DNA of 64,000 nt from Labia minor (taxonomy: Eukaryota > Arthropoda > Insecta > Dermaptera > Spongiphoridae): contig OY720344.1 in NCBI GenBank assembly GCA_963082975.1, positions 80,898,053 to 80,962,052 on the forward strand. Reading direction: 5' to 3'. Below the pieces are notes generated by a model, which did not search any database, was not told where the DNA came from, and saw only the letters and a list, made by a program, of their open reading frames with translations. The translations under genes were made by a program, and so were the position numbers. Positions 1 through 64,000 of the stretch are shown in pieces. Position 1 is the stretch's first letter. Each line of letters starts with the position of its first letter.

Positions 1-1440
1 ATAAAAAAATCAAATACAATAAAAAAAAATCTGAAAATTTCTGAAGCAGAAAAATACTCTCATATTAAAATAAAATCCATGGAAATTTTTAAATTTACTT
101 ATTTTGTTTAGTTTAAATTTAAAAGTGTCTCCTATAGCTGCTTTTACTTATAATAACTTAAACCTAAATGTTAAAACAACAATTCCCATCCCGGGATAAA
201 ACTACCCACAAGAGGAATTTTAGAGTGGGAACAACTTTTTATAGCCTTGTATGTTGTTTTATGTTTAAAAATAAAAAAAATATGAAATATTCTGATATTT
301 TTAAGAAAAATTATAGAGAAAAAAAATATAACTAAATTTTTAATGTTTTATTTAAAAACCTTTTTCATAAGAGATGAGATAATATCTACCTTTAGAATTA
401 ATGCTAAAAACATAATGTATATGAAATGCCCTCTAAAATAACTAGTAAAAATTTTCTAAAGTATAATTATTAACATACATATACGAAATTATGCAAATAT
501 GTAAAAAAACTTTCGTCAATCTTTCTAACTGTCTGTTGAAAATTATTTCTCTCAACAAACATATTCCTACAATCATTCCCATCCTAATACATCATATCTG
601 AATACAATACATTAAATGAATTAAAGAAATAATTTAAAAAGGGTAAATAAACCTATTATATTTAATTAAAAATTATAATTCACTTCCATTATTATTTTAT
701 ATTTCAGTAATTATAACAATTAATTTTAATTTTTATACATTTATTTATCTTCGGACCATTTAGTTGAATTTGTTAATAAAACATATATTAACAAAAAATA
801 ATAATAATAATTTACTTCAATCGTTTTAATTTAATTTGTTTTTGAAATATTAGGAAAACACGGGGGATAAAAAAAATTACAGACGAGTGGAGAAGAGGAA
901 AAAAAAAGACTGTAAACGATCAAAACATTAAAATTCATCATGCCGACATTTCAATGAATTATTTTTATTATTAAATCATCATCCTCTACAATTTATCCTC
1001 TTGATTTAAAATTTAATTATCGTTTTAATAAAATCTAAATGAAAGAGAGAGAGAGGGCCAGGGTTGAAGGGGGAATGAATGAAGAAAATCGAGGATGATA
1101 GGAAGATTGAATGAATGAAAAAAAAGACCAATGAGAAAGCGGCATGAGGGATAGAGGGGGAGGAAATTGGGATGCGATTGGACAAATTGAAAAATAATTC
1201 GAGAGTCAAATGAATCTTCAAATTACAAAGAGCCATCATCGTCTTTATTATTGGAAAACAGATAATAGAGGATCAGCAATATCAGAGAAATAGTGATGGG
1301 GGCTGGGGGAGGGTGCAAAGCACAATTGAAACAATTCTACTGGAATTGAGAATGGTAGCGTATATATATGTAGGACTCTTCAATTTCAAATTGAAATTTA
1401 AGCTAAGAGAAAAAAAACAAAGATTAATTTTCTTCATTTC

Positions 1441-1471
<31 letters not shown>
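1..1471. other. AT-rich sequence, no gene seen
   Basis: Very AT-rich DNA. A purine-rich stretch lies at about 1040..1330 (GAGAGAG runs and GGGGGA clusters) and a (TA)n run at 1443..1471 abuts the next Helitron terminus. ORFs here lie in simple-sequence or low-complexity DNA and have no recognisable domain. Confidence 0.5.
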
Positions 1472-2060
1472 CTAGCTGCCTAGAGCGCCTTCGGCGCTCT
1501 TCACACCTAGACGCGGGCTCCGCCCCCTGTACCCCCGAGAGGTACATAGTATTTGGTTGAAAGTAGTAAAAGGTTTTCATCCATTTTGTTTCAATCAGTA
1601 TATTACATAAAGCATTCATTTCTTTATGTGTTCTTATTTAAAATATATTTTAATTTAATCAGTAAATTAATTATATAAATTATAATTGTATATGTTATAT
1701 CTATCTATCTATGTGGCTCAAAGATACTCGAAAGTTCTTGGCCGCAGCAACCACATTTCTCCAAGTGTCCCGATCTTGAGCCCTTGTCCCATCTCTCTTA
1801 CGTCCCTTCCTACGAGTCCTTGGTTTTCCAATCGGTCTCCCCACCTATATCTTTTTCCTCTCCCATTCAAGCCACGTGCCCTGCCTATCGCAGCTTTTTC
1901 CCTTTTATAACCCTAACTATTTCTGAAGATGCAGAGAGGCCATGCAATTTCTTGTTATGCTCTCTCCCCCATTCCTCAGTGACCTCATCTTTAAATCTTA
2001 TGATCGGATTGATAGAATCACACACCTCATTCAATACAAAAGGGGGTGGATGATCTTTTT
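1472..2060 (-). mobile_element. Helitron 3' part carrying a LINE fragment (copy A)
   Basis: Read on the minus strand, this piece ends with a stem-loop (arms AGAGCGCC / GGCGCTCT, 1482..1500), a short spacer and CTAG (1472..1475), followed by T. That is the layout of a canonical Helitron 3' terminus. A second hairpin-like GC block (around 1512..1532) lies just inside it. Further in, about 200 bp of AT-rich DNA leads to an ATAG microsatellite and then a reverse-transcriptase LINE fragment. The same order recurs at 5266, 15203 and 56863. The 5' part is missing or unrecognisable. Confidence 0.6.
1712..2060 (-). pseudogene. RTE-like LINE reverse transcriptase C-terminus, fragment
   Basis: In broken frames the minus strand matches the C-terminal end of an RTE-like non-LTR retrotransposon ORF. 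It contains counterparts of the KRPLGKPRTR-like basic stretch and the VAAAKNFR-like tail seen in the other copies. The ORF end runs straight into an (ATAG)n tail, as RTE-type elements often do. It has no catalytic domain and is not a functional gene. Confidence 0.55.
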
Positions 2061-2486
2061 TACCCCACTGTCATTTAAAGAGAGAAAATATGAAACACTA
2101 ATTAACTTATTAAATAAAGTAAATTTTCAAATTTACTTATTCTTAATAATCATCTATACCTACTGGCATAGACTGGTATATTCTTAAGGTACCTTAATCA
2201 ATTTTGTATAAATTTTGTTTAAATTTTCTTTTTTTATCTCAGGTTAAATCATCTTTTGATAACTCTTTACTTTTCTATTTTTATTAATTCTATATAAACC
2301 CATTTATGAAAATATCAAAACACAATATTCCAAAAAAACCTAATATATATGATATATCTATCATCTTGTTATTATCTTGATATTATACTATAATTCATAT
2401 TTTATTTTCCAATAGTTTCTTTTAAAATTTTTATTTGTTTATTTTTTTCTAAATTCCATTAAAATTGATAACCATTCGTTTCTTTT
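2061..2486. other. AT-rich spacer, nothing recognised
   Basis: About 425 bp of AT-rich DNA between the Helitron fragment and the duplicated segment. No coding signal, inverted termini or repeat shared with the rest of the window was seen. Confidence 0.5.
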
Positions 2487-2503
2487 ATTAGAAAATTCAA
2501 ATA

Positions 2504-3593
2504 CAGTGGTACCTCGACATACGAGTGCCCCAACATACGAGTGTTTTGAGATACGAGCCGCCAACCGACCGATATTTTGCTTTGAGATACGAGCAAGATT
2601 TGAGATACGAGCACCCCGTGACGATGCACACGGCACCAATTTGCCCCCGCATTTCTAATTTTAAGAAGTTGTACACAAAGTACATGTTCCGCAAATGCTT
2701 TGAAGTGACGGATAGTACAAACCTGACCCTTCGAGAGTTTTGGAAAGACCATTTTAACATAGTGACATGTCTAAGAATTATTGATCAGGCCTGGCTGGGT
2801 GTCACAAAAAGAACATTAATTTCTGCATGGAAAAAGCTATGGCCTGACGCTGTAACTGAAAGGATCATTGCAGAATCTGAATCTCAAGTGTCAGAAATAG
2901 AAGAGATTGTTTCTTTGGGAAAATCTTTGGGTCTAGAAGTAGATGAAAATGATGTAAACGAACTCGTCGAGCAACATTTTGAGGAGCTTACAACTGAAGA
3001 GTTACAAAACCTACAAACACAGAATGATGTTGTGACCCAAGAAAACAGTTTCTGAAGAGGCGCCAGAAACAGAAAATGTTATCTCTTCAAAAGAAATTAA
3101 AGAGATCCTAGGAATGTGGGAGAAAATTGTTGAATTTGTAGATAAAAACCACCCCGAAAAGGTTGCAACTGGTCGGGCTTAGGAATTATTTAACGAAACC
3201 TGTCTCAATCATTTTCGCAATACCCTGAAGGGGAGGAAAAAACAAACTTCCTTAGACAATTTTGTAAAACGCTTTGCAGAACAAGATGAGCAAGGAGGCG
3301 AAAAAAGCAAAAACAAGCGATGATATTTAAGTTTTTTTTAAATTCTTCTTATTTTTATTTATTTAAATGTTCCCATTATTTTGTTGTTTTTAAATAAATG
3401 TTCCTTCTCGTAAAGACATTTGTTTGATTCAAAATAGCATACAAAAAGCAAAACTAAGGTGATTTTTGGGGACTGGAACGGATTAAAAGCTTTTCTATTA
3501 GTTTTAATGGCGCGAAGTGCTTTGAGATACGAACAATTTGAGATACGAGCAAGGTCTTGGAACGAATTAAGCTCGTATGTCGAGGTACCACTG
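2504..3593 (+). mobile_element. Tigger/pogo DNA transposon, internally deleted
   Basis: The element starts CAGTGGTACCTCGACATACG and ends with the inverse complement (CGTATGTCGAGGTACCACTG). It is flanked by TA on both sides (2502..2503, 3594..3595), as expected for Tc1/mariner/pogo insertion. Subterminal GAGATACGAGC repeats occur at both ends. At 1090 bp it is far shorter than an autonomous Tigger, and only the C-terminal part of the transposase remains. The paralogous empty site lies at about 47616..47623, which confirms both boundaries. Confidence 0.95.
2640..3323 (+). pseudogene. Tigger transposase, C-terminal remnant
   Basis: The translation from about 2660 contains FKKLYTKYMFRK, TLREFWKDHFNIVTCLRIID and TLISAWKKLWPD. 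These belong to the last part of the DDE domain and tail of Tigger/CENP-B-like transposases. An acidic stretch follows. After a frameshift near 3050 the reading continues as LGMWEKIVEFVDKNHPEK, an internal stop at about 3181, then LFNETCLNHFRN and a Lys-rich end at 3321. The N-terminal HTH domains and the catalytic DDE core are absent, so the protein would be inactive. The first ~40 codons of the open frame lie in TIR sequence and are probably not original coding sequence. Confidence 0.85.
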
Positions 3594-5491
3594 TATATAA
3601 ATTTATTTTAAAATTTTTGCATGCTTATTAAAAATTTTTATGGAAATATTAGATGCAAAATTAATACGATTAATAATTAATAATAGAGTATACTATTTAA
3701 ATATTTCAAGTTTAAATTGGGTGGCTTGTATTGCTGGTTGCCTAAATGCCAGGGGCTCCTAGACGAGTGAACGCTCACTCAGTCAGTCAGTCGATTTCGT
3801 TGTGTGAGTGCGCATGCCAACTCAAACCAGACGGGCGGCGATGACGCTCTTTCTCTCTCTACTAGATCAAAAGCGTAAGTGTATTTTCTTTTGAAATTAT
3901 CATAATTCACCAATATAATGCGATCAATTAACATCACCTCTACCATCATTGTAATAAAGTCTCAAATGATTTAGTGATTTTTTTTAATAATTATTTTAAT
4001 AGAAAAATATCATATTTGTTTTTTATTTCATATTCATATTATGAATGATATTTTATTTATTAATATATATATTTAGCGTGATATATCTGCACATTACTCA
4101 AAATTTAATTTAAAATTATTTACACATTTTATTAGAATTTGAAAATTTATATATCATCTCTTTTCTTCTAATTAATCTCTTTTCTATTTCATTTTTCTCA
4201 TGTCATTTAATATAATAGGATATATATATTTCTATTTATTATTATTATTCTATTTTTTAATATTTTCTATTCAATATGAGTTGATTTTTTTAATATATAT
4301 TTGGATATTATTATTCATTTATAAGTAAATATAATTTTTTTATTTTCAATTTGAAGTGACATTTATTCTAGAGACGCCCAAACGGCAGGGCTAATTTATT
4401 TTCTTTTTTTCTTTTATCTTGTAATTTACTGTTTAATTCATCTAAAAAAATGATAAATTCTGATAAATATTTATTCTTTCAATATCAATTATTTTCTGAG
4501 AATTCTACATGATTATCAAAATCAAAAATCAATTGAAATTTAAATAGAAATCATTTTAACATTCTTTTTTAATTATAGATAATAGAAAAGGTCAGGTTTT
4601 TAATACTTTCATTTATTAAACAAGAATTTTATTATGTTTCTTTGAAATATATCTAAATATTATTATTTCATTAAAAGTTATAATAACGAAAAATTAATAT
4701 GTGATACATTGATTAACAACAGTTTCAAAGTATTTTTAATCTGCATTAAAAAAAATACAACTGATTATAAAGGCAGATATTTTATTAGAATGAATTACTT
4801 ATAAATTTGGAAATAATTTTAAAGCTCGGAAGCTTCTTTTAGCTAAACAGCCTAGGCGTTACGTTATATATATTATATATTACTCGTATTTTATATTCTA
4901 TTGTATATATCTCGAGACAACTCCCAATATATTTACTTGTTTTTCTTATTTTGATTTCAAGCAAGAGCTATTGAACTAATATATATATTTTCATGTTATC
5001 TTTTTTATAATTACGCCCAAAAAAACATCTGATCAGTTAATTTATAAAATATTTCAGTTAAATAGAATTTCTATGCTAAATTTAAATTTGAATATAAGAA
5101 ATAGAAAAATTCGTAATTCTTAAATGTTATACCATTATGTATTGCTAAATATAAATTTATGTAATATTTTAAGTGTTTTATTTGTAATTTTTCAATTATC
5201 ACTTGTAAGTATATTGAATTTCTATTTATACACAGGCAATTATATATTATTTTTTTATTTAAATGCTAGCTGCTCAGAGCGCCTTCGGCGCTCTCCACAC
5301 CTAGACGGGGGCTCCGCCCCCTGTACCCCCCGAGTGGTACATAGTATTTGGTTAAGAGTAGTAAAAGGTTTTCATCCATTTTGTTTCAATCAGTATATTA
5401 CATAAAAAATTCATTTCTTTTTGTATTCTTATTTAAAATATATTTTAATTTAATCAGTAAATTAATTATATATATTATTATTCTATATGTT

Positions 5492-6210
5492 ATATCTATC
5501 TATCTATGTGGCTCAAAGATACTCGAAAGTTCTTGGCCGCAACAACCACATTTCACCAAGTGTCCCTATCCTGAGCCCTTGTCCCATCTGTCTTACGTCC
5601 CTTCCTACGCGTCCTTGGTTTTCCAAGCGGACGTTTTCCAATAGGTCTCCCCACCAATATCTTTTGCCTATCGCAGCTTTTTCCCTTTTATAACCCTAAC
5701 TATTTCTCAAGATGCAGAGAGGTCATGCAATTTCTCGTTATGCAGTCTCCGCCATTCCCCGGTGACCTCATCTTTCTTTGGCCAATAAATGCTGGGAAGA
5801 ATCCTATTCTCAAATACCCTGAATCTACTCTCATCTCCCAGGGTCTTAGACTATGCCTCCCTCCCATATAATACAACAGGCAAAATAATTGTTTTATATA
5901 TTTTAATTTTGATTCCTTTTGATAATACTTTTGATGAGATAAGCCTCTTTACTGCATGATAACAGGTGTTTCCCGATTGCTACATCGATTTAAATTCTTC
6001 TCAAATATTATTATTCTTCGTGATTACATTCTTTTTTTTACATATTCAAATTCTACATTTTATATATTAAGATTTTGTATGTTAATACTCTTCCTCTTTG
6101 TTACTAAATATTTTTTCTTATCACTATTAATTTCAAACCTCCATTAATTTTTTCTCGCTATCTGTAATTGCAATTGCCGAATCTCCTATTATATTTAAGT
6201 CGTATATTTG
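5492..6210 (-). pseudogene. RTE-like LINE RT/C-terminal fragment inside the Helitron
   Basis: The minus-strand reading begins near 6210 with IIGDSAIAITDSEKKLMEV, which resembles the segment just after the reverse-transcriptase ADD motif. It continues through KKKYLVTKRKSINIQNL, YHAVKRLIS, IKIKIYKTIIL, a degraded LYGCE-type motif, FRVFENRILPSIY, and a C-terminal tail with the AAKNFRV stretch, ending in (ATAG)n. Several frameshifts and stops are present. The N-terminal endonuclease and most of the RT are missing. It is the longest of the captured copies and gives the upstream limit of the LINE fragment. Confidence 0.7.
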
Positions 6211-6427
6211 AAATATTAGAATTTAAAATAAAAAGTAAAATATTATAATAATTCTTTGATTGGGAATCGCTATGATAATTCATTGTTTAAAATGCTTCCG
6301 CTAGGGATAGTGAGCCGCGAGATGCTCTTGAATGAACAACATGGAGAATTATATAAACTTTAAAAAATTAATTTCTGCGGTTATTGATTTGATATAAATT
6401 AAATTTGTAGCCTATGTTACTCTAAAG

Positions 6428-6895
6428 CAGTGGTTCTTAACCGGGGTGCCCGCACCCCTGGGGGTGCGGGAATGTATTTTTGGGGGTGCGGGAGAAGCCC
6501 CTACCTAACCATAAAAATTATTAAATATCATTTATTAAATTTCTTATAATAAAATATTTGAAATCTGCAATAATGTCCCCAATATTGAAGCTCATAAAAA
6601 TTGCTAGGAACCTAAAATGCAAGTGATGACTTACGAGTATGTCTTTCAAAAAAGGAACCTCGCTTCGCCAGTATAATAATGAACAAACAACAACAGACTA
6701 GTCATTAATAAAAATAATATTGTTTTGTATTTATATAAAATGTACAATGTTTTTCAATAAACAATAAACAATAAGTTTCGCAAAAAATGTATTTTTCTAG
6801 ACTAAAAAAATTAAAACACATTTTTCAATGGGGGTGCGGAGATATATTTTCAGATTCAATGGGGTGCGACTCGCTAGAAAGGTTAAGAAACACTG
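6428..6895. mobile_element. hAT MITE (GGGGTGCGGG family)
   Basis: Terminal inverted repeats are CAGTGGTTCTTAACC and GGTTAAGAAACACTG. The flanking 8-bp duplication is CTCTAAAG / CTCTAGAG (7 of 8 identical). GGGGTGCGGG blocks occur just inside both ends. It is non-coding and is inserted inside the Helitron at 5266..7103. Confidence 0.9.
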
Positions 6896-7139
6896 CTCTA
6901 GAGGTATATAAGAATATTGTGATGTAATTTCATAGAAATCGGTTCAGCCAATTCTGAGTCTATAAAATAGTAATTTTCCGGACAGACAGACATGAAAAAT
7001 TCTAAAGTCACTTGGACTCTAGAGGTAATGAAACACGAAGATATGCAAAAAATTTTAAATTCTGAGCAATGTGCAGACAAAAACCTTTTTTTATATATAT
7101 AGATATATATTTTATATATATAAATTAAATCTAACTCTA

Positions 7140-7262
7140 AGTATATCTATCTATCTTTAGGACTCTAAGGAACTAAAAAGGTCTCAGCAACAACATTCCT
7201 CCAAGTACTCCTATCCTGAGCTACACCCATCCAACTCCTATTTTTTCCATCTCTTTCACGAC
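7140..7262 (-). pseudogene. RTE-like LINE 3' end, short fragment
   Basis: The minus strand shows the LINE C-terminal tail (CTCAGGATAGGAGTACTTGG ... GTTGCTGAGACC) followed directly by an (AGAT)n microsatellite at 7145..7158. Here, unlike the Helitron-borne copies, nothing of the CTAG-hairpin tail follows, so this looks like an ordinary 5'-truncated LINE insertion. Confidence 0.55.
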
Positions 7263-7267
7263 GACGA

Positions 7268-7748
7268 TTAGAAATAAATTAATTTCCAAACATTTTAAAT
7301 ATATGTATATATAACTATATAAAGTATAAAAAAATATTTTTAAACCTGAATTAAAATGACTAAATTATATTATCTTGGTTTTAATTTTCAGCTTAATTAC
7401 TCAATTATTAATTATTAATATATTTTAAGAGAAAAATTTCCGACAATGAATATAAAATTAATACTTTGTAAACTACCACTTCCGGTTTCCGGATATACAC
7501 CAAAAGTTGATGAATTTATGCTACTGATACATTAAGTAAATCTACCAAATTTTATCAAAATCCGTTGAGCCATTCAAGATATACACGTATATACGAACAA
7601 CCAGACGGAAGGACAGACAGACAGACACCATGCGCTAAAAATATTTTTTTCTTTTAACAAAATGCATGATTCGTGGAGATATGTAAAAATCTCCACATGT
7701 GAAATTTGGTCTGAAAACAATACCTTCCCTCTCTATCGTCGGTCGGTA
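7268..7748 (-). mobile_element. Helentron-like family A, degenerate copy
   Basis: The minus strand ends with CGTCGGTCGGTAAAAA (7738..7750). It contains the stem-loop GTGGAGATATG...ATCTCCAC, a GGACAGACAGACAGAC tract (complement of GTCY), the core text GTTGAGCC-ATTCAAG and CCGGTTTCCGG. The other end is diverged but matches 26350..26590, so the two form a sub-family. Confidence 0.6.
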
Positions 7749-8488
7749 AAAAACTAACAAAGATGATTTTCTGCGAGACAGAAACCAATACAGATTCATT
7801 TTTCTTTATAAAAATGATATATTGTCTAAATTTTACAAAATCTTTAGTAGGATAAAATAACTCAAAAATATACAAATAAATATATATTTACATACAAACA
7901 TATAATTTTTAATAGATAATATTTACAAGATAAGATAAAATAGATATTAATATTATTATTATTATTATTTCTAGGGCATACAAGAAACTTTCATGTTAAA
8001 ATATTAATTTTGAAAATAATAAGAACAAGAATAATTAGATCTGTATAAGGATATATGTATATATTTTATTTATATATAATAGCTTATATAATTTCTTTTC
8101 ACTTAGTTCGAACAATCTATTTACCATCTCATTGCATTTCACTTTTCCTTCTATTTACATACAAGGAGCTTGAATGAAACATATTTTATTTTTTTTTTAT
8201 TGATTTCAATTTTTGTGAATTCTATTAAAATGTCATGTTCAATTTCTTATTTTACCAAATTCAGACCTTTTTTATATTTATTTTATTTGTTTGTGGGTAA
8301 AACTGTCGATACGTCTAAAAGAGAAAATGTATAAAAAAATAACAACAGAAAAAGAAATTGAAAGAGTATAAATATAAAATGAAATATATAAATAAATAAA
8401 TATACAGGAGATACTATTTGTATTTTTATTTTATTATAAAATTAATAATAAATTAATATGTAATTAAAATTATTTTTTATTTTTGTAA
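7749..8488. other. AT-rich sequence, no gene seen
   Basis: AT-rich DNA with short TATTAT and TATA runs. No ORF with a recognisable domain, terminal repeat or RNA gene was found. Confidence 0.5.
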
Positions 8489-8496
8489 TTTTAATT

Positions 8497-9628
8497 CAGG
8501 GCTTCGAACCGGAACTGAACCGAAAACCGAAAACCGAAAAAAACCGGTATTTTTGTCGGAACGAAAACCGGAGCTGAACCGAAAAAAATAATATCGGTTT
8601 ATTTCGGTTCAGTACGTGTTCAATCCAGAGTTGCCAGAAGAGGTGTTTTGGCAACACCCAAGCCCGAATTTTATTCAATTAGTTATGCCTCGCACTGCAT
8701 GGTGTCGCTAAAAAATTTGTTTCAAAAATTAGTGTCCTAGTCATACTCTCCCTTCGGTTGTGTTGGCAGCGTCTCGTAGTCGCAATACAGAATTTAATGT
8801 TTTCATCGTTTGTTTAATACTGATATTTTGATTTAATGATAGTATTAATTTTTTAAATTATTTATTCCATTTGTTACAGGGTTATGTATTGATATAAAGA
8901 AAATGATTCATAAATATAAATAAAATTATTAAATATATTTAAACAAATATTGAATAACTTTGACCAAGTACGAAGATTAGACAGTAAAAAATTTATTTTA
9001 GAATTTTGGGAGGAAAATAAAAATACATATCCTCATTTATACAAAATTGCAATGGTGGTTTTAGGAGCTCCTGCAACACAAGTTAGTGTTAAAAGAGCTT
9101 TCTCTGGTTTAAAGTTTATTTTACGAGACAATAGAAATAGTTTAAATGAAAATATATTAGAAGATATTTTAATAATTAGAGGTATAATTTTCATCTTTTA
9201 TAATTCTAGTTATAATTATAAGTAAATATATCCAAGAATCCTGTATACTTTAACATTAAATATACGAATTTGTTTCGTTTGTTGAGTGTTTGAAAGTAGA
9301 AGGATGTAAAAAAATATTCATACATATATGTTCCGTTTAATAAATTATATTAACATCTTATATTATATACTTCTAATTATTATACCTTTAATTAATTATT
9401 ATTATTTATATTATATTGTATCAATTCATGTAGTATGATTTAGGGTGGTAGCAAGAAATATTTTTCGGGCGCTAATTTATGGCAGACTCGGCATACCCCG
9501 ACCTAAATTTCTAATACAAATAAAAGGTCTTTAAAATTAATTAATCGGAACTGAACCGAAAACCGAAAAAACCATTATTTTTGCCGGAACGAAAACCGAA
9601 ACGAAAAAAATAACGGTTCGAAGTCCTG
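8497..9628 (+). mobile_element. hAT transposon, internally deleted
   Basis: The TIRs are CAGGGCTTCGAACCG and CGGTTCGAAGTCCTG. They are flanked by a perfect 8-bp duplication TTTTAATT (8489..8496 and 9629..9636). Subterminal CCGAAAACCGAAA repeats occur at both ends. At 1132 bp it keeps only the C-terminal end of the transposase. Confidence 0.95.
8950..9225 (+). pseudogene. hAT transposase C-terminal dimerisation domain
   Basis: The open frame reads KFILEFWEENKNTYPHLYKI, then VLGAPATQVSVKRAFSGLKF and NENILEDILIIRG. This is the hallmark hAT dimerisation region (W..., P.L..IA..L..PA....ERAFS...), with a Lys replacing the usual Glu before RAFS. No in-frame ATG lies upstream and the zinc-finger and DDE regions are missing. 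It is a transposase remnant, not an independent gene. Confidence 0.85.
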
Positions 9629-9636
9629 TTTTAATT

Positions 9637-11493
9637 ACTATATAATTGATTTTGATATAAATTTTTTTTTTACATTTTTTATAAAAAAAAGTCATTTTAA
9701 TATAGGATAGATATAGTGCTTCTAAAAGCAAAACATTTCTTAAAGGAAAAAATATCTAAATTACAAAAAAAAAATATTTAATCCTTATTGTTTTGAATAT
9801 CTTCATATTCTGAGTCATCCACCCCCATCCAAGTCTTTAATCTAATATTTAGGCCGCCTGATAGATAGGCAACCTAAAAGATAATTATTTTGGAAAGTGA
9901 AATTAGTTGCATAACTATTAAGCGATCTAGTTTATTAGGTACTAATAACTTAAAAAACTTTCTGCTGTTTTAATATACTTTATCAAAAACAAAAACGAAT
10001 AGTTTCCTCCAATTTTGATAGTTTATATTGAAAAGGTCCGAAAGATTTAATAGTTCACTTTCTATAGAACCAAATTAATTAAAATAATATAAAATTAATT
10101 TATTTCCATATGTTTATTATTATTAGATTTTTTTTCATCCCTTTCTCCCGAAAAAATCACGGATATAAATCAACGGAGATATAAAATTATATTTTATATA
10201 TATTTTCAAGCATATAAAAATATTATCAACTTGATTCATTTTTTTTTTTTTAATTTATCTATATATACTTTTTTTGGTTCTTTCCACTTCGCCATATTTC
10301 TTTTAAAATATTCGAAATAAAAATACGAAAGGTCTTAAAAAAATGATGGACTAAAATTTTAATAAAGATTTTTATATATTCTTCCCCCATTTTTTCTCTC
10401 ACCCTCTCTCTTTCTCTCTAATATAGATTGTAAGGTGTCTTAGTTTAGGGAGAGAGTTATAGGTGGGGGAGACGAAAAATGATGAGGAACACAAGAGGAG
10501 CCGGATTGAATTTTATGTGTTTTTTAGCGAAATCAAAAGCTCTTTCTCGTGGAAATTTAGTTCGAAATGCAACAGGGTTTAGTGCCAGTCATAAATAGAG
10601 CTAATATTCCATGCACAGACATTCTCTCTCTTCCTCTCTCTCTCTCTTCTTTAGGTTCACTCGAGTGAATATTTTTAGCTTCAACTCCACATCCCACCCC
10701 AGCCCTTGCCACATTTCCTAAATCCGATATATAGCTCTATAATATCCTTTCGTATATACATTTCTCTCTCTCTTTCTCTCTCTTCAACGATGTATATATC
10801 CCAATATTTTTAATGTAGCGTCTCTAATCGTTTCATAAAGTATATTTTAAAACAATAATAATTTTATTGATAAAAAATCCTTCTCATATGGTCTATTTAT
10901 TTATAAAATATTTTGAATCCATATAAGTATAATTATTCTCTTTTGAATAGAGTATATACTCTTTTTTATCTTTTCTTATATAAAATATTGAATATGAAAA
11001 TTTTCGTTTATTATTATTTTTTTTTTGTTCTTTTTTGCCTTTATTGCTTTTCTTTTCATTCTTATTTTAAACATTTTCATATAATGCTACTTTTTAATTT
11101 TATTTTTATTTTATTTTATATTAATTTCTATTTACAAAAAAATGTTTAATTGAGTGAGGGTTGAATTCTCGTCTTTAAATTTTATAATTCACTACTTTAA
11201 GATTAAATTTATATATAGACATTGGATATAATGTCTTTCATTCGTATAAATATATACAATGGATATTCGGAAATTATCGCATTTCTCATCAAAAATTTTG
11301 TCGGAAATTCACACCTAATTCTCGTCGTTTACTTCAGTCCTCCCCGCTTTTGAAATACACGTATACAAATCACGTGTACAAAAATAACATAACAGAAAGA
11401 AAACGGTAGAGGCTTTGATACAAGAAAAGCGTGGACCAGTACACACTACTATTAATAAAAATTACTTATTTTTTATTGTTAAAATACATTATA
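9637..11493. other. AT-rich sequence with pyrimidine tracts, no gene seen
   Basis: Mostly unassigned AT-rich DNA. CTCTCT-rich tracts occur at about 10390..10425, 10620..10650 and 10760..10785. A more complex, less AT-rich piece lies at about 10430..10620. An apparent ORF at 10913..11149 is Phe/Leu/Ile/Tyr-rich low-complexity translation and is not credible as a gene. Confidence 0.45.
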
Positions 11494-11575
11494 CGAGGGC
11501 TGGTCAATAAGTCCGTGACTTTTGAATTTCCTGTATCTTAAATGAAATGGCAACACTGCTCCTGTCAGCAGGCAA
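11494..11575 (+). mobile_element. mariner end fragment
   Basis: CGAGGGCTGGTCAATAAGTC preceded by TA, with the following ~80 bp, matches the left end of the mariner at 18699, including AACACTGCTCCTGTCAGCAG. Homology stops at about 11573 and no right end was found. Confidence 0.8.
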
Positions 11576-12539
11576 CTATCATCTCAATCATCATCATCGA
11601 AGCTCATTCCTCTTAACCATTGCAAAACAAATTGATATCCTTCTAAATATCTTAAACAAGCTAATTTTTTTCTTCCATATAAAACAATAACTTAATTAAT
11701 GAATTAATATTTGAAAAATCTATATTAATACAATGTATTATCCACTACAAGTTTAAAAAATTCTATTTGAATTGGAGTGAGTGAATAAAAAGTATTTTTT
11801 AACGTTTGAAAATTTGTTCAAATGAAATTTATAGTAATTATATAGGGGAGAGTGTGACTCAATATAGTCGAAATTGATTGATAAAACATCTTGATTGATG
11901 TTTTAGATTAAAATTATAGCGATTATATTTACTAAAACAATGAATATTTTTACCCAAATATATAATTATCATCTTTTGAGAAATTAAAATATTTTTTAAT
12001 TTCAATATCTCACCTACAGAACAATGACGTCACATGAGCCAGAAAAATTGCGACCAAATTTTTTATTATAAAAAAAAAGATTTAGACTCATTTATATTAT
12101 AATTTAACTTGTTAAGAAGAATTTATGTATGACTCGACGTTAAACCTATGATATACAGTTAACATAACCTCTCTATTCATGTTCGACAATGAATAGAAAA
12201 ATGTTAATATTTATTCTAGCTCTCTATTCCTATAATTATTAAAATGGGTATAAGTTTCTATTTTATTTAAATTTTTAAATTTTTCTATAATATATGAAAT
12301 AGTGTTTTTCTAGGTTAATTTAAATATATATATTCCAAAGAGTTTGTTAACAATTTACAAAATTAAAAGTTATCTTTAAGGGTTAAATACCCCCGGGAGA
12401 GAATTTAATACCAGTATATATATACAAATGTATAGGAAAACTTTTTTTTTTAATCAATACGTTTGATCTCGATTATATTTCAATTTTTCATCTATCCATG
12501 ACTTTGAAAAATGAAAAAAACATACTTTCTTTGAAACAA
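11576..12539. other. AT-rich sequence, nothing recognised
   Basis: No coding signal or transposon ends. A short CCCCGGGAGAG patch near 12390 stands out only by composition. Confidence 0.45.
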
Positions 12540-12613
12540 GCTAACCTGAACGGGTTTTGTAAGAGTGGCTGAATGAAGAAGAAGAGAGATTGTAGGGGAG
12601 GGTGTGACTGTAG

Positions 12614-12772
12614 ATGATGGCGGTGGTTGCTAATGTGAATGCTTTTTTTGCCCAGCTATCGGTCTCTAAAGAGATACATCAGCCAACGACTGAAAGAAGA
12701 AGCCAGTTGCGGATTACCGCTCCCTCCCTCTTCCTCTCCTCACACTTCACTCGGTACGTTTGTCAGACTTAG
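12614..12772 (+). CDS. Candidate short ORF or first exon, function unknown
   Basis: A 52-codon ORF starts at a double ATG (12614 and 12617) immediately after an in-frame stop and ends at TAG 12770..12772. The peptide begins MMAVVANVNAFFAQLSVSKE and is not recognised. It lies in a GC-richer, non-repetitive island (about 12540..12960) within very AT-rich DNA, which is the main reason to list it. A possible splice donor CG|GTACGT near 12753 would make it a first coding exon. A splice acceptor TTTTTTTGCCCAG inside it (about 12644..12656) is an alternative reading. No domain is seen; it could equally be an unannotated 5' UTR or a repeat. Confidence 0.2.
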   Translation: MMAVVANVNAFFAQLSVSKEIHQPTTERRSQLRITAPSLFLSSHFTRYVCQT

Positions 12773-13468
12773 CGCCCTTTTGGCCACGTAAAAGCCCTCA
12801 TCCTCCCACTCTAGCTCAACCCTTTTAACCTACCCATTCAACCAATCCTTTTTTTGGTGCCCCTTCCTCAACCCTTCACTCCACCCAAAGGAACTGAATT
12901 CAGTCACGTCCTCTATTCAAATGCAGATTCCTTTAACAGAAGGCTTTCGAAGCCCAAAAATAAAAATCGTAAATTTATAGGGATTTTGTTTTTATTATCT
13001 TTATTTTTTTTTCTCTCTCTTTCGCTCTTATCTTTTTCTTAAATAAAAAAAAGTAATAATAATTCAAGGCAAATATTTATTGTAGAAAAATGCTCTTTTA
13101 TTTAAATTTGTTTAAAGAAAAACTGCTTTTTTTGTTCTTTCTATTAATTCGATGGCTCGTTATTAACAATGTTTATCTTTTAGGATCTAAAATGAAAGAT
13201 TTTTTATATCCTTTCTACTTATTAATTTTTATAAATATGTATAAAAATGTTTTGAACATTGTGATCTAAAATAAATTTAAATAAACATTTGTTTTTCTTA
13301 AAAAAAAAAATAAAAATAAAAATTTTAAATATTGAAAAAAAATTAAAATGTATAGCGGAAAAATAATAACAATTTGTACGAAATATGTAGACGCCTTCCA
13401 GTTGATTCAAAGATGAGTGGAATTTTAAATATACTATTATTGGTATACATATATCCTTGCTCACCATA
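12773..13468. other. Island tail and AT-rich spacer
   Basis: To about 12960 the DNA is C-rich (CCTCATCCTCCC, CCCAAAGG), continuing the island noted above. After that it is AT-rich with T-runs and has no feature. Confidence 0.4.
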
Positions 13469-14420
13469 TCTTATCTTATTATACTAGCAAAATTTGAATA
13501 TATATTTTATGTATTTATATATATATATATACCTTTGTATATTTTTGATATTTTTTAATAAAACGCTCAAAGGATTTTTTTGAAATTCACACCATAGATA
13601 ATATTTATAAAGATAAATCGAACTGTATTGGTCTCAGCATCGGGAATCATCTTCATTAGTTTTTTCTTAATTTAAATTTATGTCACTAACTACATCATCC
13701 ATATTTGCCTCTTGCCATTCTTTTTTAATTGAAAATGTATTAATATTTTTTTATATTTAAAATATTTTAAAATTTTTTATTTAATTTCGAAATAAAATTA
13801 AAAATATTTATTTTAATAATATTTTAAAATCAAATTACGAAATATCTTTCACAAAAAAAAATTCGAAAAGTTATCTTATTTTTTCTTGCAGACATAGTAA
13901 GTATAAATTATATTTCAGTGTTTCTCTATCTTGAAAACATTATACATATTATTTATGACATTTTAAAAACAATTTTTTTCTTTAATTTATATTCATTTAA
14001 AATGTTAAGTAAAGAATATCTAATTCTTAATAAATTATTGAATTAATATGATCTAATAATATTGAATACAAATAGAAAATCATAAATAAAAAAATTTTTA
14101 ATTCCTGTTCCTTTAAAATATTTGAAATTTTTTATTTATTTTTTTAATTATTAGTTAATATTTTTTTTATTAATTAGTTATTATACTTTTTAATTTTTTT
14201 GTTGTCTAAAATGTTTGAAATTTTTTAATCTGTTTTGTCGTTTAATTTTTTTAATTCTTATAAATTTTGATTAGTTAATTTGATTATTTATTATTATTGA
14301 GGACACCAAGTTCCATTCATTTTAATCAGATTGATGCAATGATGTAACATTTAATAATTGCAATAAATAATTAAAGAATTGTATATCAATATTTTTTAAA
14401 GGGTCGAGCCATAAAAGTTA
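13469..14420 (+). repeat. Repeat family E (TCTTATCTTATT start), copy 1
   Basis: It begins TCTTATCTTATTATACTAGC after an A, the same start as at 24503 and 51378. Shared interior text includes CAAAGGATTTTTTTGAAATTC, AGATAATATTTATAAAG and a TTTAATTTCGAAATAAAATT block. Its right part (about 14290..14400) matches 52370..52445 (CAAGTTCCATTCATTTTAAT). An A|TC start fits a Helitron-type 5' end, but no 3' terminus was firmly identified. Confidence 0.55.
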
Positions 14421-14925
14421 CTAAAATATAATTTACAAAATAAATATTTTACTACAAAGAAAAAAATATTTTATTTCAAAGAGAATTCAGAAATTCTTAC
14501 TTTTCCAGTCGGGTCCCTTGATCATCACCTCCATACTATTATTAGGCTTCACAAATTCTGTTTTATATTGTCATCTCTTAGTGTCCATGATCTAAATATA
14601 AACATTTCTTCAAACTAAACTAATTAATTAAGATTTATATTTATTCTGGAAAGTCATTCTATAAGCAATTTTTATCTAAGTTTAGGTTTTATCTGAAGAG
14701 ACTATATACCGTGTTATAGAATTTTATTTTTATTCATTTAATTTTATAAAAAAAAATATTTTTTGAAAATTAGGTATTGTTTGATAGGCAAAAATGTAGA
14801 AAAGATACGGGTATGATGGGACGGGGTTGTGGTAAAATAAGAGTTTGATTGGTTATATTAACCAAATTATAATTCCATTATACTAACTTTTTAATATAAA
14901 TCAGTCAATAGTCCTATATCTATAT

Positions 14926-15164
14926 CAGTAGTAGTCAACTTTTGTACACCTACAAGCCTACAACCTACTTTTGTATCTTACTCACAATGAACTGAAAAGT
15001 TAATTAGCCTTTAAAAAAATTATTTATTCTATTAAAACGAAATAATCAAAGAAAATGTTTATTTCATTAAAATTATAATAATATTATTAATTTTTAATCC
15101 CCAATAGCCCATGAAAGTTTTAAAGTCTACCACTGGGCAGTAGAGAACAGGTTACCTAACTCTG
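14926..15164. mobile_element. hAT MITE, 239 bp
   Basis: It starts CAGTAGTAGTCAACTTTTG and ends GGTTACCTAACTCTG, giving imperfect inverted ends. It is flanked by a perfect 8-bp duplication ATCTATAT (14918..14925 and 15165..15172). No coding content. Confidence 0.8.
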
Positions 15165-15202
15165 ATCTATATATCTTATATTACTAGCAATATATATATA
15201 TA

Positions 15203-15735
15203 CTAGCTGCTCCGAGCGCCTTCGGCGCTCTCCACACCTAGACGGGCGCTCCGCCCAGTGTCCCTATTCTGAGCTATAACCATCTAACTCCTACCCTGTC
15301 CTATCTCTCTCACGTTCCTTCCTACATTGTCTACCCTGTTCACAATTGGTTTTCCAAACGGACGTTTTCCAATCGAACTCCCCACCAATATATTTTTCCT
15401 CTCCCATGTGCCCTGCCGATCCCAGCCTTCCCTATTTTATGACCTATATCTAGAGATGCATAGAGGTCATGCAATTCCTTGTTATGCAGTCTCCGCCATT
15501 CCCCGGTGTCCTCATCTTTCTTTGGCCCATAAATGCTGGGAAGAATCCTATTCTCCAATACTCTGAATCTACTCTCATCTCTCAGGGTTATAGACCATGC
15601 CTCCCACCCATATAATACAATTAATAATTTAATAATTTTGATCCCCTTTGATAATAATTTCCCGATTGCAACCTCGATTTAAATTCTTTGCAAATATTAT
15701 TCTCTCTGATTCTAATTATTTTGTCTTATCAAATT
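15203..15735 (-). mobile_element. Helitron 3' part with LINE fragment (copy C, deleted)
   Basis: On the minus strand it ends with the GAGCGCC/GGCGCTC hairpin and CTAG (15203..15206) followed by T. Just inside the GC-rich block (about 15255) it jumps directly into LINE coding sequence, so the ~230-bp joint and the LINE tail present in copies A, B and D have been deleted. The 5' end is not seen. Confidence 0.6.
15256..15735 (-). pseudogene. RTE-like LINE C-terminal fragment
   Basis: The open minus frame contains MENRILPSIYGPKKDEDTGE, WRRLHNKELHDLYASLDIGH and AGIGRAHGRGKIYWWGVRLE. This is the best preserved of the captured LINE tails and is typical of RTE-like elements with a GPK.DE.TGEWRRLHN motif. 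Upstream on the minus strand a deletion removes the YHAVKRLIS region found in copy B. No catalytic residues are present. Confidence 0.7.
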
Positions 15736-16061
15736 AATTAATTTCAAACCCCATCACTTTTCCTGCCTCGATTAATTTTTTTATGCCTCTTTAAATGTTT
15801 TTAATTTATTTAAAAAAAAATAAAGTAAACAAAATAAAAATAAAATATAAAGAAATTAGAAAAACACTAAACTACTATAAAAATAATATTAAAAAATATA
15901 TATTAAAATCTTACGTGAAAATCCAATTATGAGATCAAATTTTCTTAATTAAAATGATTTACTCACATAATCTTAAAGATTAATAGTATTAAATTATAGC
16001 CGTAATGTGAATGTTTTCAAAGTTTAAAAGGCCAATAAGATCAATTGAGATATTGTAAATA
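15736..16061. other. AT-rich spacer
   Basis: A-rich and T-rich runs only; no feature recognised. Confidence 0.5.
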
Positions 16062-16310
16062 TCAATATATATATAAACAGATTTTTATCTGCACATTGCT
16101 CAGAATTTAAATTTTTTTGCGTATATTCGCATTTCATGTCCTCTAGAATCCAAAAGTGACTTTAGAATTTTTCATTTCTGTTCATAGACTATAAATTTTA
16201 TTAATATCTAATCAATAACAATAATCAGAAATTAATTTTTAAAAATTTGATATAAACATGTTGTCATTTAGCAGCGCAAAGAATACAATAAAAAAGATGT
16301 TTTTAATATT
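16062..16310 (+). mobile_element. Helitron 5' end (same family as 5266..7103)
   Basis: It starts TCAATATATATATAAACAG after an A. It continues with GCACATTGCTCAGAATTT and AAAAGTGACTTTAGAATTTT, the 5' part of the Helitron at 7103 on the other strand. Homology fades by about 16250. No matching 3' end was found, so the copy is truncated or interrupted. Confidence 0.55.
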
Positions 16311-16510
16311 TATATTTTTATTTTATTTTTCTAATATTTACAATATTTCAATTAATCATATAGTTTTTTATATATGTTTATTTATGCACAAAAAATTAAT
16401 TGACATAATTATTAATTTAATAATAAAATTAATTTAATAAAATATTAAAATAATAATAATAAAAATTAATAAATTTGTAAAAAAAATATATAATACTTAA
16501 AGAAAAAAAT

Positions 16511-16588
16511 GTGCCTTTGCGAGTTTCGAACTGAGGGTGCAAAGTCAAAAGATAACTCCCTAGCCCGCCCACCTACGAACAATTCCTG
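16511..16588 (-). other. tRNA-like segment, possible SINE head
   Basis: The minus strand carries CAGTTCGAAACTCGC, resembling a tRNA B box, about 40 nt after a GTGGGCGGGCTAGGGAG stretch in the A-box position. No full cloverleaf with a convincing acceptor stem was found, so this is a tRNA-derived repeat piece at best. Confidence 0.25.
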
Positions 16589-16639
16589 TTTGCAAGTTCC
16601 CTATTAGAATTTATATAGATGTCATATTATCGCCACCAG

Positions 16640-16858
16640 CGCCTCTACGATCTAGTATGGTAACTAAACTATTTTTAATTAATTAGCACCCCTGGACACA
16701 CCTTAGCAATTAGCGGTTTAATAAAAGAAGTCTGACATGCCCTGAGACCTACTGAATATGCATAAAAAATTTCATAAGAATCGGTCCAGCCGTTTCGGAA
16801 GAGTATCATTTCAAAGTCTTGTGACACGAGAATTTTATATATAAGATATGTATTTTTG
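16640..16858 (+). repeat. Rolling-circle-like repeat core (CGGTCCAGCCGTTTCGG)
   Basis: The text AAATTTCATAAGAATCGGTC followed by CAGCCGTTTCGGAAGAGTAT is the same kind of core found in the window's other Helitron/Helentron-like repeats (compare CGGTTCAGCC near 6940). It ends ACACGAGAATTTTATATATA. The upstream boundary is unclear. Confidence 0.4.
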
Positions 16859-17115
16859 AAATATTAAACTGCTCTTTTTTTGAAATTCAATATTTATAAA
16901 GAAAAATCTATCTTTATTGGTTTCAGCCTCGGGAAAGTCATCTTTGTTAGTTTTTTCTCAGTTTAAAATGGGAATTTTAATAATAAAGCAAATGGCTGGA
17001 CAGCGCTTCCTTAAATACAAAATATAAATAAAATAAAATTCTAAAAATATTTATTTTAATAATATTTTGCAATCAAATTACAAAGTATATACTATGTAAT
17101 ATCCACAGGTCATAC
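16859..17115 (+). repeat. Repeat family E, internal fragment
   Basis: It shares TTTTTTTGAAATTCAATATTTATAAAG, a TATTGGTTTCAGCCTCGGG stretch and the AAAATATTTATTTTAATAAT tail with 13560..13830. The TC start is absent. Confidence 0.45.
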
Positions 17116-18698
17116 TTTTATGTCTTTCAGTGCATTAATACGTACGTTTAATTTTTTTTTTAAATTTATGTTCTTTTAAATTATTTGAAATTGTTTCAAA
17201 TATATTTTCTTGTTTATTTTAAATAATAATCTTAATCTTATATATATATTCATAGTTCACAAGGAATAATTTTTTTTTAAGTAGGCTCGGTGAAAATGGT
17301 ACTTATTAATTATAAGACAACGGTGACAGCTATTTTTTCCAAACTGCTTGACTAATTAGTTACATTCAAAGGACGTTCGATTTTTCATGTTCAAATACCG
17401 AGGCATGGCCAAAATATCGAGAAGTCTTGGTCCAATTTAATATTACATCTGTTACTATCTATACTAAAATTTTAAAATGATTTAATACTTTTTTAATTAA
17501 TTTTATTGACTTTCGGGATCTATGCCCATTTTGACTAGCCATCGCTTTTATTTTAAATTAAATATTAATTCTTAAATAAAATTGACAAATTGTTGTGATC
17601 CTTCAACCTCAAGTTTAATACTTAAATATATAATCAATATACGATTTGGGTTTTTTTGATGTTGGAAATGATAAAAAAATTAATTTGTGTTTAAAATGAT
17701 AAAAATGGATAGGACATCATGAATGCTTTAAAGAAAACAATAAAAATTTGAACCTACATTTAGTATTTATCTTTATGTTTTGTCATAACAAGTTAGGACT
17801 ATTACATATTCAAAGGTAATATCTCTTAAAATGTTTTCAAAACAACAACAATATGAGTTATATATTATATATATAGTGAAATGTACACACACATTATCAA
17901 ATTAGTATTTATTTAAAGTCAAATTATACAATGATCATTTAACTTGTATTTTATTTGTGTTTGATAATCTAAAAGTATTGTCGATGTTGTTCTAAACAAC
18001 AGTTTGTTGTTGAGTCTTGTCATAGAGGTCCAATTCACTTGAACATCATAAAATACAGTTCTTAAAAACGAGTGGCCAACCAAGTCATCATATCCCTTGG
18101 GAAACGTAAAAGCGTGTAACAGGGAGTGGGAGGGTCGAAAGGCGACAGCTGGCGTTGGCTGCCCGTTCGAAGTCCCATTTGGGCGGATTTGGTCAAAAGG
18201 CAACATTCATCTTAATGAATCCTCTCTTAAACGGCATGGATATAGAAAGAAGCGGTAACTATCGTTGGTTGGATATATATTTATTTATTTTACCCTATGT
18301 ATATATATGGTATATGTACATATATATATATAAATATATATATAGAGCGAGAGAGAGTTAATACTAACGTCTTACGAATTTCAATTATGCAAATAGGGAC
18401 CAGGATTTATTTATTTTGTAACTCACGAAATACAAAAGACTTTTGTGATCAGCAAAAAATAAGACTTTTTTCTGGTTTTTCAAATCACGTTTCGGTAAAA
18501 ATACAATGTAAAAGAAAAAATGAACAAAACATAAAACCTTATAGTATTTCATTGTTTTGTTTTCGTTTTAATATCTCAATATTTCATTTTTAATATTTTT
18601 ACGGAGTGTGTCTATCAATCAACTTTTATAATATCAAACAAGCTGCACAACAATTTATGGGTTAGTGCCCAACGATTAGTATAAATTTTTTGATAATA
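17116..18698. other. AT-rich sequence with a moderately GC block
   Basis: Mostly unassigned. A non-repetitive, GC-richer block lies at about 18060..18260. An open minus-strand frame crosses it (17919..18206, reading FPKGYDDLVGHSFLRTVFYD), but it is not recognised and no splice signals single it out. A TATA microsatellite follows at 18270..18350. Confidence 0.35.
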
Positions 18699-19208
18699 CG
18701 AGGGCAGGTCAATAAGTCCGTAACTTTTTGAATTTTCCTTTTCTTAAATGAAATGACAACACTGCTCCTGTCAGCAGGCAACTATTATCTGACTACTGTC
18801 GAAATTTGAACTAATGGTTCTTTTAGTTTTTGTTTGACATCCATTAATAGCAGACTACCTCGTGACTTGAGAAGAACATGGAAAAAAGTGAATTTCCATA
18901 AAAATCCATGAATTGGGATACGAATTGCTCCCTCATCCGCCCTATTCTCCGGATTTAGCCCTATTTCTTGTTTCCAAACCTGAAGAAATGGCTCGGCGGA
19001 AAGAGATTTGACTCCAACGATAAAATCATCTCACAAACAAATCTATTTTGATGTCCTCGACAAATCTTATTTCTTTGAAGGGGAAAAACAATTGGAGAAA
19101 GTGGACGAAGTGTTTAGAGCTCAAAGGAAACTATTTTGAAAAAAACAATTTTTATCCAAAAGTCTGTGTTTCATTCCAAAAAGTCACCGACTTATTGACC
19201 TGACCTAG
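18699..19208 (+). mobile_element. mariner transposon, internally deleted
   Basis: The ends CGAGGGCAGGTCAATAAGTC and GACTTATTGACCTGACCTAG are imperfect inverted repeats flanked by TA (18697..18698 and 19209..19210). At 510 bp it keeps the left ~110 bp and the 3' part of the transposase gene only, so it is a deletion derivative. Confidence 0.9.
18905..19145 (+). pseudogene. mariner transposase C-terminal remnant
   Basis: One frame reads ELLPHPPYSPDLA, the region just before the third catalytic Asp of the mariner D,D34D triad. Another frame continues FLFPNLKKWLGGKRFDSND, and a third gives WTKCLELKGNYFEK at the C-terminus. At least two frameshifts separate these pieces. The catalytic Asp position itself reads LA then a disrupted stretch. 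It is non-functional. Confidence 0.8.
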
Positions 19209-19210
19209 TA

Positions 19211-20472
19211 TAATTAATTTATTATAAATTTTATTTTTATTTATTTACTTTGTACTTTTCGTATCTAGTTTAAATTTCACCTTATAATACTTTTTAATTA
19301 AATGATAGAATAAGAGAGAAATTAAGGTGTAAATTAAATTGAACATTTGAAAAGTGAATTACAGAAAAGGAAAAAAATACTTAGAAAAAGTAAAGTCTCT
19401 ATCCAATATTTAAGATGCTTTCTCAACATCGTTTTTCCAGTTGAATTTAAATATTGTATGAATATTATATTGATTTTTAGAAAAAAATCGTAATTTTTAT
19501 ATTTTCGTAAGTCACACTATATATACACACATTTTAGAAAAAAATCCGTAAGAAATCTTTATTTTATGACTTTATCTTCAAAATATATTTACTCATTTTT
19601 GAATTAAAATTATTATAAAGTAATGCTTCTTAAAGTGATAGGCCGAGACCTCTTACAGGGGAGCCGCGTCTCAAATATAACAAATAAATAAACATTACTT
19701 TTACGCAAAAATAGACAATTTTCCATTCAATGAATCTACTTACAAAACAGATAATGCCAATTTTATTGTTTTTATTAATACTTCTTGTTAGCCATAGGCC
19801 ATACTATGCATACAATCATTAATAAAAATATAATAACCTTTTTTTCGAATTTTTCCTGTCAAAATTAACAAATGCATGCATTGACTAGTAAGGGTATGCA
19901 TATATAAAATTAAAAATAAATAAATAGGGGAGGGGGGAAGCGTGACTTCAAAAAGTTTACTACAAACTGTACTACAACTACATAGTTTGAGTTTCAAATT
20001 AGTTATATTTGGTTTGAAATTACGATACAAAAAAATAAAAATATTAATATTTAATTCAATTGAATATTGAGTAGAATTGGAATTTTATATATTATTTTTA
20101 AAAGATGTTTAAAGAATTATTGTGCTTTTTATTTGTAGATTTTTATTTGGATTAACTATTATTGTTAACCAGGATAGTAGCTTATTATTTAATAATATTT
20201 AGTCCACCGAACTTGAGGTTTGAGGTCGAAAGTTCGAAATTTTCAATTAGTTCAATTAGTTATAAGATTAATTAATTATTTTCTAATAATATGCGAAGGG
20301 TGGTTATAATTGAATGCAAAAAGTCAATAAAAAACTATAATTATTATGGTACTTTACAAAAAATAATTTTATTTAAAAATATATTTTATGAGTTTTATGA
20401 TTTTTAAAATGTATTTAATTATTAAATGAATTATATTTTTAGGACTTTTCATATATATAAATATAAATATAT
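19211..20472. other. AT-rich sequence, no gene seen
   Basis: A possible hAT-like scrap (GGCCGAGACCTCTTACAGGG near 19642) and otherwise AT-rich unassigned DNA. The apparent ORF at 19788..20030 (minus) has no domain features. Confidence 0.4.
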
Positions 20473-20704
20473 ATATGCGCTACTCAGAAACTAAACCGAT
20501 TTACTCCAATTTTTAAAATTTTGCTAGTAATGTAATGTAATGTAATGTAAACTGCAACATATGAAGTGAATATTGAACTTGATAATCTTAATATTGCAAT
20601 GCAATATACATTTTTCTGATTTTAATACAAGCTGTGAACTTTGGGCTTCATTTTCTCAGTTTCTTTAAATGTGGAGTTATAAGCTTTGGCTTCTGAGTGG
20701 CATA
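20473..20704. repeat. Small inverted-end element, possible MITE
   Basis: Inverted ends CTACTCAGAA and TTCTGAGTGG are both bordered by ATATATA runs and lie about 230 bp apart. A (TAATG)4 tract lies at 20528..20549. No clear target duplication can be read because the flanks are TA repeats. Confidence 0.35.
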
Positions 20705-21624
20705 TATATAATATATTTCAATATATTTCTGAAAATAATTTTTATAAACCATGAAAATATGTCTTGTATAATTTATTTTTATTAATTTTCACTAATTTCT
20801 GATGTTCTATTGATAATAAATACTCTTACTCAAAAATAAACTTAATTTTTTACCATTTCATTCTATCTTATTTTTAATTAAGTTATTAATATATTTATAT
20901 ATTTTAATTGATTTTTAAAAATTTCTTGAAATTATTATACGATAATATATAATATCGTACAATATATGGTATTTTTTCAAATTTATCAGAATATGTGATG
21001 TCAATAAATTATGTGGTACTCAAGCATTGAATGAGCATCGCAAGCACAATTTGGGCGTTTCTCTTTCATTGAGTGACATGCAACTCATTCGCTTGAAAAA
21101 GATACAAAAAAAAAAACATTTATTTAGTTTGCATTGCAAAGTGAATATGGCAAGATGTCAGTCTGGATTCTGGATGTGCTTCAAAGTAATTTTAAACTAT
21201 TTCAACTATTTTCTTGAATTACTTCTATTATATACATATATATATATATATGTATGTATATAATAGATAAATATGGATTGGATTTCAAATAAAATTAAAC
21301 ACATTGTTTATAATATTCAATATTATATTATATTATATATTTATATTAGCTTATTAGTATAATAGCTAGTGCACAAACCGCCTTTCGGTAAATTTAAAAA
21401 AAAAAATATTAAATAAAATAATAATATTATTTTTTAAGACTTTCATTAAACTCAAGGATTAGATATAAAATTTGTTTTTCTATAAACTAATTTAAACAAA
21501 CAATTTTGATTTTTTTTTTAATTTTAATAATTTGGAATTATTTTCTTTCCTATAAGTCGCTCTTAAATCAATTGAATTCAAAAATATAAAAAAAAATAAA
21601 TTAATATTTAATAATAATAAAAAT
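20705..21624. other. AT-rich sequence
   Basis: AT-rich DNA with a Helitron-like terminus candidate at 21361..21390 (discussed under findings). The ORF at 21027..21263 ends in a TATA microsatellite and is not credible. Confidence 0.4.
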
Positions 21625-22094
21625 AAGCTGGAGTGTCTCCACTCGACTATCTCGCAATTTGAATTGGCTTAAATAACATAATATTTTATATTTAAATTAA
21701 ATTTAATTAATTATAAATTAAAATTAATAAATAATATTTATTAAACCAGTGCATGTTTGACTCTTTGTTGATGGCACCGAGTCACATGCTGGTGCGTAAT
21801 TGCCAGTTAACGTGTTAAAAAATTAATTAATGTACTTTAAGCTGAAATTCTATATAATGTAGTTTTGTATAATTTGTTAATCATGTGAAAAACTATCAAA
21901 CATATATCTTTATTTTTACGGTCAGTTTAAAGGAAAAAAAAGAAAACGTGGTAGGTTACGACCCTCTTTCAGATGAACTACATTTCTCAAAAGTTGATAG
22001 AAGACTACGAATTTTGAATAATGCCCATGTACTAAATTTCATTATTCTAGCTCACACCGTTTTTGCGTAATCTTGTCTACACACACACACACAA
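21625..22094 (+). mobile_element. Helentron-like family C, copy 1 (3'-truncated)
   Basis: It begins around GAGTGTCTCCACTCGACTATCTCGC, shared with 29116 and 54880. The interior is almost identical to 29116..29565, including TTTGTTGATGGCACCG and ACGACCCTCTTTCAGATGAAC. It stops at a CA microsatellite (22080..22093), before the second end found in the other copies. The 61-codon frame repeated here and at 29357 is repeat sequence and not a gene. Confidence 0.7.
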
Positions 22095-23565
22095 TCAAAT
22101 AATAAAGTTAAGAAAGAGGAAAAATACTAATATATATATATATATATATATACTCGTTTAGGTTTTTATTATTATGAAAAATTATTTCCGATTGACTCTT
22201 GGTCACACACAGCTTACGACCCAGATAAAAATATAAATCCTAAATAAATTATTTTGTTAATGGCGCCAAAATGGGCGCCGAATCGACGAGACTCAAATCT
22301 CACAATTAAAGGTGAAAATAACCCGGAAATAATTTTTCATAATATAATATATAATTTATAGATAGATAGATAGATAGTAAAACAACAATTAAATCTCTTA
22401 TACAAGCTATACGCATAATTCTCAACCAAACGTCTTTTAAGATTTCGAATTCTTTTAAAGAGTTGGAAAGTAGATTAGTTTATTCTTCTCTTCCTCTCTT
22501 TTACCACCCGCATCTTGTCATTATCATTCACCCTTTCTATCTATGTAAATTCAATAAAACCATCCACTTTAACCAAAAGCCTAGAGAATCGAGAAAGCAC
22601 ATTAATCGAAATCAATCTCCCTTCTTTTAGATGCTACACAGAATGTCAACCTGATTTAAATTCATTAAAGTCACTTGTATTCAACAGGAAAGTATCTACT
22701 AACATAAGTGGATTTTTTTTATTATCCAAAAGAGTAGCATGGTTGCCCATGAGTGTTTCTGAGGACTGAGGGCTGTTAATTCATTTCCTTTTCCAATTTC
22801 ATCTTTTACTCAATATTCTGAAGGTAGTGAAAATATTTTAAGTATCCTGTCCTTTATTGAATATTATAATAAAATAAAAGAGAAAAAGAGGAAGAGAGAA
22901 TCTAACCAAATGATATTATTTTCAATTCCATTGCTTCCATTCAATTGATCTTTATTGCAAACAGTTTTGTTTTGTTAATATTTGCATAACAAAAACAAAG
23001 AAAATAGAAAAAAAATAGGCTCTAGAATGGATATAAATGGTGGATACTTCTGGAATAATCAAATTTCAATTTGATTTTCTTGTTTATATTCACAAACCTG
23101 ATTTAAATAATGGGTAAGTAAATTCAAAGAGAAAAAAATTGAAAAATCACTTCCATTAATTAAAAAGTTATTTAACGTATTTGAACACCCAAAATACAAC
23201 TGACTAATGATAGTTTGATTTTGAGTGGAATTAAAATATAACATGTCATATACAATTGTTTTTTTTTGGATTTATTATCATCGGAATCTTAAATTTTGCC
23301 CATTTTTATATAATTAATACTTATATTAAAAAATTGAATTTAGCGAGATATGAACCAAATTTTTAACCTTTAAACTAAATTAATCAATTATTCAATACCT
23401 TTCGGAATTATACATAAAAGGGGAATTTTTCTAATTTTAGCTTTTCTTATCAAATTAAAAGAAAATATTACTTCTAATAAGAGAGATCTATGAGGCTTTC
23501 ATTTTTCTACATTCATGCCAAGATCTATAAAAGTTATATGTATGTTAGATAAATGATCACATTTT
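22095..23565. other. Unassigned sequence, mixed composition
   Basis: It contains a GATA microsatellite (22360..22377) and a GGCGCCAAAATGGGCGCC inverted repeat (22261..22278). A less AT-rich region at 22440..22800 holds an 84-codon frame (22515..22769) that has no recognised motif. No splice-bounded exon could be defended. Confidence 0.35.
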
Positions 23566-23850
23566 TACCGACCGATTATAGGGAGGTAAGGTATTGTTTT
23601 CACACCAAATTTCACACCACCAGATTTTTACATATCTCCACGAATCATGCATTTTGTTAACAGAAAGAAAATAAAAAGCAAAATGTGCAGCATCGTACAC
23701 GTGGCGGAAGTGAAACTTCTTACAATCTAGAGAATAAGATAAATTTTAGTTGAGAGTGTGAGTGAGAGAGAAATAGAGAAAAATAAAGGGATCATTTCGA
23801 AAGACATATAACAGTATAAAATTTTCGTAACAAATATTCGCTTTATTATT
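23566..23850 (-). mobile_element. Helentron-type terminus joined to an endonuclease ORF
   Basis: The left edge TTACCGACCGATTATAGGGAGG plus the following ~90 bp (CACACCAAATTTCACAC, CATATCTCCACGAATCATGC) is the end shared by all family A repeats. Instead of the GTCY tract, the sequence then changes to GTACACGTGGCGGAAGTGAAAC and a GAGAGTGTGAGTGAGAGAG tract, also found inverted at 42477..42595. It leads to the stop codon of a minus-strand endonuclease ORF, so this block looks like that ORF's 3' flank running to the element's end. Confidence 0.6.
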
Positions 23851-23858
23851 ATTATTAT

Positions 23859-24430
23859 CTACTCTATCATCATATCTACATTGCCTGTACTATTGTCGGT
23901 TGGTGCTTCAATTGGTAATACTGATATTAATGGCTTGTGATAACTAAAATAAGATATATATGTTCGTGATTCGATATTTTCTATATAACGTGTAAAAACA
24001 GCATCTATTGTAGTTCCAGATTTTGTTGTTGATTCCTTGGGATCGTTATTTATAAGCAGACCAAATGTTTCTCGAAGAAAGTTGATCAACGGCAACGAAT
24101 CATCTCAGATCCAAAATTTACATTAAAATCTCCCCCGAGAATTAGAGGGATTTTATCTTCGCCTCGTTCAAGTGCATTAGCACCTGTGTGGCTATAAACC
24201 AGTAGTGAACGGTGTATGAAATAAATAATATCGTCTAAATTTTGGTCGTTATTTTTTTTCGGCATAGTGAAATCTGTGGAGTAGAGAAAAGCAGTTTTAA
24301 ATGCAATAATAATTTTAAATTGATTTAGTAGTGTTAAAGTAATGTTGAGATTCGGATAAATAACGTGAATGGTCATCGACGCACATAACTGTATGTGTTG
24401 GCGTGTGAATCGCCGACCATGTTCACACAC
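23859..24430 (-). pseudogene. Endonuclease/exonuclease/phosphatase-type ORF, frameshifted
   Basis: Two overlapping minus frames join near 24090. The upstream one contains IIYFIHRSLLVYSHTGANAL and PLILGGDFNVNF, the GDFN catalytic motif of the exo-endo-phos fold. The downstream one contains LINFLRETFGLLINNDPKES, TTIDAVFTRYIEN and YFSYHKPLI, matching the later Asp and the (S)(D/Y)H motifs. This is an APE-like nuclease domain. The linkage to a Helentron family A terminus suggests the endonuclease domain that some Helentrons carry after their helicase, rather than a LINE. No reverse transcriptase or helicase is adjacent. The frameshift and missing N-terminus make it non-functional. Confidence 0.65.
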
Positions 24431-24502
24431 ACAATTACATGCGTCGGTATGCGTGCACGCTGTATATTTGACTTGAGAATTTTAATTATTTCACGATATA
24501 TA

Positions 24503-25165
24503 TCTTATCTTATTATGCTAGCTAAAATTGTATATATCTATCTATTTATCTATAACCATTGGTTCTCAAAAACCGCTCTAACGATTTTTTTCAAATTCAC
24601 ACTAGATATAATATTTATAAAGAAAAATTGAGTTTTATTGATTACATCTCTTGAAACTTACAGCTTCATTATTAATTTCTTAATTGAAAATTATATATGG
24701 GTGACGTAAATGGCATCCATTTTGAAATTTTACTCCCGCCTTTTTTTAATTTTGTATTAATATTTTTTTTATATTTAAAATATTTTAAAATTTATTATTT
24801 AATTTCGAAATAAAATTAAAAATATTTATTTTTAATAAAATATATATACATATTTATTAATCCCGCTTTTTTTTTAAATGATATTGTATTAACATTTTTT
24901 TATATTTAAAATATTTTAAAATTCATTATTTAATTTCGAAATTTTATATTTAAAATATTTTAAAATTTATTATTTAATTTCGAAATAAAATTAAAAATAT
25001 TTATTTTTAATAAAATATATATATATATTTATTAATCCCGCTTTTTTTTTAAATGATATTGTATTAACATTTTTTTATATTTAAAATATTTTAAAATTCA
25101 TTATTTAATTTCGAAATAAAATTAAAAATATTTATTTTTAATAAAATATATATATATTTATTAAT
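24503..25165 (+). repeat. Repeat family E, copy 2, with tandem 3' units
   Basis: It starts TCTTATCTTATTATGCTAGC after an A. The first ~230 bp match 51378..51600. Then a ~130-bp unit (CCCGCTTTTTTTTTAAATGA ... ATATATTTATTAAT) is present three times in tandem (24734, 24863, 25036). The middle one is lengthened by an internal 44-bp duplication. The copy at 51378 has a single unit. Confidence 0.6.
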
Positions 25166-25203
25166 CTCTCTCAAAAAATATGAAATACGTTTAATATTAA
25201 AAA

Positions 25204-25538
25204 TAAATAAATATACATATGAAATTTGTTATTTTTTAATATTAAAAAATATTTAATTTGAGATTAATTATATAAAAAATTTTAAAAAATTCAAAAAAAC
25301 TTAGCTATAATATTTGACATATGATAAGGTTAATTACAATTTTTTAATAGACATCCTTAATAAATAGAAAAATAATAATTTTTAAATAATATAAATAATA
25401 TTTAATTATAATCTAATCAAAGAAAATAAAAGTTTGAATCTATTTGATAGTTGATCTTTTTACATATAATTAATCTCAAATTAAATATTTTTTAATATTA
25501 AAAAAAAATAACAAATTTCATATGTATATTTATTTTTA
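25204..25538. repeat. Foldback element with ~70-bp arms
   Basis: AATAAATATACATATGAAAT and the following ~50 bp (25204..25275) are repeated inverted at 25463..25538, almost without mismatch, around a ~190-bp AT-rich loop. It is non-coding and resembles a MITE with long terminal inverted repeats. A target duplication is not readable. Confidence 0.75.
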
Positions 25539-25755
25539 TAAATGTTTAGGCAAATTTTGAAATTAATATATATTTAAATTCAAATTGTATTTAATTGCGA
25601 TATCTACTGGACAAGGTGGAGATCTCGCCCTCTTTTGATCATAAGTCATACTAATTTTTATTCTTTCACCCAGCAGAGGCTAAGAAATATTATTCCGCGT
25701 CAACGTACTAGTGCGCATGCGCGCCGTGGACTTTCAACCTAGCGACAGGGTATTA

Positions 25756-25900
25756 GAACGAAAGACAGCATAAAACGAAGACGCAGATAGCCTCTTTCTC
25801 AAAGACGAAAGACCGGACAAAAGAAAGACCCAGATAGCCTCTCTCTCAAAAACGAAACACCGCACAAAAGAGAGACAGAGATAGAGGCTATCTCATTCTC
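25756..25900 (+). repeat. Minisatellite, three ~47-bp units
   Basis: Units of the form (G)ACGAAAGACxGxACAAAA followed by GAxAGACxCAGATAGCCTCT and CTCAAA follow each other three times with substitutions. The inverse-oriented copy at about 41075..41215 has the same array, so it is part of the repeat family and not a local expansion. Confidence 0.7.
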
Positions 25901-26125
25901 ACTCGTTATATCTATATCTTTTTTCTCTCTTGCGTTTCGTAACGCGTTACGAAATTTCAATTTTTCAATTCACTCTCCATTCTCAACCAAATGTCAGGAC
26001 GCCGCTAAAGAAGTTTCACTTCAAAAAGTATTTTAGCATGATATCTGTCCGTCCGTATAGACGTGTATAGCTTGAACGGCTCAACGGTTTTTGATAAAAT
26101 TTGATATATTTACTTAATGCATCAG

Positions 26126-26342
26126 TAGGGTGACCATATTTCGAAAACACCAAACCGGGATAAACGGTTTATCTTTCTTTTTTTTTTAGAACCAAATTGA
26201 AAAAATTTTGAAAAAAAGTACGAAATGTCCTAAATATAAAAAAACCGGACAATAGGCTATCCCGAAGACTATTTTCGGGACGACTGGACAGAGCACCTAA
26301 AAATGGGACAATCCCGAAAAAACGGGACGTTTGGTCATCCTA
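26126..26342. mobile_element. hAT MITE, 217 bp (TAGGGTGACC ends)
   Basis: The ends TAGGGTGACCATA and TTTGGTCATCCTA are inverted. A perfect 8-bp duplication TGCATCAG (26118..26125, 26343..26350) flanks them. Removing the insertion restores the family A core (TTAATGCATCAGTAGCATGA), which proves the boundaries. CCGGGA/CGGGAC repeats lie inside both ends. Confidence 0.9.
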
Positions 26343-26625
26343 TGCATCAGTAGCATGAATTCATCAACTTTTGGTATATATCCGGAAACCGAAAGTGATA
26401 GTTTACAAAGAATTAATTTTATATTCATTGTCGGAAATTTTTCACTTAAAATATATTAATAATTCATAATTGAGTAATTAAGCTGAAAATTAAAACCAAG
26501 ATGATATAATTTATTCATTTATTATAAATATTTGTTTATACTTTATATATATAATGTTGTATGAAAATTAATTTATTTCAAATTGTTGTTCGGTTCTGTA
26601 TCTGGCCACAGCTTATTTTTAGGAA

Positions 26626-27878
26626 TCTGCTTAGGTGAATAGTAACATTTTTTATTTAATATATAATTATAATAATTTTGTGATCATAATTGATTTTTAT
26701 TTTGTGTAAATATTGTCCTTGTAATACAGAGATATTCAAATCTCATGCACACAGCATCAATATCAAATCGAGATAGGAAAAATATTTAAGAAATTGGTTC
26801 AAATGAATTCATTAAGGTATTGATTTTGATGTGGGAATATTTTGAAAAGTAATATAGCAAATCTCATACAATATAATTTATCTTTTATATTAATTAATCT
26901 TTAATTTAAAATAATATAATTAAAATAAATTATATGAAGTACAAAAATACTTATGACATGTTTATGTAGATTTCCGATATTTCATAATTGATATATACCT
27001 AATCTTGTATGCAATTTTAATGTTCGAATTATATATGGATATAAATATATCCAGGTTATATTATAAATTATGTATATATTTATATATATCAGAATTAAAA
27101 TCAAACAAACAAAACTCTTCGGTCTTTAATAGAATTTATAATAAATTTTATTGAGAAGGCCATTTGAATTAGGAAAGCAATTACAATTGCCCGTAAAAGG
27201 AAGGCACATGCAAATGTTTATGGTCCCCATTCCTAACTCCGTCACCATTTATCCTCTTATCCCGCAGTAATTGTTTTTGCATCACTAATGAATGCCTCAG
27301 GAAATTAAGATCAAATTCAACTCCCTCGCTTTCGTTTTTATCACCCTCTCCTCATACTCCAATTCCTTATTACTCTATGATATATTATTCAATAAAAGAT
27401 GGATAAAAAAATACAGACAATTATCAATAATTATTATTCAATTTGCAATCAACACATATTTTACTTTTAAAAAAATATTTTTTAAAAATTATAAAAAAAC
27501 TAAAAAAACAATTGAATCCCTTTCATTTCTTATTTTATATTTTTTTTTACAAAATATTTGATTTATGTAGTGTTATACGCTATATTTTAGATAGAATTAT
27601 TTAAAATTTAATTTAGATTTGAAATGTAATAGAAATGTTTCCCTCTGAACAGATAATGTCAGTCCTATCATTGAATGGTTAAACTATTTTATGAAGATAA
27701 ACTGTTACCAATTCCAATCACTTCTCTCAGGTTCATTGGCTGAAGGGGAATTAGAAGGGTCTTTAGAATTATTCTCTCTACTAATGAGTTTGTTCTTCAT
27801 TATATGTTTGAGACAAATTAGATTGACTAAATCTATTTGCTTTCCAAAAAAAAACATTTTTATTTTAAAATATTACAT

Positions 27879-27913
<35 letters not shown>

Positions 27914-29115
27914 TGGGATATACCTTGAGGATAACGTACGTAGCTTTTAAGAGAAATTACTAATTACTATTCAGTGTGGTAGACTGTCGTGCTAACCACT
28001 AAATCACTGAAGAATCTGATTATATGTATTGATTTTAATGTATTATAATTGTATATCTAATATACATATATGAGTATATGAGTTCCTTATTGATTGATTG
28101 ATTGATTTTTTAAATGGGTCTTAAATACATAGATTCAAAACACGTTTGAAATAAATAAACTATAAAATATTTATTAGATTTTAAAGAAAAAAATTATAAA
28201 ACTAATTTTATAGACACAACATTTCATTTAAAATCAATACTAGAATAAAAAATAAAAGATAATAAATACTTAAATTAATTAAATGAGCTTTATATTTACT
28301 AAATTCAAACAATAAATCTATCTATTTATGTCTGTGAAATTTGAAAGTTCCTAAACATAAACATTCACATTCCTCGCCATTTTTTCTTAATTTCTATACT
28401 TTTATGGTCATTTCCCAATAAACAAATTTCTTACTATCTTTTCTAAACCCATTTGTATCACGAGTCTCACCCATAATTTATGGTTAAATAATTTTTTATT
28501 TTTATTAAAATTGTTATTATTATCATTATATATTTATCTAAATTATTAAAAATAAATATATATACATTTACCATTATACTTTTGTAATCTCATTTTTTCG
28601 ACCCTTTATTAAATTTAATATATAAAAGTATTGATATGGAAAAAGAATGGTCAAGTATTATATAATATTGAATATATCATGAATCTAATGCATATACATG
28701 CCTCCTCAATGATAGTAAATGGCCTTGAAGAAAGGTTGAAGAAAAACTAAAGTCTACGATCAGTTTGCAGTGTAATATCAATTATTTAGCAATAATTAAT
28801 AATATTTAATATATTTAAATATATAAGAACATCACAATAATAATATAATTCAATTGAACAGCTAACTATGTATGTAAAAACAATTATATTATTTTAATAT
28901 TACTAAATAAATGATCACTTTATTGTCATTGAAGGGCTGATAAGATTACGCAAGTATAATATATGTATTCTTGTAGGAGGGGGTTTACGCTTTGGCTTCA
29001 GTATTCGGTCGAACTCGTCACCATATTGAATAACCATTTGCCTTTTGATGCCTTTGAATAATTTCAAGTCACCCCTTAACACAATTAAAAATTTTATTTC
29101 CAAGATATTTTTTAA
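26626..29115. other. AT-rich sequence, no gene seen
   Basis: Simple repeats include (TAT)n at 27878..27912 and (TTGA)n at 28091..28105. A slightly less AT-rich, non-repetitive patch at 27160..27350 (with ATGCAAATG) is the only non-trivial text. Its 89-codon frame (27292..27561) becomes Lys/Ile/Phe-rich and lacks motifs. Confidence 0.4.
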
Positions 29116-29672
29116 AAGTGTCTCCACTTAACTATCTCGTAATTTGAATTGGATTAATTAACATATATTATATTTAAATTAAATTTAAATTAAAATTAAT
29201 AAATAATATTTATTAAACCAGCGCGTCTTTGGCTCTTTGTTGATGGCACCGCGTCACATGCTGGTGCGTGATTGCCAGTTAACGTGTTAAAAAATTAATT
29301 CATGTACTTTAAGCTGAAATTCTATATAATGTAGTTTTGTATAATTTGTTAATCATGTGAAAAACTATCAAACATATATCTTTATTTTTACGGTCAGTTT
29401 AAAGGAAAAAAAAGAAAACGTGGTAGGTTACGACCCTCTTTCAGATGAACTACATTTCTCAAAAGTTGATAGAAAACTACGAATTTTGAATAATGCCCAT
29501 GTACTAAATTTCATTATTCTAGCTCAAACCGTTTTTCAGTAATCTTGTCTACACACACACACAGATATTTTTCTCAACCTTAGTGAAAATGACTCTGGGC
29601 CTTCAAAACGCATAGAATCATTAAAATCTCGACATTGAAATTTTACTATTTCTGCCGCGATAGTAGAAAAAG
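29116..29672 (+). mobile_element. Helentron-like family C, copy 2
   Basis: It starts at GTGTCTCCACTTAACTATCTCG and ends at GCCGCGATAGTAGAAAAAGG. The ACTATCTCG / CGATAGT pair is the subterminal inverted repeat of the family. The middle is nearly identical to 21640..22078. After the CA tract it continues with CTCAACCTTAGTGAAAATGA, matching the right part at 55320. It lies only ~80 bp upstream of the predicted exon. Confidence 0.7.
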
Positions 29673-29750
29673 GCTAAAAAGTTAGATAGTTTAGATTCTT
29701 TTAGTCTTTGTTAATTGTTCTTAATTAGACAAATTCATATTGTGTTTCAG

Positions 29751-29882
29751 TGGGGACAACAGGTGATGGAATCCCGATTCCCCTGGCCGCATCTCGGCCT
29801 GTGATGGATCACCTTAATAAAACCACGCAGTCATCGGCTGCTGGAGCCGGTAACACCGTCAACAACAAACCCAACAATGCAG
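29751..29882 (+). CDS. Predicted internal exon of an unidentified host gene
   Basis: A 132-bp block is bounded by a polypyrimidine-rich acceptor (TTGTGTTTCAG, ending 29750) and a consensus donor AATGCAG|GTAAGAG (GT at 29883). In the open frame both splice sites are phase 1, so skipping or including it keeps the frame. The 43 complete codons read GTTGDGIPIPLAASRPVM, then DHLNKTTQSSAAGAGNTVN, then NKPNNA. This is a low-complexity Ser/Ala/Asn/Gly-rich linker with no catalytic motif. GC content is roughly double that of the surroundings and the block is not repeated in the window; both favour a real exon. I do not recognise the protein. Neighbouring exons must lie outside the window or be undetected. 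Confidence 0.5.
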
Positions 29883-31473
29883 GTAAGAGAATTTTTCATT
29901 ACATATACAATTGGACCACAACACAAACTCAACTGACAATTGGAACTGTATTCTCACTATAATCACAGAACAAACTAAATATAATAAGAAAATAAAAGTG
30001 CAAGTCGTATAGAATTCTCCCATGGTTATTTTCTTTTATAGCTGTCTGTTTGAAATGTTCATTCATTCAAACATGGTTACGTTCAAATTGGGTTCTCGTT
30101 CGATTTTTTTTTTTTGCTGATCTACCAAACGGAGCCAACTCAGTTATATTTTATACCATCTATTACGAAGACACACGCGCACACACCATCACTCTTTTCC
30201 CCTTCATCCCATAACTGAAGAAAAAAAAAACTGGGCTGAACTGGGTGGCCAGTAAGAAGACTTGAGGGCGAGAAGAATTTTATGATTGGAGGGCACTTTT
30301 TATATCTAATTTGTACATTTTCAAATTCGATGTGCCCCTTTATTTTATTAACTTGATATGTCGACGGTTCTTGCTTAGCCTGTATTTGCTTTTACAGTTT
30401 TTCTTTTGCAGTCAGGTTGCTTACGAGTTGTAATTCCGTTAAATCGAAACAGATTTATAGCAAACTCTCCAAACCATACTGAGTATATAAAATAAATTGT
30501 TTAAATATTTGTAAACGATGAGTAAAAAAAAAATTGCTTCTTAACCCAATTTATATATAATGTCTAAAAGACATTTTTTTCTAATTACATAAATCAAATT
30601 TTTACAATTATTTTAATGACATCACATCTTGACATAATTTTTCTGAAAAAAAATCTTTTTCGGTGTTGATGACTCTGACTTTTCCAATTCTCAATGGAAC
30701 ATTCATTTAAACCTTAGGTTCTCTCTCTCTCTCTTTATGAGCAGAAATTCTCAGCGTCCATAAAAACAATTCCCAATATTATAATCCAAACTGTATAGAA
30801 AGAGAAAAGTTTTTTCTTTTTTTAATTCCTTCTCTTAAAACACTTATAGAATAGAAATTCACAAAAGTTAGTTCCAAGATTCCAATAAAACGTTTTTCTT
30901 TTTCTTTTACTATTTAATCTTTTATCTATAATGTATATTAAAAAGACATTAACGAGAAAATAAATATATTTGGGGATATTTCGATAATTAATATTTCACA
31001 ATGAAATTTCAAATTTCTTATTTTTATCTGTTATCAAAATTTTATATCATTATTATATTGTTAAGATTGTCTCAATCTATTTATCTATCTATCTTTAATT
31101 CCCATCAGTGATACATAAAGATCATGAATATTGTTAGCAATTATTTGTATTATATGTATAATACAATTTTGAACTTCAGAGTCCATTTTTGAAAGTATTG
31201 TTGCTATTTCATGATTTGAGTTTTTAAAGACAAGGACTATCAGTTCTTTTTTTGACTTAAGGAAACCGAATCTATATATATAACAATATATATATATATA
31301 TATATAACAATAACCTATGGGCTATACTATCAACAATATTATTTTAGAACGAATAAAATTACAAAAAAAAATCTATTATTTACAAATGATCTGAATTTAT
31401 TTAAATTCAATTTTTTCTTATATACAATTTATATATACGTTTCTATTTTATATATATATTTATAAGTAAATAA
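29883..31473. other. Probable intron sequence downstream of the exon
   Basis: No further splice-bounded exon could be supported. The stretch holds T-rich and CT-rich tracts ((CT)n near 30720), a GCACACACGCG-type tract near 30170 and a TATA tract near 31280. A moderately complex region at about 30050..30460 is non-repetitive within the window. Confidence 0.35.
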
Positions 31474-31808
31474 CTAGTTGAGCCACGAGAGGCTCTGAAT
31501 GAATAATATGGAGTATTATATAAATTAATTAATTTTTGCGGTTATTGAATATATATTGATATAATATATATAGCTTATGTTCAAATAGATAAGAATATTG
31601 TGATGTAATTTCATAGTAATCGGTTCATCCAATTTTGAGTCTATAACGTTATTATTTTTCGGACAGACAGACAGACAAACATATTCATATTCTAAAAAAT
31701 TTTAAAGTCACTTTTGGATTATTGAGGTCATGAATCTTAAAGATATGCAAAAGATTTGAAATTCTGAGCAATGGGTAGACAAAAACATTTTTATATATTT
31801 TATATAGA
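31474..31808 (-). mobile_element. Short Helitron derivative
   Basis: On the minus strand it starts TCTATATAAAATATATAAAA (31808). It carries the family's TTTTTGTCTACCCATTGCTC, a GTTTGTCTGTCTGTC tract and the TCGGTTCATCC-type core. It ends GAGCC-TCTCGT-GGCTC-AA-CTAG at 31474 followed by T. It stops at the position of the internal hairpin of the longer copy (6301), so it lacks the LINE-bearing 3' half. Confidence 0.6.
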
Positions 31809-32305
31809 ATATATATATATAGGTATAGGATAGAAGAATAAAATAATTAAATATAGGTATTTTCGTATACCGCCCAAACTTTTTTCAGCTAAAATTTATA
31901 TAGTAAATACCTTAATGTTAATTTTTATATTATAATATTTATTTTTTCATTATTATAACGATTATATTTTATATTGGCCCTGTTTGGAGGGGATGAATTC
32001 AGTCATAAACCTATCTCTCTTTTACTTACGGTAGCGTCTAACAACTGTAAAAAAATAATTTAACTATTTAGAATAAATCTCCTGTCAAGTGTATAAGACT
32101 TAAATTCCCAGCCTCTTGCTTTACAATGTATTTTTTTCTTTTTAGAACTGTAGTAAAATTGTTGCAATCGAATTTGGTCTTTATTACCCACTCAGAGAAT
32201 CGGTTTTAACATTGAAATAGGTTGTATTAATTTTACTTTATCGTAAATAAACTCTATCGTAAAAATAATGAAAAAATAAAATAAATTTTATATAGATATA
32301 TATAA

Positions 32306-32357
<52 letters not shown>

Positions 32358-33023
32358 ATAAGAGAGAGGGATAAAATAGCTAACATAGATTAATAGACTC
32401 GCTTTATAAAACTCAATTTAAGTATTAAATTTTATTTGCACCAATTTTTGTTATTTACTTTTTTCACTGATTTGTTTTTATCTAAATGGATATTTTGTAA
32501 TAATACACATTAAATCTTATAAAAATGATTAATCAATACATACATTATATATAATGTCAGCTTTTATTTAATTCAAATTTATTTAAATTGATTATTTTGA
32601 AATATTTTTTGTTTAATTTTCGTATTAAATTTTATTTAAATGAAATTGAAATTTTAGATGTTGGATAATCAATTGTTGTGCCATTTTTAAAAATAAAACA
32701 TTGTTTAAAATTTATAGAATTCTTTAAATAATTGTTTTTATAACGTTTTTATCAACTTCGCTTCATGGATCTCTATCATAATCTTGATGGATCTCTAGAA
32801 CGTATGGAAGAAATATAATTGAATTTTAATTAATTAATTGTAATGTAATTAGCGATTAATTGCCTTTAGTATTTTAATTTTCATTCATGCCATCTGACGG
32901 ATAAATATTGACAAGGAGATGGCAAGAATTGTAAAATCGCTTTTTAAATGAGTCTTTCAATAGAGTAGGTTGGGGAATAAAAATGTGTAAAGGGGTTTGA
33001 GTGAATGGACCCTAGTTTTCTAG
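31809..33023. other. AT-rich sequence with microsatellites
   Basis: A compound (TA)n(TG)n tract lies at 32313..32356, followed by a short AGAGAG run. The remainder is AT-rich without features. Confidence 0.45.
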
Positions 33024-34155
33024 ACTAAAAAAAAGTAAAATTTTTTTCCGTTTTGGCGCTTAAACATTTTCAATTTTTCAATATGGCTCTAAGTAAGTAT
33101 CACCAAGCCACTCCCTGCCACATATAACTTAAATATATTTTGAAATTCAAATAAAACTTTGAGAACTTTTTACTGATTGAAAATTCAAATCGAATTTCTA
33201 ATTAAAAGTATTCATTATTAATTATTTTAATATTATTTTATAAACTTTTTTTTTATATTTATATTATCATTATATCTAAATATAATTTTGACGTCATTTT
33301 GAAGAAGTTTTAATAATATATATAGATTATTTTTAGAAATATTTATGTGCGCTTATCTATTGATGTTATCAATTCATTTATAGTAAAGTCCTTCCAACGA
33401 AATTTATGCTCATTTAAGTCAATCTTTGCATTTCTTTGAAATAATTAATCCTAAATTTAGGTGTACTAGGCGAAGTTCGATACTTCGACTTAAAAATTAA
33501 GGCGGACTAGTAGAAAAACCACATTGTCAATTTAAAAAGTATGTTTTTACCCAAGATTACAATATTTACAAGTTTAAATTGTTTTTTTTTGCAATCAACT
33601 ACTGAATCGATTTTTACATTATTAATTTTATTTCCATTTTTCTTTTTACTTAAGTACATATTAAATGTAATATACATAGAATCAGTATTGTGAAACATTG
33701 TGTCTGTGTCATCATTAGGAAAGAATAAGAAAACTTGGATATTACAAAGAAAGCGAAGGGAATGGATGGAGGAGGGTAATTATATTTATGTATCTATAGT
33801 TTTTGTTATATGATACGTTTTAATGAATATTTATATAATATATATAGTATAAATACATATATTTACATATTTTTACAGATATATACACTAATGATTAATT
33901 ACTATAACACTAGGCTACATTCTTTTTTAACTAAATGTCATATCAATATTAAAATAATGGTAATGTATACTTTTAATTAGAAATTCGATTTGAATTTTTA
34001 ATCAAATTAAAAAATTCTCAAAGTTTTATTTGAAATACAGAATATATTTGTGTTATATAGCAGGGGGTGGCCACACTGGGTGATACTTAGAGCCATATTG
34101 AAAAATCGAAAATGTTTAAGCGCCAAATCGGAAAAAAATTTTACTTTTTTTTAAA
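33024..34155. repeat. Long inverted repeat, ~200-bp arms
   Basis: The left arm (33024..33220) and right arm (33959..34155) are inverted copies. Shared text includes AAACATTTTCAATTTTTCAATATGGCTCT, the hAT end GCAGGGRGTGGC and the flank AAAACTTTGAGAA. The ~740-bp spacer is AT-rich and has no gene. The arms contain the left part of a hAT MITE together with its flank, so one arm is an inverted duplicate of the other rather than a transposon TIR. Confidence 0.75.
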
Positions 34156-34253
34156 AAAGTCTTATAGAAAAATGTTACCTTTTTGTGTCATGACTTTAAA
34201 TTTTTTAATTGAGCCACAATAAACTCGAAAAGAGCCACGGTTTGGCCAACGTG
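34060..34253. mobile_element. hAT MITE, 194 bp (GGTGGCCACACTG end)
   Basis: The ends GCAGGGGGTGGCCACACTG and CGGTTTGGCCAACGTG are flanked by an 8-bp duplication GTTATATA (34052..34059, 34254..34261). GAGCCA repeats lie inside. A related end occurs at 50480..50565 and a partial inverted copy in the left arm near 33110. Confidence 0.7.
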
Positions 34254-34261
34254 GTTATATA

Positions 34262-35461
34262 CAACTTCAATTTTTTTTTTTAATAATTAACTAAATTGTA
34301 TAATAAAATATTATTTTTATTTTATTCGTTCTATTTTTTTCTTTCTTTTTTATTTCTTTTGTTCTTTCTAATTTTTATTTCCATGATGATAATTATTATT
34401 GAAAATGACTAGAATTGTTTAACATTTTCATAAATTTTACTACCAAAAATGTTTTCGTTTTATTAATTACATAATTTAGAAACGTTGTAACAATTTTGGG
34501 ATATTTTTATTTTTTTTTTCCCATCTCACTCCATATACAATGAGTGCATACAATGCGAGAGCGAGAAGAGCAATAAAACTAATTCATTCGCTCGGTTATA
34601 AATTGTAGAATAATAAAACTTTTGCCCGATGTTTGGTAGAAAAGCGAGAGAACGGAGTGGGTGGTGGAGAGGATGGGATGAAGGGTTGGAATGAATAAGT
34701 GTGAATGATAATCCCGTATTGCTGACTTATGAATGTTGTACCTGTATGCTCTTGATGTAAATTGTTCAAGAGCACTTACGGGTCGTTAAGTTAAACACGA
34801 CATTAACTTGGTTCGGACATTTAAGAGAGGTCGTTATCTTCTCTATTGGCACCCCACTTTAGATTCAACCCGTTGGTGCCCACATACTCTCCCATCCCTT
34901 GTTACAAACCACCTTATATAGATATTAGATGAATTAGGAAAACGGTCAAATGCACTTGCGCTTATGAATGTAACTAACTAAAAATTTATTTTATACTCTT
35001 TAGCTTTAATTAAATTATTTTATTACCTTTTAGAAATTGTTTAATTCATACAATGTGATATGTTTGATCATTTCAATCAATTAACAAATTATATATCGCT
35101 TAGATAAATTAATTACTTCTTTACAATAAATAATGAATAATAATAAAATTTAATAAATTAGTAATCAATCGCAATTTTTTTAAAATTTTAAATCTAAAAG
35201 TAATTGTAATCAATTGTAATCGCTTTCTTATTTTGACTCGTAAGGCTTTTAAGATCCAATATATGCTATCATGAATATAGTAATACAACTCGAAATAATT
35301 AAAATGATTATATAATCAAGTTATTTGTGTATTATTATTAATATATACCTATAATCTATATATCTATATATTGTATATATAAATTTATTTATTTTGTTCT
35401 GGGGGGCCAAATTTATCGGTATATCAATTTTGCCTCTGAAGCAGATATTAATATTGTATAT
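34262..35461. other. Unassigned sequence, partly non-repetitive
   Basis: A less AT-rich, non-repetitive stretch at 34600..34930 contains two small hairpins: TGCTCTTGA / TCAAGAGCA (34748..34775) and AAGTTAA / TTAACTT (about 34791..34812). No exon or RNA gene could be supported. The rest is AT-rich. Confidence 0.4.
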
Positions 35462-36027
35462 TACCGACCGACGATAGTAAGGGAGGTATTGTTTTCACAC
35501 CAAATTTCATATGTGGAGATTTCTCCACGAATCCTGCATTTTCTTAACAGAAAAAAGTATTTTCAGCATGATGTCTGTCCGTCCGTCCGTCCGTCCGTCT
35601 GTCCGTATAGATGTGTACAGCCTGAACGGCTCAACCGATTTTAATGAAATTTGGTATATTTACTTAATGCATCAGTGGGATGAATTGATCTACTTTTGGT
35701 GCAAATCCGGAAACCGGAAGTGGTAGTATTAGCGATCGACGATAGGAAGGGAAGGGTTATTTTCACACCAAATTTCACATGAGATTTTCATATATATCAC
35801 CACGAATCATGACGTCATCCAACCATTCATGACGTCACAGCCTGGTCTTGCATATATATTATAAATAAAATAAAATTAAAAATGTTTATATTTATTATTT
35901 ATGTATCCATATTTGTTTTTTATTACATTAATAGATATATTAAAATTATTTGAAATTGTTTCTGTAGCTGGAAATTAATTTACTTCAAACCGTCGGTCGG
36001 TTCGGACCTGGCCACAGGTCAACTTAT
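35462..36027 (+). mobile_element. Helentron-associated element, family A (copy A1)
   Basis: The left end is TACCGACCGACGATAG and the right end CGTCGGTCGGTTCGG followed by the hairpin ACCTG-GCCA-CAGGT and CAACTTATT. ACCGACCGACG and CGTCGGTCGGT are perfect inverse complements, one terminal and one subterminal. In between lie a (GTCY)n tract (35573..35606), the core GGCTCAACCGATTTTAATGA, CCGGAAACCGGAAGTGG and two TGACGTCA palindromes (35810, 35830). This asymmetric layout is that of DINE-1/HINE (Helentron-associated) elements. It is non-coding. Confidence 0.75.
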
Positions 36028-36794
36028 TTTTAATAAGAATTTCTTAAACATAAAAATTGTAAATACTTTTTTTTACTTAATTATTTATATAAAATTCAGA
36101 ATTCTCCACTATGAAATTTAAATGAAATAACATTTCTTTGTATCAGTTTCTGGTAGTTTTAAACACAAATGCATTTAACTTAGATTATCTTATGAATTTG
36201 TACCTTATTTATCGAATATGATTTTTTTTTAATTTTAAACCTTCTAACATACGTTTTCTAAGAATCTACCTTAAATTTTTATTCTGATTTTTCTAATATA
36301 AGTTAACAAATTTCTCTAAATCAGTAATTCTCAATCAATGTGCCGCGGCACTTTTATGTGCCGCGAGTTTTTCAAAATGTGCCGCCAAATTTTACAAATG
36401 TAAAGTTAAAATTAAGAAAAAGTACTAATTTATTTTATATGTATGTAAAAAAAAGGTAAAATGTTTTTGTGATCAGGCTCTTCAACATTTTCAACTTTTT
36501 TCAATTTTCTCAATATGGTAAATAAGTAAATAACTTTTACAATTATCTTTTTCTTTGTAGGTCGCCAAATTCTTAAAAGTGTGCCGCGGAAAAAATAAGC
36601 GGGAGTGTCCTCCCCTAGACTTTCCCGCATATAAATAGGTATAAAGAGTTGTGAATGCATATTTAGAATGTGTAAACTTGGTATTGATAAAGAGCCAGTT
36701 CGTTAGTTTATTGGTGTCAAATTTGATATTTGGTAACATTTATATATATATATATATAATAAAGTGCTACTTCCGGTTAACTGATATTTTAAAT

Positions 36795-37307
36795 GTAAAA
36801 AAAAACAGATATGGATATAATATAAATATTTTTAATTTTATTTTATTTATAATATATAAGGGCTGGCTGTGACGTCATGAAGTGCTGGGTGACGTCATAT
36901 AATTTTAAATTAAGAAAAAACTAATGAAGATGATTTTTCTCGAGGATAAAACCAATACAAAGTGCATAACACGTGGAGATATGTCCTGACGTGAAATTTG
37001 ATATGATAACCCTTCACTTCCTTTCTTCGATCGGCAATACGAGCACTTCCGGTTTCCGGATTTGCACCAAAAGTTGATCAATTCATCATACTGATGGATT
37101 AAGTAAATATACCAAATTTCATCAAAATTCGTTTAGCCGTTCAAGCTGTACACATCTATACGGACGGACGGACGGACAGACATCATGCTAAAAATACTTT
37201 TTTCTGTTAAGAAAATGCATGATTCGTGGAGATATGTACCTAAAAATATCCACAGGTGAAATTTGGCGTGAAAACAATACCTCCCTTACTATCCTCGGTC
37301 GGTAAAA
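36795..37307 (-). mobile_element. Helentron-associated family A (copy A2, truncated)
   Basis: The minus strand shows the family A end CGGTCGGTAAAAA (37299..37307), a GGACGGACGGACGGACAGAC tract and CCGGTTTCCGGATTTGCACC. It has two TGACGTCA sites (36870, 36890). It lacks the opposite hairpin end, stopping in ACAGATATGGATATAA. Confidence 0.7.
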
Positions 37308-37603
37308 AAGAAACGCTACTTGTATAGGTAAAATGTCACTTCCGGTAGTCACATCATGATGAAATTTGGTATCTGAATTTTTTTCATATTTTTAAATCTA
37401 TATACAAAATATGAAGCAAATATCTCGAAGCAAACTGGTACTTTACTTGAAAGGTAAGCGCAACCAGTGTAGGTAAAGTACCACTTCCGGTTAACCGATT
37501 TTGACGAAATTTTGATAGAAATCTACAAACTGTGAATAATATCGGTGTACCAAATTTCGAAGTCCTAGCTTGATTAGTTTTTGAGTAAATTTGCTTACAG
37601 ACA

Positions 37604-37604
<1 letters not shown>

Positions 37605-37634
<30 letters not shown>

Positions 37635-37676
37635 CATACATACATACATACATACATACATACATACACACACACA
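37605..37676 (+). repeat. (CATA)n then (CA)n microsatellite
   Basis: About 16 CATA units followed by CACACACA. It occupies the position where family A has (GTCY)n, between the core motif and the right part of the family D element. The Met/Tyr/Cys/Val-rich ORFs across it are artefacts. Confidence 0.95.
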
Positions 37677-37829
37677 GACATAATTCGAAAAATGGTATTT
37701 TCCGACTCAGGGAGGTCTAAAACGTCAAGATCTATCGAAATCTCGAAGTCGAAATTTTTGACGATTCCAATACTTCCCTTATACGAAGTATGCGGGAAAG
37801 TAAAAAGCTTGAGAATTACTGCTCTAAAT

Positions 37830-38637
37830 CCTTTACAAGTTTTATTTAAATACAACATAAATATTAAATTGATGAAATTTGATGATTCAAATTATTTACA
37901 TATTCAATAATTATTTATTATGGCTTTATATTTATTTTCCTTTATTTATAAACTTAGCTTGCACGATTATTTTTTTCTTCATTTCTTATATTTCATTCAT
38001 AATTCATGAATCTTTAATAAAAATAAAAATACAGAAAAATTGGAAAGCTTTTATGAATATGAAAATATCCTTTTTATTTTAAATTGGATAATAAAGCCAT
38101 GTCCATAAATATTTATAATTTAAATAAGATATTCGTATATATAGAAACTATGAGAGGATTCTTTCTTTTTACCGAAAAATAACTTCACTTTTCCATTATA
38201 TTAAAAACAATAGAGTATTAACCAACGTATAAATGGGTGTAATATTAAATTTTATCGAGAAAGTTTTGATTTATTTACACCAATAAAAATGTATCAATAA
38301 TAAATATAATCTTGGTATTAAAATACATATTTTCTTTAAATAGATGTAACGAGTTTATAATTTTAATTTCAATATTATTTGAAAAATTAAATTTGAAAGG
38401 AACAATTTAATATAAATATAAATAAATAGGTAGTTTTTATATATTATTTTAAAAAAACTTGATTGAAAATTGAAATAGATTTTCAAGACAAATTTTTATA
38501 TTGATATGACATGTACAGGCTGGAAAAATAATTCTAACAATGAACTAATAACATCGACATAGAAAACACTTATTTATTTTTCAAAAAATATTATTATAAA
38601 ATTTTCTTAATTCTTAATAAACTTTGAAATATATTTT
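37830..38637. other. AT-rich sequence, no gene seen
   Basis: Unassigned AT-rich DNA. The small plus-strand ORF (37879..38082) is Phe/Ile-rich low-complexity translation. Confidence 0.45.
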
Positions 38638-39240
38638 TACCGACCGACGATAGTATTGTTTTCACACCAAATTTCACATGTGGAGATTTTTACATATCTC
38701 CACGAATCATGCATTTTCTTAACAGAAAAAAGTATTTTTAGCATGATGTCTGTCCGTCCGTCCGTCCGTCTGTCCGTCCGTCCGTATAGTGTACAGCCTG
38801 AACGGCTCAACGGATTTTGATGAAATTTGGTATATTTACTTAATGCATCAGTATGATGAATTGATCAACTTTTGGTGCAAATCCGGAAACCGGAAGTGGT
38901 AGTATTAGCGATCGACGATAGGAAGGGAAGGGTTATTTTCACACCAAATTTCACATGAGATTTTTTACATATCACCACGAATCATGCACTTTGTGGTGGT
39001 TTTATTCTCGAAAAAAATCATCTTTATTAGTTTTTTTCTTAATTTAAAATTATATGACGTCATCCAGCCATTATTGACGTCACAGCCTGGACTTACACAT
39101 ATATTATAAATAAAATAAAATTAAAAATATTTATGTTATATCTATATCTGGTTTTTATTACATTAATAGATATATTAAAATTATTTGAAATTGTTTCTGT
39201 AGCTGGAAATTAATTTATTTCAAACCGTCGGTCGATTCGA
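38638..39240 (+). mobile_element. Helentron-associated family A (copy A3)
   Basis: The left end is TACCGACCGACGATAG, followed by the stem-loop GTGGAGAT-TTTTACAT-ATCTCCAC, a GTCY tract (38747..38788), the core GAACGGCTCAACGGATTTTG and TGACGTCA at 39055 and 39075. The right end breaks within CGTCGGTCGATTCGA, so the terminal hairpin is absent. Confidence 0.75.
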
Positions 39241-40959
39241 AGAATTGTGATGAGTTGTGCCGACCGAGTACTAAAAGGGACTGTTGATAGATGTATCGAA
39301 AATTGCGTAGCTTGCAAAAAATGGCAAAAACTAATTTAGGAAAAACTGAAATTTTACATTTTTGAATTTTCGAAAGGTGTGCTGAGTTGTGCCAGTTAAG
39401 CACAACAACTTTTGTCATTGGGCAAACCAAAATCTATTTTGGGCTGTGCCATGGACAGTTTTGATCTGACGTAATTGTGCCAACTAAACAAAATTTTCAA
39501 TTTAAAATATTAAAATTGAAAAAGCAAAAGAATAATAAAATAAAAATTATTATTATCAAACAATTTAAACAATCTAAAGAAATAGTTCTAATGATTAGCA
39601 AATTTATTAATAAAATTCAAAATGATCTTATTAAAATAAGTAAGTGGCCTATTGAATGAGAGATTAAGTGATGTATACTCGAACAGGTTCAAAAGCAGAG
39701 TGCCGAACGCATTCGGGGAACGTAGTAAACTTGGTAGCGTACTTGGAAGAGTTTACCAACTTTTAAAAAATTTAAATTCATAATAAGACTTCAATGCTAC
39801 CAACTTACTTTTATAAAATAATTATTTATTTAAATATTTAATTTTTGAAATTACGCATATGTGCGTAAACAATCGGCTGTGGATCAGACTCGTTTCCGGC
39901 TCTGAATCTGGCCCCAACTAAATTAAATCAAAATATAAATAGAAGTCGGAGCTGGAGCCGGAGTCAGAGCTGATTAATTTCAACGTGGCTTTACTGTCTT
40001 GGTTTGAACTATCATTTTCAAGTCTCATTGGAGCTTCGATTGGATAAAATAAACGTTAAACAAGGATAAATTTAAACACAAGCTAATGTTTTAAATTAAT
40101 GATTTTTTATGTGTATGTAGTTTTTAAATACAAAAAAAAATCTCTCATATTAGATCTAGCAGATTTTTTCTTATCAACTTTTTTGTTCAATGGTTTTATT
40201 GAAACTAGAAATTATCTATTCTCTTTTTTCATTGATTCACAAATGTAAATTAAAATAGAAGTGAGATAATTGAAAGTCTCTTCACTCACATTACACTCCT
40301 CTCGGCTCATTTACGCCCTATTCATTCTTTAGGTCGACATTGAGTTACGATTTAATAAAGCTTAAAAGCCTCCCCTGTTTTTTTTTTAATTTGTCCTAAA
40401 TAAAATTCTGTTATTTTTTTATTTTTATATTTAGTTTAAGAGAAAAAAATGCATAATATGGATGATTCACATTTAATTTTCGTATTTTTTTTTCTAAGAG
40501 TGAATGAGAGGGTTTGGGAAAAAACTAATTTCTTTGGGTGTCTCTGTTTGAACTTAATTGAACGCCAAGGGGCTCAAATCGAGATGAAAAAGCCAAAAAA
40601 AGGAGGTCCTCCGTGTTATAAATTTCCCCATTTGAATTGTCTTTAAAATGGGTCCGCGAATCCTGCCATTTCAACGACATAAGCTAAAAGGGGTGAGTGT
40701 AAAAAAGAAGGAAGGAGCATGTTTTTTTTCACTCGTTGTAAATGACTGCTAATAAAGCAAGACTCTTGGCACGAGGGACATTTTTTTCTCTCTCCCTGTC
40801 TTTCACTCCCTTGTTTCCACCCACACCCACACTCCTTCAGTCTTCATTTATGTCGAGAAATAATTCTTTTAAGTTGTATATTTAGAACATCACCATCACT
40901 TAAAAAATATTAATATATGCTTGGCAAATTATTTACCAATGTTTTGCATGCCAATTTTT
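39241..40959. other. Unassigned; possible decayed coding scrap and hAT scrap
   Basis: Immediately after family A, the frame near 39285..39345 reads VDRCIENCVACKKWQK, a CxxxCxxC arrangement reminiscent of integrase-type zinc fingers but too short to call. GAGTTGTGCC words recur (39250, 39378). At 39885..39985 GGCTCTGAATCTGG and GGAGCTGGAGCCGGAGTCAG look like scraps of a hAT with GGAGCC repeats. The stretch at 40440..40860 is less AT-rich and non-repetitive, and its 65-codon frame (40449..40646) has no recognised motif. Confidence 0.3.
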
Positions 40960-41325
40960 GAAGTGAAACTTCTTTAGCGGCGTCCTGACATTTGGTTGAG
41001 AATGGAGAGTGAATTGAAAAATTGAAATTTCGTAACGCATTCGTAACGCAAGAGAGAAAAAAGATATAGATATAACGAGTGAGAATGAGATAGCCTCTAT
41101 CTCCGTCTCTCTTTTGTGCGGTGTTTCGTTCTTGCTATCTGCGTCTTTCTTTTGTCCGGTCTTTCGTTCTTGAGGAAGAGGCTATCTGCGTCTTCGTTTT
41201 GTGCTGTCTTTCGTTCTAATACCCTCTCGCTAGGTCCAAAGTCCACGGCGCGCATGCGCGCTAGTACGTTGACGCGGAATAATATTTCTCAGCCTCTGCT
41301 GGGTCAAAGAATAAAAATTAGTATG
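40960..41325 (-). repeat. Promoter-like GC-richer block, inverted copy of 25600..26028
   Basis: From GAAGTGAAACTTCTTTAGCG to the CTCAGCCTCTGCTGGGTC words it is the inverse of the block at 25670..26020, nearly identical by eye. It has the GGCGCGCATGCGCGC palindrome (41247..41262) and the ~47-bp minisatellite array. The Helentron core does not follow it here. The Ser/Arg-rich frame at 41116..41328 is repeat sequence. Confidence 0.65.
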
Positions 41326-42476
41326 TGACCTCACAGTTACCGCCTTTTAGATATATATCTATTCTTAAAATAAAATTAAAAATATTTATATTATATTCAT
41401 ATATATGTAAAATAATAATTATATTATTTTAATATTCCTATAAGTTGGTATCACAATTTATTATTATTATGAATTATTTATAAGTAATTAATATTATTAA
41501 TTGGTATTAATAAATAAATAATATTAATTATATTAACTTAATATTTCTAACTTTGTATTACAATAATGAGACGGAATTGTTGTGTGTTAAATTAGATTTA
41601 ATTAAAGATTGAATTTAGAATAATTAAAAGGGTTATTGAAACCGCGTATGCTGATTAGGGAATGACAAGATTGAATAGGTTCAATTAAAAAATGCTTATA
41701 TAAAATTATAACTAAAAATGATTTATTTAATAAAACTATAAGAATTTAAATTACAATTTAATTAATTTTTTGTGAATAAATAAACATATATAAAAAACTA
41801 TATATAAAATTTGAATTTTCATTTATTCATTCATTTAAAATTATTTTCCGATTGTTCCTTTAAAATAACCCCTCTTAGGGGGTCGGAAGGGGAGGCAACA
41901 TAAGGGAATTTTCTTTCACTTTGTTATTGGGAAAAACCAGGGGGGGGGACAGTCTTACCAGGAAAAACCCAAATTGTCAGCGTCCACTCTGGGGTTTTAA
42001 ACAGTTTTAAAGGAAATGTTAATTATAAGTTCATTTCTCAACGAGTTGTATCTTTAAATTATTTTTATTAATTTAATTAATTATAATTAATTTATAGCCA
42101 ATAATAGTTTATTATAGCTAATAATTTTTTAATTTTTAGTGTAATTTGCATGATCATTATTTATATAAAAAAATAAACACATTTTGCAATTTCCCAGAAA
42201 GGCTTATAATGTCAAGCTCCCACATGTGTCCATTACAATTAAGAATAAGTAAGTTATGTTTGTCACGTTCACACTTCCACATGTGAACATTACAATTGAA
42301 ATAGTAAGTTTATGATTCGACATAATTTGCAATGTATCAATCAACCTCTTAAAATTAAGGTTCTTAGCATTTAGCAGGTAAAACACTTGGCGAGAGTCAT
42401 TCAATTGAAAATTGCAAGGGTGGACTTGTTAATTGTATGTGCTTGGAAATATTCTTTGTAGGAGAGGGCAGTGTGG
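41326..42476. other. AT-rich sequence, no gene seen
   Basis: A small G-rich patch (GGAAAAACCAGGGGGGGGAC near 41932) is the only departure from AT-rich text. A direct repeat CACATGTGNNCATTACAATT appears at 42221 and 42278. No gene was found. Confidence 0.4.
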
Positions 42477-42595
42477 TTTATTTTTCTCTATTTCTCTCTC
42501 ACTCACACTCTCAACTAAAATTTATCTTATTCTCTAGATTGTAAGAAGTTTCACTTCCGCCACGTGTACGATGCTGCACATTTTGCTTTTTTTTT
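42477..42595 (+). repeat. Fragment of the endonuclease-element 3' flank
   Basis: CTCTATTTCTCTCTCACTCAC through GAAGTTTCACTTCCGCCACG and ACGATGCTGCACATTTTGC is the inverse complement of 23675..23790. That is the sequence between the endonuclease ORF and the family A terminus, so this is a second copy of that part of the putative autonomous element. Confidence 0.65.
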
Positions 42596-43009
42596 CTCTT
42601 TTTTTTATTTACAAAATAATTTCTTTAAAATTTATCATCGTTGCTAGTTTTTTTTTTACAAAATATTATATAAAATATTTACACCTAACATAGAAATAAA
42701 CAATATATATTAAATAGTCTGACCGTATCTCCTACTCACAAATAAAATGTTTATCCTCTTAAATATTTTGTTAATATTTATAAATAAAAATTCATTTGAT
42801 TTAATAAAAATTTTAGTATTTTGAAAGTAAAATGTTAAATTCCATGTAATAATAAAATATCTTCATAGTATTTACAAAAAATGTGACATAATTACATGTG
42901 CTGTGTTAGGAGATAAAGGGAATTTAGCAAGGAAAGGAGAAGCATAGGACATTAGAGGTAATAAGGGAGGTAACAGGAGGAAGCAGAGAAGGAATGGATA
43001 GTGGATTTA

Positions 43010-45608
43010 GGAGAGATGAAGGGAAAGGACAGCGAGCTAGCGACGATGGAGAAGTGGCTAGGGTCTGTACCTAAGTAAGTCCTGTGGCTGAAGTCTTTTA
43101 AGTCTTCTAGTTAGATGGTCTGTTGAGGTAAGTTGTCTTGCTGTTAGGTTTTGGTGAGAGGTAAGTCTTTTATGATAAATGATTTATAACTTCGATGATA
43201 AGAGGGATAATAAATTCTTCATAAAGAAGTTTTGATGGGATGTAACGGGGAGCCGCGGCGGCTATGGTCCTATGGACAGCGTTCTGGCATCTCTAAATTA
43301 TATTAATATTGGAAATTTTAGAGGCTCCCCACAATTGACATCCATAGGACCATATCGCCTTGATGATGGTATTGTAAATGAGGATTTTGTTGTCAAGTGA
43401 TAGGTGTGATTTCCGTCTAAGCAGCCAGGGAAGTCTAAGCGAGAGTTGTGTGTTTTTTGTCGTTATATGTTGTTTCCAGTTAAGTCTTCTGTCAAGGTGA
43501 ATCCATAAATATTTAGAAGATTCATTTTGGGGAATGATGGAGTATAGTCTTACAGGTGGACAAGTTTTTCTGTTAAGAGTGAATGTCACGTGGGTAGATT
43601 TGGTCTCATTTATAGCCCTTCTCCACCGGGCTAACCAGGGTCTAATTAGTTCTAAGTGACTTTGAAGAGCAGCGGAGGCCTTTGATGAATCTTCGTTACT
43701 GGCCAATATCACTTTGTCATCCACAATGGTGGCCAGAGTGGTGAGGTCAGTTGTGGGAAAATCTGCAGTGAATAAGAGATATAAGAGGGGCCCTAGTTCA
43801 CTGCCCTGAGGGATCCCTGCATACACACCAAGTGGCTCACAGATATGACCTTATGACACGATAGAGTGGGGCGGATAAGGGACTGTACAGCTTCACAAGG
43901 AGGCCCTGATGCCAAACTCTATCAAATGCTTGGGATACGTCCATAAAAGCCGCGGAACAATAACCACGGCCCTCCAGCGCGCATGAGATCACCCGTACCA
44001 CCCTATGGACCTGCTCAACTGTTCCATGCCCAGCTCTGAACCCAAACTGGTGGGCAGGAATGACATTACCGTCAACCAGGCCAGACAGGATTCTGTCTCT
44101 GAGAATTATCTCAAAGAGTTTAGAGACAATAGAGAGGAGGCTGATTGGTCTATAAGATACAGCCTCCTCTGGTGGCTTGCCGGGTTTTGGAACCATAATT
44201 ATCTTGGCTATTTTCCAAGAGGAAGGAATTATCCTTTTTTATTTTTATGATTGCATTAAAGAAATTACTTAAAAAAAGAATTGCGCAATCGGGAGCCTCA
44301 CCCAGCATTTTGCCCGTAATCTTGTCAAGACCAGGGTTTTTTTTGATATATACAAATGGATTTTTGACCTCATTTCCGAGGGGATAACTTCTTTGAAGTT
44401 TTTTAAAGGAAAGTTAACACAGCGAGGACCTGAAAGTCATTAGGACAGACGGAATTGGAAGGATAAGGGATGAATACATTATCCAAATGTCCTGGGAACA
44501 AACAGACTTTTCCGAATCAGATCGGGCCTGATGAGAGTCTTAGGGGAGGAATATGTTTGGGATGAAGGTTTAATTTTTTGGTGAGTTTCCAGAGGGAGTA
44601 GTTGGTAGATTGGGCTGGAGTGAGGTATTTAAGGTAGTTTTGGATATTTTGATTTTTATTAAGGGAAAGAAGCTTTTTGGTTTATTTAGTTAAATTATTA
44701 ATTCTATTTTTAATAATAGGAGATCTGTTTTTCTGCCAAGTTTTCCTCAATTTGTTTTTATAGGGAATCAGACATTTTATATTGTGGGGAGTTGATGAGG
44801 AAGCAGCTTGTTGGAGGATTGTTGTTAGGTGATTCACCGCTTCATCGATATCTGAACCATTTTTAAGAGGGAGAGAAAGGGTTAGGTTGTTTGCAAAGAA
44901 GGACTGTTAGTAAGGGAGGGAGAGGGTGGTACTAATGGATTAATAGTTGTTATTGCAGGGGACAGGAGAATGGTAAGATGAAAGATCAAGCAGTTATTTG
45001 GGCTAAAAGGATCTATTTGACAGGCCTCAGACGACGAAAAAGTCAATCAGATCAGGGATTTTAGATCGATCTGTAGGCCAGTACATGGGTTTCCCAGTGG
45101 AAATAGGTCTTAGGTTGAATTTGGAGAATGAGTTCCAAAGACTTGCTTCTGGGATTGATAAGCCTAGAGCCCGAACAATAGTGTTTGAGGTTAAAATCAC
45201 CCCCACAATGAAAGAAGAGCCCAAAGTGCCAAAGAACTCCTCAAAAGAGCCAGAATCTATTTTGTGTTTGGGAGGACAATATACTGCAGAAATGGTAAAA
45301 CAGCCCGTACGTTCAGTCAGGGTAACCGATGTGGCTTGGAGAAAGTCTTTTTGAAAAGAAGGATTAGCATGCTGATTTATTGATTCCTTGATAATTATAG
45401 CAGAGCCTCCATGTGAAGTGTCATCGGGGTGATTTGTGAGGTAAGAAGAGAATTTTGGAATTTTTATATAGTTTCTTGGATTAAAGTGCGTTTCAGAAAT
45501 TAGGAGTACATCAATATCTTTTGAGAAAAGAAAATACTTTACTTGCTCCAGATGTCTAATGAGCCCATTGGCGTTCCAGAGAGCAATTTTAAGGGTTTGA
45601 GCCATTGG
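43010..45608 (-). pseudogene. Jockey-like ORF2: endonuclease and reverse transcriptase
   Basis: The ORF starts MAQTLKIALWNANGLIRHLE at 45605. Endonuclease motifs follow: LLISETHF (catalytic Glu), HGGSAIII, AVYCPPKHK, a damaged SFIVGVIL where GGDFN is expected, and SKIPDLIDFFV. A frameshifted linker (about 45020..44370) leads to RT motifs: YRPISLLSIVSKLFE, HQFGFRAGHGTVEQVHRV, AAFMDVSQAFDRVWH (first catalytic Asp), GIPQGSELGPLLY and ATIVDDKVILAS. The last replaces the usual YADD/FADD, so the residue before the Asp pair is changed. NWKQHI and SYGCQLWGASKISNI follow, with decayed C-terminal text to about 43010. At least four frame breaks were seen. Confidence 0.9.
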
Positions 45609-45639
45609 GTAGCCTAGTAACGAGAATAGTCAGTAGGTT

Positions 45640-46830
45640 AAGCATGGTATCCATTCGCCCAATTAATTTGGACATCATATTTTCAAGCTTGGTCAATTGG
45701 CTTGAATTGTTGCCATTCTCATCACTATTAGATTGACTGTTAATTTTATTATTGAAATTGATGCTAGAGAGAATATCTTTTGTGGATGGTTTGGACTGAA
45801 CGACTTGAGAGTAAGATAAAGGTAAGGATTACTCTTGTTGTTGTTGAGATATTATGGGAGGGGTAGGTAATTCGAATGAAGTGTTTTGTTTAGGATTGGA
45901 CACTGATTTAGATCTTAGAGTAGGGTATTTGGATTTAATGAGTTTTAAGTAATGGGAGCAACCTCTGTAGTTAGCAGAAGGAGAGAGGGGGTTTCTCTGT
46001 CTTTTTTATACTCAGATGTCAAGTGGCTATCGGGGCAAGCCTACAAAAAGCTTTAGTGTGACCAAAGCTTTGACACCTGGTACACTGGGGGATTGTTCTT
46101 CTTACTTTAGGAGCCTCAATGGTCACATGACAGTGACATATGTATTCAATAGAATATATATATCCTTGTTATTTAGTGCAGGTTTCAGATCTAGAAAGAA
46201 AATTGGAAGAGGATCCTTGGACACTCTATCACGGACGTTAAAGAGTGACCATAACTCTCAACGTCCCTCTTAATATCTTCTATATCAATTGAAGGATGAA
46301 TTTTGAGAATAACAACTCTAAATAGTCGTTCATTTTTAGGTTGATAAGTATAGAAGTTTATTTTTATATTGTCTAAAGTCTAAAGCATTGATAATTGAGG
46401 TGAAGTTTGCTGGAGATTTAGGATTTATTTTAATTATGTTTTTATTAATGAGATTACATGAGAAACCATAGGGTGCGACCTCATTTAGGGTATTGATCAT
46501 AAGGTTATAATTTGATACATTAGGGATGAAGATAGGGGGAGGTTTGATCCGAAGGGTGACTGGAGGACGTTGAGATTCATTATGAGTAATTGAAGTAAGA
46601 ACCAGGAATCTGTTTGATGTGTTTAGAATGGTATAATCAGTTATAGGTTTTTGCTTACCGTTTCTGTGGATTCTCGGAGCTGTTCCTTTTTATTTTGGAG
46701 TCCACAGTCTGCCACCTTTGCTTCAGTGGAGTCGCTACGGGCTTCACGGTTTTCTCATTGGATAATCCTTGGGAATCAGAAGTTGTGCCTTTTGATTCCT
46801 CTTGGATTGAATTATTAAATAAATAATAAT
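45640..46830 (-). pseudogene. Jockey-like ORF1 (gag) remnant
   Basis: Minus-strand frames read PVATPLKQRWQTVDSKIKRN near 46720, then INTLNEVAPYGFSCNLINKN and RVVILKIHPSIDIEDIKRDV (the RNA-binding-like region). CHCHVTIEAPKVRRTIPQ and the zinc knuckle CTRCQSFGHTKAFC (CX2CX4HX4C, 46043..46084) follow. A Ser/Gln/Asn-rich C-terminal portion continues to just before ORF2. Several frameshifts and stops are present. Only one knuckle is evident, fewer than many Jockey gags carry. Confidence 0.75.
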
Positions 46831-46973
46831 TATTATTAAATAAAATTCATGTCAATCGAATAATCCATCGTTGTTTTATTGCAATTTAAAGTTCAATACC
46901 TCTAAAAGAAACACCCTTTATATATTTTTCCATTTACTTGTCAGGAATGGGGTTATTAATAATTATTAATTTT

Positions 46974-49308
46974 TACCGTCCGACGATAGTAAGGGAGGTA
47001 TTGTTTTCACACCAAATTTCATATGTGGAGATTTTTACATATCTCCACGAATCATGCATTTTCTTAACAGAAAAAAATATTTTTAGCATAATGTCTGTCC
47101 GTCTGTCCGTATAGATGTGTACAGCCTGAACAGCTCAACGGGTTTTGATGAAATTTGGTATATTTACTTAATGCATCAGTGGGATGAATTGATCAACTTT
47201 TGGTGCAAATCCGGAAACCAGAAGTTGTAGTATTAGCGATCGACGATAGGAAGGGAAGTGTTATTTTCACACCAAATTTCACATGAAGAGATTTTTTTAT
47301 ATATCACCACTAATCATGTGTGCACTTTGTATTGGTTTTATCCTTGAGAAAAATCATCTTTATTAGTTTTTTGTCAATTTAAAATTATATGACGTCATCC
47401 AACCATTCATGACGTCACAGCCTGGTCTTACATATATATTATAAATAAAATAAAATTAAAAATATTTATGTTATATTTATATCTGTTTTTTATTACATTA
47501 ATAGATATATTAAAATTATTTGAAATTGTTTCTGTAGCTGGAAATTAATTTACTTCAAACCGTCGGTCGGTTCGGACCTGGCCACAGGTCAACTTATTTT
47601 ATATTAGAAAATTCAAATATATAAATTTATTTTAAAATTTTTGCATGCTTATTAAAATTTTTTATGGAAATATTAGATGCAGAATTAATACGATTAATAA
47701 TTAATAATAGAGTATACTATTTAAATATTTCAAGTTTAAATTGGGTGGCTTGTATTGCTGGTTGCCTAAATGCCAGGGGCTCCTAGACGAGTGAACGCTC
47801 GCTCAGTCAGTCAGTCGATTTCGTTGTGTGAGTGCGCATGCCAACTGAAACCAGGCGGGCGGCGTTGACGCTCTTTTTCTCTCTACTATATCAAAAGTGT
47901 AAGTGTATTTTCTATTGAAATTATCATAATTCACCAATATAATGCGATCAATTAACATCACCTCTACCATCATTTTAATAAAGTCTCAAATGATTTACTG
48001 ATTTTTTTTTAATAATTATTTTAATAGAAAAATATCATATTTGTTTTTTATTTCATATTCATATTATGAATGGTATTTTATTTATTAATATATATATATA
48101 TATTTAACGTGATATATCTGAACATTACTCAAAATTTAATTTAAAATTATTTACACATTTTATTAGAATTTGAAAATGTATATATCTTCTTTTCTTCTAA
48201 TTATTCTCTTTTCTATTTCATTTTTCTCATGTCATTTAATATAATAGGATATATTATTTATCGTACCCTATATATATTTCTATTTATTATTATTATTCTA
48301 TTTTTTAATATTTTCTATTCAATATGAGTTGATTTTTTTAATATATATTTGGATATTATTATTCATTTATAAGTAAATATAATTTTTTTATTTTCAATTT
48401 GAAGTGACATTTATTCTAGAGACGCCCAAACTAACTAATGTATTTTATTTTTTTCTTTTATCTTGTAATTTACTGTTTAATTTATCTAAAAAAATGATAA
48501 ATTCTGATAAATATTTATTCTTTCAATATCAATTATTTTCTGAGAATTCTACATGTTAATCAAAATCAAAAATCAATTGAAATTTAAATAGAAATCATTT
48601 TAACATTCTCTTTTAATTACAGATAATAGAAAGGGTCAGTTTTTAATACTTTCATTTATTAAACCAAAATTTTATTATGTGTCTTTGAAATATATCTAAA
48701 TATATTTATTTCATTAAAAGTTATAATAACGAAAAATTAATATGTGATACATTGATTAACAACAGTTTCAAAGTATTTTTAATCTGCATTAAAAAAAATA
48801 CAACTGATTATAAAGGCAGATATTTTATTAGAATGAATTAATTATAAATTTGGAAATAATTTTAAAGCTCGGAAGCTTCTTTTAGCTAAACAGCCTAGGC
48901 GTTACGTTATATATATTATATATTACTCGTATTCTATATTCTATTGTATATATCTCGAGACAACACCCAATATATTTACTTGTTTTTCTTATTTTGATTT
49001 CAAGCAAGAGCTATTGAACTAATATATATATTTTCATGTTATCTTTTTTATAATTACGCCCAAAAAAACATCTGATCAGTTAATTTATAAAATATTTCAG
49101 TTAAATAGAATTTCTATGCTGAATTTAAATTTGAATATAAGAAATAGAAAAATTCGTAATTCTTAAATGTTATACCATTATGTATTGCTAAATATAAATT
49201 TATGTAATATTTTAAGTGTTTTATTTGTAATTTTTCAATTATCACTTGTAAGTATATTGAATTTTCAAACCGTCGGTCGGTTCGGACCTGGCCACAGGTC
49301 AACTTATT
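46974..49308 (+). mobile_element. Composite rolling-circle element with captured 1.65-kb unit
   Basis: A family A element (46974..47598, copy A4) is complete from TACCGTCCGACGATAG to the hairpin ACCTGGCCACAGGT and CAACTTATT. It has TGACGTCA at 47390 and 47410. It is followed by the 1.65-kb duplicated unit and then by a second, identical right end (49265..49308) with nothing else of family A. One left end with two right ends is what a rolling-circle element would leave if it once bypassed its own terminator. Confidence 0.6.
47603..49264 (+). repeat. Duplicated 1.65-kb unit, copy 2 (uninterrupted)
   Basis: The unit is collinear with 2487..5221 minus the Tigger. The empty site for that Tigger reads AAATTCAAATATATAAATTT around 47611..47630. 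Small differences include an extra TATTTATCGTACCCTATATA stretch near 48255 and a replaced patch near 48432. No ORF is shared beyond low-complexity ones. Confidence 0.85.
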
Positions 49309-51377
49309 ATTTTTTTATTTTTTATGATAGATATTATTCCTTTAAATTTTTATAAAATAACGTTTTTCCAATGGACTAAAAAGAATAAAATAATTTTTCT
49401 ATAAGATTGACAAAGTTTATGGATGAATTGCTTCAAATTCAACTAAAAACGTTCAACTAAATACTTAAATTGTGTTAGTTAAGGAATTTTTTATAAATAC
49501 TTCTTTCATTTGTTTATTTCTTTAAAACATCTTAAAGCAACTTTTATTACCTAATATAGAAACATATCAACCTATATGTAAATTTTTTTTTCAAATAATA
49601 ATAGTAATAATAATAATAATAAAAAGTTGTGTATTGTACATTCAAAAATACCAATGAACGCTATTTAATAGACATTATAGGTTATGACAGATTTAATAAA
49701 GATACCTAAATAAAAGTCAAATATACATAATAACCTATTCAAATATATTTAAGGAGAAATAAATATTAATATTTATATAAAAGATACTTCACATATTATA
49801 GAGTATAATTATATAATAAACATGAACTATTAATATTAATGTTAATAACTTATTTTTTAATTATTTATTTATTTACCCTAATCACTAAGCAACCACTCTG
49901 TACTCTAAAATAAACTATATTTATATATAATTATTATTATATATTATAACGTTTTATTTGTGCAGTGCTAACTATTTTATTTATTTTTTTTACTAATTAC
50001 TTACGATTATTTTAAGAGCTTTATGTATATTTTGACGGGATAAAATTATAATTTATTGGTTGGGTCGATAATAATGATTATTCTCCATTTTCCATGAACT
50101 ACCTTCATTCAATTCCTAACCTCTCCCAATTTCGTTTTCATTGCTTCCCATTTGGTTTCCCCATAATCAAACCTAAATATACCGCAAATACCGCCAAACT
50201 ATTCTATATACTTTTACAAAATAACTTGTCCGATAAGAAATTCAAAAACATTAATTCTTGAAATCAAATTTATCTCCAATAAATTATTCATATTGATCAA
50301 TTTATTCTAAAAACTATTCTCTCTCTCTCTCTGTAGTCTTATGGGTCTCTTAAAGTTCTTGCAGCAACCGCATTCCTCCAAACATTTCTATCCTGAGTTA
50401 TCTAATAATTCATATATAAATAAATATGTGTCATGACGTAGCCTGTTTCCAGTTTAATTATGTAAATTCTAAATTGTGATAACTTTAAATTTTTTAATTG
50501 AGCCACAATAAACTCAAAAAGAGCACATGTGGCTCGCGGTCTACAGTTTGGCCACCGTTGTTATATAATACTAATAGTATTTTTCTTTTCAACTCAATTT
50601 TAAAAATTTAAAAATAAAGTTTATTCAATGACCAAATCATCCAATATATGTAGATCAATTAATCTGAAAATATAATATAAAAGTAAACAATAAATAATTA
50701 TTTTTATTCAATCTAAAAAATAGTAAGATAGTTTTGGTTTTTAGTATATTTTTTTTTAAATATTTTTGTAATCTTAATATATATTAGATATTAATTAAAT
50801 ATATATTAGAATATATATATTAGAAAACTGTTAGGTTAAAGAATTTTATTGATTTTTAATAATTAATTTAGTTTTTCGAATGAACTAAAAAATCAAGAAT
50901 GATTAAAAAAAAAGAAATCTATATACTTATTAGCAATCCTAATTTCTATTAGATGATCATAAATATATATAAATATAGTTATAATTTAAAATAAATAATC
51001 TGGTGAACAATAAGACTATTTGCTTTAAGCTTTGCCTTAAGCTTTTTTTCAAGTGGACAATTTGTTCCAACATTTAAGATAAAAGAAATAAATTTCAAAG
51101 GATATTGGTATGGAACTTACAATGACCAAAAAAGACCTTTTGAAGTCATTTCAAAAGATTTTTATTTAATATTATAAGAGTACCAAGGATAATATTTGAG
51201 ACTGACAATATAAAAAAGGATATTATATATTAGATTATTAGATGAAGATAGAAGTGGAAGATAGAAACAGAAGAAGAAATGTGATTGCTGCGTCCAAAAA
51301 ACGTTCGTGATAGAAATTGAATAAGAAGAATGTGTGTGAATCAAAAGGAAAAAAGAAAAAAATTTTCAAAATATGAA
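49309..51377. other. AT-rich sequence with two repeat scraps
   Basis: At 50317..50405 the minus strand carries the RTE-like LINE tail (CAGGATAGAAATGTTTGGAG, GCTGCAAGAACTTTAAGAG) running straight into (AG)n, an ordinary LINE 3' end. At 50480..50565 GAGCCACAATAAACTC ... TTTGGCCACCGTTG matches the right end of the hAT at 34060. The remainder is AT-rich without a gene. Confidence 0.45.
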
Positions 51378-52445
51378 TCTTATCTTATTATGCTAGCTAA
51401 AATTGTATCTATATATATATATTGGTTCTCAAAAACCGGTCTAACGATTTTTTTCAAATTCACACTAGATATAGTATTTATAAAGAAAAATTGAGTTTTA
51501 TTGATCACATCTCTTGAAACTTACAGCTTCATTATTAATTTCTTAATTAAAAATTATATATGGGTGACGTCAGAAATGGCATCCATTTTGAAATTTTACT
51601 CCGCCTTTTTTTAAAAAAATTTTTAAAGGATATTGTATTAATATTTTTTTTATATTTAAAATATTTTAAAATTTATTATTTAATTTCGAAATAAAATTAA
51701 AAATATTTATTTTTAATAAAATATATATATATTTATTAATCTCTCTCAAAAAAAAAACAACAAAACAAATAAATGTCTTTGAAAGATGGTAAAAATATTT
51801 TTTTAATTATCAAAATATCATAGACCAATGGTAAGAACAATTGTTTTTACTCCCCGAGTTCGAAGGATCGAAACTCGCCGCGTGCATTTTTTTTTTTTAT
51901 ATATTTTCGTGATTTATTTATTCATTGTTCTTTTATTAAAGTTAATTTATTTTATTTTATTTTATTAATTAAAATGATGCAACATTTAATAATTGTAATA
52001 TTGTAATAAAAAAACCGGAGGAAAATAATTTTTTTTTTTTTTTTAATCTATTATTTTTTAATAAATTACTATTTTATATTTATTTATTCATTGTTCTTTT
52101 ATTAAATTTAAATATTTATTAATATTATTTATTATTAATTTATATATCGATGACATATGACATTCATATTGAAATTTGACTCCCGCCTTTTTTTAAAAGA
52201 TATATATTTTTTATATTTAAAATATTTTAAAATTGTTTATTTAATTTCGAAATAAAATTAAAAATATATATTTTAATAATATTTTATAATTATAAATTAC
52301 GATATATATTTATCATTCTTCCAATAAAAAAAAAATATTCATGCACTTAGAAACATACCTACCCCAAGTTCCATTCATTTTAATCAGATTGATGCAATGA
52401 TGCAACATTTAATAATTGTAATAAATATTTAAAGAATTGTATATC
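51378..52445 (+). repeat. Repeat family E, copy 3
   Basis: It starts TCTTATCTTATTATGCTAGC after an A. The first part matches 24503..24830, the right part matches 13469..14400, and it has one CCGCC(T)n unit. It ends where the direct-repeat pair at 52446 begins. It is the longest and most complete copy of this family here. Confidence 0.6.
51815..51888 (+). other. tRNA-like segment inside family E, possible SINE head
   Basis: TAGACCAATGGTAAGAACA resembles a Pol III A box region (TRGYNNARNGG). About 35 nt later GGATCGAAACTCG resembles a B box, and a poly(T) run follows. The acceptor stem does not pair convincingly, so it is a tRNA-related repeat or pseudo-tRNA, not a functional tRNA gene. Confidence 0.3.
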
Positions 52446-52786
52446 AGCTCGGTGTCCCAAGTATTAATATTACCAGCCAAACCCAATATAATAATGAATT
52501 ATTTTTTTTTAACTTAATTACCTAGCCGAGGCTCGGGGTCCCGGTGTGATCTTAATATATTGTCAGAATTAGATAAATAATGTAGAGAGAAAAATTATTT
52601 AAAAATAGATATTTATTTAAATGAAATAAAATTATTTAATTTACAGAATGAAAATGACTATAATAATGTCTAAACATTTTTTCGAGCGACAGCTCGGTAT
52701 CCCAGGTATTAATATTACCAGCCAAACCCAATAATAATGAATCATTTTTTTTAACTTAAGTACCGAGCCGAGGCTCGGGGTCCCGG
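52446..52786 (+). repeat. Two ~97-bp direct repeats with GC-rich edges
   Basis: Repeat 1 is 52446..52544 and repeat 2 is 52691..52786. Both run from AGCTCGGTRTCCCARG through ATTAATATTACCAGCCAAAC to GAGCCGAGGCTCGGGGTCCC. Each copy ends in a GAGCC/GGCTC palindrome. The 146-bp spacer is AT-rich. They could be the 3' part of family E duplicated in tandem or small terminal repeats; the sequence does not decide. Confidence 0.7.
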
Positions 52787-53558
52787 TACTATAATATAAT
52801 GTACATATGACTTAAATTTTGATAGAGATTGTCAAATATTATTTAAGTGTTTATTGGATTTGTGATATTTTAATAATTAATTTTAATTTATTATGAACTA
52901 AATAAATAAAAGAGTATTAAAAAAAACAGAGGATAGTAGTAATATAACAAACATTTGCTATATATATAATATATATGAAAAGCAATTACGATGATAATGT
53001 TAAAATTGCATGTTACCACGTATTTAGTAAAGTATATATATCTATATATATATATGTATATACATATTTTGGTGCTATCTAGGGAATCCAATGTCGGACG
53101 GAACGAACACCTTTACCAACGACCATAATTTATTTTGATTAACTTGCATTTCATGCCTTCATGAAAATTCATCATACAAGCACCATCATTTTATTATATT
53201 AATATAGTAGTAGCAAGTAACTATCCCCTTGAAGTATCACGTGCTTTCTTAATTTATATGTAAAATTAAAATAGGCAGTTTGGGAATGTTTAAAGGAGAA
53301 ATTGATTAATTTTCAAAAATAAAAATACTTGTATGAGTTCTTATTTATATTTATAATTAATTTATAACTGAGTAACCCAACTCGAAAACCTAAATAACAA
53401 CTTAAGTATGGAAGCTGTAGTAAATTTTAATTTACAACACACGTCATAAAATAGAATTCTCGAAAAATTCAATGGGTCCTAATATTTCCTCTACCTTTGG
53501 TCGTAATTTTAATAAGATAATATTCTCTAGAATATTATATAATATATTATATTATTAA
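52787..53558. other. AT-rich spacer
   Basis: TATATA tracts near 53030..53065 and otherwise unassigned DNA. No gene. Confidence 0.45.
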
Positions 53559-54112
53559 TGTGGGAATGGAGCCTTTTGGCTCATCACCGTCCGAATCATC
53601 AAAAGCCTGGCGCATCTTGCTGCCTCAAAGTCGGCCATTCTCAACCACAATATCATCGGAGTTGGTGCTTCCTCTCAACGCCGCTCCAAGCAGCGAGCGC
53701 CCCAGACGCCGTCGCCGCCCCCCCACCATGCGCTACCATCACCGTCGCCGCCATTCTCCCACTCCACGCCACCGACCAATAGCAACCGAGTTCCAGCTGT
53801 TTGGACTTCCTTTTAAAAAGGACGCCGGCACGATTCGAGTTTAGTATATAGTCAGATTTCAGTTTAAGTTGTACAGTTTCAGTTTAAGTTCAAGTATATA
53901 GTCAGATTTCAGTCAGTTTACAGTTAAGAGTTTATTCAGTCTTTTGTACATCGCAAGAAGTATTCAAGAAACGAAGAAGTTACGATTTCATTTATCTTTA
54001 CACTGTACTTTTATCTTGTTCATATTCATTCAATAAAACGATATTTTTGCAACCATTTAAACAAAACAGATATTTTTTGCTAAACAACCCCTAGACAACG
54101 AAATTCCCTACA
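53559..54112 (+). mobile_element. Solo LTR, Gypsy-like
   Basis: A 554-bp block begins TGTGGGAATGG and ends AATTCCCTACA, with near-inverted TG...CA termini. It is flanked by the 4-bp duplication TTAA (53555..53558, 54113..54116). It is far more GC-rich than its surroundings in the U3-like half, with CCGTCGCCGCC repeats. A TATA-like TTTTAAAAAGG lies near 53811 and an AATAAA poly(A) signal near 54031. No internal domain flanks it, so it is probably a product of LTR-LTR recombination. The Arg/His/Pro-rich ORFs within it are artefacts of composition. Confidence 0.85.
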
Positions 54113-54171
54113 TTAATATATAATTATATAATGTATATAATAACAATATATATAATAACAAATAGAAAATA

Positions 54172-54825
54172 AATAAGTTGACCTGTGGCCAGGTCCGAAC
54201 CGACCGACGGTTTGAAGTAAATTAATTTCCAGCTACAGAAACAATTTCAAATAATTTTAATATATCTATTAATGTAATAAAAAACATATAGGCATATAAC
54301 ATAAATATTTTTAATTTTATTTTATTTATAATATATGTATATATTTATATGTAAGACCAGGCTGTGACGTCATGATTGGCTGGATGACGTCATATAATTT
54401 TAAATCAAGAAAAAACTAATAAATATGATTTTCCCGAGGATAAAACCAATACAAAGTGCATGATTCGTGGTGATATATACAAAAATCTCCTTTGGTGTGA
54501 AAATAACCCTTTCCTTCCTATCGTCGATCGCTAATACTACCACTTCCGGTTCACGGATTTGCACCAAAAGTTGATCAATTCATCCCACTGATGCATTAAG
54601 TAAATATACTAAATTTCATCAAAATCGGTTGAGCCGTTCAGGCTGTACACATCTATACGGACGGACAGACGGACGGACAGACGGACGGACAGACGGACGG
54701 ACAGACATCATGCTAAAAATACTTTTTTCTGTTTAGAAAATGCATGATTCGTGGAGATATGTAAAAATCTCCACATGTGAAATTTGGTGTGAAAACAATA
54801 CCTCCCTTACTATCGTCGGTCGGTA
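54172..54825 (-). mobile_element. Helentron-associated family A (copy A5, complete)
   Basis: Both ends are intact: AATAAGTTG with the ACCTGTGGCCAGGT hairpin at 54172..54195, and ATCGTCGGTCGGTA at 54812..54825. The GGAC tract at 54657..54710 is the longest in the family. TGACGTCA occurs at 54365 and 54385. The stem-loop GTGGAGATATG...ATCTCCAC lies near the CGGTCGGTA end. Confidence 0.8.
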
Positions 54826-54879
54826 AAAATAAAGAAAATTCTTTCAAGAAAAGAAAGAAAAAATGTATTATATTAAAAA

Positions 54880-55408
54880 AATCTGGAGGTCTGCACTCGA
54901 CTATCTATCAAATTTGAATTGGATTTAATTAGCATATATTATATTTAAATTAAATTTAATTAATTTCAAATTATAAATTAAAATTAATCGTGTTAAAACA
55001 TTAATTCCCATACTTTCAGGAATTCAATCAAGCTGAAATTCTATATATAGCAGTTTTAAACAATTTTCAATAATGTGAAAAACTGTCAAACATATATCTT
55101 TATTTTTACGGTCAGTTCAGAGGAGAAAAAATGAACATGTGGTAAGTAATGACCCTCTTCTGATTGAACTACATTTCTCAAAAGTTGATAGAAAACTACG
55201 AATTTTGAATAATGCCCGTGTACCAAATTTCATTATTCTAGCTCAAACCGTTTTTCATTTATGTTTAATATTTGTTTATTTATTTATTGTTTATTTATTG
55301 GGCCCCACCCACACAAATATTTTTCTCAACCTTAGAGAAAATGATTCAGGGACCTTCAAAACGTATAAAAACGTCAAGATCTCTACATCTCAGGCGAGAT
55401 AGTAAAAA
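54880..55408 (+). mobile_element. Helentron-like family C, copy 3
   Basis: It runs from GGAGGTCTGCACTCGACTATC to GGCGAGATAGTAAAAA, with ACTATCT/AGATAGT subterminal inverted repeats. It shares AACTACATTTCTCAAAAGTT and CCAAATTTCATTATTCTAGC with copies 1 and 2, and ATTTTTCTCAACCTTAG with copy 2. It lacks the TTTGTTGATGGCACCG segment. Confidence 0.7.
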
Positions 55409-56137
55409 TGTTATATATCAATTTTTGTAACTCACTCATTTAAATGACAAATCTGCTTATATAAATTAAGTTTATATATCTATCTATTTAAATAATAATA
55501 AAATAAAAAGAAAATGAAAAAATACAATTTTGTTATATGTATTCTTTTATCTATATATATAAAGGAGAGTGTTTGTATGTATGTATGTATGTATATATGT
55601 ATGTAATTTGTTTACTTTTTTGCTGTCATAGAAACAAACAAAAAAGAAATTTCCTACTTAACCGACACTTTACCGGTAATTTAGAATTATAAACATCAAA
55701 AAATAAGAAACGATTTCTATGAAATTACATCACAATATTCTTATATACCTCTATGGTAACATAGGCTCTATAGATTTTATTAATATCTAATCAATAACCG
55801 CAGAATTTAATTTTTTAAAGTTTATATATTCTCCGTGTTGTTCATTCATGGCCCACTGACTGGCGGACTCATCAATGTATATAACTCTTAAGTATTTCCA
55901 ATCAAAGAATTATTATAATATTTAACTTTTTATTTTAAATTCTAATATTAAAATATCATTTCAATTAAATAATTTATTCTAAAAGTTCTCATTTTAATTA
56001 ATTTAATAAAATATTTAAATCATATTTAACTTAAATTATTTGTATTTATTCTTTCCATATTTGAATAGTTACTTCTTTTATTTTAAGGGAGGGAATTAAC
56101 TATGATCTAAAAAAATTAATAAATGAACTTAATAATA

Positions 56138-56331
56138 AATAAGTTGACCTGTGGCCATGTCCGAACCGACCGACGGTTTGAAGTAAATTAATTTCCAGCT
56201 ACAGAAACAATTTAAAATAATTTTAATATATCTATTAATGTAATAAAAAACAGATATGGATAGAACATAAATATTTTTAATTTTATTTTATTTATAATAT
56301 ATATGTAATCACAGTCTGGTCTTACATATAT
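56138..56331 (-). mobile_element. Helentron-associated family A fragment (copy A6)
   Basis: It starts with AATAAGTTGACCTGTGGCC and ACCGACCGACGG, and continues through TTTCCAGCTACAGAAAC to CACAGTCTGGTCTTAC. It then breaks off directly into the LINE fragment, so the left end, GTCY tract and CRE-like sites are missing. It interrupts the Helitron at 55550..56863. Confidence 0.75.
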
Positions 56332-56638
56332 AACGCCTGTTATCATGCAGTAAAGAGGCTTATCTCATCAAAATTATTATCAAAGGGAATGAAAATTAAA
56401 ATATATAAAACAATTATTTTGTCTGTTGTATTATATGAGTGTGAGACATGGTCTATGATCTTAGGAGATGAGAGTGGATTCAGAGTATTTGAGAATAGGA
56501 TTCTTTCCAGCATTTATGGGCCAAAGATGAGGACACCAGGGAATGACGTAAGAAAGATGGAACAGAGGCTCAGAATAAGGACACTTGGAGAAATGTGGTT
56601 GTAGCTGCCAAGAACTTTCGAGTAGATAGATATAACAT
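56331..56638 (+). pseudogene. RTE-like LINE C-terminal fragment
   Basis: The plus frame reads MKIKIYKTIILSVVLYECET, WSMILGDESGFRVFENRILS and SIYGPKMRTPGNDVRKMEQR. It then jumps to AKNFRV and an (ATAG)-type tail at 56618..56636. Compared with 15256..15735, the segment encoding the basic tail is mostly deleted. It lacks the RT catalytic core. It lies in the same relative position and orientation as in the Helitron at 5266..7103. Confidence 0.75.
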
Positions 56639-56863
56639 ATTCAATAAAAATATAGATAATTAATTTACTGACTAAATTAAAATATCTTTTAAATAATCAC
56701 ACAATAAGAAATGAATGTTTTATGTTATACATTGATTGAAACAAAATGGATGAAAACCTTTTACATACAGACTTTCAACCAAATACTATGTACCACTCGG
56801 GGGTACAGGGGGCGGAGCCCCCGTCTAGATGTGAAGAGCGACGAAGGAGCTCTGAGCAGCTAG

Positions 56864-59458
56864 TTTTCTCTAAATTGTACACGTATGTACATGCATAGAT
56901 TTTAGAAATATACTGTACACCAAAAGTTATCGTGAGAACATATAATTTTTACCTCTATAAGATAAAATTGTCATTTGAATGGTATAATGCCGATATTAAA
57001 TTCCCCCCCACATACCTATATCAATATTATTGTATGTTGTCTTTTTTGGTTTTTTCAGTTTATTTTTATTCATATATTATTTTATAAATACACCACAAAC
57101 ATATTCTTTTTTTTTGAAAAAATTGGACACACTTATAAAATGCGCACATAGAAAAAAAATTAGAGAGAATACTGGTAATTTATCATATTTCTAAGAACCT
57201 CATTTACATATTGTTAAACGTTATCTTGTTGAATCTTTTCTTTTTTCATTATTCAGTTTCCTTAATACAAGAATTTTTTAGGATATTTAAGTATATAAGA
57301 ATAATCTATATCTATAAAGTAGAAAAGTGTGTAACTATGTCACATAAACTTATTCTAATGAACCAGTCAAGTTTTTCTAAACATTTTCTGATATATCAGA
57401 AAGTTTTTGTGGGGTATTTCAAATTATTTTATTTTATATTAAATTTTTTTAATTTTAATAATAATATTTTTGCTGTTAATTAAATATATATTAATATATT
57501 TTACAAATTAATAATTAATAATTGAAATTGTTTAAATTTATATTTATTTCAATAAATTTTATTTATAAATATTTAATTTCAAAAGAATTTAACATTCAAA
57601 CTTATATTTTGATGCAAATGTCTATTATATTCTATATTTTCAAATAAAATAAATAAATATCGAATTAATTAACTTATTAAATCTATATTTAGCAAGGCCA
57701 CACCAATATCTGCTTGTTTACTAAATATTAATATGACTATGTTATGTTTACTCTATTCTTTCTCTTCCCCAAACAATTCAAAATTGATTTATCCATCTTC
57801 TAATATATGATTATAATTTTGCAATTTAATTAACCAAAGCCGTTTTATTCTCGTTGATTTCAAGTGGAAGAATTTGTCTGTAGTAGCACATCTGTTCTAC
57901 TCAGTTTGTGTTTCCAGTTGGCATTCGTGCCATTATTTAGCTCAAAGAATTTTGAAAAATATAGGCTACTATTTTATTCTAAAAAAGTTAGAAAAAATAG
58001 AAAAATTTGCTTTAATGATTCTTTCACTATCAAATTATCATTCATATATTGGATCATAGATATATAAATTAATTTTCCCTTTATGGATATTTCTTTATTT
58101 AAATATATTTAGTTAATATATATTTTATCGATTTAATCTTACAATTAGAGTAAAATGCAAATGGACTTAAATTATGTTTATATCTATCATTAATGATGAT
58201 AAAAACAATTCCATTTATACAGTTATAGATATGAAATTAATTTTAACCATTTTTGCTAAATACCTCTGAAATATGTCAAGAAGAGAATAATTTTAAGTTT
58301 ATTCAGAAAAGATAAATTATTAATTTTTTTTTAAAATAAAGTATTTTTTTGGATACCTTTTCTATTTAAAATGAAGAATATCAGTTTTTCCTTTTGAAGG
58401 GATATCGAATTTATATAGCTATATGCTATATTAAAATAGTATAACAATGTTAAAACAAATCGTAATTATATCGCTTGGGAAGATATTTGTAAATGAAGAC
58501 AAACATAAAAAATAAAATAGGGTTTGTTTGGATTTTGATTTAATGATATATAAAATAACTTTAAAAATCTTTAATAAAATTGATTTTTTAATTAATGTTC
58601 AAAGAGTTTTAAACCATTATTAGTATAGAATATCAAGTGTTTTTTAGTGTTTTACATCATTTGAAAAATATCTACTTGGTATATGCCCTATTCTGAAAAG
58701 TCCTAAAATTAGAAATATTATATTCCGAGGTTCCATAGATATTGTAATATAAATATAAGCATTAAAATGCCCTTTAATAGAGAAATATAGTAAAATTACT
58801 ATAAATTAATTAACATTTATAACAGACATTGACATCCTCAAGTCCACTTACGGTTTAGGTCGAAGACATGTGGACGATATAAAGAATGTTCTTGATTATA
58901 AAATAGAAACTATTGTCATAAATTAAACTCATAAATAATAATAAATTTCATGACATGTTTCTTAAAACTTTTAATAGAACAAAAGACCTGAAAAAGCTCG
59001 AAAAGATAAACTAATATTTTCAATTTTGAAGAAGAGAAAATATTTCAGAAATTTCTTCTTTTTAAAACTCTTAAATTACTTGACATATAGTTATCAAGGA
59101 CCAAGGTGACCAAGGAATACATGTCTACAAGATGGGGGTGAGTTATGAAGGGGATGAAGAGTTTTCCTTATGGATGTTTTCGGAATAGATCTGAGAGAGA
59201 CAAATCATCCTATAAGCGAAATACAGTCTCAGGACCAGTCATCACGGACGGCTTCCAACTCCCTTCAGATTCGCCAGCCTAGAGAAGAAGCTTCAATAAA
59301 ACTCTGGAGGACAAACTGAAGACCTCTGTCTCTATTTGCTCCAATTATTCATATTATAAATAACAGCTAAATGGTCGACCATTATTAAAATTGCAATTGC
59401 TTATTAATTAGAAAATTTGATTTAATTTCTAATATTAAATAAATAACATTACTTTATA
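56864..59458. other. AT-rich sequence with one GC-richer patch
   Basis: Mostly featureless. The patch at 59090..59345 (GGACCAGTCATCACGGACGG, then TTCAATAAAACTCTGGAGGA and TCTGTCTCTATTTGCTCC) resembles the R-U5 side of an LTR or a 3' end with a poly(A) signal. No terminal duplication could be read. Small ORFs at 57211..57483 and 57864..58067 have no motifs. Confidence 0.35.
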
Positions 59459-60713
59459 AGGTAAGTTCGGTGAAGTGCGCGCCCATTTATTTAAATAACA
59501 TTTTTGAGAGACGATGTAGCTGTAAATATTAATTATGTTGATTCAAAATTTTTCTAGCAAATACTTATTTTATTATTATTCATGGATCGAGAAATAAAAA
59601 TATTAAAGTATGAATAAAAAAACGATTAGTTGATCATTTTTGTCAGAGGTTTGTATGGCACGCACTTACCCATCAGAGTTTGCCTTATGTCCCCAATAAA
59701 CTATTCTGTTTTTACGAGTGAGGTAAGTGTGTTGAATCAGCATTCTATCCTAAAAAATATTCTCTGAAAATTTTTAAAATAGGTACACGGTAGGTTTGAA
59801 AATAACTTTTTATTGGACAGTAGATGATCATATGCTTTACAACGTTTGATCAAACAAGGAAATTATAAAAGATAGACTTGTTTTTCTTTTTTGATTGTAT
59901 TCAAACATTAAATTTAAAGATTAAGCTTATAAGATTGGCGGTAGCTATTATTAATTGTGTAAGAAGTCCATTTCTGGCACTGAATACCTTACGCTTAGCT
60001 CGATACCTCGATATTTCAGTATATTTGGTCTGTCTGGCCATTTCCAAAGCTTTCCATAGAGGAGATTGTGACTTCATTGTCAATTTTCCTGGGAAAAACA
60101 AATCCTTGTTTTTCGATATGATGTACTCGCCCACAATTTTTCTTACAGGCTGACAATTGTATTCTCCTTCCAAATGTGTGATCACGTACAAGATAAAATG
60201 TTTATTGCAGACATATAACTAAGTATTAATTATTAAACTTATATGAAAACTCATAAAAGACTTTTTGGGAGCAAGTGCGTGGAGAGGGGCGCGCACTTAC
60301 ACAAGCTTGACCCATGCACTTACCCCACCAGGCCAAAAATCCGGGGTAAGTGCGAGCCCCCTCTTAAATTCAAACGGAAAGTGTTTAAGATATAAAAAGA
60401 TTTAGAATCACTAGTTTTTAAACAATAAAGTGATAATAAATCGAAATTTAAATAATAAAAACAATTGATTGAGAAAATAATTTAGGTTTAAAAGTACTTA
60501 CCTAACTAGTGTGATGACCGTCAATGGATGTGTGTCACATAAACGTCAATTGCCTTGATTTGTTTGCTTAAGGGTTCCAACAGATTACTTAACTGTCATA
60601 ACAAGAAAATCATCAGTAAATGCAAAAGATTCGTGCCAAGTTTAAAATAATATTAAGCCTTCTGGAGGCCTAACTCGCACTTACCCCGTGCGCGCACTTC
60701 ACCGAACTTACCT
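59459..60713. mobile_element. TA-flanked inverted-repeat transposon, Tc1/pogo type
   Basis: The ends AGGTAAGTTCGGTGAAGTGC and GCACTTCACCGAACTTACCT are perfect inverse complements (about 24 bp including GCGC). They are flanked by TA (59457..59458, 60714..60715). Subterminal copies of GCACTTACCC occur near 59658, 60290, 60313, 60352 (inverted) and 60677. At 1255 bp it is shorter than an autonomous pogo element. Confidence 0.8.
59901..60191 (-). CDS. Unrecognised ORF inside the TA-flanked transposon
   Basis: A 96-codon minus frame. Its first part reads NCQPVRKIVGEYIISKNKDL and SPLWKALEMARQTKYTEISR, with ordinary amino-acid composition unlike the low-complexity ORFs around it. The last third becomes hydrophobic (TQLIIATANLISLIFKFNV). 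GC content is higher than its flanks. I do not recognise a transposase motif. It may be a decayed transposase part, captured host sequence or an old exon. The only start is an ATG inside the element. Confidence 0.3.
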   Translation of the reverse strand: MYVITHLEGEYNCQPVRKIVGEYIISKNKDLFFPGKLTMKSQSPLWKALEMARQTKYTEISRYRAKRKVFSARNGLLTQLIIATANLISLIFKFNV

Positions 60714-60715
60714 TA

Positions 60716-61695
60716 ATCCATTACCTTTTTATAATTTCTTGTGATACCAATTATTATTATATTAAATTCTTTTATTATTAAATATTAATTTTATCTTAAT
60801 TTAATATCTGACTTTTCTTTTGAATGAATTCAATTTTACCCTTTCCCTTATCAACCGTCGCTGGATTCACGAAACTATTTTCTATTTAAAATTAACCCGA
60901 GTGCTACCAAATTAAAATTAAATTAAACATTAAATTTATTAATTTTAAACCCATTTTTTCATAACCCAACCCATACTAATCCTCTATTATACGACCATAT
61001 ATTAGTTGTTTATATTTATTTTAGACGTATTTTATCAAAATAATCAATCGTTTCTCTAACATTCTTAATTCTAGCATTGGTAAAATAAAAGAACATAAAA
61101 AGTATATATTCTCTTCATTATAGTATTAGCCATCAAATTTAACTTTCTTTTTGTTGTATATATGTTGTATTTTATTTATTTATTCCAAATAAAGCCGTGA
61201 TTAGAGAAGACAATGAGAGGAATCGGGAAGGTGAAGATGTGGTTTTAAAACCATTACTTGGAGCATCGATTTCAATTTTTTTTTTTCATTTTTATTACCC
61301 TAAAGCCACATTGAGTAATGAATTGCCGGAAAGCTTCTTTTATTTCCTTTTTTTTATTTTTATTTTTTTTTTTTTACTTTGTTAAGTCGAAATCCTCTCT
61401 TCTCTCCATCGTGGCCCATCAATTGTTAGTGAAAGGAAACAAAACGAATGAAATGGTTTTATTTGCATCAACAACAAACTCACAAACACGCACAGCGACA
61501 CAAAATCAATGAATAGAATATGAGGAGACAAATAAATAAACAAAAAACAAGGACAAATTGATAGATACCGAAAAATAGAAAAGTAGATAGAAAAATAAAA
61601 AGGGAAAAAATAAAATTGCATGAAAAAAAGAAAAGTTATCAAAACATACTATAGGTATATCAAAAATAAAAAATCTATTCGTCAACATAAATTTC
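60716..61695. other. AT-rich sequence, no gene seen
   Basis: T-runs near 61278 and 61350..61377 give Phe-rich false ORFs. A moderately complex piece at 61190..61260 and 61380..61510 is not recognised. Confidence 0.4.
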
Positions 61696-62744
61696 ACTTC
61701 CAACTTGATGGTAAAATTAATTTACTGTTGTCATATAAATAATATTTATGAGGTATATGTTCTTAAATTGTTATTGTTATATTAAATATAAGATTTCAAT
61801 ACATATTGTTCGAATTTAGAGTCTTTAAAGGTGTTTTTGAAACAAAACTTTTGATTGGCCAGTTTTATTCCAAAACATTGTTGAGTGAAATATTTATTAG
61901 TCTTACATACATATTATACTGCTTGCAATTCCTCGTCTTTGAACTTTTTCGCTGCACCGGGATGTTCATTGTCTGTTAAATCGAAATCTCCACTTTTAAA
62001 TTGACGAAACAATGTCTCGCATATTCTAATCACTGGAGTATGTTGGCCGTAAGTTTCTACCAGCAAACGAGCTTCAGCTTCTTATTTCTTTTGATGAATT
62101 AAGAAAAGCAACGAAACTCAACATATTCACTGAGCTAAACAACTATGACGCTATTATTTTCGCCGAATGTGACTTGTATATTTTTGAAGGTTAATGTTTA
62201 TAGAAAAAAATAACATATATACCGAATCATAGAAATGTGTGAGTATTGCTAGAGACATCTAACAGTAAAACAGGTAAACTTCAACTAACACCCCTGGTAC
62301 ATCAATTTTCAACACACTTTTTAGAATTTTCTCTTTCTTTACAATTAATCTATTACTGAAAATTATGTTTTTCTTCTAAAAATTCATTTTTATATTCTAT
62401 TTTTGAATACAATCTAAACATGACTGAAAAAAGAAAATTGTTAATTTTACATTTTTTACATTTATATTTTTATTAATATTTACAACTATTCTAGTTCTGA
62501 GTTCCAATTCCTCTATTATATATTGTATCTATGTACAGAGAACACCAGTCTAGCACAGCTCGACCAATCAAAAGTTCTGTTTTGAGGTTATAGTGAGATC
62601 TCAAAAACACCTCTAAAGACTTTAAATTCCAACAATATTTATTGAAATTTTATATTTAATATAACAATAACTATTTAAGAACTTACACCTCATAAATATT
62701 ATATATATTACAGTAAAGTAATTTGTCCATCACAAGTTGGAAGT
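61696..62744. repeat. Long inverted repeat around a mariner remnant
   Basis: The arms 61696..61870 and about 62555..62744 are imperfect inverted copies. Shared words are ACTTCCAACTTG, AATATTTATGAGGT, TTATTGTTATATTAAATATA, AGTCTTTARAGGTGTTTTTG and AACTTTTGATTGG. Each arm is about 175-190 bp with small indels. The loop (about 690 bp) contains a mariner transposase N-terminal piece. No TA duplication was confirmed. Confidence 0.7.
61921..62105 (-). pseudogene. mariner transposase N-terminal (HTH) remnant
   Basis: The minus frame reads EAEARLLVETYGQHTPVIRI, then CETLFRQFKSGDFDLTDNEH and PGAAKKFKDEELQA. This is the second helix-turn-helix of mariner transposases, where W.RFKSGDFDL.D..RPGRP is the usual form. 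Here W is replaced by L and the RPGRP-type hook reads HPGAA. The catalytic D,D34D domain is absent, so it is a fragment. Confidence 0.85.
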
Positions 62745-64000
62745 TAAACTGGTTTTCTCTTTTATCCGTTACTGAACATACCAAGCACCATTTATATATG
62801 AAAACTTATATACATTAGTAAATGAAATTAAAAAAAAATATTTATACTTAATTAAACTTAAATTTATAGATTTTTCTTTTATTCACATATTCTGATAGAT
62901 AAATAAAAATCTATAGAAAGTTCTGATTAGACAATAACAGAGATTAGAGAGGGTCTATACAGGATGGTAGTGTATGAGATTGTCCAAGAACTTTCACTAC
63001 TAACACCGAAATAAAGTAATTTTATTTTCCAAAGGAATTAGTAAGAATCTAATCGTTTTCTTTACACTACGTTCATTTCTCTTTTTCTGATCTTATCCAT
63101 CATTCTTGTCAGAAGCTGTGATTCAATTTCTTGTCAGTCTTTTCAAGTATTTGTTAAATCATTTTTTCATTTTGACAATGATAACATCTGTCCTTTGTCT
63201 AAAAACTAAGACTAAACACTTTCCTCTATATAAACAATACCAACCATCTGCCGTGCCGGCAATCCTATCCATGAATAAATCCTCCCTTAAACTTCGGCAA
63301 AAAAAAAAATGAAACTTATAGTCGCAAACGAGTTTTAATATCAAACACAAACTCATGGGAAACATAGAGTTGATTTTTTATTCATTAATTAAATAAACCA
63401 ACTTAAAAATTTTGAATCTTAAATCTTTTAATAAGATTTTTTATTATTCATTTTATAGTAAATAGACTAAAAAAAAGAAAAAGTGTTAAAATTTTGAAAG
63501 AATTAAAGTAAAATGGCTAATAACCCTTTAAACCTTGTTCTTTTACCCCCTTATACTAAAAAAGAATTAGAGAGAGGGAGAGATGTTTATTCCCCGAAGT
63601 GGCTATAAAAGTATATCACGTATGCATCTAAGTACTCTACTTCTTCCTATTCTACTTCTACTATTACTTCTAATATTACTAAAATTACTATTGCGAATAC
63701 TTCATCTAATTCTACTACTACTAGTACTTCTTCTACTATAATAATAATAATAATTCATGTTATGATAATAAAATGAATATGAATATCGAGTATAAAGTTT
63801 TTAAGAGTATAATAATAATAATAATAATATTAATATGAATAATAATAATAAGCAATACTATACCCTGTACGGTTCTTTTATCTTAGTTGATGATGCGAAT
63901 AATTGAGTAATTTTAATGTTCTTGGTGATGTTGTTTGTTATTATTATTATTATTATTTTAGAAAAGTTTTGTCATTCTGTATGAATATTTTACAGATTTT
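62745..64000. other. AT-rich sequence with trinucleotide runs
   Basis: TAC/TTC-rich degenerate trinucleotide text lies at 63640..63738, followed by (TAA)n runs at 63739..63755, 63810..63830 and 63838..63850, and a (TTA)n run at 63940..63958. A less AT-rich patch at 63100..63320 has frames on both strands and no defensible exon. Confidence 0.4.

What the first reader, a model, noticed from the sequence alone, without database searches (positions are those of the whole stretch)
5266..7103. Helitron family that has captured and propagated a LINE reverse-transcriptase fragment
Seen: copies at 7103-5266 (minus) and 55550-56863 (plus) share a 5' TCTATATATATAAA start after A, the same 5' third, the same RTE-like LINE fragment with its ATAG tail in the same place and orientation, and the same 3' hairpin plus CTAG. 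Two further 3' parts (1472.., 15203..) carry the same LINE-to-tail order. Known: canonical Helitrons start TC, end hairpin + CTRR, insert A|T and can carry captured sequence. Inference: the capture preceded amplification. The alternative is a LINE lineage that acquired the Helitron tail as its own 3' UTR; the shared TC start argues against that.
Basis: partly seen in the sequence, partly recalled or inferred. Interest (0 to 1): 0.75.

Follow-up and report, generated by a model that had tools for sequence, protein, structure and literature searches.

The report
Helitron family carrying a LINE fragment

Summary
The observation mostly holds. Copies A (7103-5266) and B (55550-56863) belong to a canonical Helitron family in a 604-Mb genome: 9,779 3' hairpin-CTAG ends and 7,629 5' cores, 0 in reversed-pattern controls. 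In a sample, 36 of 42 ends of the matching 3' type have the 5' core upstream. T follows 30 of 30 3' ends; A precedes 20 of 23 recognisable starts. 27 of 30 3' ends carry LINE sequence in the same orientation. Three solo LINE copies end at a (GATA)n tail without Helitron sequence, so "LINE with a Helitron tail" fails.

"Captured" needs changing. The fragment is 5'-truncated, keeps its tail, and sits between ~15-bp direct repeats, exact in 9 of 20 copies: the mark of LINE insertion into an ancestral Helitron. The LINE 3' junction has 4,596 matches, the 5' junction 2,777, the joined empty site none. Insertion therefore preceded amplification. A RepHel Helitron shares the 3' terminus and is the likely driver. 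Errors of detail: A and B differ over bases 15-155, A is followed by C, the 15203 copy lacks the tail. New member of a known kind.

The parts
5266..7103 (-). Helitron copy A, whole: TC start at 7103, CTAG end at 5266; deletion derivative of longer members, with a hAT-like insert
7090..7103 (-). 5' terminus TCTATATATATAAA, preceded by A
6899..7103 (-). type-I 5' region of copy A (its core TTTGTCTGCACATTGCTCAGAATTT has 7,629 genomic matches at up to 3 mismatches)
6428..6895 (.). hAT-like MITE inside copy A (ends CAGTGTTTCTTAACC / GGTTAAGAACCACTG; flanks CTCTAGAG / CTTTAGAG); not part of the family. The hAT label is by recall of end and duplication type
   Evidence: by eye
5494..6203 (-). LINE-derived segment of copy A, from the YADD region to the GATA tail; the LINE 5' junction is deleted in this copy
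5479..5493 (-). 3' copy of the LINE target-site duplication (ATAACATATAGAATA here)
5266..5335 (-). Helitron 3' end: GC-rich inverted repeats, hairpin GAGCGCC-GAA-GGCGCTC, CTAG
55550..56863 (+). Helitron copy B, whole, with type-II 5' region (first ~157 bp unlike A beyond the first 14)
56332..56631 (+). LINE-derived segment of copy B, with tail
56632..56646 (+). 3' copy of the LINE target-site duplication in B (ATAACATATTCAATA)
1472..1992 (-). 3' part of a third copy: LINE segment, tail, duplication at 1698-1684, hairpin, CTAG followed by T
15203..15761 (-). 3' part of a fourth copy, GGA type: LINE segment joined directly to the hairpin region, no tail
31479..31808 (-). 5' part of a family member
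16062..16355 (+). 5' part of a family member

Best explanation
A and B are non-autonomous canonical Helitrons. They move by rolling-circle transposition, using RepHel protein from an autonomous Helitron in the same genome that ends in the same 3' terminus (sharing of the terminus shown, use of the protein inferred). Before the family multiplied, a truncated LINE landed inside one member by target-primed reverse transcription. It left its (GATA)n tail and a ~15-bp target-site duplication (structure shown, process inferred). Later Helitron copying carried this insert along, and it decayed by internal deletion and stop codons. The LINE piece is cargo (inferred).
For: Helitron identity: 9,779 3' ends and 7,629 5' cores with 0 control hits. 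Of the first 100 exact 3' hits, 36 of 42 TGA-type ends have an exact 5' core within 10 kb upstream on the same strand, against 2 of 40 GGA and 1 of 15 GGG. T after CTAG in 30 of 30; A before TC in 20 of 23 recognisable starts out of 30 loci. LINE in the founder: 27 of 30 3' loci and 11 of 11 elements assembled from overlapping or neighbouring loci carry LINE sequence in the same orientation; the 11 use 3' loci of the same 30. Matches at up to 3 mismatches: LINE 3' junction 4,596, 5' junction 2,777, joined empty site 0. A 254-nt joined-flank query had 40 of 469 candidates scored, and all 40 stop at 134-140, the LINE 5' junction. LINE entry: solo copy L094 has reverse transcriptase (RVT_1, 4.4e-25) and ends in (GATA)n followed by unrelated DNA. 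Homology starts at L094 ~775-781; upstream similarity is within shuffles in 4 of 5 copies, p 0.037 in the fifth. Repeat TATAACATATACAATA on both sides in copy L015: 16 nt, p 2e-4 (shuffles), 6e-4 (random pairs). Driver: two RepHel copies (L090, L093) are 99.6% identical through the hairpin end and their flanks differ beyond it; their last 148 bp are 93-97% identical to the 11 elements' 3' ends.
Against: The duplication is AT-rich. Its 5' copy is exact in 9 of 20 distinct copies; 9 read AGAAAATA and 2 ATTCAATA in place of ATACAATA (copies seen twice counted once). The significance test used one copy with the exact repeat, so it is a best case. Solo LINE copies show weak or no clear duplications: exact matches of 12 nt (L062), 9 nt (window), 8 nt (L094), 6 nt (L038). 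A genomic block already holding a LINE, captured whole, would look the same. No clean A|T empty site was recovered for a whole Helitron copy. Some family members lack the LINE: 3 of 30 3' loci and a mini form with 144 junction matches, in which the site itself is missing, so they do not tell before from after. The 5' end of the RepHel element was not reached.
Confidence: 0.75

Rival explanations
1. Helitron capture: the Helitron machinery picked up a stretch of chromosome that already contained a truncated LINE with its duplication, and then amplified.
For: Helitrons can take up flanking DNA (PMC4778049, passages). The LINE-flanking stretches are not in the part of the autonomous element that matches the family, so they could themselves be captured DNA.
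Against: It needs two events where one suffices. No donor or empty locus at up to 3 mismatches and none among 40 scored of 469 candidates, though an old donor could have decayed beyond both tests.
Confidence: 0.2
2. A LINE lineage acquired the Helitron tail as its own 3' UTR.
For: LINE and tail are in constant order in 27 of 30 3' loci.
Against: 36 of 42 TGA-type ends have the Helitron 5' core upstream. Solo LINE copies L094, L062 and L038 end in GATA repeats followed by unrelated DNA. A RepHel element without LINE between 5' core and end shares the tail.
Confidence: 0.02
3. Two or more independent LINE insertions in different Helitron subfamilies.
For: LINE parts differ in which internal pieces survive: most TGA copies lack L094 ~1073-1209, the L010/L036/L037 group keeps ~1150-1242.
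Against: TGA copies, GGG copies (L012, L018, L030, L032) and GGA copies (L033, L037) share the LINE 3' junction and the bases that follow it, with small changes.
Confidence: 0.03

Closest known systems
Canonical Helitrons (5' TC, 3' hairpin + CTRR, A|T target, no duplication; features as stated in a passage of PMC4067079)
   Same: Terminal features and flanking A and T; a RepHel element with the same 3' end in the genome
   Different: Carries one LINE fragment shared across subfamilies
Helibat / Helraiser (PMC4778049, passages)
   Same: 3' hairpin as end signal; cargo amplified with the element; 3' ends can be bypassed
   Different: Cargo in the passages is host gene and promoter DNA; here it is a LINE with signs of its own insertion
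Helentrons with a CR1-type endonuclease (PMC4067079, passages)
   Same: A non-LTR retrotransposon part in a rolling-circle element; the paper names retrotransposition into a Helitron as one of two possible origins
   Different: There it is a fused, coding endonuclease; here a broken reverse transcriptase part in a non-autonomous element
Silkworm Helitrons (PMC3789558, passages)
   Same: Copies with like ends and unlike interiors, put down to capture or insertion of other elements; fusion of two Helitrons
   Different: No LINE cargo with target-site duplication in the passages seen

Membership tests
Canonical Helitron | 5' end begins TC | tested here: met
   23 of 30 fetched 5' loci begin TCTATATATATAAA at the expected place; 7 are shifted or degenerate and were left out of the base count
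Canonical Helitron | 3' hairpin shortly before CTRR | tested here: met
   hairpin + CTAG; 9,779 matches, control 0; fold z -4.69 for copy A
Canonical Helitron | insertion between A and T | tested here: met
   A in 20 of 23, T in 30 of 30; copy A itself has C after CTAG
Canonical Helitron | no target-site duplication, shown by empty sites | tested here: inconclusive
   no clean empty site among 13 flank pairs in the fetched DNA; one spanning hit (L041_L014 in L002, 89%) rests on 21 AT-rich bases beyond the junction and was set aside
Canonical Helitron | 5' and 3' ends occur as one unit | tested here: met
   36 of 42 TGA-type ends; distances 263 to 6,965 bp over all 39 paired ends, clustering near 2.3, 2.9 and 3.25 kb
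Canonical Helitron | autonomous relative with Rep and PIF1-type helicase sharing an end | tested here: met
   Helitron_like_N 6.7e-58; PIF1 5.7e-5, score below its curated cut-off, locus cut inside the helicase; shared 148-bp 3' end; 5' end not reached
LINE (non-LTR retrotransposon) insertion, for the internal segment | reverse transcriptase homology, tail at 3' end | tested here: met
   RVT_1 4.4e-25 in solo copy L094; GATA tail in solo and Helitron-borne copies
LINE (non-LTR retrotransposon) insertion, for the internal segment | 5' truncation | tested here: met
   start at L094 ~775-781; no similarity above shuffles upstream in 4 of 5 copies, p 0.037 in one
LINE (non-LTR retrotransposon) insertion, for the internal segment | target-site duplication | tested here: met
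   15-16-nt repeat, p 2e-4 and 6e-4 on one copy with the exact repeat; exact in 9 of 20 distinct copies; AT-rich
RTE clade, for the LINE | position in a reverse-transcriptase tree | not tested
Helentron | endonuclease fused to RepHel, different ends and target | not tested
   ends here are canonical; of the RepHel C-terminal part only the last ~100 residues were seen (L090, stop at 304-306)

The most novel reading that the evidence does not exclude
A single LINE insertion marks the founder of this whole Helitron clan: no LINE-free form with the site intact was found, and the LINE-bearing lineage gave rise to at least three subfamilies with different ends. The insert may have helped its carrier, for example by supplying a promoter, spacing or read-through signal, rather than being neutral cargo.
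Probability: 0.15. Interest if true: 0.6.

Novelty: new member of a known kind. Interest (0 to 1): 0.4.

Why it matters
Helitrons are known for carrying foreign DNA, but how it gets in is mostly argued from models. Here the entry route is still readable in many copies: truncation, tail and target-site duplication of a LINE inside a Helitron. It is a possible worked example of one of the two origins that PMC4067079 offers for the LINE-type endonuclease of Helentrons (passage). It also warns annotators: a LINE count in this genome includes thousands of pieces moved by a Helitron, not by LINE activity.

Tried and rejected
LINE with Helitron tail: rejected. Extension of LINE homology upstream of the 5' junction: suspected by eye from translations, not borne out by alignment to solo copies and shuffles in 4 of 5 copies; of six stretches fetched for this, two (L095, L100) held the LINE region needed. 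Pfam on the LINE C-terminal part alone: one hit below cut-off, not meaningful. Rfam and tRNA scans of the window: nothing. Empty sites of whole Helitron copies in the fetched DNA: 13 flank pairs, only low-complexity, self or LINE-tail hits spanned the junction, apart from the L041_L014 hit in L002 that rests on 21 AT-rich bases. Relatives of the LINE in IMG/VR: none confirmed. A count of the LINE-to-hairpin fusion type (as at 15203) was asked three times and never answered.

Paper searches for retrotransposon or LINE cargo in Helitrons: no title or abstract start listed names such a family. Only open-licence PMC papers are covered. Of five papers I saw passages, of the rest listings only, so absence from print is not shown.

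Full report
The window lies at C1:80898053-80962052 of an unnamed 604-Mb genome in 71 contigs. It is 27% GC. The organism was not identified.

Observation. A (7103-5266, minus) and B (55550-56863, plus) begin TCTATATATATAAA after A and end in a GC-rich hairpin plus CTAG. They share LINE-like sequence with a GATA tail in the same place and orientation. The claim of a shared 5' third is too broad: positions 15-155 show no similarity. A is interrupted by a 468-bp hAT-like element (by eye) and lacks about 1.6 kb found in longer members. The 1472 copy has LINE, tail and end; the 15203 copy has LINE sequence fused to the hairpin region without the tail.

It is a Helitron family. The hairpin pattern has 9,779 matches at up to 2 mismatches and the 5' core 7,629 at up to 3, with none for the reversed patterns. 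The tool lists only the first 100 places of each, which were exact matches. I used all 100 listed 3' ends and the 57 listed 5' cores that lie in the same stretch of C1. The three bases after the hairpin split the 3' ends into types: 42 TGA, 40 GGA, 15 GGG, 2 GAA, 1 AGA. The 5' core lies upstream on the same strand within 10 kb for 36 of 42 TGA ends, 2 of 40 GGA and 1 of 15 GGG. Opposite-strand pairs within 10 kb number 5 and wrong-order pairs 3. Of 30 fetched 3' loci, 30 have T after CTAG. Of 30 fetched 5' loci, 23 have a recognisable start, preceded by A in 20 and T in 3; the flanks are 36% A and 38% T. Eleven 5'-3' pairs were assembled, five with gaps and one (L046_L024) without a TC start; all 11 contain LINE sequence before the 3' end.

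The LINE. In longer copies the LINE part reaches further upstream than in A, into the reverse transcriptase domain. A protein search had 50,614 first-look candidates in the genome, of which 150 were scored; the query also matches Helitron-borne copies, so this is no count of solo LINEs. One solo copy, L094, holds RVT_1 and ends in GATA repeats followed by unrelated sequence; L062 and L038 also end so. The Helitron-borne piece corresponds to L094 ~775-2038 with ~1073-1209 missing in most TGA copies, and its frame is broken by stops. Eleven borne copies are 96.5% alike (55 pairs) and 83.5% like L094 with gaps left out; BLAST pieces give 69-77% outside short stretches. Three solo copies are 92-96% alike over ~170 bp. 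So the borne version seems to have long evolved apart from these solo LINEs.

How it got in. Upstream of the 5' junction, similarity to the LINE is no better than shuffles in four of five copies (p 0.17-0.39) and marginal in one (p 0.037). On both sides of the piece stands ATAACATATACAATA. In copy L015 the longest exact match between the two 34-bp flanks is 16 nt; 5,000 dinucleotide shuffles give p 0.0002 and 20,000 random genomic pairs p 0.0006. The fuzzy scan found 25 5' junctions, 20 after removing copies seen twice; 9 of the 20 have the exact 5' repeat, 9 read AGAAAATA and 2 ATTCAATA in place of ATACAATA. Truncated 5' end, intact tail and duplication together are what target-primed reverse transcription leaves (established knowledge). 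Solo copies gave only weak support for duplications of this length.

When it got in. At up to 3 mismatches the LINE 3' junction has 4,596 matches, the 5' junction 2,777 and the joined empty site none. A longer joined query had 40 of 469 candidates scored, and all 40 end at the LINE junction. TGA, GGG and some GGA copies share the LINE 3' junction. Of 30 sampled 3' loci, 27 hold LINE sequence, one of them (L023) only 59 bp. The three that do not are L011, L017 and L020; L020 shows a short remnant by eye. The insertion therefore most likely came before amplification and before the subfamilies split. LINE-free mini forms (144 junction matches) lack the site and do not bear on this.

The driver. 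The genome has 104 Rep-domain matches, some in long open frames. One family (C5:34916909, C4:72535034; open frames 2,039 and 1,722 aa) carries Rep and the start of a helicase. Downstream of its stop, the two copies are 99.6% identical through the hairpin and CTAG. BLAST runs on for 19 AT-rich bases, but by eye the two flanks differ beyond CTAG-TAT. The last 148 bp match the 11 assembled elements at 93-97%. That 3' end is preceded by the family's own 5' core with no LINE between, i.e. a mini-element. L017 shows part of this protein's N-terminal region fused to a GGA-type hairpin end (E 5.7e-5). This RepHel family is the likely source of transposase; no 5' core was seen in the 1.1 kb fetched upstream of the first ATG.

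Comparison with print. Passages of PMC4778049 describe the 3' hairpin as a terminator that can be bypassed. PMC4067079 states the canonical features and offers retrotransposition into a Helitron as one of two origins for the Helentron endonuclease. PMC3789558 mentions insertion of other elements into Helitrons and Helitron fusions. The family is a new member of a known kind; its interest lies in the readable entry route and the founder status of the insert.

Noticed in passing
L090 791-1123 and L093 566-898: The RepHel Helitron ends in a complete LINE-free mini-Helitron (5' core plus 3' end). This suggests a read-through event in which the autonomous element took over the end of a mini-element downstream.
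   Followed up: partly
window 55550-55706; L010, L036, L037: A second 5' end type (GGAGAGTGTTTGTATGTATG...) on the same 3' end family: 5' ends seem to have been exchanged.
   Followed up: partly
window 6428-6895: hAT-like MITE in copy A with a near-perfect 8-bp duplication (7 of 8); label by recall.
   Followed up: no
copy A position ~863 (window ~6241); L093 after 898 (C4), C9:44560858, C10:66610500: Three antisense Helitron insertions at or near the same AT-rich site in the 5' region of other family members (C9 and C10 from coordinates only): a hot spot or a copied composite.
   Followed up: no
window 56109-56308, 47632-47428, 54168-54336, 36047-35848, 39239-39093: An unnamed ~200-bp repeat with copies 89-96% alike in the window, one inside copy B.
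   Followed up: no
window 7221-7142: Tail end of another LINE copy with GATA repeats directly upstream of copy A's start.
   Followed up: no
L075-L081, L083: A second RepHel family: eight loci with open frames of 1,537-1,655 aa, seven with the same domain score; probably recently active.
   Followed up: no
window 43293-45629: Reading frames that look like endonuclease and reverse transcriptase of a different LINE, in pieces; read by eye.
   Followed up: no
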